64,000 bases of DNA from Candidatus Peribacteria bacterium RIFCSPHIGHO2_02_FULL_49_16 (lineage in GTDB: Bacteria > Patescibacteriota > Gracilibacteria > Peribacterales > Peribacteraceae), in NCBI GenBank assembly GCA_001788955.1, contig MFXT01000026.1, forward strand, positions 3,760 through 67,759, written 5' to 3'. The translations under genes and the position numbers were made by a program. Under the pieces are notes generated by a model. That model was not told where the DNA came from. It worked only from the letters and a program-made list of their open reading frames with translations, and did no database searches. This document shows positions 1 to 64,000 of this stretch, piece after piece. How positions within the stretch are numbered: position 1 is the stretch's first letter; each line of letters starts with the position of its first letter.

Positions 1-504
1 ATTCACGTGGGTTCGCTGCTCGGTCAGATCGGATCCAATTCCGTCACGGATGGTGTGGTGTCGCAAACCGGCCGTATCTTCACCTGGAGTAACGGCAAGG
101 TCTACGATCAGACTTCTGCCCCGTCTTTCCCCGGCTCGTCCGGTGGCGGCATCTTCTTGGAAGATGGCCGCTACATCGGCATGTTGGTGCGTGGTGCGGG
201 CGAGTCCTTCGGACTCTACGTGCCCGTTCGACGCATCCGGAGCTGGACCAAGGAGGTCGAGATGGAATGGGCCATGGACCCGCGTGTTCCGATGCCTCCG
301 GAAAAGGAGTTGAAGAAACTGGTCCAAGACAACCTTGGAACCGGTCTCTCGGTCGACTCCAGGTCGGATCCGCATGCAAAGGCCGCCAAGTCCCGCGTCG
401 GGTACTACCTGACCGGGCAACCCATTCCATCGAGTGTCTCCGATGACACTCTCCGTTCCATGGGCCTCTACGAGGCGGCCCTCAAGCAAGGCTTGAGAAA
501 GTAA
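1..504 (+). CDS. Trypsin-like serine peptidase, C-terminal part (5' end probably outside the window)
   Basis: ORF 7..504 carries the FPGSSGGGIF serine-protease motif and IGMLV..YVPV strand pattern; GC content looks visibly higher than the rest of the window. Confidence 0.6.
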   Translation: MHVGSLLGQIGSNSVTDGVVSQTGRIFTWSNGKVYDQTSAPSFPGSSGGGIFLEDGRYIGMLVRGAGESFGLYVPVRRIRSWTKEVEMEWAMDPRVPMPPEKELKKLVQDNLGTGLSVDSRSDPHAKAAKSRVGYYLTGQPIPSSVSDDTLRSMGLYEAALKQGLRK

Positions 505-530
505 ACCGATACTCTGCTCCACTCCTGTCA

Positions 531-563
531 TTCCCCCTAGCTCGTGCTAGGGGGGAAATTTTA
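531..563 (+). terminator. Rho-independent-like terminator after the peptidase ORF
   Basis: Perfect 9-bp stem CCCCCTAGC-TCGT-GCTAGGGGG (533-541/546-554) followed by gaaatttt. Confidence 0.7.
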
Positions 564-585
564 TGTTCATGGTACAATGACACAT

Positions 586-1596
586 ATGAATATCGCCATC
601 AATGGATTCGGGAGAATCGGCCGACAAATTCTGCGTATTATTCAACAAAATCACACTAAAGATGTGGATGTCGTTCTCATCAATGATCTCACTGATGCCG
701 AAACGCTCGCGCACCTCTTTGAATTCGATTCCACCTACGGACATTTCGATTGCGGAGGAGCATGTTTCAAGGATGGCATGCTTACGACCAAGTATGGAAG
801 TATCCGCTGCACGGCTCAGGAAGATCCCCACACTCTTCCCTACAAAGAACTCGGCGTGGATATCGTCCTTGAATGCACAGGGCATTTTTGCACGCGCGAG
901 AAAGCTGCTTTGCATCTCCAAGCCGGCGCGAAGAAAGTACTTCTTTCCGCTCCTGCCAAAGGAGACATCGATGGTATCTTTTGTCTCGGCGTCAACGAAG
1001 ACACGTATGACCCCAAAACAATGGACAGTATTTCCAATGCGTCGTGCACGACAAATTCTCTCGCTCCAGTCGCAAAAGTTCTCAACGATGCTTTCGGCAT
1101 CGAATATGGTTTTATGACAACCATCCACAGTTACACAAATGATCAGCGCATCCTCGATTTTCCGCACAAAGATTGGCGCCGCGCGCGCAGTGCCGCAGAA
1201 AATATCATCCCAACAACCACCGGCGCCGCACAGGCTGTCGGTCTCGTTATTCCAGAATTGCATGGCAAATTGAATGGCATTGCCGTGCGCATCCCCTCTC
1301 CTACGGTCAGCCTAACGGACTTCGTCGCATTACTGAAAAAACCGGCGAATATTGATGAAATTCACGATGCATTCCGCAAAGCGGAATCGGGACGAATGAA
1401 AGGAATTCTCGGCGTCGAAGATCGTCCGCTTGTCAGCATGGATTATCGAGGTGATTCGCGATCAAGCATTGTCGACACCCAAAGCACGCAAAGTATCGGT
1501 GATCATTTTATTAAAATCCTCGCCTGGTACGACAATGAATGGGGCTACGCGAATAGGATGGTGGATTTGGCGCAGTACGTGGGAGAACGAATCTGA
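586..1596 (+). CDS. gap: Glyceraldehyde-3-phosphate dehydrogenase
   Basis: MNIAINGFGRIGRQILR, SNASCTTNSLAP, WYDNEWGYANRMVDL motifs. Confidence 0.95.
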   Translation: MNIAINGFGRIGRQILRIIQQNHTKDVDVVLINDLTDAETLAHLFEFDSTYGHFDCGGACFKDGMLTTKYGSIRCTAQEDPHTLPYKELGVDIVLECTGHFCTREKAALHLQAGAKKVLLSAPAKGDIDGIFCLGVNEDTYDPKTMDSISNASCTTNSLAPVAKVLNDAFGIEYGFMTTIHSYTNDQRILDFPHKDWRRARSAAENIIPTTTGAAQAVGLVIPELHGKLNGIAVRIPSPTVSLTDFVALLKKPANIDEIHDAFRKAESGRMKGILGVEDRPLVSMDYRGDSRSSIVDTQSTQSIGDHFIKILAWYDNEWGYANRMVDLAQYVGERI

Positions 1597-1610
1597 AAAG
1601 CTCTACAAAT

Positions 1611-3491
1611 CTACTTCTTCTTATCCTCTACCACCTCTCCCTCCACTACATTCTCCTCTTTTTTATCCTTGGTTTCTTTCGCCGCCTCCTCATAGATGAT
1701 CTTTCCGATCTCCTGCGATGACTCTACCAATGCCTTTGTCTTCTTCGACAATTCCTCCACTGACGCATCTTCTTTCTTGAGAAGCTCTTGAAGATCAGCG
1801 ATTTTCGTATTCACATCCTTCTTCACATCATCGGAAATTTTTGCATCATGCTCACGCATCTGCTTTTCAACACTGAAGACAAGCGCATCGGCGGTATTTC
1901 GCGCATTCACCAATTCTTTCTTCTTTTTGTCCTCCTCTGCATGCTCCTGCGCATCCTTTTTCATGCGTTCCACTTCTTCTTCAGAGAGTCCTGTTGATCC
2001 CTGAATCGTAATATGCTGCTCTTTTGCCGTGCCTTTGTCTTTTGCCGTGACATTCAGAATCCCGTTGGTATCGATATCAAATATCACCTCAATCTGCGGC
2101 ATGCCGCGCGGAGCAGAAGCAATGCCATCAAGAACGAAACGCCCAAGAGACTTGTTGTCCGACGCCATCTCGCGTTCCCCCTGCACTACATGTACTTCAA
2201 CGGAAGGCTGATTATCGGCAGCCGTCGAGAAGACCTGACTCTTCGTCGTCGGGATTTTGGTATTACGCTCAATGAGTTTTGTTGCAACACCACCAAGCGT
2301 CTCAATACCGAGAGATAACGGCGTTACATCAACCAATACAATATCTTTATCAATATCCCCGACAAGCACGCCAGCTTGTATTGCCGCACCAATTGCCACT
2401 ACTTCATCCGGATTCACTCCCTTGTGAGGTTCTCTTCCAAAGAGTTCTTTTACCTTCGCCTGAACAGCAGGCATGCGCGTCATTCCCCCGACAAGCACCA
2501 CTTCATCAATATCACTTTTCTTCAGTTTAGCGTCCTTCAAAGCCTTCATGCAGGGTTCTGCTGTCCGTCCAATAAGATCGGAAACCAACGATTCCACTTT
2601 TGCACGCGACAGCTTGATGAGCAAATGTTTGGGACCGGATGCGTCCGCGGTAATAAACGGAAGATTGATCTCCGTTTCCAAAGCAGAGGAGAGTTCAATT
2701 TTCGCTTTCTCCGCAGCTTCCTTGAGCCGTTGCAATGCAATGGGATCACCCGAAAGATCCACTCCCTGATCTTTTTTGAATTCTGAAACAAGCCAATCGG
2801 TGATCATTTGATCAAAATCATCTCCACCCAAATGCGTATCACCATTCGTGGACATCACTTCAAAAACCCCATCCCCCATATCCAGAATGGAAATATCGAA
2901 TGTTCCTCCACCAAGATCGTAGACGGCAATTTTGTGCTCCTTCCCTTTATCAAGACCATACGCCAATGCCGCTGCCGTGGGTTCGTTGATGATGCGCAAA
3001 ACATCAAGACCGGCAATTTTTCCCGCATCTTTTGTCGCCTGCCTCTGGGAATCGTCAAAGTATGCCGGAACGGTGATCACTGCCTGGTTTACTGTCGTTC
3101 CCAGATACGCTTCCGCGTCTTTCTTCAATTTCTGAAGCACCTTGGCACTGATTTCCTGCGGAAGCATATCTTTGCCGAAGACTTCAATGACCGATCGACC
3201 TTCTTTGCCTTCCTTCACCGTATACGGCATTTGTTTTGCTTCCTTCTTCACTTCATCAAAACGACGACCGATGAATCGCTTCGCCGAGAAAATCGTATTT
3301 TTCGAATTCGTCACAGCCTGTCGCTTCGCCGAAACGCCAACGAGAACCTCATGATCTTTATCTTTGAAAGCCACAACAGACGGCATGGTTCTGTTCCCTT
3401 CACCATTCAAGACGACTACGGGCTCTCCCCCTTCAATCACAGCCATACAAGAATTGGTTGTTCCAAGATCGATACCGAGTACTTTGGACAT
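1611..3491 (-). CDS. dnaK: Chaperone DnaK (Hsp70)
   Basis: [18 protein letters not shown]; full-length Hsp70 motifs. Confidence 0.98.
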
Positions 3492-3521
3492 AGAATAAAT
3501 GGTTAAATTATAAAGAATGAA

Positions 3522-3548
3522 CTGGCACTCGCCAGTGTAGAGTGCCAG
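3522..3548. promoter_or_regulatory. CIRCE element (HrcA operator) upstream of dnaK
   Basis: Perfect inverted repeat CTGGCACTC-N9-GAGTGCCAG, close to consensus TTAGCACTC-N9-GAGTGCTAA; minus-strand -10 TATAAT at 3507-3512. Confidence 0.9.
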
Positions 3549-3564
3549 TTTCTACTAGTCAAGC

Positions 3565-3602
3565 CCCTATAACCTATTCCCTATCCCCTATATCCTATTC
3601 AT
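3565..3602. repeat. Degenerate 7-bp tandem tract (CCTATNN)n upstream of obgE
   Basis: CCTATAA CCTATTC CCTATCC CCTATAT CCTATTC. Confidence 0.75.
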
Positions 3603-4934
3603 ATGTTTCTCGACGAAGTCACCATCACCGTTCTCGGCGGTAATGGCGGAAATGGTTGCGTTTCCTGGAGACGGGAAAAATATGTGCCAAAAGGGGGTCC
3701 CGACGGAGGAGATGGCGGTAATGGCGGAAATGTCATTCTCTCTGCAAATTCCAACACCGATACGTTAAGCAACTTCCTTTCCAAAAAACGTTTCGAGGCA
3801 GAAAGCGGAAAGGTGGGCATGGGACAGCGTGCTCATGGAAAACGCGGCGAAGACCTTATAGTCCATGTGCCACTCGGTACTCTCATATATGACGTAACGA
3901 ATACTATGCAACGAGAGAAATGCACTATCATCAAAGATGTACAACAATCAGGAGAATCGGCAATTGTTGCCAAAGGAGGAAAAGGAGGGTTCGGGAATGC
4001 GCACTTCACAAGCAGTACCCGGCAACGGCCGGACTTTGCAGAACTCGGAGCGCAGGGAGAAGAGAAACAAATTTACCTTCAACTCAAACTCATTGCAGAT
4101 GTCGGCATCATCGGCTTCCCCAATGCAGGAAAATCCACACTGATCTCGCGTATAAGCGCCGCTAAGCCAAAAATAGCATCGTATCCCTTTACTACATTGA
4201 TTCCCAATCTTGGCGTCGTGCACGTCGACAACCGGTCTTTTGTCGCATGCGATATCCCCGGTCTCATCGAAGGAGCAAGCACCGGTAAAGGTTTGGGGGA
4301 TTTCTTTCTCAAACACATCGAACGCTGCAGTATTCTCCTTCATCTTCTTGATGCATCAAATGCACGCATAGACGACACCTTTGAACCGCAGCGCTTGATT
4401 GAAAATTATCGAAAACTGCGGCACGAACTCGAAAACTACAGTACCGTTCTTGCTCACAAACGTGAATATGTCGTCCTGAATAAAATTGATCTCCTCTCTC
4501 CCGATGAGCTTCGTCTTCTGGAAGACACATGCAAAAACGAAGACCTCCCCTTTTTTTATAGCATCTCTGCCGCAACAAAAAAGGGAGTGGATGAACTCAC
4601 AAAAGCATTGATGCCACGTATTATACAAGAACGAGAAAAATCGAAAATGGAAAGCCTGCAACCTGCAACTTCATTCATGCCGATACTCAAACCACATGAA
4701 GAGTCGCATCGCATGGATGCCTACGAAATCAAACAAACGCTTGACGGCATATTCATTACCGGAGAGCGCATTGAACAATTCGCACAGATGACCGATTTTC
4801 AGAGTCGAGGAGGTCTGCAACGATTCCGTGACGTCCTGAAGCGCACACATCTTTTTCAACAGATCCACACGCTGCGAAAAGATTCCTCCATACCGGTCTA
4901 TATCGGCAATACGCGCATAGATGACTATATATGA
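3603..4934 (+). CDS. obgE: GTPase ObgE/CgtA
   Basis: Gly-rich Obg N-terminal domain; GFPNAGKSTLISRIS, DIPGLIEGA; C-terminal OCT-like region. Confidence 0.95.
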   Translation: MFLDEVTITVLGGNGGNGCVSWRREKYVPKGGPDGGDGGNGGNVILSANSNTDTLSNFLSKKRFEAESGKVGMGQRAHGKRGEDLIVHVPLGTLIYDVTNTMQREKCTIIKDVQQSGESAIVAKGGKGGFGNAHFTSSTRQRPDFAELGAQGEEKQIYLQLKLIADVGIIGFPNAGKSTLISRISAAKPKIASYPFTTLIPNLGVVHVDNRSFVACDIPGLIEGASTGKGLGDFFLKHIERCSILLHLLDASNARIDDTFEPQRLIENYRKLRHELENYSTVLAHKREYVVLNKIDLLSPDELRLLEDTCKNEDLPFFYSISAATKKGVDELTKALMPRIIQEREKSKMESLQPATSFMPILKPHEESHRMDAYEIKQTLDGIFITGERIEQFAQMTDFQSRGGLQRFRDVLKRTHLFQQIHTLRKDSSIPVYIGNTRIDDYI

Positions 4935-4957
4935 GGCTATATGATACACTTCTCTCT

Positions 4958-6187
4958 ATGCGATATTTCTCTCCCCTTTTTGCCGGTGTGCTTATGAGTG
5001 CACTACTTCAGACGACTGCATTCGCGGAAAAAACCGGAACCTCCATCATCATCGAACAGCAGAATCTCTCGGGAAGCATCGGAAAATGGACGCTGCTCTC
5101 ACCGCATGAAATGCAATTCAAAGAATCAGAAGCAACGAAGACATTCTACAATCTTCCCGAAGGGATTTTTACGTTGTTTGTCACGCCGCCTCAAGGTGCA
5201 AATACAACGATACGCGTGCACAAGGGAGATGAATTACTTACAACAGTCAAAACTCCACAAGTGACATTCAGTATGCAGAAAGGAGATGACATACGAATCA
5301 GCATCAGCTATATCTTTACGCGCGTCGGAACCGTCGGCGTCCAGAGCGATCCAGCCGGCCTTCATTTCGAAATGATCGGTCCCGGAAGCATCAGGATAGC
5401 TGATGACACACCGCAATCTTATCTTCATAGTCCCGAAGGGCAATATGCCGTGACCTATGAAACATTGGAAGGATGCCGCGTTCCTGCGACGCAATCTCTT
5501 CTTCTGGAAAAAGATAAACGGATTACATTTTCCCTATCGCTCGTTTGTGACAGTGCGGACGCACAGCGCGCGCTTCTGAAGAATCAACAAACCGGCGACG
5601 ACAAGTATGTCACCGTTTCCATTCAGGGACAGAATGTCACTTTTACCGACGTTCCACAGTCAAGTTGGTTCGCTTCATCGGTCTTCCGCGCGGCAAAACA
5701 TGGCGTCATTTCCGGATATAAAGATACGACCGGAAATCTTACCGGCGTCTTCGGACCCGAAAACCTCGTCACGCGAGGAGAGCTTGCAAAAATCGCACAT
5801 AAAATCATTGGCATTGCCCCATTGGATGCGAACCTTCCTCAAAATTCCAGTGCACGCAATGAATGGTTTGCATCCTACATAGCTTCTGCAGAAAATAACG
5901 GTTGGGAAGTATTTCTCGACGCCACGATAGATATGCATGCTCCCGCGCTGCGCGCTGAAGTGGTCATCACACTTCTGCAAATCCTCAATATTCCTCTTCA
6001 GTGGCAAAAGGGCGACCTTTTTTCCGATGTCTACCTCTTTACGCCATTTGCAAATGCCATCGAAACAGCGGCGCGTGAAGGAATAATAGACGACACGCAA
6101 CTTTTCTTTCGTCCGCAGGATCCGATCAACAGAGCGGAAATGGCAAAATTGATTACGATCGCAATGGACAAGCTGGTTCTGAAATAA
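4958..6187 (+). CDS. S-layer homology (SLH) domain protein
   Basis: Signal peptide; FTDVPQSSWFASSVFRAAKHGVISGYKD and FRPQDPINRAEMAKLI SLH motifs. Confidence 0.8.
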   Translation: MRYFSPLFAGVLMSALLQTTAFAEKTGTSIIIEQQNLSGSIGKWTLLSPHEMQFKESEATKTFYNLPEGIFTLFVTPPQGANTTIRVHKGDELLTTVKTPQVTFSMQKGDDIRISISYIFTRVGTVGVQSDPAGLHFEMIGPGSIRIADDTPQSYLHSPEGQYAVTYETLEGCRVPATQSLLLEKDKRITFSLSLVCDSADAQRALLKNQQTGDDKYVTVSIQGQNVTFTDVPQSSWFASSVFRAAKHGVISGYKDTTGNLTGVFGPENLVTRGELAKIAHKIIGIAPLDANLPQNSSARNEWFASYIASAENNGWEVFLDATIDMHAPALRAEVVITLLQILNIPLQWQKGDLFSDVYLFTPFANAIETAAREGIIDDTQLFFRPQDPINRAEMAKLITIAMDKLVLK

Positions 6188-7454
6188 TTGCCGTCAGACT
6201 TGAAGAAAGATTCGTGATGTCTCCGGCACCCATACAGAGGACGACATCTTGCGGTTGGAGGATTTTGTCTAATTCTACTTGCAGATTGGTATGTGAACCA
6301 ACATAGCGACAATCTGTTCCACTTCCATTGGAAATATCACGTGCGAATGTTTCCATAAAATCCTGCGTCTGTTTTCCTTGTTCTCCGCGAGCTTCGTAGA
6401 TATCTGCAAGAAGAACACATGTACCAAGAAATGCCTTTGTGAAATCAACATAAAAATGCACGATTCTGTCAAACATATGGGGCTGAAAGACACATATCAA
6501 CCGCCGATCCGGATATTTTTCGCGCATGGTCACGACTGTCGCCATAATTTCTTTCGGATGATGCGCATAATCATCAATGACAAGCGCACCGTGTTTTGTC
6601 TGCCCTTTCTCTTCCATGCGGCGCCAGCATCCCTGAAAATCATCCAATAATCCCGCAGGGGATATATCCATTGCATGACAAAGAGCAATGACCAACCGGG
6701 AATTGTCACGCATATGTTTTCCCCAAAGTTTAGGTTCTTGTAAGCGTGATATGCCGTCCGCATCAATGAAATTTTCACATCCAGCCTTTAGAAGAACGTC
6801 CGCGCACTCCTGCATATGCGTGATCACATGCCCATGAGACGGAAGTTTTTGTACAAACTGCACGAAAGCATCCTCATATTCTTCTCGCAGAGGAAATGCA
6901 TCAACGTGATCCCAATCCACATTCGTCAAGAGAATCATCGTTGGATGCAGATGTAAAAATGAACAGCGGTATTCGCACGCCTCAACCAGAAGAATTTTCT
7001 TTCCGCCTTTTCTCCAATTCTTTCCATCGAGAACCGGAACCTTTGTACCGACAATCACGGTCGGATCTTTGCCGGCAGCCAGAAGAGCATGAGCAGCCAT
7101 CGCCGTTGTCGTAGATTTTCCATGCGTTCCACATACGGCAATCACCGTTTCATATTCCAGACTGACATTTCCAAGAGCTTGGAAGTAACTCTGTTGCAGC
7201 ATGCCATATTCCTTTGCCAAAATCCGCTCGGGGCAGTCAGAGGGAATCGCTTCAGAATACACAAAGAGATCGGCATCTTTTGGAATGGCTGATCCATCCT
7301 GTTGCAACGATACAAAAATCCCCTGCTCCCGTAAGTTCAGAGTAAGCGGCGTTTCCGCCCGATCACTCCCCGATACGATATGACCGGATGATTTTTGGAG
7401 CGCCGCATATGCGCTTAATCCGATCCCGCCGATACCGCTACAATGAATCTTCAT
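6153..7454 (-). CDS. murC: UDP-N-acetylmuramate--L-alanine ligase
   Basis: MKIHCSGIGGIGLSAYA, CGTHGKSTTTAM, DDYAHHPKEI. Confidence 0.93.
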   Translation of the reverse strand: MKIHCSGIGGIGLSAYAALQKSSGHIVSGSDRAETPLTLNLREQGIFVSLQQDGSAIPKDADLFVYSEAIPSDCPERILAKEYGMLQQSYFQALGNVSLEYETVIAVCGTHGKSTTTAMAAHALLAAGKDPTVIVGTKVPVLDGKNWRKGGKKILLVEACEYRCSFLHLHPTMILLTNVDWDHVDAFPLREEYEDAFVQFVQKLPSHGHVITHMQECADVLLKAGCENFIDADGISRLQEPKLWGKHMRDNSRLVIALCHAMDISPAGLLDDFQGCWRRMEEKGQTKHGALVIDDYAHHPKEIMATVVTMREKYPDRRLICVFQPHMFDRIVHFYVDFTKAFLGTCVLLADIYEARGEQGKQTQDFMETFARDISNGSGTDCRYVGSHTNLQVELDKILQPQDVVLCMGAGDITNLSSSLTAIISEPACPLRS

Positions 7455-7463
7455 AAGAGTATG

Positions 7464-7471
7464 AGTATACT
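7464..7471. promoter_or_regulatory. Palindromic -10 (AGTATACT) shared by divergent murC and DivIC/FtsB-like gene
   Basis: TATACT on both strands: 8 nt to the + ATG at 7480, 9 nt to the - ATG at 7454. Confidence 0.55.
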
Positions 7472-7479
7472 GAAAACAG

Positions 7480-7932
7480 ATGGGCAATTGTCAACGAACC
7501 TTCATCGAACCAATTCGCAAAAAACTGACGATGATCGTCGGTCTCGGTATGGTGGCACTTATGACATTTTCCCTCTCTATATCGTTTTACAGTAATGTGC
7601 TCTTCGAAGAAACTCTCAAAGAGATACAAGACAAAAATTCTCATCTTGTGGAAGAAATTGAGCAAGGATATCAAGACCTCGAACATTTTCGATCAGAACA
7701 GTATCGGGATAAGTACGCGAAAGAGAACTTGGAATTGGTGAATCCCGGAGAACGCGTACTCATTATTGCAAAAACGGAGAAAATCGATTCACTTCCCAAA
7801 AGTACATTGTCTCTCGAAGAACAACAAAGTGCGCTCTTTGAGGAATTTTTGCGTCAAACCCCCGTTATCCAGCACTGGAAACTTTTTCTCTTTGATAAAC
7901 AAAAACTAAAGCAATTGCAACATTCGCTGTAA
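7480..7932 (+). CDS. Septum formation initiator (FtsB/DivIC)-like protein
   Basis: Short N-terminal TM, coiled coil, YRDKYAKENLELVNPGERVLII. Confidence 0.7.
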   Translation: MGNCQRTFIEPIRKKLTMIVGLGMVALMTFSLSISFYSNVLFEETLKEIQDKNSHLVEEIEQGYQDLEHFRSEQYRDKYAKENLELVNPGERVLIIAKTEKIDSLPKSTLSLEEQQSALFEEFLRQTPVIQHWKLFLFDKQKLKQLQHSL

Positions 7933-7936
7933 TATA

Positions 7937-8011
7937 TGGTTGCGGGGGCAAGAATTGAACTTGCGACCTCCAGGTTATGAGCCTGGCGAGCTACCACTGC
8001 TCCACCCCGCT
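7937..8011 (-). tRNA. tRNA-Met(CAT), initiator-like
   Basis: Reverse complement AGCGGGGTGGAGCAGTGGTAGCTCGCCAGGCTCATAACCTGGAGGTCGCAAGTTCAATTCTTGCCCCCGCAACCA; unpaired 1:72, encoded CCA. Confidence 0.93.
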
Positions 8012-8106
8012 ATAAGAAAGCCTACCATATCATTTGAAATGCAGAAATGCTCAAAATCAGGCATTTTCTTGCACAAAAAAGAGTGAACTGCGTATACTGC
8101 CGGACT

Positions 8107-8400
8107 ATGGCACATAAAAAAGCAGGTGGCTCTACAGAAAACGGCAGAGACAGTCGAGCGAAACGGCGAGGCGTCAAGCGCTTTGGGAGTCAGCAGGTAC
8201 GAGCGGGCGAAGTACTCATTCGTCAAAAGGGTCTGCAATTTCGTCCGGGAGAAAACACGTATTGTGGCAAGGATTGGACAATTCACGCATCCATGGATGG
8301 AACGGTAGCGTTCGCCCAAAAAAACATACGGAAATTTCATGGAAACAAGTGCACCTGCACCGTGATTCGCGTGGTTCCCACATCAAAAAAAGATCTGTAA
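8107..8400 (+). CDS. rpmA: 50S ribosomal protein L27
   Basis: [27 protein letters not shown]. Confidence 0.95.
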
Positions 8401-8409
8401 CATACACGT

Positions 8410-9051
8410 ATGTCTGAAAATGACGGATTCGAATCATTTGCACCCGGTGAAGGTCCCGGCAGGTCGCCGGAGCAATTATCCGAAGAAGCGAAGCAGCGTT
8501 TTGCCGCTGCCGGCGCTGCCTTGCAGCAGATCGCCAAAGAAGAAAAGAACATACAAAAGAAGGATGACGGTATTGTTGATGCCATCCTGCAATTCCTCAA
8601 TGACGACCAAAAAACACATCTCTCTGTTCTCATATCACGTCTGTGCGCGCGAAATTGCCCGTCTATTTTTCTGCTCTGTATTCTTTCTCTGATCAATCAA
8701 CATGCCCTCGCTGCCGTTCAGCAGTACCTGCAGGAAAAACAGGATGAAGTGCAGATTGCAAAAGAACATGCGAAAGGAGCCGAGCTCCTTTTGCCCGGCA
8801 CGCTGGATTCGAAGACCAATCTCGCTCTTGTGGAATGGATCAATCACCTTCAGGTGATTCTTTCAAGAGAGACGGCAACCATAACGCTCGATCACACGCT
8901 TCTGCAGCTCTCCACATTCGTTCTTCAGGAATTTTTAAGAGAACACGACATGCAGATCGAGTATGAAAAAGCAGCGCCTTTGTCTGCAAGCATTCTCCAG
9001 ATCATCTTTGAACCGTTTTTAAAACAGGAAAAAGGGGAGGTGTTGGAATAA
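8410..9051 (+). CDS. Hypothetical helical protein
   Basis: 213-aa ORF closely following rpmA on the same strand; no recognised domain. Confidence 0.65.
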   Translation: MSENDGFESFAPGEGPGRSPEQLSEEAKQRFAAAGAALQQIAKEEKNIQKKDDGIVDAILQFLNDDQKTHLSVLISRLCARNCPSIFLLCILSLINQHALAAVQQYLQEKQDEVQIAKEHAKGAELLLPGTLDSKTNLALVEWINHLQVILSRETATITLDHTLLQLSTFVLQEFLREHDMQIEYEKAAPLSASILQIIFEPFLKQEKGEVLE

Positions 9052-9064
9052 AAAAAGGGTGCCG

Positions 9065-10855
9065 TCACTCTCGCTTTAAAATAGCCATGAATGCCTCCTG
9101 ATTGAGAAGAACTTTCCCCATTTGTTTCAGACGCTTCTTTCCTTTTTTCTGCTTTTCCAGCAACTTTCGTTTGCGTGTGACATCACCGCCGTATAAATGC
9201 CCGGTCACATCCTTTCGTAATGCAGGAACGGTTTCCCGTGCAACAATTTTTCCGCCGATAGCCGCCTGAATCGGGATTGCAAATTGGGCTTTCGGGATGA
9301 CCTTCTTCAAGGTATGACACAATCTGCTTCCAACATCATGCGCTTCACTACGGTGAACGATCGCACTTAATGCGTCTGCAGGTTCTCCTAAAAGGAGAAC
9401 ATTGAGTTTCACAAGATCGCCTTCTTTATACATCAACGGGTCATAGTGCATTGACCCAAACCCTTCCGTTGCGGATTTCAATGCATCAAAGAAATCGAGC
9501 ATGATTCCCTGCAGAGGAACCTCAAAGACCAGAAGTACTCTCTTTGCTTCGAGATACTGAAGTGATACATATTTTCCACGCCGGTCCTGCACAAGCGTCA
9601 TTACAGAGCCGATGTCCTCTGCACGACAGACAACCTCAAGCCGAACCCACGGCTCTCGAATGGAATCAATCAATGCCGCATCGGGAAAATCCGCTGGATT
9701 ACTCATGATTGCCGTCTGACCCTCCCTCTCTTTCAGCACACTCGATCGCATAACGACTTCATAACTGACTGTCGGCGCAGTGACGATAAGATCACAATCA
9801 TACTGGCGCTCCAGGCGTTCCTGAACAATATCAAGATGGAGAAGTCCCAAAAATCCGCAGCGAAATCCGTTTCCGAGAGCAGTGTTCCTTTCTGGCTCAA
9901 AGGTCAATGCCGCATCATTGAGCGCAAGCTTTTCCAGTGCCTCACGCAACTTGGGGTATCCATCCGCTTCGGTTGGGTATAAACCCGCAAAAACCATCGG
10001 CTGCACATGTTTGTAGCCCGGAAGCTGTTTCTGATCCGGCTGCGATGCAATCGTATCGCCGGTCTGCACAGAGCGGACATCTTTCATTCCCGTGACAATG
10101 TAACCGATTTCTCCCTCCAGCAATCGATCGCAAGCATGAAGCTCTGGCGTAAAATATCCCACCTCCTGGGTAATAAGCTGCTCTGCAGCCTCAAGAAGAT
10201 GCACAGACTGACCAGCCCAAATCTCTCCTTCCATCACACGAACATAGGCAATGACACCACGATAGGTATCCGCAACAGCATCAAAAACAAGTGCGCGCAT
10301 TCCTGCTCCACTTCCAGAAGGTTTCGGTGAAGGAATGCGATCTATAACCACATCCAGCACTTTCTCAACACCCGTTCCCTCTTTTGCAGATATATGAAGG
10401 ATTTCTTCTGATCTACACCCCAAAAGAGCGCAAACTTCCTGACTCACACGAATTGGATCCGCTGCCGGCAAATCGATCTTGTTGATAACAGGAATAATAG
10501 TGAGATCGTGTTCGAGCGCCATCATCAAAACCGCAATGGTCTGTGCCTGTATACCCTGTGATGCATCTACGAGCAGGATTGCCCCTTCACATGCCGCAAG
10601 CGAACGACTCACCTCATAGCGAAAATCCGTATGTCCCGGCGTATCAATCAAATTCAATTGATATTCCTTCCAGCGCATCCTCACCGGTTGCAGTTTTATT
10701 GTAATCCCCCTCTCACGCTCCAGATCCATCATATCGAGCATCTGCTGCTTGATATCCCGACCTTGAACGGTCTTTGTGATCTGTAAAAACCGATCGGCAA
10801 GAGTCGATTTTCCGTGATCAATATGGGCAATAATGCAGAAGTTTCGAATATTCAT
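9065..10855 (-). CDS. lepA: Elongation factor 4
   Basis: MNIRNFCIIAHIDHGKSTLADR; characteristic C-terminal domain. Confidence 0.97.
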   Translation of the reverse strand: MNIRNFCIIAHIDHGKSTLADRFLQITKTVQGRDIKQQMLDMMDLERERGITIKLQPVRMRWKEYQLNLIDTPGHTDFRYEVSRSLAACEGAILLVDASQGIQAQTIAVLMMALEHDLTIIPVINKIDLPAADPIRVSQEVCALLGCRSEEILHISAKEGTGVEKVLDVVIDRIPSPKPSGSGAGMRALVFDAVADTYRGVIAYVRVMEGEIWAGQSVHLLEAAEQLITQEVGYFTPELHACDRLLEGEIGYIVTGMKDVRSVQTGDTIASQPDQKQLPGYKHVQPMVFAGLYPTEADGYPKLREALEKLALNDAALTFEPERNTALGNGFRCGFLGLLHLDIVQERLERQYDCDLIVTAPTVSYEVVMRSSVLKEREGQTAIMSNPADFPDAALIDSIREPWVRLEVVCRAEDIGSVMTLVQDRRGKYVSLQYLEAKRVLLVFEVPLQGIMLDFFDALKSATEGFGSMHYDPLMYKEGDLVKLNVLLLGEPADALSAIVHRSEAHDVGSRLCHTLKKVIPKAQFAIPIQAAIGGKIVARETVPALRKDVTGHLYGGDVTRKRKLLEKQKKGKKRLKQMGKVLLNQEAFMAILKRE

Positions 10856-10872
10856 TCACCGCCAGTGTAAAC

Positions 10873-11793
10873 CTAAGAAGTGAAGAAGCACATTCCTTGG
10901 CGCAATAACTTCTCTCCCCTTTCTATCCGTCGGAGTACTTCTTCCCGTCCCACCCTCTGTTCCCGTATGAGCGCCTCCAACTTATCACCTGTAGACTGGG
11001 GTAATACGGAAAACGGTACCCCAAGTGCAAGGGCTACAAGCGCTCCATGATAACGCTGTGCAAAGACAAAGGATGATTCCTCTATTCGTCGCGAGAGATC
11101 ATCAAGTGAATCCACGCAAAAAACCGTGACATCACGAAAAGGGCAATGTTCTTCTTGTACATACACAACACGCACATCGTCCCATGTTTGACTTTCTCGA
11201 TACTCGTTTGCCATATTCCAAAAGGCTTTCGGGGAATTTTTACGGGGAATAATAGTGAATACATTCTGTGATCGTTCGGTTTCTTTCAGTAAAATTTCTT
11301 TGTAAATAGGATCAAATGAAAGAACAATTTCTGTATTCAATTGAAAAGACAGTACGCGTTCTTCGCTCAAGATATCCCGTACAGATACCGTCATCACCCG
11401 ACGAAGTATCCATCGCGCACACCATGTTCCAAGCATTGTGTGAAATGGCCCGATTCCCTGAAAAGCAAGATGGATGGGTTTATGAAAAAATCTCACAATG
11501 CATGCATGAATCCACCACAGAACACACGCGCGTACGGATTCACTATCGGTAAAAAGCGATCCTCCGCCAAAGACGACTCCATCACATCGCCACAGTACTC
11601 CAAGAGTCTTCCACCATGACGTAGAAAAAAACGAACGTACACCGCATGGAAGCCTGTGATATTCATTATCAGATGGATGTGCCGAAAGCACCTGCCACTG
11701 CACCTCTGGAAATGTTCGCAAAAAATACTCCTTTAATGCTTCATCTCCGAGATTGCCCACACCATAATTTCCAATCAAAATATATTTTTTCAT
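10873..11793 (-). CDS. Polysaccharide pyruvyl transferase family protein (CsaB-like)
   Basis: MKKYILIGNYGVGNLGDEAL, GGGSLFTDS, FVFAQRYHGALVALALGVPF. Confidence 0.8.
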   Translation of the reverse strand: MKKYILIGNYGVGNLGDEALKEYFLRTFPEVQWQVLSAHPSDNEYHRLPCGVRSFFSTSWWKTLGVLWRCDGVVFGGGSLFTDSESVRACVLWWIHACIVRFFHKPIHLAFQGIGPFHTMLGTWCARWILRRVMTVSVRDILSEERVLSFQLNTEIVLSFDPIYKEILLKETERSQNVFTIIPRKNSPKAFWNMANEYRESQTWDDVRVVYVQEEHCPFRDVTVFCVDSLDDLSRRIEESSFVFAQRYHGALVALALGVPFSVLPQSTGDKLEALIREQRVGREEVLRRIERGEKLLRQGMCFFTS

Positions 11794-12227
11794 GAAAGCT
11801 GGGACTCCTCTCCTGCTGCTTTCAGATCTTCTTTCGCCTCCTCTCTCACATTCATCGCCTCCACTTCTTCTTGTCGTCCGAAGCGCTCGGTGAGCTTGGC
11901 ACGCTTTCCGAATGCACTGCGCAAAAAGAAAAGCTTGGCACGACGCACCTTCGCAACCTTCTTCACCTCGATACTTTCGATCAACGCTGAATGCAACGGA
12001 TAGACCTTCTCCACCCATACCCCGGATACGAAACGTCGCAGGGTCATCGTCGCATCTGTGGAAACATGACCTCTGTGGATTTGGATGATAAGCCCATCAA
12101 ACGTTTGTATGCGTTCTTTGCCTCCTTCCAAAATGCGCTCACGCACACGCACCGTATATCCGGCTTTCAGCTCCGCAATGCGCCGTGGATTACCCTTTGT
12201 TTGTGCTTGAAGCAGCTGATTGGTCAT
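11790..12227 (-). CDS. rplS: 50S ribosomal protein L19
   Basis: GYTVRVRERILEGGKERIQTFDGLII, VEKVYPLHSALIESIEV, VRRAKLFFLR. Confidence 0.93.
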   Translation of the reverse strand: MTNQLLQAQTKGNPRRIAELKAGYTVRVRERILEGGKERIQTFDGLIIQIHRGHVSTDATMTLRRFVSGVWVEKVYPLHSALIESIEVKKVAKVRRAKLFFLRSAFGKRAKLTERFGRQEEVEAMNVREEAKEDLKAAGEESQLS

Positions 12228-12298
12228 GGAGGAAATAGTAGGAAAAGAGGGTATTGGAGTCAAATATTTATACCCTTTTCTACCCTTCCATTCTTCCA

Positions 12299-12886
12299 TC
12301 ACCGTTTCGCTTCTTCTATCTCCTTTTGTATCGTATTCACAATTAAAAGATGTCGGGGATCATTGAGGATGTCGGTCACAAAGCGATCTTTCAGGCTCAA
12401 TCGATAGAGAAAGTCTGCTTTGGAGAAGATGGAATACTTACTGTCTTTCAGATTCCTGTCTTGCAGCAGCAGCACCTCGATAAGTTCCCTCTGCACATCT
12501 CCCACAATCAAAAGATCAACTTTACTCTCCGTCCCGCAAAACGCACCTGCCAAAAGAACCAGTTCGACATTCGCAAGATTCCGTACACTATTGACGAGAG
12601 GACTCTCTCCCTGAACAACTTTTGAGAACAATGAACGAAGATCAACATACAGAAAAAAATCCTGATCGATGCGATAATACTTCTTGCGATTGCGATGACG
12701 CGCTTTGACGAGTCCGATCTTCCGAAGGTTTTCGAGCTCGCGACGAATGGAATTGATTTGCTCATTGAGCACGCGTGTCAGCTCTCGAATGAAGTATTCA
12801 CGTTCCGGATTCAGCAGGAATGTGGAGAGAAGTTTCACTCGTGTCTGACTGGAGAAGAGTGCTTTGAGAATGACAACAGAGGACAT
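12299..12886 (-). CDS. Winged-helix regulator with nucleotidyltransferase-like C-terminal domain
   Basis: N-terminal wHTH (REYFIRELTRVLNEQINSIRRELENLRKIGLV); C-terminal GAFCGTESKVDLLIVGDV NTase-like strand. Confidence 0.65.
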   Translation of the reverse strand: MSSVVILKALFSSQTRVKLLSTFLLNPEREYFIRELTRVLNEQINSIRRELENLRKIGLVKARHRNRKKYYRIDQDFFLYVDLRSLFSKVVQGESPLVNSVRNLANVELVLLAGAFCGTESKVDLLIVGDVQRELIEVLLLQDRNLKDSKYSIFSKADFLYRLSLKDRFVTDILNDPRHLLIVNTIQKEIEEAKR

Positions 12887-12994
12887 GTGCAAAAAGAGTA
12901 TTCAGTACAAGGAGTATTGTGCAAGAAAAGTGAACAACGATAAAGCAATTGAATAAAAAATCTACTCAACAAAAATTTTATGTATTGTCTAATA

Positions 12995-13016
12995 CTATTT
13001 GAAAGAACGCAAATAG
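12995..13016. promoter_or_regulatory. Inverted repeat, possible operator
   Basis: CTATTTG-aaagaacg-CAAATAG between the divergent wHTH gene and membrane-protein gene, near the -35 region of TATAAT at 13037-13042. Confidence 0.35.
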
Positions 13017-13054
13017 ACTGCAAATGATAAAAAATGTATAATGAAAAGATTTTT

Positions 13055-13477
13055 ATGACACAGAAAACGCACATTCAATCACAGCAACAAGAGAATGACA
13101 AACGCTCTCAAAGCGGGGGAAAAAAGGGAAAATTCGGCTATTTTGCTATCGCCTACTTTTTCTCCGTTGCCGCTTTCTACGATGCTGTTGGTCTTGTACT
13201 CCTCTTCTTTGGACTGGATGACTTTTGGATTGGCGATACGCTGTACGGATTCCTCTTTACGGCGCCGTTCCTCTTTTATTGTCATCACAAGCGCATCCGC
13301 GCTGCAAACTGGGCTGTCTTCGGTTTACTCTTTGAACTCGTTCCCTATCTTTCCATTCTTCTTTTGCAGTCTGTGTATTTCCTCTTCAAGGTATGGACAA
13401 CGAATGCGAAATCCGCATCACTTGTACAAATAGCGGGAAAAATGAAAAAACCTGCTCCTGTCTTAAAAGGGCAATAA
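13055..13477 (+). CDS. Hypothetical membrane protein
   Basis: ORF with hydrophobic segments. Confidence 0.6.
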   Translation: MTQKTHIQSQQQENDKRSQSGGKKGKFGYFAIAYFFSVAAFYDAVGLVLLFFGLDDFWIGDTLYGFLFTAPFLFYCHHKRIRAANWAVFGLLFELVPYLSILLLQSVYFLFKVWTTNAKSASLVQIAGKMKKPAPVLKGQ

Positions 13478-14578
13478 TGGAAGAAGCATCGCATACGCGT
13501 TCGGATTAATCAGACTCAAAATCACTGCGGCAAAAATCAACATCAATATCCCCACAATCGAATAAAGAATATGTTGCATCGCCTGTTGACGCAGTCCCGG
13601 GTTTCCTCCGGAGAGCATCAATTCATATCCTGCGATAATTGTTCGTACAACAGCAACACCCACGCCCATTGCAATAAGCCATGGCCAGATGGCATCAAGA
13701 TAATCGATCAAGACCTGAACTCCGGTGTTTTTACTTACGGTCCTGGCTCCACCAAAAGGCCGAAGTAAGACAATATCCGTGGAAGGAAGACCGCTCGCAG
13801 GTGCCGACGGCAGCAATGCAGCAGCGCAAAACCCCTCAATACAAAATGGAGCATCAGAGCAACAATTACCGTCAAAACCGCATGCAGTACCTTTCTGACG
13901 ACAGCATGTGCCATTATTGGCACCTGAACAAACCAATACTAGGTGTGGTTCCACACCATCTTGCTCTCCACAACAACGCTTGTCCGATTTCTGTGGATCG
14001 CACGACTTACCCAGTTCGATGCAAGCAGGAATTTCACTGCATGTATTTGTCTTTTCGTTACATTCGCCGGAACAACATTCACCACTGTTCGTACAACCTA
14101 CACCATTCCGCTTACAACAAAGACCTGCCTTTGGAGCGGGGGGGGAAGGACGGCTGCCATCCGAACAAGCGACTTCTTCCGATACACAACATTTCGTTTG
14201 TCCACCACACTGTATGGGCGGATTTTCTATAAGCTGTTTTCCTATAAATAGACATTCTTGACACAATCCTGTCAACAAATTGCATGATAAACCCGTACAG
14301 CAATCCGAATCCCTACCGCAACCGCCCTTGGCTCTGCAGCAGATCTGTTTCTCTTTATTTTTACTATCACATTCTAAACCTTTTTGACACGTTCCTTGAT
14401 TTTTTCCCTCACAGGGGTCACCAAAAGTTCCACCCTCCACAGGAGCAACTCCTCCCTGTCCACCTTGACCATCTGGTGCTCTTTGTTGTGCCATAACAGA
14501 AGAGAATCCTGCAAAATACGCCATGCAGAGAACAAGAGAGACAATGACCGTAGAAAGGTGTTTTTGCGTTTTCAGCAT
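13463..14578 (-). CDS. Secreted Cys-rich (knottin-like repeats) protein with C-terminal VirB2/TrbC-like pilin domain
   Basis: Signal peptide; repeated CCxxxGxxCxxxxxCCxxxxC blocks; C-terminal two-TM domain AGYELMLSGGNPGLRQQAMQHILYSIVGILMLIFAAVILSLI. Confidence 0.7.
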   Translation of the reverse strand: MLKTQKHLSTVIVSLVLCMAYFAGFSSVMAQQRAPDGQGGQGGVAPVEGGTFGDPCEGKNQGTCQKGLECDSKNKEKQICCRAKGGCGRDSDCCTGLSCNLLTGLCQECLFIGKQLIENPPIQCGGQTKCCVSEEVACSDGSRPSPPAPKAGLCCKRNGVGCTNSGECCSGECNEKTNTCSEIPACIELGKSCDPQKSDKRCCGEQDGVEPHLVLVCSGANNGTCCRQKGTACGFDGNCCSDAPFCIEGFCAAALLPSAPASGLPSTDIVLLRPFGGARTVSKNTGVQVLIDYLDAIWPWLIAMGVGVAVVRTIIAGYELMLSGGNPGLRQQAMQHILYSIVGILMLIFAAVILSLINPNAYAMLLPLLPF

Positions 14579-14657
14579 ACTGCTTACAGCGTAACTTTTT
14601 TTGCGAAAGGAACCCAATTTTCCAGGAACATTGCATTGCCAAAACACCCAATAAAGT

Positions 14658-14665
14658 AGTATAAT
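14658..14665. promoter_or_regulatory. Overlapping divergent -10 elements (AGTATAAT) between pilin-like and VirB6-like genes
   Basis: + TATAAT 14660-14665, 7 nt before ATG 14673; - strand TATACT 14658-14663. Confidence 0.5.
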
Positions 14666-14672
14666 TTATAGA

Positions 14673-16973
14673 ATGCCTAAAAATACAAACAACACTCATC
14701 CTGCATATACAAAAACATGCGTCATTATAACAATATTGGTATGTTTCTTTCTCCTACCGGAGCACGTGCATGCATCATATATCGGTGAGGCTGCGGTCAA
14801 TGCTGTTGCTTTGGCATTCAAAGAGATATTTAATGGTCTACTAAAACCTCTCCTCATCATACTCATCGGAACTGGATCTCTTGTGGGAAGTCTTCTGGTA
14901 TGGATCATATATCACGTGTCCATCTTCGTTCTCACACTTTTTGTGTTATTGGCAATTCAACTGGTCGAATCTACGCTTGTACCGACTGTCGGTTCTCTTG
15001 CCTACGATTATTTCTATTCACCAGTTATCCAAAATGGAATTTATGATGGACTCTGGGTTCCGTCGCGTGATCTCGTTCATGTATTTCTCGCCCTGATACT
15101 TCTCATCGGAGCGATCATGGTCATTATACAAGCAAACAAGGAATTCCTGCAGCAGCATGCGACAAAATTCATCCTCGCAATCATCGCCGTGAACTTCTCA
15201 TGGTTTATTCCCGGCGTCATTCTCGATATCTCTAACGTCGCGACAAAAACTGTTGCAGGTCTTGCTTCTCTGCCTCCATGCCAAAACTGTAGAGTGATAA
15301 CAAAAGTCTCTTCTCTACCCACACCGGAGTCGGAAGAAGTCGCATTTGAGACATATATCACAGAAGAGCTTGTAGGACCGAATAGCAGCGATGGAAGACT
15401 GATTGCAGGAGGACTGACAGCATATTACGGACAACTCCTAAAACAAGGGGCAAACATTATTCCGATGAATATCGAAAAAGTACTAGTAGAGCCTTTTAAG
15501 AACATTCTAAGTGCATTAAAAACAGGCGATCTTAATATAGTTATTGCAGGAAACGTCAGGTCTATTCCTGGTCCCATCTTGATTATCACAATGGCAATAC
15601 TCTATGTTTTTGCCCTTTTGGCTCTTGCAGTCGTATTTTTAATACGCATACCGATCCTCTGGCTCACTATGGGATTCATGCCTTTTATCATCTTGGGATA
15701 TCTGGTGCCTACTCTCAAACCCTACACATCAAAAATAGGAACGGCATTTCTTGGAGCAGCATTCATACCTGTCTTGGCAAGCGTTCCATTGACAGCAGGC
15801 TCTATCGTTTTGCGTCTCATACGAGTACCGATACAGCCAGGTATACAAGGTCTGATGCTCTTCTTCATCCCTATTACACTTTCCATTGGTATTGTTTGGC
15901 TTGGCATTTTCGCCGCTCTCCAGAGTTTTGACTTTGCGGGAGGAGCTGTTACAAAAACAACTGGTTGGTTTAAGGGTGTCGGCCAAGGCAGCGCACTATC
16001 CTTCGGTGCATGGGCAGCTCAACGTGCTCCTGGTACCCAATTTGCCATCCCTCTCCTAAAAAAATTCCCCGGCGCAGCTAAATTTGCACAGTTACAGCCA
16101 CTAGCGAAATTGCGAGAACGGATGGGTGTAAAGACTCCAGAAGAGCGCAAGAAGCGGGCACAAGAAGTTGCTCAAAAAATAGCGGGATTACAGAACCAAG
16201 AGTTGAATCCGGTACAAAAACAGCAATTAACAGAATTACAGAAGGAACAGAGAAATCTGGAATTAGGAAAAGCAACTTCAAAGAGTGAAGCTATATATAA
16301 AGGCGTGGCAGCAACACGTGGAGCAATCGGTAAAGCCTGGCAACAATTCAATACACCGACATCAACAGGAAAATTCATTCTTGGTGGCATCGGTTTGGCA
16401 GCAAGAGCACCCGAAGCACTCCAAAGGGCACCAGGACGAGTGGTGGCAGCTACTCTGCGCGGAGAAAATATGTCCGTCGGTGAAGCAGTTCGTGAGGGAA
16501 TTGGCGCGCATGTCAGCAATCAGGATACGACAAGAATGCATGAAGCATTACAGAAGAATCCACAGAAACTCGAAGACATTAAACAAAAAATTATAGCTCT
16601 AGGAAACACCGCTGACAAAGATAAAAACCAAATACTGGATGGGATTATCGGTGCTCTCAATGACATGGGCACGGGAATCTCTGTCACTCGTGATACACTC
16701 CCCAATTTGCTTGGTAAAATCCAAAAAATTTCTCTCAAAATTCCTGGGGAAAAAATGTTTGACAACACAACGGCTGAAGAACTCGAAGGTGATTTGGATC
16801 TCCACGTGCGAAAAGCGCGCGAGGCGACAGCTGCACCTCCCCCAGCTGCACCTGCATCTGCAGCCTCCTCTAAATCAGAGGCTCCATATAATTATTCTCC
16901 CAGTATTACTCCACCCCCACCTGAATCAGAAGAAAAAATTCCACTTTCAGATAGTGAGGGATCAAGCCCGTGA
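14673..16973 (+). CDS. Polytopic membrane protein, VirB6/TrbL-like, with long hydrophilic C-terminus
   Basis: Signal sequence, multiple TM segments, Pro/Ala/Ser-rich tail; divergent from a VirB2-like pilin gene. Confidence 0.6.
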   Translation: MPKNTNNTHPAYTKTCVIITILVCFFLLPEHVHASYIGEAAVNAVALAFKEIFNGLLKPLLIILIGTGSLVGSLLVWIIYHVSIFVLTLFVLLAIQLVESTLVPTVGSLAYDYFYSPVIQNGIYDGLWVPSRDLVHVFLALILLIGAIMVIIQANKEFLQQHATKFILAIIAVNFSWFIPGVILDISNVATKTVAGLASLPPCQNCRVITKVSSLPTPESEEVAFETYITEELVGPNSSDGRLIAGGLTAYYGQLLKQGANIIPMNIEKVLVEPFKNILSALKTGDLNIVIAGNVRSIPGPILIITMAILYVFALLALAVVFLIRIPILWLTMGFMPFIILGYLVPTLKPYTSKIGTAFLGAAFIPVLASVPLTAGSIVLRLIRVPIQPGIQGLMLFFIPITLSIGIVWLGIFAALQSFDFAGGAVTKTTGWFKGVGQGSALSFGAWAAQRAPGTQFAIPLLKKFPGAAKFAQLQPLAKLRERMGVKTPEERKKRAQEVAQKIAGLQNQELNPVQKQQLTELQKEQRNLELGKATSKSEAIYKGVAATRGAIGKAWQQFNTPTSTGKFILGGIGLAARAPEALQRAPGRVVAATLRGENMSVGEAVREGIGAHVSNQDTTRMHEALQKNPQKLEDIKQKIIALGNTADKDKNQILDGIIGALNDMGTGISVTRDTLPNLLGKIQKISLKIPGEKMFDNTTAEELEGDLDLHVRKAREATAAPPPAAPASAASSKSEAPYNYSPSITPPPPESEEKIPLSDSEGSSP

Positions 16974-16976
16974 TGG

Positions 16977-17141
16977 TTCGTGACGATATCTCCTTGTGTC
17001 ATATTGAGGGATTTTGCATCAGCAAAATCGTCACGAAATACGACACAAGGAATTGTGTGACGCTCTCGGAGAAACGTAGAATGCATTGCTCCGCACAATG
17101 CATAGGGACCCCCTCCCCTAGCCCCTCCCCTTTGGGAGGGG
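16977..17141. repeat. Cluster of nested/interleaved inverted repeats between convergent genes
   Basis: TTCGTGACGAT(16977-16987)/ATCGTCACGAA(17027-17037); CCTTGTGTC(16992-17000)/GACACAAGG(17042-17050); GATTTTGC-ATCA-GCAAAATC(17010-17029); ATGCATTG/CAATGCAT(17081-17103); CCCCTCCC/GGGAGGGG(17122-17141). Confidence 0.8.
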
Positions 17142-17231
17142 AACTCCTCCTTCTCCCTATGGGATGGGTGATCTGCGAGGGATTCGCAGTAACTGAATTC
17201 CCCACTCCCCCCTACAGGGACGTGTTTTCTA

Positions 17232-19454
17232 TCATTGTGTCATCAGGAACGCTTCTATGATGTCCCCTTCTTCAATCGCAAAAGTTGCATCGACGCGCAT
17301 ACCGCACTCGGAGCCTTCCTTGGCTTCTTTGATATCTTTATCCACCTTGCGCAGTGACGTAATGCGACCGGTCCCGACTTCCTCTTTTCCACGCTGAATG
17401 CGAAATGGCACGCGCTTGATGATGCCATCGAGCACACGCCCGCCAATAAGTTGTTCGCTTCCTTTTTTCAGGAAAATGCCTTTCACTTCCAAATGTCCCA
17501 GAATTTTCTCCGTCTCCTCCGGTTCAAGCAGTCCCTTCAGAAGGTCGTTCACTTCATCAAGCAAGGTATAGATCACATCGTATTCCCGAATTTCCACTCC
17601 CTGTGACTGTGCAACCTTGCGCACGGAAACCGACACGGGAACATGGAATGCCATCACGACGGCATCACCGGCGGATGCAAGCATCACATCGCTTTCAGAA
17701 ACTGCGCCAACCGCACCATGAATCACCTTCACACTGACCTTCTCTATTCCCTGCTTATGCAACGCTTCACTGATCGCCTCCAGAGAGCCGTGTGCATCCG
17801 CCTTCAGAACGATTTTGAGCTGCGTAAGTTTCCCTTCAGAGAGCCTTGCCACTAAATCGCTAAATCCCCGTTTTTGCAGATGCTCTGCCGTACGCAGAAG
17901 CTGCTCATGAACACCGCGTGCTTCTTTTTCCGATGACATCACCTGAAGAATATCGCCGGTATCTGGAACATTCTGAATGCCGGATATCTGTACCGCCGCC
18001 GATGGGGCCGCTTCAAAAAGCCTTTCTCCGTGCGCATCCATCATGGAACGCACCTTCCCGAAGGTCTTTCCGCAAATGAAGGAATCACCAATATGCAACG
18101 TCCCTGTGTTGACAATGACCGTTGCAAGAGACCCAAGAGAAGGATTCAGATGGCTTTCAATCACTGTTGCAATACCGGGACGTGCGGGATTTGCTTTGAA
18201 TTCCTCCATTTCGGCAATAAGGAGAATATGCTCAAGAAGCTCATTTAGTCCTTGTTTTTTCAGTGCACTACATGCGATAACCGGTGTGGAACCTCCCCAT
18301 TCTTCCGGCTGCAACTCATATCCCGCAAGTTCGCCCTTGATGCGATCAAGATCCGCTTCCGGCTTGTCCACCTTGGTAATCGCAACGATAATCGGCACAC
18401 CGGCGTCACGAATGTGAGCAAGAGCTTCATGCGTGGTCTCTTTCATCCCCTCATCGGCCGCAACAACGAGAACCGCAATATCCGTTATTTGCGCTCCGCG
18501 TGCGCGCATTGCCGTAAACGCCTCATGTCCGGGTGTGTCCAGAAACGTGATTGCCTTTTCGTTGTGGATGATCTGATATGCCCCGATATGTTGGGTAATA
18601 CCTCCGGATTCCGTGGCAACCACGTCCGTATGGCGAATAGCGTCCAGAAGCGACGTCTTTCCATGATCCACATGACCCATAATCACAACGATGGGAGGCC
18701 GGCTCACCAGAACGTCTGGATCGTCTTTCAAAAGTTCCTTGAGATTGCGATGGAAAAGATCTTCCACATTCGCTTTTTCCTGTTCCCGCTGCACATCAAC
18801 ACCAAGATCTGCCGCAATGATCGCAGCGGTATCAAAATCAATCGTCTGGTTGATCGTTGCAAGAACGCCATTTTTCATAAGGGCCTGAATGACATCGGGT
18901 ACCTGCACACCGGCTTTCTCTGCGAATTCCTTTACGGAAATTTGCTGCGGGATGACCACGACTCCCTCTTTCCGTTTGATCTGTTCCTGAAGAACCGTGC
19001 CAGACATTCTTTTTTGTCTTGGCATGATCCGCACTTTATTCTTCTCCTCCGTGCTCTCTCCAGTTTGTCCCTTTTGTGCTTCCTGTTGAAGGCTGTGCAG
19101 AGAAACTCCGTCCAAAGATAATTTCCGAAGCACAGGCAACGAATCCTGCTTTCTGTCTTGTTTCTGCTCTTTTGGAATACGTTCGTCGACGATTTCTTGT
19201 TCCCCGGATCCATCAGAGGGAAGAACATCATTCTCCTGTTGTTCCTGAAGCTGACTCCCCTCTTCCTCTTCCCCAAAAAATGCAGGAGGAACAGTAATAT
19301 GATGTTTTTTAGCAAGAAATCGAACAATCCCCTGTGCAAGATTATCGGGAACTTCACGATCTGTGGGTTTTATGCCGAAATCTACTTCCATAAGTTCATG
19401 CCGGAGCTGTTGCCCCGTCATATTGAGCGCCTTTGCCAATTGCACAAGCCGCAT
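17232..19454 (-). CDS. infB: Translation initiation factor IF-2
   Basis: [19 protein letters not shown], two IF2_N-like regions, C-terminal IF-2 domains. Confidence 0.97.
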
Positions 19455-19502
19455 ACCGGAGCAAGAATAACAGAATGACAGGAATATCCCAAGAAGAAGC
19501 CA

Positions 19503-20765
19503 TCACTCCTCTTTTTCATCTGTCAGTATCTGGAGCACGTCTTTGCCGGATTCAGACTTCATCTGTTCCGTGTATTCGCGCACAGGGAATTCCTGCCGTG
19601 GTGCTTCACGTTGTCTCTGTAAACATTCTTTCAATTTCTGTATGCAATGAAGTACCTGAAGATCGAAATTTTCAAAAGATCGTATGCGGAATCCTGCCGC
19701 ACGCGGATGCCCGCCTCCTTTGAATGCTTCCGATGCCAGAGCACTGACATCCACTGCCGCAGATGAACGCACACTTGCCTTGAGTCCCCCATCTTCCAGT
19801 TCCGTAAAGAGCACGAAGACCTCCGCATCAGGAATCGTGGAAATAAGTTCGTCGAGAATACCGTGTGTCTCTTCGCTCGAGGCCGCCATCTCCGTGAGAT
19901 CATCACGACTGACCGACGACCACACGATCCGCGCAGAACGATCAATTTGTAAACGATTGAGAGCACGACCCCAAATGCGCAGTGTGCTTAACGGTTTGGT
20001 TTTATAGATGTGCTGAATAATCTCCTGTTGCCGTGCGCCCAAATCCAATAACTCTGCAGCAATCTCGAGTGCGTGCGGCGTCGTATTGGGATTCTGAAAA
20101 CTGCGTGTATCGGTAACGAGTCCGGTGAAAAGCAGTGTCGCGATGTCGGGATTCAGATGTTCACGAAAAGCGGGAGTACGGGAAAACCACGAAAAAAGCA
20201 CCTCCGTCGCACTCGACGCAGTGGGATCTATCATCTGAATCTGACCAAAAGAGGAATTACTGATGTGATGGTCAATATTCAGAATGGGAACTTTTGAAAA
20301 GAGATCAATATGATTGGTGTACAGAGAACCAAGAAGTGAGAGATCAGCGGTATCCACGACAACAATCAGATCATAGTTCTGATCACCATTGGAAAGGGAA
20401 ACCTGCTCTCTGCGAATACTCCCCTTCTTCGGAACGACAATAATATTGACCTTGTTATCCTCGACAGTGTATCGCATGGTATCGATATCCATATCTTCTT
20501 TGAGGTCTATCGTAATGACAAAATCCTGTTGATCGTCAATATCCCGCTCCAGAGCATCGAAACCCGGTAGAAACTGGAGGACGTCGGGAAGCGTGTCCGG
20601 GCAAATCACGGTCACCTCCTTTCCGAGTGCCCGAAACATATAAAAGCAGGCCAATGCACTCGAGATGCCATCCGGATCAACATTGGCATGAGGCACAACG
20701 AGTATGCGATGCGCGCGCTGGATCGCGTGGAATGCCGTAGTCATTGTTGACGCAGAGATCGACAT
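19503..20765 (-). CDS. DHH family phosphoesterase (NrnA-like)
   Basis: VPHANVDPDGISSALA, IDHHISN, FKGGGHPRAAGF. Confidence 0.85.
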   Translation of the reverse strand: MSISASTMTTAFHAIQRAHRILVVPHANVDPDGISSALACFYMFRALGKEVTVICPDTLPDVLQFLPGFDALERDIDDQQDFVITIDLKEDMDIDTMRYTVEDNKVNIIVVPKKGSIRREQVSLSNGDQNYDLIVVVDTADLSLLGSLYTNHIDLFSKVPILNIDHHISNSSFGQIQMIDPTASSATEVLFSWFSRTPAFREHLNPDIATLLFTGLVTDTRSFQNPNTTPHALEIAAELLDLGARQQEIIQHIYKTKPLSTLRIWGRALNRLQIDRSARIVWSSVSRDDLTEMAASSEETHGILDELISTIPDAEVFVLFTELEDGGLKASVRSSAAVDVSALASEAFKGGGHPRAAGFRIRSFENFDLQVLHCIQKLKECLQRQREAPRQEFPVREYTEQMKSESGKDVLQILTDEKEE

Positions 20766-20838
20766 AGTTTCTTATATTCTATATAACAGTATATTATAAC
20801 ATAATTTTAATTATTAAACAAATATCATTTTCAAAAGA

Positions 20839-20858
20839 AAGAAGTGAAGCACACTTCT
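20839..20858 (-). terminator. Putative terminator downstream of tRNA-Pro
   Basis: Minus strand AGAAGTG-TGCTT-CACTTCT followed by TTCTTTT. Confidence 0.5.
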
Positions 20859-20906
20859 CTAGTCCGATCAAGAAACAATGGCCGTATCTCCAGAAGAGCG
20901 AAGGCT

Positions 20907-20984
20907 GGTCGGGATGACAGGACTCGAACCTGCGACCTCATGCACCCCATGCATGCGTTCTAGCCAACTGAACTACATCCCGAC
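20907..20984 (-). tRNA. tRNA-Pro(GGG)
   Basis: GTCGGGA acceptor paired with TCCCGAC; anticodon arm CATGC-ATGGGGT-GCATG; CCA not encoded. Confidence 0.9.
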
Positions 20985-21014
20985 TATCTCATAGTATACA
21001 GACACTATTTTTGT

Positions 21015-21767
21015 CTACATTCGTCTTCTCGCTCTCTCGTGCAAAAGTGTGGGATAACTCGCAAACAGCAACAACATGACCATTCCCAACGACGGCCCCG
21101 ATGACGACAGTACAGGCGGACGAGAAGAGAAGGATGCTGAAGAAGAAACAGACTGAACGGGAACTTCCCGCATCGAATCGTGCTCTTTCAGACGGCTCTG
21201 TCGGCGCTCCATGCGACGCAGGCGCTTGCGCCATGATTCCTCGTCTGGATCATCTGAATATTCAAGATGAACAAGACTCTCCTGTTCGTGGCTCACAGCC
21301 AATTTTTCGAAAGAGGATACTTCCCATCCAATCGCATTCGCCGCAAATACGAAAAAGAGCATGCTTATGGCCATGACACGTATGATGCGCTGACGCAGTA
21401 CATGTAGACTAAAGGCACAAATACACAAGAGACCAAAAAGAACAGGTGCCGCAGAAAATCCCCATACATACCATCGAAACGCCACTTCCCATGATGGAAT
21501 AGCGAATGCGATCAGGGCAAATAGTAACCACAGCACGACAAGCGTTGCCGGAAGAAAGTGAAGAATACGAAATAGGTAATCCGCGCGATGATAACGTAGA
21601 TAGGGATACAGGAGGAGTGGATAGAGAAGAGTGAGTATCCACAAACCTCCCCACAAAATCGCCCCTTCGGGAAGAGGCGGAAGAAGATGCGCAGAAATAC
21701 CAGTCACCCCGAAGAGTACACCAAGAAGAAGTAAAAGGAACGTCTCTTTCGTATGTTTAAGAGGCAT
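21015..21767 (-). CDS. Hypothetical membrane protein
   Basis: Several predicted TM segments. Confidence 0.55.
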   Translation of the reverse strand: MPLKHTKETFLLLLLGVLFGVTGISAHLLPPLPEGAILWGGLWILTLLYPLLLYPYLRYHRADYLFRILHFLPATLVVLWLLFALIAFAIPSWEVAFRWYVWGFSAAPVLFGLLCICAFSLHVLRQRIIRVMAISMLFFVFAANAIGWEVSSFEKLAVSHEQESLVHLEYSDDPDEESWRKRLRRMERRQSRLKEHDSMREVPVQSVSSSASFSSRPPVLSSSGPSLGMVMLLLFASYPTLLHERARRRM

Positions 21768-21776
21768 AGCAAATCA

Positions 21777-22685
21777 TTATAGCCACTTTTTCCACAAAAA
21801 ATACCCGAAAAATCCGGACATAATGAGAAACATGGCAGCAAGAATAAGAGAAAAAGCCGATGGATTCTGTTGTAAAGGAAGCACGACATTCATACCATAT
21901 AAACTGGCGATGAGTGTAAGCGGCAAAAGCGTTACCGAAAACACTGTAAGGATGCGCATGATGGAGTTTGTTTTGTGACTCAACCATGATTCGTGTGTCG
22001 CCTGCAGTGCTTCGCTCATTTCTTTTGCCGTTTCCAGAAGAGACCACTGTCTCTCAAGCGCATCGAGGATATTATCAAAATAGATGTCGATATCTTCTGA
22101 ACTGAATAATCGGCTTTTGTGTTCCAAAAGCGCAATAATGGAACGTTGCGGGAAGAGAATGGATCGCATGACGATGATGTTCCGTCGCAACTTCAAAATC
22201 GTAGCCAGCACCCCGCGCTGTTCCTCGCTCTGAAAGAGTGTCTCTTCCATCCGGCGCAGATCTCTCATCATTTCTTCCAGAAGTGGGAATCCGGTGAAAA
22301 AAAGATCGTGCATGAGTTTGTAAAGAAAAAATGCAGTTCCCTGTCCCAGATATTCTTCCTGTTTTTTCTTCGAAGATTTCAATTGCTTTTGAAGGTTCTG
22401 CATCAGAGGAACCTGTCCGTCGTGGATGGTAACAATGAAGTTTTGACCGAAGAAAATATTCAATTCCTCTTTTACCAATCTCCCCGAAGTTTCCATATAA
22501 GGAATATGGAAAACAAGAAAGATATACGAAGCATATTCTTCAATTTTTGGACGCTCGTGAACGCTCAAGCAATCCTCTATATCCAACATGTGAAAGCGAT
22601 ACTTTTTTTGCAGCTCAAGGAGTTCGTCTTTCGTCGGACTCACACAGTTGTACCACACCGATTGTTGAAATTGGAGCATGTTCAT
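21777..22685 (-). CDS. corA: CorA-like Mg2+/divalent cation transporter
   Basis: C-terminal TLIASLYGMNVVLP (GMN motif) and two TM helices. Confidence 0.88.
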   Translation of the reverse strand: MNMLQFQQSVWYNCVSPTKDELLELQKKYRFHMLDIEDCLSVHERPKIEEYASYIFLVFHIPYMETSGRLVKEELNIFFGQNFIVTIHDGQVPLMQNLQKQLKSSKKKQEEYLGQGTAFFLYKLMHDLFFTGFPLLEEMMRDLRRMEETLFQSEEQRGVLATILKLRRNIIVMRSILFPQRSIIALLEHKSRLFSSEDIDIYFDNILDALERQWSLLETAKEMSEALQATHESWLSHKTNSIMRILTVFSVTLLPLTLIASLYGMNVVLPLQQNPSAFSLILAAMFLIMSGFFGYFLWKKWL

Positions 22686-23095
22686 GATGGATGGCGATTA
22701 TGAGAAGAACTCGGAAGATACTTGTCCCGAGCACTGTTCTCCCGGGATACGCGCTCAATGCGATAATGTTGAGTGCGATATAGTTTCCACTGCAAAAAAA
22801 TGATAAAAGCTAATGCTGCAATCCATATCACCCATAAAAATCGCATGGAAAGATACTGGACCCCTTCGACGCGGGATATGACGAACGCACACCCTGTGGC
22901 ACCAAATACGATGCAGAAGATCGGCCACGATCGCGTGAGTTTCCGAGTGACAGTATCCATGCGCACACGCAACCAACGCAGTGTCATCCCTGCGGCAATC
23001 AGCGAAATGCAAAAAATAAGAAGAAGCAACAGCGCGGGATGCGCATACGATGCGACACCGGGGTTAGGCCAGAAAAGATAGGTGAGGTACTTCAT
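22682..23095 (-). CDS. Hypothetical membrane protein
   Basis: ORF in operon with corA, hydrophobic segments. Confidence 0.5.
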   Translation of the reverse strand: MKYLTYLFWPNPGVASYAHPALLLLLIFCISLIAAGMTLRWLRVRMDTVTRKLTRSWPIFCIVFGATGCAFVISRVEGVQYLSMRFLWVIWIAALAFIIFLQWKLYRTQHYRIERVSRENSARDKYLPSSSHNRHPS

Positions 23096-23096
23096 A

Positions 23097-23417
23097 TTAC
23101 GCTTTCTGCTTCCGGGGTTGCGAATATTTTTTTAACAATGTTTGTACCGCCTCTTCCATATTCCGCTCTGCAACGGTCATTGAGGGACGAATAAGAAGAT
23201 AGAGAAAAAATCCAACAATTGGCAGACAAAACACCATTGCAATACTAATAAGCTGATACCAGATGGATGTTGTGCGAAGTAAAATGTCCCGCGTCACAAA
23301 AAAGAGAAGATAGATGATGAAAACACTGATAAAAAGAAGCCCTCCTTGTACGGTCCGTGTCATGGGATCTTCAGAAAGGAAGAACAGAAGCGAATCGAGC
23401 AGAACGGAAGATGTCAT
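23097..23417 (-). CDS. Small membrane protein with PLD-nuclease-N-like hairpin
   Basis: FCLPIVGFFLYLLIRPSMT. Confidence 0.5.
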   Translation of the reverse strand: MTSSVLLDSLLFFLSEDPMTRTVQGGLLFISVFIIYLLFFVTRDILLRTTSIWYQLISIAMVFCLPIVGFFLYLLIRPSMTVAERNMEEAVQTLLKKYSQPRKQKA

Positions 23418-23422
23418 GGAAA

Positions 23423-24346
23423 CTAGAGGTACGGATATTTTCTCCGATGTGCAACAACGTACACGATCGTCCCGAGGAGTGCCAGCACTGCGAGAAACTG
23501 ACTGAAACGCAATTCGAAAGTGTCAAACGCAAAAGTGGAACGCAAGAGGAGATACCCGATACATGCACATGCCACAATCCCGCTATAGACAAAAAATCCC
23601 ACACGCCCAAGCCGCAATTCCAGAGCAACAAAGATGCCAAGACTGATAAAGAGTAGTAGTAATACAAGAAAATCCAATCGTGTTGCAAACACCGGAATAC
23701 CAAAGTCTCCACGAAACCATTCAAGGAAAAATACACTCACAGACGCAAGAATGATCCCGACCAATGTTTCCGCACCGGCACGTTTTGATGCTTTACGCAC
23801 AATGAGAAGAACGAATGTTAATAGAAGAAAAATACACGCATAATAGAGTTGTACCGGATGAATGGGAACGGTATATCGCACATTCATGGCATCATAGGTA
23901 ACACCCCAAATGACATCTGTTGGCTTACCATACGCTTTGCCGGCAGCAAATCGCCCAAACCAGTCAAATGCCAATGCAAACATTGTCGCCGGAAAAAGAA
24001 CATCGAGCCATTGCAAAAATGTCGCACGGGATGCACGCGTAAAACTATAGAGGACGCATCCGACTCCGATTGCGCCACCAAGCAAACTGAATCCACCATC
24101 CCAGACAATAAAAACGCGCAACGGATCACGAATATAGACACGATAATCGGCTACAATAGCCGCCAGTCTGCCACTCAAAAGAAAAGCAGTAACATACCAG
24201 AATCCTTGAGTACGGAAATGCATAAGGGACAAATTGGCGCTCTGTGCCAATCGAAGAAAAAATTCCGTGCTTAAAAGCACCCCAAGAATGAGGAATACCG
24301 CATGAGTCCAGATAAGAAATGGGCCGATCGCAAACGCTTCAAACAC
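23423..24346 (-). CDS. Prolipoprotein diacylglyceryl transferase family protein, divergent paralog
   Basis: Lgt-like topology; WDGGFSLLGGAIG, GRFAAGKAYGKPTDVIWG, PIHPVQLYYA; GTG start. Confidence 0.75.
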   Translation of the reverse strand: MFEAFAIGPFLIWTHAVFLILGVLLSTEFFLRLAQSANLSLMHFRTQGFWYVTAFLLSGRLAAIVADYRVYIRDPLRVFIVWDGGFSLLGGAIGVGCVLYSFTRASRATFLQWLDVLFPATMFALAFDWFGRFAAGKAYGKPTDVIWGVTYDAMNVRYTVPIHPVQLYYACIFLLLTFVLLIVRKASKRAGAETLVGIILASVSVFFLEWFRGDFGIPVFATRLDFLVLLLLFISLGIFVALELRLGRVGFFVYSGIVACACIGYLLLRSTFAFDTFELRFSQFLAVLALLGTIVYVVAHRRKYPYL

Positions 24347-24364
24347 GAAGAAAGTATATACATT

Positions 24365-26167
24365 TTATTCAAAACTCGCATCCAATCTCCTTTCCTTTAC
24401 ATCTGCAATCGTCTTCTTCAAAAATTCTTTTGCAGACACGGTGATCTGCTTCTTTGTTTTGACACTGCGCACTGTGACAGCATCCGATTCCATTTCTCTG
24501 TCTCCGATCACGAGCATGTAGGGAATACGCTGCTTTTCTCCTGCCCGAATACGTTTGCCAAGAGATTGCGATACGTCCTCCGTATACGCACGCAATCCGG
24601 ACTTTCTTAATGTTTCCTCAAGTGAATGCGCATACTTTTCATGTATGTCCGCTATAGGAAGAATCATCATCTGTATCGGTGAGAGCCAGAGCGGAAAAAG
24701 TCCCGCGAAATGTTCAATAAGAAAGCCGATTGTGCGCTCATGTGTACCGAGTGGTGCGCGATGAATGCAGAGAGGGATTTTTTCTTCACCATTCTTGTCT
24801 GTATAATGCAAACCGACTTTTCTCGGCACATCAAAGTCCACCTGATTCGTCGCAATCGTAAATTCCCGGCCAATGGCAGATCGGATTTCTACATCGATCT
24901 TCGGACCGTAGAATGCGGCTTCGTTCGCAACTTCAACACACTCCACGTTACGACTCTGTATGGCACGACGCACGAGATCTTCCGTCTTGATCCACAGTTC
25001 CGGCTCATTGACATACTTCTTTCCCAATTCCTTCGGATCATGAAGTGAGAGACGCATCTGATATTTGTCGATACCAAAGAGCGTGAAATACGTCATATAT
25101 AAAGCGACAACGGCGAGGAATTCTTGCTCGAATTGCTCCTCCGTACAGTAAATATGTGCATCATTCATAGAAAGGGAACGCACGCGCATAAGGCCGAAAA
25201 GTGCACCGCTGTCTTCATGCCGATAACAGTGACCGTATTCCGCCAGACGCATCGGGATATCCCTGTAACTACGGGGACGAGATGCAAAAATCTCATGATG
25301 ATGCGGACAGTTCATCGGTTTGAGATAATATTCTTCTTCCCCCGCAAGTTGCATGGGAGGAAACATCGATTCGCGGTAATGGGCAAGATGCCCCGTACGT
25401 TCATACAGTTTGCTCTTCGCAATATGCGGCGTACGCACACGCAGATATCCTGCGTTTTCTTCCATCTCTCGAGCGAGTTTTTCCAGTTCATCCGCAATAA
25501 TCGTTCCCTTGTGCGTCCAGAGCGGCAATCCCGGCCCCACCCAATCACTGAATGTAAATAAATCCAGTTCCTTTCCCAGTTTCCGGTGATCGCGTTTTTT
25601 CGCTTCCTCCAGCATGTTCAGATATTCCTTCAACTCTTTTTTTGATGGGAAAGCCGCAACGTAGATGCGCGTCAGTTGCTCGCGATTTTCATCTCCGCGC
25701 CAGTACGCCCCGGCAAGACTCGTGATCATAAATCCATCAGATGGGATTTCTTGCACATTTTCCACATGCCCTCCCTTGCAAAGATCAACGAAGGTCTCAT
25801 TTCCTTTTCTGTCAAGATTACGATAATGCGTTACCTCTTTCACATCTTCCTTCTGAAGATCTTCAATGAGTTCCACCTTGAATGGCTGTTTCTTCTTTTT
25901 CCAATAGGCAATAGCATCCTTGGCATTCAGTGTTTCCACCGCAAATGTCTGACCTTGATTCAGGATTTTCCGCATTTCCTTCTCGATTTTCGGAAAATCC
26001 GCATCATGAATCGGCTCTGTAAAAAGAAAATCGTAGTAACAGCCGTAGTCAATCGGGGGACCAATACTGATCTTCGTATCCGGCCAGAGTTGCAAAACCG
26101 CTTGTGCAAGAACATGCGCAAGGGAATGACGGAGTCGATAGAGATCGTCAATAACGGATTCTCTCAT
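24365..26167 (-). CDS. thrS: Threonyl-tRNA synthetase lacking an obvious N-terminal TGS domain
   Basis: RHSLAHVLAQAVLQLWPDTKISIGPP; PMNCPHHHEIF; class II motifs. Confidence 0.95.
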   Translation of the reverse strand: MRESVIDDLYRLRHSLAHVLAQAVLQLWPDTKISIGPPIDYGCYYDFLFTEPIHDADFPKIEKEMRKILNQGQTFAVETLNAKDAIAYWKKKKQPFKVELIEDLQKEDVKEVTHYRNLDRKGNETFVDLCKGGHVENVQEIPSDGFMITSLAGAYWRGDENREQLTRIYVAAFPSKKELKEYLNMLEEAKKRDHRKLGKELDLFTFSDWVGPGLPLWTHKGTIIADELEKLAREMEENAGYLRVRTPHIAKSKLYERTGHLAHYRESMFPPMQLAGEEEYYLKPMNCPHHHEIFASRPRSYRDIPMRLAEYGHCYRHEDSGALFGLMRVRSLSMNDAHIYCTEEQFEQEFLAVVALYMTYFTLFGIDKYQMRLSLHDPKELGKKYVNEPELWIKTEDLVRRAIQSRNVECVEVANEAAFYGPKIDVEIRSAIGREFTIATNQVDFDVPRKVGLHYTDKNGEEKIPLCIHRAPLGTHERTIGFLIEHFAGLFPLWLSPIQMMILPIADIHEKYAHSLEETLRKSGLRAYTEDVSQSLGKRIRAGEKQRIPYMLVIGDREMESDAVTVRSVKTKKQITVSAKEFLKKTIADVKERRLDASFE

Positions 26168-26193
26168 GCGACAAGAGTAGCTCACCTTGCACT

Positions 26194-27651
26194 TCACACA
26201 AAATCCAGCTCCTTCTCCAGTGCCCGCACTTCCCGAAGGAGCTGCGGATCGTTATGAAGCATTTTCTCGATCTTTCCGAACGAATTCATTACCGTCGTGT
26301 GATCTCTCCCCGAAAACCGTTCACCGATATTTGCATAACTGATTCGAAGATATTTCTTGAGAAAATACATCGCAATCTGCCGCGGCAGAAGAATCTCGCG
26401 CACGCGCGATGCGCCAATCATATCCTGCACAGATACCGAATAGTATCGACTGATCGCTTCCATGACATCCTGAAATGTCGCCATGCGTTTTGGTTGTACA
26501 GAAAAACCAATCACATCGTCTTTGGCATACGGATCTTTGGACAGTTTGCACATAATTTCGGCCATACTCTTCACCGTCGGCACACGCTGTTCCAATTCGT
26601 ATTGCGCAACAACCTGCATCAGAATTCCTTCCAGTTCGCGCACATTCTTTTTGGCATGTTCCGCGATAAATTCCAGTACAATGCGGTCAATGAACAATTC
26701 ATATTCTTGCGCTTTCTCGACAAGGATCGCCAATCGTGTTTCATAATCCGGCGGACCGATATCCGCAATCATTCCTTTCTCGAAGCGCGATGTCAGACGG
26801 TCTTCCATCTGCAATTCCTGCGGCGGACGATCTGCGGACAGGATGATTTGCTTCCGTTCTTCATACAGTGCATTGAATGTGTGAAAGAATTCCTCCTGCG
26901 TGCGTTCTTTATTGGCGAGAAACTGTACATCATCAATGATAAGAACATCCACCACCCGATACCGGCGCCGAAACTGTTCCATCTTCTGCCTCTGAATAGC
27001 CTCGATAACCTGATTCGTAAAATCTTCCGATGTGACATACACAACCGTTGCACCGGGAATGAGTTTTAAGAGAGCGTTGCCCGTCGCCTGCAAAAGATGT
27101 GTCTTCCCCAATCCCACGCCACCGTAGAGAAATAACGGATTATAGCGACCACCCGGATGCAGCGACACTGACTGGCATGCCGCATAGGCAAGACGATTGT
27201 CTGAACCAACAATAAAATTTTCCAACATGTAGCGCGGATTGAGAATTTTACTCACAAGCCCCTCCGCCAGACGCACTTCCTGTTTATTGGGCAGCTTCCT
27301 CCGTTTTTGTTCGGGAAAATGTTTGAGGAGATCCACTGTGCGCGTTGGATTATCTCGCAATCCTGTATCCACGGTATACACCACCTGCTGAATGTCCGGA
27401 TCAACCCCTTGCGCCACCTCTCGCGTTAAGCTGCTGTAATGCTCCATGTGCCACCCCAGTGATACCGGAAGCGGCAAACCGATAACAAGTTTTCCTCCTT
27501 CATGCCCGAGAATCGCCGTATCTTTAAACCATGTAATGAATTGACCACGCGGTACCTTGGATGCGATTACAGAAAGAATATCCAGCCAAAGCGATTGCAA
27601 ATCTTTCGTCGCAACCTTATTACGATGTGATAAAGAGGCGCAGCACGTCAT
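26194..27651 (-). CDS. dnaA: Chromosomal replication initiator protein DnaA (start uncertain)
   Basis: NPLFLYGGVGLGKTHLLQATGN, LIIDDVQFLANKERTQEEFFHTFN, GRDHTTVMNSFGKIEKML. Confidence 0.96.
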   Translation of the reverse strand: MTCCASLSHRNKVATKDLQSLWLDILSVIASKVPRGQFITWFKDTAILGHEGGKLVIGLPLPVSLGWHMEHYSSLTREVAQGVDPDIQQVVYTVDTGLRDNPTRTVDLLKHFPEQKRRKLPNKQEVRLAEGLVSKILNPRYMLENFIVGSDNRLAYAACQSVSLHPGGRYNPLFLYGGVGLGKTHLLQATGNALLKLIPGATVVYVTSEDFTNQVIEAIQRQKMEQFRRRYRVVDVLIIDDVQFLANKERTQEEFFHTFNALYEERKQIILSADRPPQELQMEDRLTSRFEKGMIADIGPPDYETRLAILVEKAQEYELFIDRIVLEFIAEHAKKNVRELEGILMQVVAQYELEQRVPTVKSMAEIMCKLSKDPYAKDDVIGFSVQPKRMATFQDVMEAISRYYSVSVQDMIGASRVREILLPRQIAMYFLKKYLRISYANIGERFSGRDHTTVMNSFGKIEKMLHNDPQLLREVRALEKELDFV

Positions 27652-28735
27652 AAAATGTCACAAGAAAGATAAGACCCAGAAGCGCAATGAAACCGAGATT
27701 GTTGATCAGTAACTCGATACGTCGATCTGTCGGCTTTCCTCGCACAAGTTCAAGAAGTACAAACAGAAAACGCCCGCCATCAAGCGCCGGAAAAGGCAAA
27801 ACATTGAAAGCGGCAAGGCTCAAACTCAAAAGCGCTACAAATCGCAGATACATGCCAATCCCCTGCTGCACGGAAGAATACGTGAGCTTTGCAATACCCA
27901 CAGGACCGGAGATTTCCGGAGGAACAGTGCCACTTTGAAGCAGTGTAGAAAACAGATATCCGATACCGCGGATTGTCTGATCCAGAACAACAACGGATTC
28001 GCGCAGCGCAAGTTTGCTTGCATCGAGAACGTTATGACGAGGGGCACTCAATTTTCGTGGCATTGTCCGGAGAAGTACACCTGTTTTTCCCTCACGAACA
28101 GCAACACGAAAATTCTGTTCTTCTTTTTCCTGTGTCAGGACAGTGTACATGACATATCGCTTTTCCTCCTGTAATGCCACTACATCCTCCGATCGTGATA
28201 CGGACTTTCCGTCCACAGTAAGAAGAAGGCTTTGTGGAGGAACTCCACTCTCAAAAGCCATACCGCCTTCAAGAATGTCATCAATCATCACACCAAGTTG
28301 CATAGTAATCTCGCCTCGCGCTGCCGCAGCTTCCATTTCATTAAACGAACGGTAGGAGGGGATCCATTTCCCGAAGGAAAATCCGAAGAAGAAAATTACG
28401 AATGCCAGAAGGACATTCATAGCCACTCCTGCAAGCAGAATACTGCAGCGCGCAAGAATGCTCGCCTGCGCGAAACTTCCAGATATTTGCCGCTCTTCGA
28501 GATCGAGAGCACCTTCACCTTTCAGTCGCACGAATCCGCCAAATGGAATCCAATTCAGCGTGAACATCGTGTCCTTCCACCAAAAACACTTCTTTGCTCT
28601 TGGTGGTAAACCGAAGCCAAATTCTTCAACCACAACCCCGGAAAATTTAGCAACAATAAAATGACCGAATTCGTGAATGAGAATGAGACCGGTAAGAAGA
28701 AGAATGAATGCAAAAATGGAAATCACAACAAGCAT
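27620..28735 (-). CDS. rseP: Site-2 protease family metalloprotease
   Basis: LIHEFGHFIVAKFSG (HExxH), PDZ-like region, FNVLPFPALDGGR. Confidence 0.9.
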   Translation of the reverse strand: MLVVISIFAFILLLTGLILIHEFGHFIVAKFSGVVVEEFGFGLPPRAKKCFWWKDTMFTLNWIPFGGFVRLKGEGALDLEERQISGSFAQASILARCSILLAGVAMNVLLAFVIFFFGFSFGKWIPSYRSFNEMEAAAARGEITMQLGVMIDDILEGGMAFESGVPPQSLLLTVDGKSVSRSEDVVALQEEKRYVMYTVLTQEKEEQNFRVAVREGKTGVLLRTMPRKLSAPRHNVLDASKLALRESVVVLDQTIRGIGYLFSTLLQSGTVPPEISGPVGIAKLTYSSVQQGIGMYLRFVALLSLSLAAFNVLPFPALDGGRFLFVLLELVRGKPTDRRIELLINNLGFIALLGLIFLVTFYDVLRLFITS

Positions 28736-28808
28736 AGAATTCCTAGAGTAGCCCTACTGTGGATTTCAGAAAAGTTTTCCACACCCATTCTGGGTTGCGC
28801 TCTCTTTC

Positions 28809-29396
28809 TTATCCTTGCGCTAACACCAATCCATCGATGCGTCGCACGCCCGCATGACGCAGTACAGCTGCACATGCATTCAATGTTGCTCCCGTCGTGC
28901 AGACATCATCAATGAGAATCACATGTTCACCCGGAAACGCGCTGCACGAAAACGCATTATGCATTGCATTCTTTCTCTCGCTGCGACTACGACGAGTTTG
29001 CTGACCGGTCATTCTCACACGATGGAGCACTTTCTGTAATGGAATGGATGATGTCGCGGAAACAGCGACTGCCAACAGTTCCGCCTGATTACATCCACGC
29101 ATCAATCGGCGACTCCAATGCAGAGGAACAGGACAGAGTACTGTCTCCTCGTTACACGAAAGAAGCCGAAGTGCTTGCAGCAAAAGATTTGCCAAGTCAG
29201 GAACGAGAAAATATCCTTGTCGAAATTTCAGCGCATGAATTTCTTCCCGAAGCAGCGCATACGGCGCCGCTGCGATCAAATGATCCATCGTCCCAATCCC
29301 CTTCTTTTTCAGTGAAGACACTCCCAGACGAATGGGTTGGAACTTTGAGAGAAAAGGCCCAGTGGGAATTTTGGTGGGAAACAGAAGATCGAGCAT
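28809..29396 (-). CDS. comF: ComF-like phosphoribosyltransferase without the N-terminal zinc finger
   Basis: LCPVPLHWSRRLMRGCNQAELLA, QTRRSRSERKNAMHNAF, HVILIDDVCTTGATL. Confidence 0.85.
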   Translation of the reverse strand: MLDLLFPTKIPTGPFLSKFQPIRLGVSSLKKKGIGTMDHLIAAAPYALLREEIHALKFRQGYFLVPDLANLLLQALRLLSCNEETVLCPVPLHWSRRLMRGCNQAELLAVAVSATSSIPLQKVLHRVRMTGQQTRRSRSERKNAMHNAFSCSAFPGEHVILIDDVCTTGATLNACAAVLRHAGVRRIDGLVLAQG

Positions 29397-29449
29397 ACTG
29401 TGGTGGAAAAAGGCCTGCCAACCGTAGCCAAGAGGTGATTCCCCGGGCA

Positions 29450-29486
29450 GTCCACCTCCGCTCGCTCTGGCGAGGCTACGGTGGAC
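29450..29486. repeat. Hairpin repeat flanking tRNA-Val
   Basis: GTCCACC...CTCGC-TCTG-GCGAG...GGTGGAC. Confidence 0.6.
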
Positions 29487-29502
29487 AACCTCCTGCGGAG
29501 GT

Positions 29503-29579
29503 TGGTGGGCAGTACTGGATTCGAACCAGTGACCTCCGCGATGTCAACGCGACGCTCTAACCAACTGAGCTAACTGCCC
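29503..29579 (-). tRNA. tRNA-Val(GAC)
   Basis: GGGCAGT...TCGCG-TTGACAT-CGCGG...ACTGCCC-A-CCA. Confidence 0.93.
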
Positions 29580-29636
29580 GAGAAAAGCATAATACCAAAG
29601 AACATCATGCCCACTTCCATAGCTCGATCCAACTGC

Positions 29637-29667
29637 CCGTCCGCCGAAGCTCTTTGAGCGTAGGTGG
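29637..29667. repeat. Hairpin repeat, same family
   Basis: CCGTCCGCC-GA-AGCTC-TTT-GAGC-GTA-GGTGGA. Confidence 0.6.
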
Positions 29668-29853
29668 AAGCTAACTGCCCTATAAATACACAAAATGGTA
29701 TCACACTCTCAAAAAGAGAAATTACGATATTTACACTATATATAAATTGCATAAGCAAGTTTTGCACATAGCCGAAAAATCGGATATATGCTACAATTAT
29801 GAGATTTCCCCGAACTCGGGAAAAACTTGACAAATTAACCTTCTTATATAAGT

Positions 29854-32751
29854 ATGATATCCAAGGTGATTACACGACTTTGGTGTCACCACGCCCCTCG
29901 GTTTGCCCACGAGAGAGAGGGCAGAGAGATGTACTTCTCTCACATTCCTGCTGCACCAGCATCGGGAGAAAACCCGGAACCGCAAGAAAAACGTGCGGAA
30001 ACGCTTGAAAGCGCAGAAGAAACACCGGAACCGCAAGAAATTCCACTTTCGGTAATTGCCACACAAGGGAGAGTTGAAGAACTCATGTCACACACCGACA
30101 AGCCGGAAAAACAACAGGAAGGTCATGAAACTGTCGAAAGACCTTCGGTGTCACAACATCTTTTACGTATTGAGGAACTGATTAAGATAGTCAATATCAT
30201 TATTAATACATATCCCGAAGTAAAAGAAAAGCTCGACAGGATGACGAAATCTTTTGAAAAAGAACACAAGCAGAATATCCAACGAGCAGAAAATGCTGGC
30301 AAGGCAGAAGAGAAAGCAAAAAAGAATATGGAAAAGGCACGAAAGGCACGAGAGCAAGCGGAAAAAAAACGTGATCTCGATAGCGCCAGGGCAGTTTTTG
30401 CGAAAAAAAAAGCAGACGAAGCTCAACGTGAAGCCGACGCAGATCCCGATGATAAGATACAACAACAACGAGCGGCCTCCATTCGCGATCGGGCTGGGGA
30501 AATCGAGAAAAAGGCGCGTGTATCACAGAAGCGGGTAAAAGAAGCAGGACATGCTGAAACGTCCGCAAAGAAAGAGATGGATACAGTCATGGCGACAATC
30601 AATCAGAAGCAAGCGCGCGAAGCAGGACAGGCACAATCACGATTGTCACATCTTGAAGCAAAGCGCAAACAATGGGAGGACAATATTAGAGTCTGCAAAA
30701 ATCAACTTCCCGAATTGAAACACTGGAGAGACGAACTCAACAAATTTCAACAATGGGAGCAAAAAAAACTTCCGCCGTCAGAATTTTATCCTCTTATTCG
30801 CAATAACAATGCTATTTCTCAAAAAGAAGATCGAGATATGCCCGAAAAGTTCATCTGGAAGAGAAAGGGTGTCTCGTACGATGCTTCTGAAGAAATGAAA
30901 AAACGGGCAGTTCAAGAATGGAACAAAAAGCAAGATGAAATGCGTGCAAGGCGTCTTTTAGCATCAGCATCCACAGTGGAGGATTCACAGTGGGAGACAC
31001 TTTCAAACGAACAAAAGAACGACATTATTCAGAGGATGAATACGGCGGTGGATCTTGATGCCATCCTCAATGAATGGGATGCGCGCATCAATGCATGGGA
31101 AGGACCAATGAATGCTTTCTTGAAAGAAATCAATGAAGTGGAATCGGCAGAAGAAAATGAAAAAGAAGGAGGAATAACTTTCTGGTATGGATCAGTGTAC
31201 CTCATGGATTTTGTGAAGGTCTTCATGGCACTCAAAAAATGGGGCGAAGCCCAGAAGAAAGGCTTTCAGGAAGAGATGGAATCCAGCGCCATCGATATGG
31301 CAAGCTGGTTTGCCGGACATATTGGCAGTGATCGGGCAAAACAAATTCTTGAACGAGGGCGAGAATCAGAATTGAAAAAACAAGTCAATGAGTACAAAGA
31401 GACATTGCAAAATACGACATTTGATCAACTTTTTCCCGATGGAATATTGTCAGCTGAACATCCGGCGCGCAATATGGCAAAGTTGGAGCTTGCAGCAAGT
31501 AAAGGCTGGTTGCATGATCTGGATCCTCAATCACAATCGGTTTTCGGAACCCCGATTCATGAATTACTTCCAAAGGCGTGGTCTGAATTTCAGAAAACGG
31601 AATATGTAGAATCTCTTATTATACAAAATATAGATGGGTATGAAAAACAGAAAAAAAATGGACTCGAGAAAACAAAAAGCACATGTACACACATCTTCGA
31701 AGCAATGCCTCTCATCGAGAGGTACATACGTTCCAAAAACTACGGATCGGCCATAGGAGCCATACAATGGATCGCACAAGAAAAAGTAGATGTCGGAGAA
31801 TCATCCGCATGGTGCATGACAACGCTTCTGCGCATGCTCGATGAAAACGAAGATTTTAGAAAATACGCATCCGAATCACTATTCAGTGATATAGGAAAGA
31901 TTATTCAGGGATTTCCAGAAAAAACATTGCTGACATTTCACTTAAAACGATCTCTGCTGGAAAAGTATGCCAAGGATCAAAATAAAGAGTATTTAGAAGC
32001 AAACTTCCCTCCTGCAAAAGTAATAACAACAATTCGTGATATAATCAACACATACGGTGTCAATGAAGATTCTGTATTAAAAGGAAATAATTTGGTAAAA
32101 CTTGAAGAAGGAATACGCAGATTGACAGATGAAAAAGGAAAGTCACTATCCGAACATGAACATGAGGAACTGCGAAGAACAATGATTCTAGATGCTGCCG
32201 TAGCAAAAGTACTCGCGGGTCAGGTCATTCTCTTGAAAAATGGTAAGGCTCTCGACATTAACAATGACGAAGATCCGCTATATGGGAGCCATATATTCAA
32301 GGAATACCGAACATACATGGGCGAAACCGATAAAGAATATGGATTATCCATAGAAAAAGCTGCGGAAGAACACTTCAGTACAATGAATGAAGGAAAATGG
32401 ATGCCGAGGATTCTTATGACAAAATTATTTGCTGTGGGAGGAGTAGGAACAAGTACAGAATTACGCTATCAAGCTGCTGCACTAAACTTTCTGAAGTCGA
32501 TAGCAGAAGAATACTGGGAAAAGAAAAAGTATGTAGAGAATGGATCGTTAGATTCTCGTGCTCTACAAACATACGAGAATGAAATTGGTGAACGTATAGA
32601 ATATGCAACAATGGCACTCCGACGGACTAATCAAACACATCTCATCGACCAATTGCTCACTAAAAGTGATCCACAAAAACCAAATATTCCCCATTTTTTC
32701 GTTCAAAGAATCAAAGAAAGTAGTCGACATGACGCAAATAAATTCAACTAA
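29854..32751 (+). CDS. Large (about 940-965 aa) hypothetical protein with extended N-terminal coiled coil
   Basis: Long ORF; highly charged Lys/Glu/Ala heptad-like region; no obvious signal or TM; start may be the internal ATG at 29929. Confidence 0.75.
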   Translation: MISKVITRLWCHHAPRFAHEREGREMYFSHIPAAPASGENPEPQEKRAETLESAEETPEPQEIPLSVIATQGRVEELMSHTDKPEKQQEGHETVERPSVSQHLLRIEELIKIVNIIINTYPEVKEKLDRMTKSFEKEHKQNIQRAENAGKAEEKAKKNMEKARKAREQAEKKRDLDSARAVFAKKKADEAQREADADPDDKIQQQRAASIRDRAGEIEKKARVSQKRVKEAGHAETSAKKEMDTVMATINQKQAREAGQAQSRLSHLEAKRKQWEDNIRVCKNQLPELKHWRDELNKFQQWEQKKLPPSEFYPLIRNNNAISQKEDRDMPEKFIWKRKGVSYDASEEMKKRAVQEWNKKQDEMRARRLLASASTVEDSQWETLSNEQKNDIIQRMNTAVDLDAILNEWDARINAWEGPMNAFLKEINEVESAEENEKEGGITFWYGSVYLMDFVKVFMALKKWGEAQKKGFQEEMESSAIDMASWFAGHIGSDRAKQILERGRESELKKQVNEYKETLQNTTFDQLFPDGILSAEHPARNMAKLELAASKGWLHDLDPQSQSVFGTPIHELLPKAWSEFQKTEYVESLIIQNIDGYEKQKKNGLEKTKSTCTHIFEAMPLIERYIRSKNYGSAIGAIQWIAQEKVDVGESSAWCMTTLLRMLDENEDFRKYASESLFSDIGKIIQGFPEKTLLTFHLKRSLLEKYAKDQNKEYLEANFPPAKVITTIRDIINTYGVNEDSVLKGNNLVKLEEGIRRLTDEKGKSLSEHEHEELRRTMILDAAVAKVLAGQVILLKNGKALDINNDEDPLYGSHIFKEYRTYMGETDKEYGLSIEKAAEEHFSTMNEGKWMPRILMTKLFAVGGVGTSTELRYQAAALNFLKSIAEEYWEKKKYVENGSLDSRALQTYENEIGERIEYATMALRRTNQTHLIDQLLTKSDPQKPNIPHFFVQRIKESSRHDANKFN

Positions 32752-32784
32752 AATCTTTGCGTGTTTCTCTCTACACTGTTCCAC

Positions 32785-33216
32785 ATGTTCTGCGTCCCCA
32801 TCCACCGCCTCGACCAAACACTCCCTCTTCCACTTTATTCAAGCAAAGGCGCGGTGGCCTTTGATCTGTACGCACGGGAGGAAACCATCATTGAACCGCA
32901 GGAAATCGGCCTTGTTCCGGGCAATATCATCGTCGAAATTCCGGAAGGATACGCGCTTTTTCTTGCTCCCCGTTCCTCCCTCCCGAGAAAAAAAGCACTG
33001 ATCTTCCCTCATAGTATTGGCATTGTTGATCAGGACTTTTGCGGACCGGAGGATGAAATAATGATGCAGGTCTATAACATCGGCAAAGATCCCGTTACCA
33101 TCGAGCGCGGCGAGCGCATTGCCCAAGGCGTGTTTGTCAAAATGGAACGGGCGCAGTGGAAAGAGGTTGCACAGGTCAATGCAGCAACACGAGGAGGATT
33201 TGGATCTACAGGATAA
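32785..33216 (+). CDS. dut: dUTP diphosphatase
   Basis: AVAFDLYA, APRSSLPRK, GIVDQDFCGPEDEI, GERIAQ, RGGFGSTG. Confidence 0.9.
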   Translation: MFCVPIHRLDQTLPLPLYSSKGAVAFDLYAREETIIEPQEIGLVPGNIIVEIPEGYALFLAPRSSLPRKKALIFPHSIGIVDQDFCGPEDEIMMQVYNIGKDPVTIERGERIAQGVFVKMERAQWKEVAQVNAATRGGFGSTG

Positions 33217-33235
33217 TACAAAGATCGATTCCTCT

Positions 33236-34486
33236 TCACTTTCCAAGTTTTTTGCGCATAAATGCCGGAACCTCCAGTTCCTCTTCACGTGATTGTGAAC
33301 GGGAAGAATCGTCTTTTGGTAGCGACTGTTGTCTCCCTTGTCGTTCCTGATATTGTAATTCTGCCAATTTACTCTGCATACCTCCTTCAGCACCATTCTT
33401 CAAATGTCGTTGTATAGGTGTGGAAAGCATGGGTGACGATGATGTTTCCTGTGCATCGAATCCCGTTGCGATCACCGTACACTTCACCTGTCCCGTGTAA
33501 TTATCGTCAATCACCGCTCCAAAGATGACGTTGGCCTCTGGTGCTGCGGTTTCCGTGACAATACGCGCCGCTTCATCCACCTCAAACATCGAGAGATCCG
33601 TTCCGCCGGTAACATTGAAAAGAATGCCCTGCGCGCCATTGATGGAGAGCTCGAGGAGCGGACTGTCAATTGCGGCACGCGCCGCCTCCGCTGCCCGGCT
33701 GTCGCCCGTTCCGTAGCCGATTCCCATAAGCGCCGTACCGGCATCCTGCATCACCGATTTGACATCCGCAAAGTCTACGTTCACGAGTCCGTGCTGGGTA
33801 ATCAAGCTCGAAATACCTTCGATGGCATGTTGCAAGACTTCATCCACCACTTCAAATGCTTCTGTAAGTGGTGTTGTTTTGTCTATTAATGAGAGAATTC
33901 TGTCGTTCGGGATCGTAATAAGCGTATCCACTTTTCCTTTCAGATTTTCCAATGCATCCTCCGCGTTCTTCTTGCGCTTAAAACCTTCAAAACTGAATGG
34001 CTTCGTCACAACACCCACGGTCAATATGCCCATACTGCGTGCAAGCTCTGCAATGATGGGAAGACTTCCGCTTCCTGTTCCCCCGCCAAGACCGGCAGTA
34101 ATAAAGAGCATATCGGTTCCTTCAAGCTCGGCTTTGATCTGTTCCGTGCTCTCTTCTGCCGCACGTTTGCCAATATCCGGATTCGATCCGGCACCCAGTC
34201 CGCGCGTTGTTCCCCGACCGATGGTGATCTTATGACTTGCAGGATTGTGGTAGAGCGACTGCACATCGGTATTGGCAACCACAAAATCCACACCGTGTAT
34301 TTTGGCACTCACCATTCGGGCAACTGCATTACACCCGCCACCACCTGCACCAAGAACACGAATTGTCGCTCCTGCGAACATATCCGGACGCACCTCACGG
34401 GAAGAATCTTGTGCATCATCCCCGGAAGCAGAGGAAGATGACTTTTGCTGTTGACCAGAGAAGAGAGAACGAAATGTATCAGACAT
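33236..34486 (-). CDS. ftsZ: Cell division protein FtsZ
   Basis: IRVLGAGGGGCNAVARM, GLGGGTGSGSLPI, C-terminal VPAFMRKKLGK. Confidence 0.97.
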   Translation of the reverse strand: MSDTFRSLFSGQQQKSSSSASGDDAQDSSREVRPDMFAGATIRVLGAGGGGCNAVARMVSAKIHGVDFVVANTDVQSLYHNPASHKITIGRGTTRGLGAGSNPDIGKRAAEESTEQIKAELEGTDMLFITAGLGGGTGSGSLPIIAELARSMGILTVGVVTKPFSFEGFKRKKNAEDALENLKGKVDTLITIPNDRILSLIDKTTPLTEAFEVVDEVLQHAIEGISSLITQHGLVNVDFADVKSVMQDAGTALMGIGYGTGDSRAAEAARAAIDSPLLELSINGAQGILFNVTGGTDLSMFEVDEAARIVTETAAPEANVIFGAVIDDNYTGQVKCTVIATGFDAQETSSSPMLSTPIQRHLKNGAEGGMQSKLAELQYQERQGRQQSLPKDDSSRSQSREEELEVPAFMRKKLGK

Positions 34487-34507
34487 AGGTAAAAAGAGAA
34501 TAAAGAC

Positions 34508-35740
34508 TCAAGGTAAAAGGCTGCGAAACCACGTACCAACTTGTTGCGCGACTTTCTTCATGCGTACTCCGCCTTCCATCGAAAAATACTGACCTTCCCG
34601 TGCTCCCCACACAAGCGCTCCCAATGCCGTCGCATACGCAGGATCATCAACTTTTTCAATGACACCGCCCACCTCGACAGGAAAACCTATTTGTACAGGC
34701 AAACCAAGGGTATCACGCGCGAGTTCAAGCACTCCCGGCGCTTTCACTGCTGCTCCGGTAAGCACCATTCCCGCCGGCAACATGCCACTGCAGCCAATGC
34801 GGTTGAGCTCATCTTTTATGAGAGAAAAGATTTCAAAGTATCGCGCCTGCATGATCTCCGCCATGTAGCGCTTGCTCACGGTTTGAGTGTCGGTGCGACT
34901 CACTGATGAGAGATCGATCATCTCCCTCTCCCCGATCTCTTGGGGAAGTACGGAACCATGCTCCAGCTTCATACGTTCAGCAGTATCCACAGAGGTACGA
35001 AGACCGATGGCAATATCATTCGTGACACTCTCGCCGCCGACAGGCAAACACATGGAATGTAAAATCGTCCCCTCTTCAAAGATCGCCATACTCGTACACC
35101 CGGCACCGATATCCACCACAACCACACCAAGTTCTTTCTGACGTTTCGTGAGAACTGCTTCACCAACAGCAATAGCCGCCGGCACGATGCCATCGACATC
35201 CACGCCGGTTTGATCGATGCACTTTTCCAGATTTTTCACATGCTGCACATGCCCCGTGATAATATGTGCCTCAACTTCCAGACGAATCCCTGTCATTCCC
35301 ACCGGATTTTTGATGCCACGTTGTTCATCGACAGCATACGATTTCGGCTCGATATGAAGAATGCGACGATTGGCAGGAATACTTACCGCCTGCGATGCTT
35401 CCAGTACTCTCGCAACATCATCAACACCGACTTCTCCTCCGGATACGGCAATAACTCCACGACTATCGAATGCTTCGATATACGAACCATTCATGCCGAC
35501 AAACACTCGATTCACGGGCACTCCGGCCATACGCTCCGCATCTTCTAAGGAAGACACGATGTTATGAACAAGTTCTTCGACATCGATAACCTGTCCTCTG
35601 CGCATACCAAGAGATGGAGAAATACCCACCCCAATGACACTGGGAACAATGCGGTCACGTTCCCCGTCAGCAACGGCAACAATAGTGCGTATTTTGGCGC
35701 TTCCTACATCAAGGCTGGCCAACACGCGTTCTTTTGGCAT
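34508..35740 (-). CDS. ftsA: Cell division protein FtsA
   Basis: LASLDVGSAKIRTIV, VVVDIGAGCTSMAIF, C-terminal amphipathic tail. Confidence 0.93.
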   Translation of the reverse strand: MPKERVLASLDVGSAKIRTIVAVADGERDRIVPSVIGVGISPSLGMRRGQVIDVEELVHNIVSSLEDAERMAGVPVNRVFVGMNGSYIEAFDSRGVIAVSGGEVGVDDVARVLEASQAVSIPANRRILHIEPKSYAVDEQRGIKNPVGMTGIRLEVEAHIITGHVQHVKNLEKCIDQTGVDVDGIVPAAIAVGEAVLTKRQKELGVVVVDIGAGCTSMAIFEEGTILHSMCLPVGGESVTNDIAIGLRTSVDTAERMKLEHGSVLPQEIGEREMIDLSSVSRTDTQTVSKRYMAEIMQARYFEIFSLIKDELNRIGCSGMLPAGMVLTGAAVKAPGVLELARDTLGLPVQIGFPVEVGGVIEKVDDPAYATALGALVWGAREGQYFSMEGGVRMKKVAQQVGTWFRSLLP

Positions 35741-35844
35741 ACAAAATAAAGAAGAAGAGAATAATGAGATGGTGATCAGTCTACGTTTTTTAAAGGAAAT
35801 ACCGCAAGAGGAAAATGTTCATCTTTAGTACTCAACATCTATGC

Positions 35845-35869
35845 TTCTGAATAGTTTTTCTATTCAGAA
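35845..35869. repeat. Perfect 10-bp hairpin in the ftsA upstream intergenic region
   Basis: TTCTGAATAG-ttttt-CTATTCAGAA; no adjacent U tract. Confidence 0.75.
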
Positions 35870-35952
35870 TATAGAAGAAGAGAAAGCGTGGAACCCATCA
35901 TGGAAGCATAGTTATTTTCTTCATAAAAACACATGTTCACAAAATATACTCA

Positions 35953-36903
35953 TTAGGAGAAAAGCATCATTTGTCCCGGATGTTCTTCCTGCAATTGCGA
36001 TGTTTCAAAAGAAAATACGCTCTTCCCAAAGGGAGTTTTGAGAAGTTCCTGAAAACGTTTCGAAAGAAGTGTGAATTCGCATGCGCGAAAGAAACTCAAT
36101 ACGTTCTCTGCATGAAGATGATGTAAGGACAGCGAATCCAACGAGTGTTCCGGAGGAATATCATCAACGAGTCTTGCCATGCGTTGACAAAAAAAAGCTT
36201 GTTCTTTTCCGTTTTGCAGCTTCTCGCGTTCTGTCGGTCGCAGATCATTCAGATGCGCATACACCTCTTCAAGCGAGCCGTACTTCTGTAAAAGTTTTAC
36301 AGCAGTCTTCTGGCCAATACCACGCACTCCCGGCAAGTTATCCGATGAATCACCGGCGAGTCCCTTCCATGCCGGCACCTGATCAGGGGTGATGCCAAAT
36401 TTATGCTTCACCTCGTCAGGACCCAATCGCTCTACTTGTTGATATCCTTTGTGAGGAATAACGATACATACCGTATCGCTTGCAAGCTGAAGAACGTCCC
36501 GGTCTCCACTGATAATGCTCACACGCATGCCGCCTTTGACCCCCGTCCGCGCGTAACTTGCAAGTAAATCGTCAGCCTCATATTTCTTATGCGATGTATG
36601 TATAAAAGAAAACGCATCAATGCATTCCATGATCAAGGGAATTTGTGCATAAAAATCATCCGGCGTTTCGGCACGCCCTTTCTTATATTCGACATACTCT
36701 TTGTGACGGAATGTTTCTTCTCCCAGATCGAAGCAAAAAAGAAGCGCATCCGGTTCTTCTTGTTTCAGTAGCGAAATAATTATCGAAGCAAAGCCAAAAA
36801 CCGCATTCACTTGCGTACCATCCCTTTTTGAGAGTGTTCGTGGAATCGCCCAGTAAGCTCTATACATAAGGTGATGGCCATCAACGAGAACAAGGTGTTT
36901 CAT
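35953..36903 (-). CDS. 5'-3' exonuclease (Pol I N-terminal-like)
   Basis: MKHLVLVDGHHLMYRAYWAIP, YEADDLLASYA, GLAGDSSDNLPGVRGIGQKTAVKLL. Confidence 0.93.
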   Translation of the reverse strand: MKHLVLVDGHHLMYRAYWAIPRTLSKRDGTQVNAVFGFASIIISLLKQEEPDALLFCFDLGEETFRHKEYVEYKKGRAETPDDFYAQIPLIMECIDAFSFIHTSHKKYEADDLLASYARTGVKGGMRVSIISGDRDVLQLASDTVCIVIPHKGYQQVERLGPDEVKHKFGITPDQVPAWKGLAGDSSDNLPGVRGIGQKTAVKLLQKYGSLEEVYAHLNDLRPTEREKLQNGKEQAFFCQRMARLVDDIPPEHSLDSLSLHHLHAENVLSFFRACEFTLLSKRFQELLKTPFGKSVFSFETSQLQEEHPGQMMLFS

Positions 36904-36907
36904 GCGT

Positions 36908-36943
36908 GGGATAGAGATTATACGATATAGGGTATAGGAGCTT
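36908..36943. repeat. 7-bp repeat tract upstream of the exonuclease
   Basis: Reverse complement CCTATAC CCTATAT CGTATAA TCTCTATC. Confidence 0.5.
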
Positions 36944-36980
36944 CCAAAAATAGGTATTTTCCTGTATAATGAGGAGATAC

Positions 36981-37553
36981 ATGAAAAATCCACTCATGCT
37001 AGAAACGAAGGTGCAGAAGAAGATAGAGCTCCAATCTGGGCTCGGCTGGCCCATCGAACCGCGACTTCCTCTTCTCTGTATTCCCACCGAACTCACCGAG
37101 GATAAAGGAGCTTCCCTTTTTCAGAGTGTTCTTCCCGGTCTTCTTTCTCTTCCCCTTCAAATTCTTGTCCGTGGCTGTGGACGTGAGTCCTATGGCAATT
37201 ATATTTCGAAAGTACAGAAAGAATACGAGCACAAAATCGCGATTATTCCTAATACAGAAGAGGCTCTGCAAAACATGCATGCGGCGGCGGATATGGCATT
37301 GTTCTGTTCTGATCCTGATGGACTTCCGGAACTTTCCGCATGCTTAAAAGCAGGCATCGTTCCCATCACTTCAGAGACACAGGCGCTTGATGACTACAAT
37401 CCTCTCCAGGAAAGCGGTACCGCTTTCTTCTTTACAGAAAAAACTCCTTGGCACTGCTTTGCTGCCATTACCCGCGCAACAGAAACATATCGCTTCCCTT
37501 TCGATTGGAAGACGATTCAGAAGGAGTGTATGCGAAATACATGGCAGAATTAG
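36981..37553 (+). CDS. Stand-alone glycogen/starch synthase (GT5)-like C-terminal domain
   Basis: KKIELQSGLGWPIEPRLPLLCIPTELTEDKG, SDPDGLPELSACLKAGIVPI, NPLQESGTAFFF; no N-terminal GT5 half. Confidence 0.6.
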   Translation: MKNPLMLETKVQKKIELQSGLGWPIEPRLPLLCIPTELTEDKGASLFQSVLPGLLSLPLQILVRGCGRESYGNYISKVQKEYEHKIAIIPNTEEALQNMHAAADMALFCSDPDGLPELSACLKAGIVPITSETQALDDYNPLQESGTAFFFTEKTPWHCFAAITRATETYRFPFDWKTIQKECMRNTWQN

Positions 37554-38200
37554 AGTAATTTATTACGAGAGAGTGTACGGATGTGCTCACGAAGAGTCAT
37601 GATGACACGTTCTTTTTGTTTCTCTGCAACATGTTCCGGTTTCGCCCTGTCGATAATGAAAAGCAATGCGGCATGGACATCTTTTTGGAGAGCCTTTGTC
37701 CATGAGAGATCATGACCTTGCCGCTCGGTGAGAAACATTCGCAGCGCATCTTGGGGGCAAGATGTACGAAAAAAGAGCAGTGCACGTTTATAGAATGCCT
37801 CACGATCGAAAGGAAGACGCTCTTTGTAACAAAGTTCACCAATCAGTCTATATGTATCCTGCATTTCATCGAGGATATGCAACGATTCAAAATATTCTGT
37901 TTTTTCTTTGCGTCCTTGCGGGGACATCATTGTCCCAGGATCGTAATACGATTCCCACTCTCTCTTTTTGCATGTTAAACATTCCAAAATATCGCGCACT
38001 GCGCCCGATGGCAGGTTTTCTCCACGCATGCCTGTGGAATGAATGGTCATCAAACGAATAAGAGCATGAGGAGGATAATTCCATGCCCATGCATGAAAAT
38101 CATCATGACGCTCAATACGCACATTCGACAGATTTTGCTTTTTTGGAGATCCTCCACGTGAACTGGGGATATTATGATGCATATTTGTTTTTTGCTTCAT
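37550..38200 (-). CDS. Hypothetical protein with CxxC
   Basis: ORF only; position between GT5-like and murE genes. Confidence 0.5.
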   Translation of the reverse strand: MKQKTNMHHNIPSSRGGSPKKQNLSNVRIERHDDFHAWAWNYPPHALIRLMTIHSTGMRGENLPSGAVRDILECLTCKKREWESYYDPGTMMSPQGRKEKTEYFESLHILDEMQDTYRLIGELCYKERLPFDREAFYKRALLFFRTSCPQDALRMFLTERQGHDLSWTKALQKDVHAALLFIIDRAKPEHVAEKQKERVIMTLREHIRTLSRNKLL

Positions 38201-39460
38201 AAAAAATTCATGTATGGAGAAAGGTTATGCAATATACTTGGTCGGATGATATTTGTACAAGTTCTACAAAAAGCTCTCTCACAGAGACATCCCCTTCGCA
38301 TCCTTTGGCACAGAGGAAAAACATGCTGCGCTGCACTGGCATATAGATTTCCGGCACGAAAGCTTGTCATCATCGGCATCACCGGTACGGATGGCAAAAC
38401 AACAACAGTCGGCATGCTGTCTCATATTCTTAAAGAAGCACACATCAGACATGGAGCACTCTCTACGGCATTCTTTCTTATAGGAGATACTATGGAATGG
38501 AACACGACACAAAAAACTTCTCCTTCCCCGTTCACCGTGCAACGGTTTCTCCGCCAATGCGTTACGGCGAAGTGCACGCACGCCATTCTCGAATGTTCGT
38601 CACACGGACTTGTGCAAGGGCGCCTGAACTTCATCTGGCCTACAGTCGCTGCCATCACAAACACCTCTCCCGAACATCTCGATTATCACGGCACCTTTGA
38701 ACAATACAAAAAAGACAAAGCCATCCTCTTTTATATGCTTAACGGCAAAGGTACAAAAGTCCTCAATAAAGATGATTGTAGTGATCCTCTTCTGAAGAAC
38801 ATCCCCTCTGCTCACATTCAAGAGTACTCCTATCACCTACAACCTATAACCTCTAACCTTACACTCAACATTCCCGGTTCCTTCAACATCGAAAATGCGA
38901 TGTGCGCCATCGCATGCGCCGAAGCCATCGGTGTCAATCGAGATGCAGCCATCGAGGCACTCAAAACCTTTCCCACAATCCCCGGTCGCATGGAAAAAAT
39001 CGAAGAGGGTCAGCCATTCGATGTCATCATCGACTTTACAGTGACACCGGTAGCCTATCAGAAAACTCTTTCGGCATTGTGCGCATCCCTGCCACCCGAC
39101 AAACGGCTTCTTGTCCTCACAGGAAGCTGCGGCGATCGCATGAAAGAGAAGCGACCGATTATTGGAAGAATCTGCAGTACGCTTGCCGATATCGTTGTGG
39201 TCTCCAATGAGGACCCCTACACCGAAGACCCTGAAAAGATTATTGATGACGTGATATCTGGAACCAGGGATGGCAAGGCCTCTGTCCACCGCATCATCGA
39301 TCGCACAGAAGCGATTCGCTTTCTCTTCAAAAAAGCACAGCCCGGCGATACGGTTCTCCTCTGTGGAAAAGGAAGTGACACCACCATGTGGACAAAAGAA
39401 GGACAGATTCCCTGGAATGAAAGAGAGATTGCTCGAGAACTGCTTCACCCGACTCCATGA
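38174..39460 (+). CDS. murE: Mur ligase, MurE-like (start uncertain)
   Basis: IGITGTDGKTTTVGML, ITNTSPEHLDYHGTFEQYKKDK, GSCGDRMKEKRP, NEDPYTEDP. Confidence 0.85.
   Translation: MMHICFLLHKKFMYGERLCNILGRMIFVQVLQKALSQRHPLRILWHRGKTCCAALAYRFPARKLVIIGITGTDGKTTTVGMLSHILKEAHIRHGALSTAFFLIGDTMEWNTTQKTSPSPFTVQRFLRQCVTAKCTHAILECSSHGLVQGRLNFIWPTVAAITNTSPEHLDYHGTFEQYKKDKAILFYMLNGKGTKVLNKDDCSDPLLKNIPSAHIQEYSYHLQPITSNLTLNIPGSFNIENAMCAIACAEAIGVNRDAAIEALKTFPTIPGRMEKIEEGQPFDVIIDFTVTPVAYQKTLSALCASLPPDKRLLVLTGSCGDRMKEKRPIIGRICSTLADIVVVSNEDPYTEDPEKIIDDVISGTRDGKASVHRIIDRTEAIRFLFKKAQPGDTVLLCGKGSDTTMWTKEGQIPWNEREIARELLHPTP
38829..38866. repeat. 7-bp repeat tract inside murE
   Basis: CCTATCA CCTACAA CCTATAA CCTCTAA CCTTACA, translated YHLQPITSNLT. 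Confidence 0.7.
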
Positions 39461-40119
39461 TCATCATCGGCATTGACGAAGCCGGTCGCGGGGCACTGGC
39501 CGGACCCGTCGTCGCAGCTGCATGCTGCTTACAGCTTTCTGGCTTGTCCGCCCCCGGCTCGAAATCACCACTGATTCGCGATTCCAAAAAACTACATGTG
39601 AAACAGCGCGAGGAGGCCTATACGTGGATCACCAAAAACTGTCCGTATGGCATCGGTATCGTCGACGCCGAAGAAATCGATGCCATTCGCATTCTTTCCG
39701 CCACCGAAAAAGCCATGAATCTCGCCGTAGAACAGCTCATTCGTTCCCTATCCCCTCTCCCATCTCATCTCTATCTTCTCATCGACGGCCGCGACAAATT
39801 CTGGTTCGATTATTCGCACAGTTCCATCATTGATGGCGACGCCAAAGAGCCTTGTATTTCTGCCGCATCAATCATTGCCAAAGTGAAACGAGATCATCTG
39901 ATGTGCGAATACGATCGAAAATATCCCTCGTACCAATTTGCTCAACATAAGGGGTATGGAACCGCAAAACATCTTGCCTGTATTGAAAAGCACGGCATCA
40001 GCTCTCTGCATCGCAAGACCTTTTGCCACGTGCAATCCACCAGAGAATACTCCCTCCCAAAAAGAGAAAAAGTGTCAGCACCTGCCCCCGAGTCAAAAAA
40101 ACAGAACCAAAAGAAATAA
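39457..40119 (+). CDS. rnhB: Ribonuclease HII
   Basis: IIIGIDEAGRGALAGPVVAAA; ATGA overlap with murE. Confidence 0.93.
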   Translation: MIIIGIDEAGRGALAGPVVAAACCLQLSGLSAPGSKSPLIRDSKKLHVKQREEAYTWITKNCPYGIGIVDAEEIDAIRILSATEKAMNLAVEQLIRSLSPLPSHLYLLIDGRDKFWFDYSHSSIIDGDAKEPCISAASIIAKVKRDHLMCEYDRKYPSYQFAQHKGYGTAKHLACIEKHGISSLHRKTFCHVQSTREYSLPKREKVSAPAPESKKQNQKK

Positions 40120-40789
40120 CCGAATGCGATGGCTCGCGAACAAACTCGATGAAAAAACGGGATATGCTATAGAGAATCAGAAACAAAACCGTTGTCATAC
40201 CGGACTTTTCTGTCTTTCGAAGATGCATATAACAAAGTCCTGCAATCAGAATATTTGCCAGAGAAGAATAGATCGGCGTCGGATGACGGAGTCCCTCCAC
40301 GCCGGGAATGACAATCCCCCACGGAAAAAGAGTCTCCCGTCCATAAAGCTCTTGATTGATCAGATTTCCGATGCGACCAAGTCCGAGACCCAATGCTGCC
40401 GGAATTACGGCAATATCGGCGAGGGCGAGGAGAGGATATTTGCGACGAACTGCAAAAAGAATAATCGCAGTCCCTACGCCAATAAACCCGCCATGAGAAG
40501 ACATTCCCCCCTTCCACACAGCAAATATTTCCAAAGGGAATGCACCGTAATATGCCGGTTCATAGAAAAGGACAAATCCCAATCGTCCGCCAACGATGAC
40601 GCCGATCACGATCCAAAAAAACAGATCATTCCATTCATCTTTTTGGAGAGAAAGTTCGCGGTAGTGCTGTAATCTCGGAAGCACGATCGTCATCAATACA
40701 AAACCAATAAGATAGAGAAGGCCATACCAATGCACAGAAAACCCAAATATCTCGATTGCGACGATTCTGGAAGGAAACAATGTGATCAT
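39998..40789 (-). CDS. lgt: Prolipoprotein diacylglyceryl transferase
   Basis: WKGGMSSHGGFIGV, GLGLGRIGNLINQELYGRET, FVREP. Confidence 0.92.
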   Translation of the reverse strand: MITLFPSRIVAIEIFGFSVHWYGLLYLIGFVLMTIVLPRLQHYRELSLQKDEWNDLFFWIVIGVIVGGRLGFVLFYEPAYYGAFPLEIFAVWKGGMSSHGGFIGVGTAIILFAVRRKYPLLALADIAVIPAALGLGLGRIGNLINQELYGRETLFPWGIVIPGVEGLRHPTPIYSSLANILIAGLCYMHLRKTEKSGMTTVLFLILYSISRFFIEFVREPSHSVISFGSVFLTRGQVLTLFLFLGGSILWWIARGKRSCDAES

Positions 40790-42195
40790 AATGAAAGAGA
40801 AGAACAGAGAGACCGAAAGAGACGAGCCTCTTCCGTAGGTGCAAAACAGGGATCTTGCAAGAATTGATCCGCGCTCTCACCATAAAATTCATGGAAGAAC
40901 GGAGTGTCAATCAGATACACCGGACCATCGAGTGTCTGAAGAAGCTGACGACGTTCTTCATGATTACCATAAACAAATGTCCGCCACATCTCAACCGTCC
41001 ATGGGAAATCAAAAAGACCCGGGGCACCGACCTGGTGATCTGGAAAGAGTCCACGCACCCATGGCGCATAGCGATTCTCAATGGCAAGAACAAAGGCATC
41101 ATCCGGCAAGACCGATGCGATATGCGCGATAGTCGCAAGCGTATCCGCATCATGCATGGGACTGCGCAGTCGCATCCCCTCAATTGAGAAAAATCCCTGT
41201 ACCAAAAGGAACAGAACACAACCGAAGCGGATCACGGGATAGCGCCATCGGATACACGCCTCACGAATGGCAAGAGCGACAAAAGGGAGAAGAAAGAAAT
41301 CAAACTGAAGAAAAAAACGTCGATAAAAAACAAGTCTGAAGATAATGAAGACGGCAGACCAGAAAACGGCAAATTGCCAAAGACTTCCCCACTCCCGACG
41401 AAAGCTGATGATCCATCCGGCAATACCGAATCCGAGGAGTATTCCCATAAGACGCAGATAAAAAATAGATTCCGGAAAAGAACCACCCGGCGCCGCATCG
41501 CCCCGAAGTGTCAGAACGCCGTATAGGGGAGACCAAATCGCACGATCCCACAGGGGAATATAGAAAAGGAGTCCAATAAGAGGAATCAGTAGAAGAAGAA
41601 CAGTCATACGACGCAAGACGGGATCGCGCCAAGATCGTGGAAGCTGAAACAGCCACCAGGATGCAACGCTCAAACCGAAGAGCAAGCCAGTCTGATGATG
41701 CGTAATGATCGTGAGTATGCCAAAAAAGAAAAAAAACATGGATTGTCTCTCAAGAAAGTGGAATGCGAAAATCATGAAGAAAAGAGCCAGCTCCGTCTTC
41801 CAATACATCAGAACAAATCCATCATAATACGCCTGTGAAATCAGTGCTGCAAAAAGCACGAGCAGTCCGATGATCTTCCCTTCGCGCTGTGCCATCACCC
41901 ATGCCAGCACCCCTGCAAGAGCCACTGGCATCACATGCCAGATCCATCCGATCAACCAATCGACCGGAAGGCCGAGTTTGAGAAAGATCGTCGAGAAGAG
42001 GAAGAGGCCGACAGGATGTTCGCGGGCCCAGGGAGCGAGATCCGGCCATACAAATGGAGGAAACGCTTCGCTATAGCTCAAAAACAGATAGCGATATAAA
42101 CCGGCGTCGTAGCCCATCGGAACGTCGAAAAGAAAAAACGGCAGCAGAAATTTTCCAAGAAGTGCCAAAAGCAAAACAGAAAGTACGATCGTCAT
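40786..42195 (-). CDS. Polytopic membrane protein, GT-C glycosyltransferase-like
   Basis: Many TM helices, N-terminal YDAGLYRYLF, C-terminal soluble domain. Confidence 0.55.
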   Translation of the reverse strand: MTIVLSVLLLALLGKFLLPFFLFDVPMGYDAGLYRYLFLSYSEAFPPFVWPDLAPWAREHPVGLFLFSTIFLKLGLPVDWLIGWIWHVMPVALAGVLAWVMAQREGKIIGLLVLFAALISQAYYDGFVLMYWKTELALFFMIFAFHFLERQSMFFFFFGILTIITHHQTGLLFGLSVASWWLFQLPRSWRDPVLRRMTVLLLLIPLIGLLFYIPLWDRAIWSPLYGVLTLRGDAAPGGSFPESIFYLRLMGILLGFGIAGWIISFRREWGSLWQFAVFWSAVFIIFRLVFYRRFFLQFDFFLLPFVALAIREACIRWRYPVIRFGCVLFLLVQGFFSIEGMRLRSPMHDADTLATIAHIASVLPDDAFVLAIENRYAPWVRGLFPDHQVGAPGLFDFPWTVEMWRTFVYGNHEERRQLLQTLDGPVYLIDTPFFHEFYGESADQFLQDPCFAPTEEARLFRSLCSSLSL

Positions 42196-42225
42196 GCTCC
42201 ATTATGATATCCCATATCCACAATA

Positions 42226-43251
42226 TCAGGGTACAGCATGTAATGAAGCGGCAGAACAAAGAATCTCCGCATGTGCCTCATTATCGGCAACGAGAACACG
42301 CGCACCGCATGAGAGCATTTGAAATGTTTTCCCTGCAATGACCCTCCGCGCTTTCGCCCGATCAGAGAAATGCCCGCCAATACAAAGATCGACATTCCGA
42401 ATCTCTTCCGGAAGTGCGTCATAAGGCACCCACGAAAGAAATTCGGCATTCTGTAACTGGAAAAGTTCCTTGTGTTTCCCATATCGTTCCCGAACCGGAC
42501 CGATAAATCGAAAACGGATATCACGGCGGCCATTGAGAGACTTTACCCATCGAAGAATATTCTCCACTCCTTGCAGAGGAAGACAGTTCCCGTACCACAA
42601 TACCTTTCGCACCTCATCACTCTCCCATGTACGACATCCAGAAAACAGAGCACGATTACAATCCACATAAAGAGGAAAGACATTGCGACAATGAAACTCC
42701 TTCTCAAAATATCGCCGGTGTGTTTGTGTATCCACAAGAACGACGTCGGAAAGATCCGAGAGCCAACGATCGTACCAATGAAAAAATCTCCCCATGGTTG
42801 AGTGCGGCGCGACGATCTGACGATCACAGCACAGCGTATCGAACACCGAAACGAACGCATCAAAGATAATGCGTTTCTCTTTCCCAAGAGTCGCGCGAAC
42901 GAACGGGAGAATATGGTGCCCCCGAAACCCGACAACAAAACAGCGAAATTCTCTGCGAAGACGAAAGAGATCCCCTATACATCGAACAGTGGCCCCACTG
43001 TAGAAAAAATATTCTACTGGCACACTGTTACGCGCAAAAAGATCACGCAATGCTTCTGTTCGCGTATACGTCGGATCATATGTAGAGATAAAGGCGATAC
43101 GTTCGCCTTCGTGCCAGCCAATTCTTTTTAGAATATCTTTGAGTGTCGCATCGTTATATTCCCTATAGGGAAAAACGATGTCTTTCTTAGAAATAACTTT
43201 CACCGGTCCGAGGAACGTCTGTGCAGAAGCTATTACATCAAATAGATTCAT
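42226..43251 (-). CDS. Glycosyltransferase (GT4/GT1-like)
   Basis: VLWYGNCLPLQGVENILRWVKSL, GHFSDRAKARRVIAGKTFQMLSCGARVLV. Confidence 0.7.
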   Translation of the reverse strand: MNLFDVIASAQTFLGPVKVISKKDIVFPYREYNDATLKDILKRIGWHEGERIAFISTYDPTYTRTEALRDLFARNSVPVEYFFYSGATVRCIGDLFRLRREFRCFVVGFRGHHILPFVRATLGKEKRIIFDAFVSVFDTLCCDRQIVAPHSTMGRFFHWYDRWLSDLSDVVLVDTQTHRRYFEKEFHCRNVFPLYVDCNRALFSGCRTWESDEVRKVLWYGNCLPLQGVENILRWVKSLNGRRDIRFRFIGPVRERYGKHKELFQLQNAEFLSWVPYDALPEEIRNVDLCIGGHFSDRAKARRVIAGKTFQMLSCGARVLVADNEAHAEILCSAASLHAVP

Positions 43252-44342
43252 CGCGCATTGGAAAAACAGAACCATCATCCTATCACCTATACCCTATCAC
43301 CTATACCCTATCACCTATCTATATCCTCGGAATCGAAACATCGTGCGATGAGACAACGGCAGCTATTGTCGAAAACGGTACAAAAGTGCTCTGCAATGTT
43401 ATTGCAAGCTCCCGTAAAGACTTTGCCGACTCCGGAGGAGTGATCCCGGAACTTGCCGCACGCAAGCAAGTGCAATGCATGATTCCAGTTTTGGAAAAAG
43501 CACTCTTTGAAACAGGAATGCATTCGGACAATCTTGATGCAATTGCAGTCACCAAAGGACCCGGACTTCTTGGTTCTCTCTTGGTCGGAGTAACGGCTGC
43601 ACGAGTTCTTTCCGCCGTCTGGAAAAAACCGCTCATCGGCATTCACCACCATCTCGGTCACTTGAGTTCCATCTGGCTCGCTTCTACAACCTCTCCCCCT
43701 TGCTTCCCCTGCATCACTCTCTCTGTCTCCGGCGGCCACACAGAGCTCTGGTACAGAGAATCACATACGAAAAATACCCTTCTTGGCCGCACACGGGATG
43801 ATGCCGCAGGCGAAGCATTTGATAAAGGAGCGGCTCTCCTTGGACTCCCCTACCCTGGCGGACCGGCAATTGCCGACATTGCAGAGCACGGCGATCCTTT
43901 TGCTTACGCATTCCCTCTTCCTCTTAAAAACGAAGACACATTGGATTTCAGTTTTTCAGGACTCAAAACATCCCTCAAATACCTTTTACGCGAATTACAA
44001 CACAATGAGAAACTCCTAACAAGAAATACACAAAAAAATCTTGCGTCATCCTATCAACACGCCATCTGCATGCATCTTCTTGATAAACTCCACAAAGCCG
44101 TCAAAAAACATCCGACAATAAAAGAAATCCATATCGTCGGCGGCGTCTCTGCCAACCAGTACCTCCGTCAATTATCAATTTCCAATTCTCAATTCTTCAT
44201 TCGCTGGCCACAAGCCAGCTCTTACTGCACCGACAATGCGGCTATGATCGCCGCCGCCGCTTTCTTTCTCACACAAGAAAACAAAGAAGAAGTCTATGAA
44301 AATTTCATCACAGAAGCATGTCCGGCTCCTTTAGAAGGGTAA
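43221..44342 (+). CDS. tsaD: tRNA N6-adenosine threonylcarbamoyltransferase (start ambiguous)
   Basis: YILGIETSCDETTAAIV, GIHHHLGHLSSIW, VGGVSANQYLRQ; no ATG near the conserved N-terminus. Confidence 0.92.
   Translation: MQKLLHQIDSSRIGKTEPSSYHLYPITYTLSPIYILGIETSCDETTAAIVENGTKVLCNVIASSRKDFADSGGVIPELAARKQVQCMIPVLEKALFETGMHSDNLDAIAVTKGPGLLGSLLVGVTAARVLSAVWKKPLIGIHHHLGHLSSIWLASTTSPPCFPCITLSVSGGHTELWYRESHTKNTLLGRTRDDAAGEAFDKGAALLGLPYPGGPAIADIAEHGDPFAYAFPLPLKNEDTLDFSFSGLKTSLKYLLRELQHNEKLLTRNTQKNLASSYQHAICMHLLDKLHKAVKKHPTIKEIHIVGGVSANQYLRQLSISNSQFFIRWPQASSYCTDNAAMIAAAAFFLTQENKEEVYENFITEACPAPLEG
43279..43322. repeat. 7-bp repeat tract at the 5' end of tsaD
   Basis: CCTATCA CCTATAC CCTATCA CCTATAC CCTATCA CCTATCT. 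Confidence 0.85.
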
Positions 44343-44362
44343 AAAGAGGTACACTTCTCTCC

Positions 44363-44914
44363 ATGCAAGTCACACTGACATGGGATCTGCTTATCATCAT
44401 CTTTTTTGCAGTCGTCATGACCTACAGTTTTATCATTGGACGAAATGAATCCATCAAAGTGATTGCAGCAAGTTATATTGCGACCATTACAGCACATGGT
44501 ATTGGTGGCTATATCGAACAAATGTCACAGCAATCACACATTGTTCTCACAACTCTCGGTTTCGACATCGATACCACCGTCATTCTTGGGACAAAGCTCC
44601 TCATTTTTGTGGCTACAATCGTCATTGTCGCCGTGCAGGGAGGGCTGGAAGCAGATTATGAAGATGGAAACACCAGCGACACGTTTATTGCCGGCATCTT
44701 GGGATTTGCCACAGCAGCATTACTGCTTATTAATCTCTTCACGATTCTCGGCCAGCTTCCTCTCCTCGATCCGCGTATCGCCACCATTCCTCCTCTCCTT
44801 CCCGTTGCAAAACAAAGCCTGCTTGCGGCAACCATGATTTCATACCAACATTTTTGGTTCACGCTGCCCGCACTTTTGCTCATTGTCACAAGCTTTATCG
44901 GACGAAAAGAATAA
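44363..44914 (+). CDS. Hypothetical membrane protein
   Basis: Multiple hydrophobic segments; TACACT 7 nt upstream of ATG. Confidence 0.65.
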   Translation: MQVTLTWDLLIIIFFAVVMTYSFIIGRNESIKVIAASYIATITAHGIGGYIEQMSQQSHIVLTTLGFDIDTTVILGTKLLIFVATIVIVAVQGGLEADYEDGNTSDTFIAGILGFATAALLLINLFTILGQLPLLDPRIATIPPLLPVAKQSLLAATMISYQHFWFTLPALLLIVTSFIGRKE

Positions 44915-45012
44915 ATACATCTGTATGAAGAGCTGTTTTGTCAACAAAATATCCCTTCCAAAATTACCCAAAAATCTGTACAAGATGCTTAACACTTCTT
45001 TCTTTTGAACCT

Positions 45013-45357
45013 ATGAAGCATTTCATTCGCAAGTTCACCATCTTCGCAACTCTTGCCGCAAGCAACCTCGCCATAGCCACCGCCTCTGCTCAAGGATTCG
45101 GAGGCCCCATTCCGCCAGCTCTTCCCGGTTCGCCGGATCTTCGGGCAACAGTGACAAGTATTCTCAGTCAGGTGCTGAATTTTCTGGCGCTTCTTGCCGC
45201 AGTCGTCATCGTTATTGCCGGCATCCGTCTCATTATTTCTCAAGGAGAGGAGGAACAGAAAGAAAAAGCAAAAAAGACCATTACTTATGCAATCATCGGT
45301 CTCCTCGTCATTCTCTTTGCAAAAGCCATCGTGCTCTTTATAACGTCACTAGGGTGA
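45013..45357 (+). CDS. VirB2/TrbC-like pilin
   Basis: Signal peptide plus two TM helices; AGIRLIISQGEEEQKEKAKKTITYAIIGLLVILFAKAIVLFI. Confidence 0.75.
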   Translation: MKHFIRKFTIFATLAASNLAIATASAQGFGGPIPPALPGSPDLRATVTSILSQVLNFLALLAAVVIVIAGIRLIISQGEEEQKEKAKKTITYAIIGLLVILFAKAIVLFITSLG

Positions 45358-45358
45358 A

Positions 45359-45379
45359 CCTCGTGCCGGGGGCTTTTTT
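45359..45379 (+). terminator. Rho-independent terminator after pilin-like gene
   Basis: CCTCG-TGC-CGGGG-GC-TTTTTT. Confidence 0.6.
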
Positions 45380-45908
45380 AAGCAGGTTCGATTTGTGATG
45401 CCGGAAGGACAACCTCTTTTGTTACGGAAAGAGATTTTTCTTCCGTATACTTGCGAACAACAATGGACTGTTGTGTGATGATCGTCACTGCATTCATAGG
45501 AATCGGCGTTCCCCACCAGAGGAATCTGCGCGGGAATAACCATTGCACCAAAAAGAATTGCGTATGAAATTGCACATCACGACACACACCGAGCATTCGG
45601 CCTTCTTCTGTGACAATCGGCTGGCCGAGCACATGCCGTCCTTCGTCGAAAAGCATTTGCAAACGGATAATATCTCGCAGAGGCCCAAGCGCTTCGCCAT
45701 CACGCACCCACACGTATTTTCCCCATCGCACAATATGCGAAGTGGGAAGAAAAATATCAGGTGAAAACCATCCACCTGTTGTGATAAAAAATCCTTCGAT
45801 TTTCCCGGTATCCGGATGGATAAGGGGTTCTTCCACTGTTCCCAAAACTTCGGATGAATGTTCATCGAGTACGGGAATGCTCTTTTGCATCGTGAATCGC
45901 ACTTGCAT
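45378..45908 (-). CDS. PRC-barrel-like domain protein
   Basis: VLGTVEEPLIHPDTGKIEGFFI and a second similar half. Confidence 0.65.
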   Translation of the reverse strand: MQVRFTMQKSIPVLDEHSSEVLGTVEEPLIHPDTGKIEGFFITTGGWFSPDIFLPTSHIVRWGKYVWVRDGEALGPLRDIIRLQMLFDEGRHVLGQPIVTEEGRMLGVCRDVQFHTQFFLVQWLFPRRFLWWGTPIPMNAVTIITQQSIVVRKYTEEKSLSVTKEVVLPASQIEPA

Positions 45909-45924
45909 CTGATAACATCATATC
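45909..45924. promoter_or_regulatory. 16-bp divergent intergenic region with overlapping -10 elements
   Basis: + TAACAT 45913-45918 (6 nt to ATG 45925); - TATGAT 45922-45917 (8 nt to ATG 45908). Confidence 0.55.
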
Positions 45925-46875
45925 ATGCATCTGTTTTCTGGATCTTCTCACCCAAAACTTGCACAGCATATCGCAGATGAACTTGGTATTTCTTTGGGGA
46001 ATATGCAGCGTAAACGCTTCAGTTGTGGCGAGCATTACGTAAAGTACGACGAATCAGTGCGCGGAAAAGACGTCTATCTCTTCCAAACGGCAACGACATC
46101 TCCGAATGATGATCTCATTGAACTCTGCCTGATGTGCCAGGCGGCAAAATTAAGCTTCGCGCAAAAAGTGCACGTGATTCTCCCCCACTTCCCCTATGCC
46201 AGACAGGATCGTGTGACCGAACCGCGCGAACCCATTTCGGCCAAACTCATCGCACACCTTCTTGAAACGGCAGGCGCGGATCATATGATTCTTCTCGATA
46301 TTCATTCCGATCAAATTCAGGGATTTTTCTCGATTCCCACAGACGTGCTCTACGCACGACCGATTTTTACGGAATACCTGCTCGCAAAAAATCTCACAGA
46401 ATGCGTCATCGTGGCGCCGGACGTCGGCGGCGCAAAGCGTGCAAAGAAATTTGCCGAGACATTGGATGCCGATATCGCCATTCTCCATAAGAGCCGACCG
46501 GAACATCATATAAGTGAAATTCACAACATCATCGGATCCGTGGAAGGAAAATCCTGCATCATCTTCGATGACATGATTGATACCGCAGGAACGCTCATCG
46601 CTGCCAAAAGCGCTCTTCTCAATGCAGGAGCAAGCGACATCTACGCAATGGCCACTCACGGTATCTTCTCCGACCGCGCCATCGAACGTCTGTCGCAAGC
46701 AAACTTTAAGGAAGTCATCATCACCAACAGCATTCCCCACCCCGAAAATCTCTTCCAGAACCTCACTGTCCTCTCCATCGCTCCCCTCCTCGCCGAAGTC
46801 ATCCGCCATGTGGAAAGAGGAGAAAGTGTGACGAATATTTATTCGGACGAAATGAGATTGCCACAGCGAACATGA
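45925..46875 (+). CDS. prs: Ribose-phosphate pyrophosphokinase
   Basis: MHLFSGSSHPKLAQHIADELG, FPYARQDR, CIIFDDMIDTAGTL. Confidence 0.95.
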   Translation: MHLFSGSSHPKLAQHIADELGISLGNMQRKRFSCGEHYVKYDESVRGKDVYLFQTATTSPNDDLIELCLMCQAAKLSFAQKVHVILPHFPYARQDRVTEPREPISAKLIAHLLETAGADHMILLDIHSDQIQGFFSIPTDVLYARPIFTEYLLAKNLTECVIVAPDVGGAKRAKKFAETLDADIAILHKSRPEHHISEIHNIIGSVEGKSCIIFDDMIDTAGTLIAAKSALLNAGASDIYAMATHGIFSDRAIERLSQANFKEVIITNSIPHPENLFQNLTVLSIAPLLAEVIRHVERGESVTNIYSDEMRLPQRT

Positions 46876-46925
46876 GACCTCGACATTATCAGGCTCCCGA
46901 AATCGAACGCTAGCGCCGCCTCGTG

Positions 46926-46969
46926 GCCTGCCACGCGAAGCTCGCCGCAGCGAGCGAAGTGTGGTGGGC
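46926..46969. repeat. Hairpin repeat adjacent to tRNA-Ile
   Basis: GCCTGCCAC-GCGA-AGCTCGC-CGCA-GCGAGC-GAA-GTGTGGTGGGC. Confidence 0.65.
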
Positions 46970-47038
46970 GATTCAGGACTTGAACCTGAGACCTCGACAT
47001 TATCAGTGTCGCGCTCTAACCAGCTGAGCTAATCGCCC
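46962..47038 (-). tRNA. tRNA-Ile(GAT)
   Basis: GGGCGAT...CGACA-CTGATAA-TGTCG...ATCGCCC-A-CCA. Confidence 0.94.
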
Positions 47039-47188
47039 TACGAGTACACGAGTTTTGAAAGAATATTCTAGCGCTGATCTGGTTAGAGCGCGACACGTCG
47101 CGTTCTTTTTATGGCTCGTACCGCTATCGCGGATACTCGACCCAGCTGAGCTAATCGCCCACGAGTACATGAGTTTTGAAACAATATG
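47021..47188. repeat. Direct and inverted partial duplications of the tRNA-Ile 5' region
   Basis: CAGCTGAGCTAATCGCCC(T)ACGAGTACAyGAGTTTTGAAAsAATAT at 47021-47067 and 47143-47188; inverted CTGGTTAGAGCGCGACAC at 47079-47096. Confidence 0.85.
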
Positions 47189-47229
47189 GGCAGCACCGCT
47201 TTGAGGCAAGTCCAAGACCGATCCTTCGC

Positions 47230-48411
47230 TTATCGTTTTACCCAATCCACAAACTGCTCCCAGGAAACAGTATGAGGATATGATTTTCCATCACGGATGA
47301 TATCAGATACTTCGTGACGAGCGGCATCGTAGGTGAAATCCACCACAGAATCCCCTGCTCCAGATGCAAAGGCGATGGAATGCACTTCAAAGGAATGCGC
47401 AGCATTCGCGACGAAGCGTGTTGATGTGAGAAACATCCCTCCTGCATCACGAAGAAGTATTCGCAAACGCGTATCCAATTCCTGCGACGACAGTGTCGGA
47501 CGTGTTTCTGTTTCGACAAAAACATCATCAGACACTCTCTGTTGTACTTCCTTTCGGATTCCAATCGCATCGAGAGACGAGAGAATAACGGGCGCATGCG
47601 TATGTGCAAGTTCCTTTAGGGCAGCCGAATACCACTGTGTTCGTTCAACATATCCGCGATCGGCAAACTGCTCTAAAAACGGTAAAAGGATCGCGACGTA
47701 CTCTGTAAAAAACTCTTCTCGATTGTCTTGAGACCATATCTCCTGATCAAGACGTCTAGCCCAAACATCGATAAATAGAGCAGACGGAACAGAAGGATGC
47801 CCACTATCGGCAAACGGAAGCAGTGTTGTTTGTAAAAACTGTACTACATCAGATGCAGAAGAATCAGATATCCACACATGCGCAAGTGTCTGTGGATGAT
47901 AGGACGCAAGCAGCCACAAAATAGGATTTATACGAAGCTCCTCCAGAAGAGCAATGCGCTGTTCTATAGCTGAAAAGCGGTGAACAAAGACAGGATCAAC
48001 AGGGACCGCTTGCTCCCGGAAAAACCGAGGAGGCAGTCTCTTCAGTTTTTCCAAAAATCCCAAAGAATCTGGTGCGAATGCATCTGTATATGTCCACTGC
48101 ATCCCAGCCGGAATAAGACCCACCACCTGACCGGATTTTTCGACCACAACAGGAGTTGTGAAACCGGCGATGAAGAGTTTTTCGGAAGAAGGTTCTACAA
48201 AAAAAGACCCATCAAGACCGGAAAGCGTAAGATCTCCGACGCGTATAGATACAAACCCCTGTGCCACAATCGTCCCTTCCGGATCTTTCAAGATGCTCTT
48301 TTCCGTAAGATGTGCAGCAAAAAGTGCGTGTGTCGCATAGACCGTCATGCTTGCAAGCAAACACAGTAGAATATGAGATCGATACAAGGAGAATGGGGCA
48401 GTAGGTTCCAT
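47230..48411 (-). CDS. Hypothetical secreted/membrane-anchored protein
   Basis: N-terminal hydrophobic anchor; TTGAAA-N17-TATAAT promoter and AGGA upstream of ATG. Confidence 0.65.
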   Translation of the reverse strand: MEPTAPFSLYRSHILLCLLASMTVYATHALFAAHLTEKSILKDPEGTIVAQGFVSIRVGDLTLSGLDGSFFVEPSSEKLFIAGFTTPVVVEKSGQVVGLIPAGMQWTYTDAFAPDSLGFLEKLKRLPPRFFREQAVPVDPVFVHRFSAIEQRIALLEELRINPILWLLASYHPQTLAHVWISDSSASDVVQFLQTTLLPFADSGHPSVPSALFIDVWARRLDQEIWSQDNREEFFTEYVAILLPFLEQFADRGYVERTQWYSAALKELAHTHAPVILSSLDAIGIRKEVQQRVSDDVFVETETRPTLSSQELDTRLRILLRDAGGMFLTSTRFVANAAHSFEVHSIAFASGAGDSVVDFTYDAARHEVSDIIRDGKSYPHTVSWEQFVDWVKR

Positions 48412-48427
48412 ATTGATTTTTCCTATC

Positions 48428-48456
48428 ATTATAGCAAAAAAGTACAAAATTTTCAA
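48428..48456 (-). promoter_or_regulatory. Sigma70-like promoter for the 47230-48411 gene
   Basis: Minus strand TTGAAA (48456-48451), 17-nt spacer, TATAAT (48433-48428). Confidence 0.75.
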
Positions 48457-48479
48457 GAAATAGACCTATACTACAGTTC

Positions 48480-48989
48480 ATGCATATACTCGGTATCGAC
48501 CCCGGAGTCGCCACTATCGGCATTGGCATCATTGAAATAACATCACCATATGACATCAAAGCTAAAGACTGGCTTACAATCCGTACAAAAGCCTCGACAC
48601 TCTTTGCAGACCGTCTGCAGGAAATTCAGGATGACATCATGGGCATCCTCAAGGAGCATCACCCGGACATCGCCGTGATCGAACGGCTCTTTTTTGCAAA
48701 AAATAAACAAACGGCCCTGGAGGTTGCTCACGCACGAGGAGTGATCCTCTGCACGATATCACGCACTGTTCATCAGATTCTCGAACCATCACCTCCCCAG
48801 TGGAAACTAGCCATCACCGGAGATGGCAGCGCATCGAAAGAGCAAATTCAGCGCATGATACAAAGACAGCTTCATCTCTCACAGATTCCACGACCGGATG
48901 ATGCCGCGGATGCACTGGCACTCGCTCTTTATGGAGCAACACACTCTTCACTTTTTAGGCAAAACCTCTGCCTGAATACGTCCTTCTGA
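48480..48989 (+). CDS. ruvC: Crossover junction endodeoxyribonuclease RuvC
   Basis: MHILGIDPGVATIGIGII, RPDDAADALALAL. Confidence 0.93.
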   Translation: MHILGIDPGVATIGIGIIEITSPYDIKAKDWLTIRTKASTLFADRLQEIQDDIMGILKEHHPDIAVIERLFFAKNKQTALEVAHARGVILCTISRTVHQILEPSPPQWKLAITGDGSASKEQIQRMIQRQLHLSQIPRPDDAADALALALYGATHSSLFRQNLCLNTSF

Positions 48990-50060
48990 AACACTCCATA
49001 TACATCCACCAAAAATATCGCGTGAGTGTACTGTACTCAAGAACACCTGATAACCTTCAAGCATCCGAAGAACGCATTCCTGATGAATACAGTCGAGTTC
49101 AGAAAATACATCATCCAGAAGAACGATCGGTTTTTGTAAGCAGCGAAGTTCCACATAGGATAACTGCAAAAATAGCAATGCAAGAAAACAGAGCCGCTGC
49201 TGACCGCGGGAAGCGAATGTCGCGATGTTTCTTCCATTGACCTCACAGGACCAATCGTCGCGGTGCGGCCCGACACTCGTATAAAGAAGCGCACGATCGC
49301 GCGCACGATGATGGAGCAGGCATTGTACAAACTCTTTCTTCAGCAAATCGAAAGACCGCTCCGACGTCGATCGTTTCCATGAAAGTGTTATATTCTCCCA
49401 TTCCACGCCAAAGCCAAGGAGCTCCTCTCGGACGGTCACATTCAATGTTTCAAGAAGTTCCAGTCGCGCCAGTATCAGAACACTCCCCGCCTTTGCAAGC
49501 TCCTCGTCCCAAAAATCGAGCTCGATTTCCTTAAGCATTCCTTGCGCAATTCTACGTAGAAGAGCATTGCGTTGTTTGAGAACTTTGCTGTACTGCAAAA
49601 ACTCACGAAAATATTCCGGCAAGACCTGGCAGAGCACACGATCGAAAAACTGTCGCCGAATAGCTGGCGGACCGGAAAAGAGGGAAAGATCCTGTGGAAG
49701 AAAAATAATGACCGGAAAAGAACCGATAAATTGCGTGGAACTCACACGCACACCATTAATAAAAAACGCTTTGCGACGTGGAAAGCGCTGAAAAACACAT
49801 TCGAGCATTTTCATAGTGGAGTCGACATATTCCACCATCCCTTGCACGCGAAAGTGCGTCGCATCCCACAAAATCATATCTTCATCATTCGTAGAGCGGC
49901 AGGATTTTGTAAGAGCCAGAAGAGCAATCGCTTCAAGAAGATTTGTTTTCCCGGATCCATTCTCCCCATGAAAAAGGTGCAATTTCTGCTCTGGAGCAAA
50001 AAGCAATTCTGTCGAAGAATAATTGCGAAACTGCTCAAGAGTAAGAGAGCGCAGCCGCAT
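48948..50060 (-). CDS. recF: DNA replication and repair protein RecF
   Basis: LEQFRNYSSTELLF, GENGSGKTNLLEAIALLA, RGQQRLCFLALLFLQL, VLLDDVFSELD. Confidence 0.92.
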   Translation of the reverse strand: MRLRSLTLEQFRNYSSTELLFAPEQKLHLFHGENGSGKTNLLEAIALLALTKSCRSTNDEDMILWDATHFRVQGMVEYVDSTMKMLECVFQRFPRRKAFFINGVRVSSTQFIGSFPVIIFLPQDLSLFSGPPAIRRQFFDRVLCQVLPEYFREFLQYSKVLKQRNALLRRIAQGMLKEIELDFWDEELAKAGSVLILARLELLETLNVTVREELLGFGVEWENITLSWKRSTSERSFDLLKKEFVQCLLHHRARDRALLYTSVGPHRDDWSCEVNGRNIATFASRGQQRLCFLALLFLQLSYVELRCLQKPIVLLDDVFSELDCIHQECVLRMLEGYQVFLSTVHSRDIFGGCIWSVSEGRIQAEVLPKK

Positions 50061-50063
50061 ACT

Positions 50064-50561
50064 TCACAATGCAGAGGATAGAAGCACTCGTACTTCTGCG
50101 AAGAGTAATCGAATAATCTGCAAATAATTTTCCCGATGAATATATGATAAAAGTTGGTCTTCTGTCACCCACGCATACTGATTCACTTCGTGTTCGTCTA
50201 CACAAATAGCCGCGTTTTTGTCTGCAAGCGCGAAAAAGAAATGGATCTTTTGACCACACACATTATCTGCACGAAAACGCCGGTACGACTCCGGAAAGTC
50301 GTAGGAGTATGCATGCGTACTTTCTCCAAGAACACGCACTGGGGCAATTCCTGCTTCTTCCTGAAGTTCACGCAGTCCTGCTTCTTGTATTGTTTCTCCT
50401 TTTTCCACCCCTCCTTGCGGCAACTGCCATGCATCATTTTTCCGAGGTTTATGTAAAAGAAGAATACTGTACAGTTTCTCATCACATCCCGCAGACGAAC
50501 ACACCGATTGTTCCCGAAGCAGAAACACCGAAGCCGCCTGTCTATACACTTCTTCAACCAT
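50064..50561 (-). CDS. NUDIX hydrolase
   Basis: GGVEKGETIQEAGLRELQEEAGI nudix box. Confidence 0.88.
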   Translation of the reverse strand: MVEEVYRQAASVFLLREQSVCSSAGCDEKLYSILLLHKPRKNDAWQLPQGGVEKGETIQEAGLRELQEEAGIAPVRVLGESTHAYSYDFPESYRRFRADNVCGQKIHFFFALADKNAAICVDEHEVNQYAWVTEDQLLSYIHRENYLQIIRLLFAEVRVLLSSAL

Positions 50562-50572
50562 GAAAAGATAGT

Positions 50573-50604
50573 CTATCACCTATTACCTACAACCTATCAC
50601 CTAA
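50573..50604. repeat. 7-bp repeat tract between NUDIX and rpmG genes
   Basis: CTATCAC CTATTAC CTACAAC CTATCAC CTAAT. Confidence 0.65.
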
Positions 50605-50795
50605 TTTGAGTGCTTCTCTTCTTTCAGTTTCATTTTTGTTTGCTTACGGCACTCTGAACAATATTTCTCTACGGAAAAATCCTTTGGGGATTTGCCCTTG
50701 TTATTCTGTTTATGCAGACGCACGGTTCCCACTCGCCGCCGACATTCGGCGGATGAGCAGATCATGGCGTAGACGGTGCGCTTTCCTCTGGGCAT
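50601..50795 (-). CDS. rpmG: 50S ribosomal protein L33-like
   Basis: VYAMICSSAECRRR...FSVEKYCSECRKQTKMKLKEEKHSN. Confidence 0.8.
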   Translation of the reverse strand: MPRGKRTVYAMICSSAECRRRVGTVRLHKQNNKGKSPKDFSVEKYCSECRKQTKMKLKEEKHSN

Positions 50796-50883
50796 AGGGC
50801 CAGCTTAACGCTGGAAATTCCAAATTCCAAGCACCAAATTTCAAAAGTCGCACGTATTCTTGTTTTTTAGAGGAAATTGCAGC

Positions 50884-51801
50884 TTAATTCTCTTCAAGAT
50901 AGTGAAAAAGACTGTTTGCGGCAACGGAGCCCTCTCCGGCAGCGGTTGTGAATTGGGCAAAATGATTGGAGCCGGAACTTAAGTCTCCAGCGGCAAATAT
51001 TCCGGGGATACTCGTGCGCATGCCCTCATCAACCTTCACATGCCCTCGCTCATCAATGTCACACCCAAGTTTCTTTGCCAGAACCGTATCTGCATCGGCG
51101 CCAATCTCCATGAAGACGCCCTGTACATTGATCATGTCCGATCGCTCAAAATCTTTATCCAAACGAACGCCCGTGACCACCTGATCTCCCAAAACTTCCA
51201 CGACGTTTCGCTCCAAAACGAACACGACATTATCGCGTGCCTTTACGCGATCCACCCAGTACGGCTCTGCGCGAAATTCCTTGCGACGATGAATGAGATA
51301 CACCTTATTTGCCACCTGCGCAGCGATTGCCGCACCTTCTACAGCCGCGTCCCCTCCTCCGACGACTGCCACATCTTTTCCTTTGTAGAAGTATGCATCG
51401 CATGTTGCGCAGTACGTTACACCTTTGCCCGAAAAATCCTCTTCCCCTGGAACACCGAGTTTTCTGTTCTTTGTTCCCGTCGCAAGAATCACTGTTTTTG
51501 CCTCCGCGGTCTCGCCGCTCTGCAATGTCACACGAAAGCCCTTATCCATCTTTTCTACAGTCTCCACACGTGCATTTTTATGTTCCACTCCATCAAAACT
51601 CAACGCATGCTCCTTAAATTTCTCCATCAGATCAGGCCCTGCAATATGAATAATGCCAGGCCAGTCCCCCACCTCCGCAGCCGCCATCCCCGTTCCTCCC
51701 TCTTTATCACCAATAATCAATGTGGAGAGCTTATATCGCGCCGTATAAATCGCCGCCGTATACCCGGCGCACCCCAAGCCGATAATAATGACATCGTACA
51801 T
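50884..51801 (-). CDS. trxB: Thioredoxin reductase
   Basis: GLGCAGYTAAIYTAR, YCATCDAYFYKG, FAAGDLSSG. Confidence 0.93.
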   Translation of the reverse strand: MYDVIIIGLGCAGYTAAIYTARYKLSTLIIGDKEGGTGMAAAEVGDWPGIIHIAGPDLMEKFKEHALSFDGVEHKNARVETVEKMDKGFRVTLQSGETAEAKTVILATGTKNRKLGVPGEEDFSGKGVTYCATCDAYFYKGKDVAVVGGGDAAVEGAAIAAQVANKVYLIHRRKEFRAEPYWVDRVKARDNVVFVLERNVVEVLGDQVVTGVRLDKDFERSDMINVQGVFMEIGADADTVLAKKLGCDIDERGHVKVDEGMRTSIPGIFAAGDLSSGSNHFAQFTTAAGEGSVAANSLFHYLEEN

Positions 51802-51873
51802 GTCGCTCAGCTTACTGGAGTCTGCTTACAGAAAAAAGATACACCATAATACACGCACAAAAATGATCAAAAA

Positions 51874-51908
51874 GTCGCGAAGCGGAAGCTTGCTTCCGCT
51901 GGAGCGAC
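51874..51908. repeat. Perfect hairpin between gdhA and trxB, related to the tRNA-flanking hairpin family
   Basis: GTCGC-GA-AGCGGAAGC-TT-GCTTCCGCT-GGA-GCGAC. Confidence 0.75.
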
Positions 51909-51914
51909 ACTAAG

Positions 51915-53219
51915 TTATACCCATCCTCTTTTTCGCATCGTTTCCAACATACGCTGCACGCCAACGGAAAATGCTGCCTGACGATAGGAAATGCGATGAC
52001 GTTGTGCCTCATGCCGAACCGCGGTAAAAGCGGCGAGCATGATGCGTCTAAGATCCTCTTTAACCTGTTCTGTCGTCCATTGCCTGCCAGAACGGCCTTG
52101 CGCCCACTCAAAGTAACTCACGACCACACCGCCCGCATTCGCCAGAACATCTGGAATGACCATGACGCCGCGCACATCTAAAAGAGCATCCGCTTCTGGA
52201 GTCGTGGGACCATTGGCAAGCTCCAGAACATACTTCGCCTCAATACGCGCCGCGTTTTCTTCCGTAATGACATTATCAAGCGCGGCCGGAATAAGAATAT
52301 CGCACGGTAATTCCAAAAGTTCCTCGTTCGTCACGCGCTGTACATGATCCAATTTCATCTTTTCAATATCACATACCGACCCTTTGCAATACTCCCCTGT
52401 TACAGAACCCGTATGCTTCTTGTATTTCTGAATCCGGAATGGATCAATGCCATCGGGCGAATAGATTCCTCCTTGAGAATCCGACACCGCAACGACATTG
52501 TATCCCGCACGATGCAAAAAGAGCGCCATATGAGCGCCGGCATTTCCAAATCCCTGAATCACCACGCGCAATTCTGTGGGATTAAGCGCGCTGAAGTTCA
52601 CAAGTTCTTCGAGAATGAAGAATCCCCCGCGCGCCGTAGCCGTATCACGACCTGGAATTCCGCCATACGACAGAGGTTTTCCTGTGATAAATCCGGGCGC
52701 ATAGACATCTTGCTTCCGCTCATATTCATCGCGCATCCACGCCATGATATCGGGATTCGTATTCACATCAGGCGCAGCACAATCGCGATATGGACCGAGA
52801 ATATTGATGAATGCGCGTACATACGCTCGCGAGAGTTCTTCTAATTCCCGACGAGTGAGCTTTTTCGGGTCGCACTGCACTCCGCCTTTTGCTCCTCCAA
52901 AGGGAATATCGGCAAGAGCCGTCTTGATGCCCATAAGAGCCGCAAGAGCCTTTACTTCTTCCTCATTCGCATCGGGATGGAAACGAATGCCCCCTTTATA
53001 CGGCCCGCGCGCATTGTTGAACTGCACACGGAATGCGGGAAAAATAGCTTCCGATCCATCATCTTTTACAAGAGTCAATTCACATCTATGCACATGCTGC
53101 GGCTGCGACAGGAAGGCAATTTCCTCCGAGCATAAACCCAAACGTTCAATCGTCTGATCCAGCGTCGTACGAAACCGGGTGTAGGGGGTGACAGGTAATG
53201 TGATTGAAGAAGTATTCAT
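51915..53219 (-). CDS. gdhA: Glutamate dehydrogenase
   Basis: GPYKGGIRFHPDANEEEVKALAALMGIKTALADIPFGGAKGGV. Confidence 0.95.
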   Translation of the reverse strand: MNTSSITLPVTPYTRFRTTLDQTIERLGLCSEEIAFLSQPQHVHRCELTLVKDDGSEAIFPAFRVQFNNARGPYKGGIRFHPDANEEEVKALAALMGIKTALADIPFGGAKGGVQCDPKKLTRRELEELSRAYVRAFINILGPYRDCAAPDVNTNPDIMAWMRDEYERKQDVYAPGFITGKPLSYGGIPGRDTATARGGFFILEELVNFSALNPTELRVVIQGFGNAGAHMALFLHRAGYNVVAVSDSQGGIYSPDGIDPFRIQKYKKHTGSVTGEYCKGSVCDIEKMKLDHVQRVTNEELLELPCDILIPAALDNVITEENAARIEAKYVLELANGPTTPEADALLDVRGVMVIPDVLANAGGVVVSYFEWAQGRSGRQWTTEQVKEDLRRIMLAAFTAVRHEAQRHRISYRQAAFSVGVQRMLETMRKRGWV

Positions 53220-53240
53220 AGGGCAAGTATAGAGGTTGAA

Positions 53241-53326
53241 TGGTGCCGGGGGAGAGACTCGAACTCTCATTCCTTGTGGGAACGCGATTTTGAGTCGCGC
53301 GCGTCTACCGGTTCCGCCACCCCGGC
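53241..53326 (-). tRNA. tRNA-Leu(CAA)
   Basis: GCCGGGG acceptor, CGCGA-CTCAAAA-TCGCG, long variable arm, CCCCGGC-A-CCA. Confidence 0.93.
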
Positions 53327-53382
53327 TAATTCTGATAAATACTAACGTTTTCCGCCTGTAGATAAAAGCAAAAAGCGGTAAA

Positions 53383-54735
53383 ATGGAATCCTCCCTTATG
53401 AATCAGTACTCCACTTTCGTCTTCGAATCCACCGCTTTTGACGAGCGTTCGGGAAAAGTGCATTTGCATTATAGTATAGATGGAAAAATACACTTCGATG
53501 AAGTTGTGCAACTTCCGCGAAAAGGCATGCGGAAAAAGAACATTGATCCAGAGCTCTTCGATCGAGCACTCTTCAACCTGCACCTGATTGGCGGCATCAG
53601 TTACTACAAAACCTTCTGCCCGAAGGAAATCATTATCAAATCAGGAACGCTTTCTAAAAGCCAGGCTCTGTTCTGGAATGAGCTCTATGAAAACGGCCTC
53701 GGGGAATTCTTCTACTGTAATAATATTGATTTTCAGGATCTTATTCATTTTCCATATACAGAAAAGGATGCACCGTCTTACATTCCTTTTGCGCCAGAAA
53801 ACACAGAAATTATTGTTCCCATCGGGGGCGGAAAAGATTCTCTCGTGAGCATAGAACTCCTGAAAGCCTCTGGGCATGCGTGCCTCGGACTGCGTATGGG
53901 AAAGCATCCGCTGATTACTGTGCTTGCGGAGAAAGCAGGAATTCCTCTCCTCGAAATTTCCCGCACACTCGCGCCGGAACTTTTTACGCTTCATGAAAAA
54001 GGCGCCTTAAACGGCCACGTTCCGATCACCGCTTACGTTTCATTTCTCTCTATTCTCACGGCCCTGCTCTACGGCCACTCCACCGTTGTTATGAGCAACG
54101 AGCGCAGCGCAAACGTCGGTTCTCTCATATACAAAGGAAAAGAGATCAATCATCAATGGAGCAAAGGGTTCTCCTTCGAAAAAGCATTGCAGCAGTACTG
54201 CAAAGAATTCATCACGCCCGATATCCGCTATTTCAGCCTTCTTCGTCCTCTAAGCGAACTCTCGATCGTCAAACAATTCACACGCTACCCGCAGTATTTC
54301 CCCTATTTCACAAGCTGTAATACCAATTGGAAAATTTCAGGAAATTATCAAGAAAAACGGTGGTGCAATATGTGTTCCAAATGCGCATGTATGTTTGCAC
54401 TCTTTTCCGCATCTATGAGCAAAGAACATGTTCTCGAAATATTCGGGAAAAATCTCTACGAGCATGAAGAAACTCTTCCCCTCTTTCGTAAACTCCTCGG
54501 CAGCGAAGGATGGAAACCTTTTGAATGCGTTGCACTTCCACAAGAGATGCAGGCGGCATTTATTCTCGCCAGAGAGCGAAACGATTGGAACGATACATTG
54601 GTCATGCAACGGTTCTTTACAGAAGAACTTCCACATCTCTGTCAAACAAAAGAACTCGTCCAGGATGTTCTCAAGCCCGTCTGTGACCACAGCATACCGA
54701 ATGAATTCTCCACTATCCTTTCCTCCATCATATGA
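53383..54735 (+). CDS. murL: MurL-like UDP-MurNAc-L-Ala-L-Glu epimerase (start 53383 or 53398)
   Basis: IIVPIGGGKDSLVSIELLKASG, VVMSNERSANVGSLIYKGKEINHQWSKGFSFEKAL, Cys-rich CNMCSKCACMF; ATGA overlap with murD. Confidence 0.78.
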   Translation: MESSLMNQYSTFVFESTAFDERSGKVHLHYSIDGKIHFDEVVQLPRKGMRKKNIDPELFDRALFNLHLIGGISYYKTFCPKEIIIKSGTLSKSQALFWNELYENGLGEFFYCNNIDFQDLIHFPYTEKDAPSYIPFAPENTEIIVPIGGGKDSLVSIELLKASGHACLGLRMGKHPLITVLAEKAGIPLLEISRTLAPELFTLHEKGALNGHVPITAYVSFLSILTALLYGHSTVVMSNERSANVGSLIYKGKEINHQWSKGFSFEKALQQYCKEFITPDIRYFSLLRPLSELSIVKQFTRYPQYFPYFTSCNTNWKISGNYQEKRWCNMCSKCACMFALFSASMSKEHVLEIFGKNLYEHEETLPLFRKLLGSEGWKPFECVALPQEMQAAFILARERNDWNDTLVMQRFFTEELPHLCQTKELVQDVLKPVCDHSIPNEFSTILSSII

Positions 54736-56045
54736 TCTTGAAAGATCTCTATGGAAAGAGGGTATGCATTGTGGGATTTGGTAGAGAAGGACGGAGTGCT
54801 CTGAATGCTTTAAAAGAGAAATGTGAAGTAACTATTGCGGATAAAAATGAAAAATGTGAAACAAATCTGAAATGCCAAACAGGAGAAAATTATCTGAAAC
54901 ACTTGGAGCAATTTGATGTAATTGTAAAGTCGCCTGGAGTGCCACCCTGTACCGAATTGGATGCTGTCAAAGATAAGATCACATCGGGAACGGCATTATT
55001 TTTAGAAGAAGCACAACATACGAATCATATCGTGATCGCAGTAACAGGATCGAAAGGAAAGAGTACAACCGCCTCACTCATTCATCACATACTGAAAACA
55101 GCAGAGAAAAGATCCGTTCTTCTTGGCAATATCGGCACACCGGCACTGGAACATTTGGATGATTTGAAAAATTCTGAACCAATGTACTTCGTCATGGAGC
55201 TTTCCAGTTATCAACTCATGAATATCACTTGCAGCCCACACATTGCCGTCATCACCAGCTTCTTCCCGGAGCATCTCGATTATCATGGATCACTGGAAGC
55301 CTATAAAGAAGCAAAGAAGAATATCGCTCGCTTTCAGAAAGACGGGGATGTAATTTTTTACGCAGACACTCCCAAAGAAACTCAAGACATTGCAAAGATG
55401 TCACGAGGAAAACACATGCCGTATGACAAAAAAGATGTTGTTTCAGTGATAGAAGACTTCGGATGTCAGCTTCTTGGAGAACACAATATTCATAATATCG
55501 CCGGTGCATGGAAAGTTGCTCACCATCTTGAACTTCCAGAGGAAACGACGATACAGGCCATTCAATCTTTCGCGCCACTCCCTCATCGTCTGGAAGAAAT
55601 TGAAACATATGATGGAATTCGATGGATCAATGACAGCATGTCCACAACCCCAGAGTCCACCATCGTCGCAATCGAAGCATTCGATGGAAACATCGATACC
55701 CTCATTCTCGGCGGCCAAGATCGTGGACTGGATTTTACCCACCTCATCGAACACATTGCTTCATCTGCTATTCAAACAGTAATCTGCCTCCCGGGCTCTG
55801 GCCACCGTATTGCCAATGATCTCAAAAAAGCCAATATCCATACGATCATTGTCGCTTCACTGAAAGAAGCTATCCGGCATGTGCTACAAAAACCCCTACA
55901 ACCCATAACCCATAACCTACAACCTATTTGCCTCCTCTCTCCAGCATCACCAAGCTACAATCAATTCAAAAATTTCGAAGAGAAAGGAGCGGCGTTTAAG
56001 AAGTATATTACGAAATACTCGCCTTCACTCGCATCGTCGAAATAA
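54732..56045 (+). CDS. murD: UDP-N-acetylmuramoylalanine--glutamate ligase, MurD/MurD2-like
   Basis: CIVGFGREGRSALNAL, AVTGSKGKSTTASLIHHIL, WINDSMSTTPESTIVAIEAF in place of the DSKATN block. Confidence 0.88.
   Translation: MILKDLYGKRVCIVGFGREGRSALNALKEKCEVTIADKNEKCETNLKCQTGENYLKHLEQFDVIVKSPGVPPCTELDAVKDKITSGTALFLEEAQHTNHIVIAVTGSKGKSTTASLIHHILKTAEKRSVLLGNIGTPALEHLDDLKNSEPMYFVMELSSYQLMNITCSPHIAVITSFFPEHLDYHGSLEAYKEAKKNIARFQKDGDVIFYADTPKETQDIAKMSRGKHMPYDKKDVVSVIEDFGCQLLGEHNIHNIAGAWKVAHHLELPEETTIQAIQSFAPLPHRLEEIETYDGIRWINDSMSTTPESTIVAIEAFDGNIDTLILGGQDRGLDFTHLIEHIASSAIQTVICLPGSGHRIANDLKKANIHTIIVASLKEAIRHVLQKPLQPITHNLQPICLLSPASPSYNQFKNFEEKGAAFKKYITKYSPSLASSK
55894..55929. repeat. 7-bp repeat tract inside murD
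   Basis: CCTACAA CCCATAA CCCATAA CCTACAA CCTATTT, translated PLQPITHNLQPI. Confidence 0.75.
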
Positions 56046-56625
56046 TCGCGGCACGTTCAGCCTCGTCGAGTTTCATCGTGATGTACTTCACGGTATCTTT
56101 GAAATTGGGAATGACAGTATATTCCAATGCATTCACGCGACGGCGTGTTGTCTCAAGCTCCACAGCCATGTTCTCCACCTGCTTCTCAATCTCCGCAAGT
56201 TGCAAAAGCAACTCAAACACCTGCTCAAAGGTATCGATGGCATTATCCAAAAGTGCATTCGTTGTAGGCGCCCCATAGGTTCTGATTTTCCCCTCTCGTC
56301 GAAGAGTAAAGATGGGAATTCGTACACTCATGACGCTTTTTGTCTCGACATGAAGCTCCATCGTTGCATTTGGACTGGAAAGTGCATTTGTCATCGCATT
56401 TTCCGGCATCCAGGAAGAGGCCAGAAGAAACTGACGAAATGCTCTGCCAAGATCTTCTTCCACTTTCTGTCGCAGCTCTTTTGCCCGGCGCACTGTGCTT
56501 AAAAAAGCCTGCATAAGTCCATCCTGTTTATCTTTCAGCAGCTTATGACCTCTCTGCGCCGATTTGGAACGGCGCTTGAGATCCATAAGAGCCATTCGTG
56601 TGGGATTAACTGCGAGAATTGCCAT
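56008..56625 (-). CDS. ntpD: V/A-type ATP synthase subunit D
   Basis: [32 protein letters not shown]. Confidence 0.93.
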
Positions 56626-58051
56626 GCATGTACTTCTTAATATGTTCGGACTTCACACGCTTGAGCTCGCTCTCCGGAAGCTCTCTCAAAAGACTCCAAC
56701 CCAAATTCAGTGCATCAAAGATGGATCGATTTTCCTGATCTCCCTGTCGAATGAATTCATCCTCAAATCGCTTCGCAAATTTCAGATACGCTTTATCCGT
56801 ATCACCTAAAGACGATTCTCCCAAAATCACCGCCAGTTCGCGCACTTCGACTCCTCGCGCATATGCGGCCGTCAGCTGATTATCCAAGCCTTTGTGATCC
56901 TCACGAGTACTTTTTTCGTTCTGCACGCCGGGCTTTAAGCGTGATAATGATCCCATCGGAATCACTGGAGGATAAATCCCCTTCTGATTTAAGTCGCGAT
57001 CAAGACGGATTTGCCCCTCGGTAATGTATCCGGTCAAGTCCGGAATAGGATGTGTCACATCATCTTCCGGCATCGTGAGAATCGGAATTTGCGTCACACT
57101 CCCTTTTCCTCCTTTTATTCGACCGGCACGCTCGTAGAGCGTCGCAAGATTTGTGTAGAGATATCCCGGATATCCACGACGGCCTGGAACTTCCTTTCGT
57201 GCAGCAGATACTTCACGCAATGCCTCACAGTAATTCGTCATATCGGTGAGAATCACCGTTACGTGATACTCCTTCTGAAACGCAAGATATTCCGCAATGG
57301 TCAAAGCAATACGCGGAGTCGCAATACGTTCCACAACCGGATGATCCGCTGTATTAAGCAGAAGAACAGCACGCGACAGGGCGCCGCTGCGCTCAAATTC
57401 GTTACGGAAATATTCCGCTTCCTCAAACGTCACACCCATTGCACCAAAAACCACGGCAAATTTCTCCTCGTTTGCTCCCTCCCTCTCGCTTTCCATTTCC
57501 TGATCACACATCTTCCCCTGCTCCACTTCTTCATCCTTGAGCACACGCGCCTGTCGTGCAATCTGCGCTGCAAGCTGGTTATGCGGAAGCCCTGCACCGG
57601 AGAAAATAGGCAATTTCTGACCGCGAACCAATGTATTCATCACATCAATGGTGGCAATACCCGTTTGAATAAAATCGTCCGGGAATGCGCGCGAATAGGG
57701 ATTGATCGGCGCACCATTGATATCGAGTTTCATCTCCGGCACAATTTCCGGCCCATCATCCACAGGCTTTCCTGAACCGGAGAAGACGCGACCAAGAAGA
57801 TCTTCGGATACTCCAAACTGGAACGTGCGACCAAGAAAACGAACTTTTGTTCCTTCGATGGTTGTTCCTTGAGCAGATTCAAACAGCTGCACTACTGCCA
57901 TCCCTTCTCGTGCCTCCAGAACATTTCCCAACCGCACACTTCCGTCAGGCAGTTCTATTTCACAGAGTTCATCGTATACAACATTTTCCACGCCTTCGAC
58001 AATCAGGAGAGGACCTGCGATATCCGTAACGGTTTTATAAGCGGTAGACAT
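56606..58051 (-). CDS. ntpB: V/A-type ATP synthase subunit B
   Basis: [19 protein letters not shown], catalytic-like fold, position after A. Confidence 0.95.
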
Positions 58052-58061
58052 AGATGAGGGA

Positions 58062-59825
58062 TTAGGAAGTTTTGAGGGCAGTGATTTGGCTAATAATCGT
58101 CTTCTCCAGAGCAGAAAATGCGTCGTCGATCTCCTCTTCCGGAATGAAGCTGGCTTTTGCAATATCTTCCTTTACAGGTAATTTCTGTAATTTTGAGAAA
58201 TCAAACTCTTCCTGTTCCATCAAAGGGAGCGCCGTATCTAAGAAGAGCAGAATGCATTTAAGAAGAAGATATTGTTTTCGCAAAGAGCTTCGCGCATCAA
58301 TCGGATCAAATCCATTCTGGAAAAGGAAATCCTCGCGAATCATGCGTGCAACCTCCAATGTCAGCTGTTCCTTTAAAGACAGCGCATCCATTCCCACGAG
58401 ACGAACAATTTCTTCAAGTTTGCTTTCTTCTTGCAAGAGTATCTGTGTACGGGTGCGATTACTCGTAAAATCTTCCGCAACTTTGCTTCTGTAATACTCT
58501 TCCAGATTATCCAGATAGAGCGAATAGCTTTGCAGCCAGTTGATCGCAGGGAAATGCCGCTTATAAGCAAGCTTTGCATCGAGCGCCCAGAAGACTTTTG
58601 TCACGCGCAATGTATTTTGCGTTACCGGCTCGGAGAAATCTCCTCCCGGCGGAGAAACCGCTCCAATGACAGAGAGCGATCCGCTGCGGTTATCGGAACC
58701 GAGACAATTCACAATGCCGGCGCGTTCATAGAATCCTGCCGTTCTTGAACCCAAGTAGGCCGGATATCCTTCTTCACCCGGCATTTCCTGCAATCGTCCA
58801 GACATTTCTCGCATCGCCTCTGCCCAACGGGAGGTACTGTCCGCCATGAGCGCAACATCGTATCCCATATCACGGTAATACTCTGCAATCGTAATACCGG
58901 TGTACACACTCGCTTCCCTGGCAGCAACCGGCATGTTACTGGTATTGGCGATCATTACCGTTCGTTTCATTAAAGGCTCACCGGTATTAGGGTCTGTAAG
59001 ATGTGGAAACTCGACCAGAACGTCTGTCATCTCATTTCCCCGCTCCCCGCAACCGATATACACAATCACCTGCGCATCAGAATACTTGGCCAAACTTTGC
59101 TGTGTCACCGTCTTTCCGGAACCGAATGGACCCGGAATCGCTCCAGCTCCTCCTTTTGCAACAGGAAATAACGTGTCAAGAATACGCATACCGGTAACAA
59201 GAGGTGTATTAGGGAATGTTTTCTTCTTCACAGGACGTGGAATACGAATCGGCCATTTCTGCATCAATAAAACTTTCTCTTCTCCATTCTCTGTTTTGAT
59301 GACAGCAATTGTGTCTTCTACGGTAAAGGAGCCCGATTTGATAGACAGGATTTTTCCATGCACATGTGGCGGGACCATCACACGATGCTCAATAAGTGTC
59401 GTCTCCTGTACAACACCAAGAATATCCCCGCCTTGTATGATCTCTCCTTCCTTCTTTCGTACTTCAAAATCCCATTTTTTGGAACGATCCAAACCTTTCG
59501 TCTCAATGCCGCGCGTGATAAACGGACTCTTCGCCTGTTCCTCGATCACCTGTAAAGGTCTTTGAATACCATCGTAAATCGATGTCAGAAGTCCCGGTCC
59601 AAGTTCTGCGGACATAGTGAGCCCCGTACGTTCCACAGGTTCACCAGGGCCAATGCCTCCCGTCTCTTCGTAAACTTGAATGGATGCTTCTTCGCCGTGC
59701 ATTTCAATCACCTCACCCACGAGTCGTTCTTTTGAAACACGCACAACTTCGTACATTTTGGCATCGCGCATGCCCTTGGCAACAACAAGTGGACCGGAGA
59801 CTTTAGTAATAATGGGAGTAGACAT
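58062..59825 (-). CDS. ntpA: V/A-type ATP synthase subunit A
   Basis: [38 protein letters not shown]. Confidence 0.97.
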
Positions 59826-59857
59826 AGGAGAGAATTGGACGGCTGAATAATGAAGAA

Positions 59858-60214
59858 TTAGGTAAGAATGTCGGAACCGACCGCCCGTTCCACAAGACGT
59901 TTGAGACGAGCCAAACCATATCCGGATGACCCCTTGTGAGATGGGAGCGGAATAATAGCAGGAAGTGCACCTTTCACGAGATACTTTTCATCATCGGGAG
60001 TTATGGATGTCATCAGGTCTTCAGTCACAAATACCACCGCATACTGATTGCGTTCCACGCCGTCACCCCCTGTTATCATCTCTTTTTTCAAACGAAAAAC
60101 CTCTTCACGTGCTCTTGCCGTATCGGATACCGCAACAACCTGCACGCCGAGTAGTGCAAATCCGGACACTGCTTCGGTAGAACCGACGATGGCGATGCCA
60201 TATCTATGGGACAT
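59858..60214 (-). CDS. ntpF: V/A-type ATP synthase subunit F
   Basis: Size, IAIVGSTEAVSGFALLGVQV, operon position. Confidence 0.8.
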   Translation of the reverse strand: MSHRYGIAIVGSTEAVSGFALLGVQVVAVSDTARAREEVFRLKKEMITGGDGVERNQYAVVFVTEDLMTSITPDDEKYLVKGALPAIIPLPSHKGSSGYGLARLKRLVERAVGSDILT

Positions 60215-61233
60215 TATGCAGAAACGTAATGAGATCCGGATAGAAATCTTGGCAACATCTCTCGCAGTTCTTCTGCAGGCAAATTATTGCGCTTGGCAAT
60301 GAAGAGCGATCGCAGAAAATTGAGTTGAGAAAGTACCGTCACGGCAAAGGCAAAAAGCGGCTCGATCGAGAGCGCTTTATTCCACATTGGAGCAATATAT
60401 CCGGCAATCACATGCGATATATCCTGCTCGAAAAGTAATGGATTTTCTACAAGAAAATCCAGAGAATGCGGCATGTGATAACCGAATGCCGATCGATCCA
60501 CGGCCCCCTGAAGAGATGCGATAGCATTTGTCTCCAAAGCAGATTCCTCCAGCGTTCCTCCAAAAAGGAAAGAAAACGGCGGAGTAATCGTTCCCTGAAG
60601 CACACGCAGTGCTGTGCGCAGATTTGTCAAATCAATGCGAAGTCGTGTGTATGCGAGAATGTCCTTTGATCCGCTCTCTTCAGCAAGACGCACCTGAATA
60701 CGTGCCACCGCATCGGCAACGGCCGCATCTATTTCTGCGGGCGTGCAGGAATCCTGTACACGAAGAGCAGCCATGCACGATGCCAATTCCTTCGGAAATG
60801 TGTCACGGCGTTCTCCATGCATAACGGCACGCAGTTCTTCTTCAGAGAAGACCGATATGCCAGAAAGAAGTTTTCGACCGGTATCCTTCACCCATCCCCG
60901 TTCTTGTTTATACAAAAACGACAGAAGTACCTTATCTCCTTCAAGCCATACAATGTCGAATATATGCTTTTTTTGTTGTAAGGCTGCGATCTGCACTTCA
61001 TGTTGTACCCACTGTTCGAGCGCGGATAGGATGTCTTCAAAGTGTGAAAGCCCTTGATCAATCACACCAGTACACGAAAGTTCCATCAAAATATGTTCCG
61101 CCTCTTCGATAGTCCGACTTCCGAGCAAGCGATCCTTATCCGTCTCATCGAGAAGATACCGCTGCAGCACACCTAATCTCCCGTAAGAGAAAGCGAAATG
61201 TTGTGCAATAAGAGGATGAGAAATCGTTATCAT
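60214..61233 (-). CDS. ntpC: V/A-type ATP synthase subunit C
   Basis: Operon position, YTRLRIDLTNLRTALR region. Confidence 0.8.
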   Translation of the reverse strand: MITISHPLIAQHFAFSYGRLGVLQRYLLDETDKDRLLGSRTIEEAEHILMELSCTGVIDQGLSHFEDILSALEQWVQHEVQIAALQQKKHIFDIVWLEGDKVLLSFLYKQERGWVKDTGRKLLSGISVFSEEELRAVMHGERRDTFPKELASCMAALRVQDSCTPAEIDAAVADAVARIQVRLAEESGSKDILAYTRLRIDLTNLRTALRVLQGTITPPFSFLFGGTLEESALETNAIASLQGAVDRSAFGYHMPHSLDFLVENPLLFEQDISHVIAGYIAPMWNKALSIEPLFAFAVTVLSQLNFLRSLFIAKRNNLPAEELREMLPRFLSGSHYVSA

Positions 61234-61796
61234 ACTGTAGAAGAAAAGAGTCGCCCCCCTGTCTCCACTTCTGTTGCCGGACGAAGATAGGCAAAAACAA
61301 GGTGTTCAAATGTAAAATCTCTTTCTTGATCTCCCGTAATAAAGAGAAAACCGCCACGCGCAGTAATAGATTCCCCTACTACGATGCCACTCTTTCCCAC
61401 GAGAAGCGTCTGAAGAATCCGCGCATGATCGGCGGCAGGACGTACCATGCCATTCTCCGGGCACTGCTGTATGCAATGAAAAAGAAATTGTTTCAGCGTG
61501 TCCGCAGTAAGAGCACAGAGGCGATCTATAACCTGATTATAGACAGAAGAGAGAATTTCCTGCTTCTTTTGAAGAAGTATATTGCGCTTCTGAAGCGAAA
61601 GTTGCATGGAGCGATGTATACGCTCCTGTGTCACATCTTTTTTAAAACGCTCTCTGAACACCCGTTTTTTTTCTGCAATTTCTCGTTCATTTTCCTCCGA
61701 ATGCCGCCGCAGCGTATGCTGATATTCACGCTGCAACGTAGCAATCTCTTCGTCTGCCTGCGCTTTAATCGCCTCATGGATATCCTGTAAAGACAT
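61230..61796 (-). CDS. ntpE: V/A-type ATP synthase subunit E
   Basis: Helical N-terminus MSLQDIHEAIKAQADEEIATLQREY, operon position. Confidence 0.75.
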   Translation of the reverse strand: MSLQDIHEAIKAQADEEIATLQREYQHTLRRHSEENEREIAEKKRVFRERFKKDVTQERIHRSMQLSLQKRNILLQKKQEILSSVYNQVIDRLCALTADTLKQFLFHCIQQCPENGMVRPAADHARILQTLLVGKSGIVVGESITARGGFLFITGDQERDFTFEHLVFAYLRPATEVETGGRLFSSTV

Positions 61797-61818
61797 AAGA
61801 GAAGATAAAAATGAAAAA

Positions 61819-62397
61819 CTAACCCAGGAGGCCAGCTTTAAAAGAATTAAGCATGAAGAAAGAGATAAGGAACCCAAGAAGAGCATAGGTCTCCACAAGA
61901 GCCGCCATCGTAATCACGCGACCCGCCAGCTTGTCATCCTTCGCAAGCATATGCATACCGGCCGCACAGACTTTTGCCTGATACGGAGCAGACGTCAAAC
62001 ACGTGAATGCCACAGGAAGACTTACAACAAAAAGTGTGATTCCCTGACTCAAGCTGATTACAACATCACCGTTAATCACTGCGCCATAATTAAAAATGAA
62101 TAGCAGAGAGATCACCATGCCGTAGAGTCCTTGTGAACCCGGAAGCACCATGAGTGTAATGACCTTTCCGGCAAGTTCCGGCTTTTCTGTAAGCAAACCC
62201 GCACCGGCCTGACCAGTCAGACTCACTCCTATGATCGAACCGATACAGGAAAGGAATGTCGCCGTGGCGACGCCGAGAAACGCAAAAGCAAGACCCCATT
62301 GGATGCTACCGGCCATAGTCGTGCCCGCATTTTGTGCAAAAGCGGTAAGCGGAGCGAGCAGACCGAGAGTAAGAGCAAGAGATGTAGACGTTCTCAT
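61819..62397 (-). CDS. ntpK: V/A-type ATP synthase subunit K (proteolipid, duplicated hairpin)
   Basis: LMVLPGSQGLYGMVISLL and AALVETYALLGFLISFFML. Confidence 0.92.
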   Translation of the reverse strand: MRTSTSLALTLGLLAPLTAFAQNAGTTMAGSIQWGLAFAFLGVATATFLSCIGSIIGVSLTGQAGAGLLTEKPELAGKVITLMVLPGSQGLYGMVISLLFIFNYGAVINGDVVISLSQGITLFVVSLPVAFTCLTSAPYQAKVCAAGMHMLAKDDKLAGRVITMAALVETYALLGFLISFFMLNSFKAGLLG

Positions 62398-62436
62398 AGA
62401 AAAGAAAGGGAAAGAAGGTAGAAATGAAAAAATAAA

Positions 62437-64000
62437 CTAGTGTAACGTTCGACGAAATGGAGAAAAGGCGCGACCGCCCCCTTCAAAGAATTGTGAGAAA
62501 AATTCAATGAACTGCAACCTGCCTGAATGAATAAAACTCCCCAAGGTATTGAGCGCAATACTCACCAGATGACCGCCGAGCAAAATGACAACAATAACCG
62601 GAATCGCGATAAACAGCGGAAAGAGTTTCCCGAGTTCGATGGCCAATTGATTCACCGCAAGTGCCAGTGCGCCCGTGACAAGCCCGAGTGCAAGGATGCG
62701 CAGGTAACTCAAGACATTACTCAACATGCTCACGGCAAAATTTAGGACGCCAAGCAGCCCTATAAACGGACGCAGATACCACACGGCTCCATATCCCTTC
62801 CCCCACACAAGAAGCGCAATGGCGGCATACAACGTGTATTGTGCCACATCTGTGAGAGACTCGGGTGCAAATACGAAGAAAAGCACAGTCCCCAAAAGAA
62901 CATGGCTCGTGAAATCCTGCCACAAAGCCGCGGCACGCTTGCCATGAATCCACTTATGGAGCCCTGCAAGAAAGATACCAAAAAAGAGGTGTGTGATCCC
63001 AAGAACGAGCGATAAATTCTGCAGGAATGTAATGCCGGACTCCACACCCAGATTCCAGATTTGTCCCCGAAAGAGCACCGTTCCATCTATTGTCTGTTTG
63101 GTGAACACAGAAGGAACCTGTTCGGGAAGAAGTCCGAACCATCCGCCAAAGAGAATGCCTATCAAAAACGTGACGATGCCACCAAGAAACAGCAACCACA
63201 AAAGAGGAATTTCTTCAGGTGATTTGCGTAGTTTCAAAAGAACGCCGCCAAAAAGAAGCGCGAGAACGAGGCCGTATCCCGCATCCGTCAGACAAAGTGC
63301 GAAGTATAGCGCAAAAAACGGTGCAAGCATCGCTGTCGGATCAAATTCAGACGATAAAGGAAGTCCGTACAAATTCGTCACACTCTGAAATGGCGTGATC
63401 CATCGGGGATTTTTAAGAAGCACCGGCGGCTCTTCATCCTTTACGATGGGCAGCCGCAAAATTGCCGTCGCAGGAGCACTGGCTTGGATTGTGCGTTCGA
63501 GAAATGCAACTCGCGAACGGGGAACCCAGCCCGTAAGGACGACCGATCCCCATCCTTCATCCAAAGAAGAACGCGCCCGATGACGCTCATCAATCCACCG
63601 CATATACATTTGAGCCAGAAGAAGGTTAGGAAGTTCCGAGGCCAATTGTCTGCGTTCTTCGTTATGTGTTTCTTTTTTACGCAAGAAAAGTTTTTCTTTC
63701 AGTATTGTCTCTTGTACAAGAGCACGCGGATTTCCCGGCAATTGTGGCAATTCCACAGAAGTCCACCCCCATTTCTTTGTGTGCTCTTCAAAAAGCGCGT
63801 GATCTGCTTTCCAAATAATAACATAAACATACGCAACACCGGCGTACTCGTGAACGATATGTATATCGCTCTGCGGACAGTGTGTATCGATGTCTTTTCT
63901 CCATGACAGAATGTGCTTCAGTGGAATCATTCCAAAGAGAAGAATTGTGGTTTCCGTCTCGCGAGGTTCATCGAGAGAATATGATAATGATTGCCAAAGC
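62437..64000 (-). CDS. ntpI: V/A-type ATP synthase subunit I (5' end beyond window)
   Basis: Multi-TM C-terminal domain ALCLTDAGYGLVLAL, LSYLRILALGLVTGALALAVNQL; frame remains open to the window edge. Confidence 0.88.
   Translation of the reverse strand, partial: LWQSLSYSLDEPRETETTILLFGMIPLKHILSWRKDIDTHCPQSDIHIVHEYAGVAYVYVIIWKADHALFEEHTKKWGWTSVELPQLPGNPRALVQETILKEKLFLRKKETHNEERRQLASELPNLLLAQMYMRWIDERHRARSSLDEGWGSVVLTGWVPRSRVAFLERTIQASAPATAILRLPIVKDEEPPVLLKNPRWITPFQSVTNLYGLPLSSEFDPTAMLAPFFALYFALCLTDAGYGLVLALLFGGVLLKLRKSPEEIPLLWLLFLGGIVTFLIGILFGGWFGLLPEQVPSVFTKQTIDGTVLFRGQIWNLGVESGITFLQNLSLVLGITHLFFGIFLAGLHKWIHGKRAAALWQDFTSHVLLGTVLFFVFAPESLTDVAQYTLYAAIALLVWGKGYGAVWYLRPFIGLLGVLNFAVSMLSNVLSYLRILALGLVTGALALAVNQLAIELGKLFPLFIAIPVIVVILLGGHLVSIALNTLGSFIHSGRLQFIEFFSQFFEGGGRAFSPFRRTLH

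Follow-up and report, generated by a model that had tools for sequence, protein, structure and literature searches.

We found that a gene of a tiny uncultured Peregrinibacteria bacterium encodes a subunit of the type IV secretion pilin class in which a chain of cysteine-rich modules stands between the signal peptide and the pilin hairpin. This architecture is well supported. On balance we favour the reading that the protein is a type IV secretion system (T4SS) pilin carrying a chain of disulfide knots on the exterior of the cell, where it probably serves to contact a partner cell.

The gene was located at 13463..14578 of the window, that is, of the whole stretch of 64,000 nucleotides analysed here (G000:C26). 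It is read on the minus strand (14578..13463) from an ATG start, and its translation gives 371 amino acids, a secreted pilin with a 34-Cys ectodomain, while the plus strand contains stops throughout the same region. The coordinates given in the earlier note were correct, and the translation established the strand. An alternative GTG start at 14647 is possible and would place 23 residues ahead of the signal peptide. The signal peptide itself, also proposed before, was recognised by inspection of the sequence at residues 1-30 (14489..14578, minus strand): it is hydrophobic, ends in SVMA-QQ with cleavage expected after SVMA, and was modelled by AlphaFold2 as a helix over residues 3-30. It is followed by a Gly/Gln-rich linker and the 34-Cys region, which a second, short linker and a small beta element separate from the helical hairpin.

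The hairpin is a pilin domain (13508..13720, minus strand) built of two long helices, residues 287-322 and 327-357, and a short loop. Over residues 298-357 it passed the curated cut-off of Pfam PF18895 (T4SS_pilin; 30.8 vs 26.6 bits). AlphaFold2, run with relatives in the alignment, modelled the hairpin with confidence (pLDDT about 85-93). The PF04956 (TrbC/VirB2) profile did not reach its cut-off on the window protein (10.8 vs 27.9 bits). The two-TM domain that had been described as VirB2/TrbC-like is thus a pilin of PF18895, and not a literal member of PF04956; a check of the C-terminal domain for a match to an unrelated family led to PF18895 instead. A conjugation pilus of the archaeal Aeropyrum was ranked second by Foldseek for the hairpin (TMt 0.70, but E 1.8). 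In the orientation expected of VirB2-type pilins, cleavage of the signal peptide would leave the ectodomain on the outer side and the loop with Arg (NPGLRQQ) on the inner side.

We observed 14-15 PF18895 pilin domains in the genome, and a VirB4-type ATPase on the contig of the pilin, about 65 kb from the pilin gene. On another contig two ORFs of ~320 aa (G000:C21:2115-3660) carry three PF18895-like stretches each, and so have tandem pilin domains in one protein. We infer that the window pilin is assembled into a pilus. A filament in which every subunit bore so large an ectodomain could be difficult to assemble on steric grounds. Because the genome holds about 14 other pilin domains, the window pilin could be a minor or tip subunit, and packing would then be eased. 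Dsb-type oxidases, which the earlier note had advised looking for, are represented in the genome by two DsbA-like oxidoreductases with CPxC motifs (CPAC and CPFC); a search of the genome for a VKOR that would re-oxidise DsbA found none.

The divergent neighbour of the pilin gene (14673..16973, plus strand) encodes a polytopic membrane protein of 766 aa, which is VirB6-like by topology and linkage only; a Pfam search gave no family for it and left VirB6 identity unconfirmed. Homologues were present in 47 of 59 relatives, and one also adjoins the pilin in G001, the one other genome of the genus examined. A promoter-like site, TTGCCA-18-TATAAT (14636..14665, plus strand), has 11 of 12 matches in a region that is not enriched over shuffles. 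It ends 7 bases 5' of the ATG of the 766-aa gene, as for a leaderless transcript (region 14636-14672). Convergent with the pilin gene is a gene for a small membrane protein (13034..13477, plus strand) with no Pfam family; by eye, a similar gene lies beside the G001 pilin.

The cysteine-packed region, reported before at roughly 13820-14415, was located at 14413..13826 (C56-C251), and the three modules quoted there were all found letter for letter in the translation. It contains 34 Cys, an even number, in 198 residues. We parsed it best as one four-Cys piece and five six-Cys modules, in which tight modules (1, 3, 5) alternate with loose ones (2, 4). The tight modules have the spacing C-x5-6-C-x5-CC-x3-5-C-x4-6-C. 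All pieces lie on the minus strand and were delimited by Cys spacing. Module 0 (C56-C80; 14339..14413) has four Cys. Module 1 (C81-C106; 14261..14338; CRAKGGCGRDSDCCTGLSCNLLTGLC) is ICK-like by strict spacing, by a match to PF07740 below cut-off (E 0.0053) and by an AlphaFold2 model of the module. The loosely spaced module 2 (C109-C154; 14117..14254) had no Pfam match. The ICK-like module 3 (C155-C180; 14039..14116; CKRNGVGCTNSGECCSGECNEKTNTC) matched PF08116 (E 0.0068) and PF08091 (E 0.011), the loosely spaced module 4 (C186-C225; 13904..14023) matched PF08396 (E 0.1) and the ICK-like module 5 (C226-C251; 13826..13903; CRQKGTACGFDGNCCSDAPFCIEGFC) matched PF17557 (E 0.02), in each case below cut-off.

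We compared the spacing with 20,000 composition-preserving shuffles. The strict pattern C-x5-6-C-x5-CC-x3-4-C-x5-6-C had 2 non-overlapping matches (shuffle mean 0.02; fraction reaching 2 = 5e-5), and on this basis chance composition was set aside as its source. A looser ICK pattern had 3 matches (shuffle mean 1.1; fraction 0.018).

Cysteine-knot modules are best known from animal and plant peptides. Their ICK framework, six Cys in the order C-C-CC-C-C with characteristic loop lengths, was found in modules 1, 3 and 5, and loosely in modules 2 and 4. Taken singly, each tight module, and module 4 as well, matched Pfam families of ICK toxins below cut-off; the best of these, PF07740, scored 17.8 vs the 21 bits of the curated cut-off. 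The three tight modules reversed as a control gave no Pfam match. A profile of the three, searched against all PDB sequences, had 15 matches up to E 1 (best E 0.011), nearly all of which bear names of venom or conotoxin peptides of ICK type. The AlphaFold2 model of module 1 was knottin-like at moderate confidence (pLDDT 73), and its Foldseek list contained hardly anything but ICK knottins, squash inhibitors among them, every one with E of at least 0.93. In the full-length model the Cys region had pLDDT below 50. Statistically, none of the ICK matches is firm, whether by sequence (best E in Pfam 0.0053, in PDB 0.011) or by fold (best E in Foldseek 0.93). Spacing and predicted fold nevertheless favour an ICK-like framework in the modules, as a likeness and not as proof of homology to the animal or plant peptides. 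The presumed knot connectivity is 1-4/2-5/3-6. The modules had been described as cystine-knot/Dickkopf-type: the first part agrees with the spacing, the sub-cut-off family matches and the module model, and a Dickkopf-type identity is not supported, since PF04706 (Dickkopf_N) had no match at E up to 10 in the Cys region or the tight modules.

We regard it as unlikely that the region is disulfide-rich but of another kind (e.g. another small disulfide fold) or metal-binding, in which case the pilin reading would stand. Modules 0, 2 and 4 do not have the strict ICK spacing, and every ICK score lies under the curated cut-off. However, the three tight modules converge on ICK families, as does an independent module in the genome G372 (PF17557, E 0.00075, below cut-off), and DsbA-like proteins are encoded in the window's genome.

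Further, we followed the pilin class through 74 genomes of the family (Peregrinibacteria-type); most have one strong match per genome, followed by a drop to paralogues. G001 shares the neighbourhood of the window gene: an rplS-like gene, an HTH protein, the small membrane protein and the 766-aa homologue. Its syntenic pilin is 61-66% identical (66% over residues 275-363) and has no Cys array. A two-row pilin alignment scanned against the collection matched solely the G001 contig PFDS01000055 (Candidatus Peregrinibacteria bacterium CG10_big_fil_rev_8_21_14_0_10_49_16). A maximum likelihood tree was built from the hairpin alone (99 columns, one row per genome, 65 genomes). Most N-termini of the class have no linker or a short one, and 45 of the 65 pilins on the tree are without any ectodomain. 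Ten have a small Cys module (about 4 to 8 Cys) just ahead of the hairpin, and the G029 pilin has a separate 4-Cys segment. Five, from genera g10 and g17 (L031, L027, L149, L157, L162), carry 160-216 residues of Ser/Phe (FSS/QFSS)/Gly repeats at the N-terminus. Two g3 genomes (G003, G209; L011, L094, L095) have an ectodomain of ~550 residues and 24 Cys with a Pro/Ser linker before the hairpin. The 34-Cys array occurs in the window gene alone among the 65. Four long pilins (L093, L096, L016, L013) were rejected as upstream open frames without a real fusion.

The ectodomain states need five changes on the tree, the least possible. The window pilin and that of G001 are sister to the clade with small Cys modules, all 10 members of which have the module (bootstrap 98, SH-aLRT 92). 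From the N-terminal states and their placement on the tree we conclude that the hairpin is retained and the ectodomain varies from one lineage to the next. It is likely that a small disulfide module was expanded in the window lineage, or lost in G001.

These relatives also bear on a second alternative, in which the ectodomain serves structurally, as spacer or armour: it would lend stiffness or protection to the pilus or the cell surface and have no specific binding partner. Pilins of the same class carry low-complexity Ser/Phe repeats of spacer-like appearance at the same place, and a comparison of the six pieces shows no conservation of the module loops. We nevertheless think this rather improbable: 45 of 65 pilins manage without an ectodomain, so protection is not generally needed, and spending as many as 34 Cys on the region points to a fold that offers a surface.

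The earlier note had called for a search for the same fusion in related genomes. The exact array turned up in none of the genomes searched, and fusions of the same kind were found. The whole protein had no match in the GTDB and IMG/VR collections, phages or plasmids, and a module profile searched over 380 genomes of the phylum found the window's own array in no other genome. Among 353 genomes of the class the sole foreign match to the array (G221) lay out of frame inside a glycosyltransferase-like gene and was attributed to chance; a DNA pattern for the CC spacing was swamped by out-of-frame repeats in the same 353 genomes. The module profile detected two further pilin-Cys fusions in other Patescibacteria families, and both are independent of that in the window. 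In G372 (L176; L204:8663-9301) a 213-aa PF18895 pilin has a C-terminal CLPNGTSCNVHAECCSGRCDPQTRLC module (the PF17557 match given above, obtained with the piece). Upstream of it lie prgI (PF12666), virB4 (PF19044, PF03135) and a gene whose protein matches TrbL below threshold. In G538 the Cys modules form part of the N-terminal ectodomain of a 471-aa PF18895 pilin, which belongs to a pilin array with several members that also have extra outer domains.

Two genes further on in G372 (L204:10664-11671; G372:C2) a PF18895 pilin is fused to Amidase_2 (N-acetylmuramoyl-L-alanine amidase, PF01510), a cell-wall enzyme. The PF18895-like pilin array of G538 (L205:5509-10554; G538:C11) includes a 264-aa member with a repeat that looks peptidoglycan-binding by eye. 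ICK-like stretches were also seen in two very Cys-rich proteins of surface type: one in G432 (L175; 75 Cys in 830 aa) and one with DUF4215 repeats in G012 (L202; 59 Cys in 631 aa).

ICK folds widely serve as protease and channel inhibitors. The window protein might accordingly be a tethered or released inhibitor or antagonist, with the hairpin as carrier and with modules directed against a neighbour, in which they would inhibit a protease, a channel or some function of the envelope. The module matches are indeed to ICK peptides of inhibitor type, and the amidase on another G372 pilin is an enzyme aimed at the cell wall. Yet the matches track Cys spacing rather than target-binding residues and we saw no release signal between array and pilin, and we give this reading a low probability.

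A functionless recent Cys-rich insertion, or a fusion made by assembly error, is very improbable: the array is in one genome only and the same-genus G001 pilin has none, but the reading frame is intact across 371 codons, the GC of the array (0.456) is near that of the pilin part (0.466) and of the window (0.471), the module repeats are too strongly diverged at the DNA level for a recent duplication, and in the sister clade this position is taken by mini-Cys modules. By its GC the array does not look foreign, and by its divergence it is not a recent duplication; with the intact frame, these findings led us to set misassembly aside.

In the reading that we prefer, display of the knot chain on a T4SS pilin, the Sec signal peptide would be removed outside the cytoplasmic membrane, the ectodomain would fold outside with disulfides made by the DsbA-like oxidoreductases, and the two-helix hairpin would remain in the membrane or enter the T4SS filament. 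Domain order and the known families are the grounds for these steps. The 34 Cys would knit the ectodomain into six disulfide-knotted modules in a row, one small and five larger, of which at least three would be ICK-like, and the array would project outward as a protease-resistant stalk or as a ligand contacting the surface of a partner cell. We infer that the array may contact a partner cell from the lifestyle of Patescibacteria, the published importance of their T4SS (PMC12102498) and the lineage-specific swapping of the outer part. Against the preferred reading, the pilin gene is not beside virB4 in this genome.

The literature that we searched describes no pilin with a knottin-like array, and a phrase search of the open literature for bacterial knottins, a weak test, returned no paper. 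ICK-like folds on bacterial pili appear to be unreported so far. For the question of how Patescibacteria recognise and hold their hosts, a pilin with a lineage-specific, outward ectodomain is a concrete candidate contact element, testable as a purified protein. A chain of knot modules in place of the outward-facing end of a pilin may let the bacterium grip a partner cell. PMC12102498 reports of one cultured Patescibacteria member that its epibiotic growth requires the genes of the T4SS.

The outer domains seen on these pilins are the cystine-knot array, the Ser repeats and the large Cys-rich domains, and in other families the amidase, the peptidoglycan-binding-like and the ICK-like modules. 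As a tentative generalisation, Patescibacteria might use one T4SS pilin class to display outer domains that are swapped from lineage to lineage, so that the filament itself recognises or works on the partner, and these bacterial pilins might have gained ICK-like folds repeatedly, by new origin or by recruitment.

Compared with known systems, modules 1, 3 and 5 share their spacing with ICK peptides (PF07740, PF08116, PF17557 and others), a small beta fold is predicted, and the database matches are biased towards these peptides. Unlike those peptides, the window protein is bacterial, scores below cut-off and has tandem modules fused to a pilin, tight ones alternating with looser ones. The G372 pilin resembles it in combining PF18895 with an ICK-like module, and lies near prgI and virB4; it differs in belonging to another Patescibacteria family and in having one clear module, at the C-terminus, instead of an array. 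The hairpin aligns over residues 289-357 with NF045849, the Mbov_0395/ICE_MMCAP2_0565 pilin-like conjugal transfer protein, but below cut-off (28.4 vs 40 bits) and with the ectodomain unmatched. T4SS pilins of Patescibacteria and their tandem arrays are already published; the passages of PMC12102498 on VirB2 and pilins report pilin arrays without ectodomain fusions. The PF18895 systems of Patescibacteria share with this genome VirB4 and many paralogous pilins, and their PF18895/VirB2-like pilins share with the window protein the signal peptide, the two-helix hairpin and a score over cut-off. The window pilin differs from them in its ectodomain of 198 residues and 34 Cys between signal peptide and hairpin.
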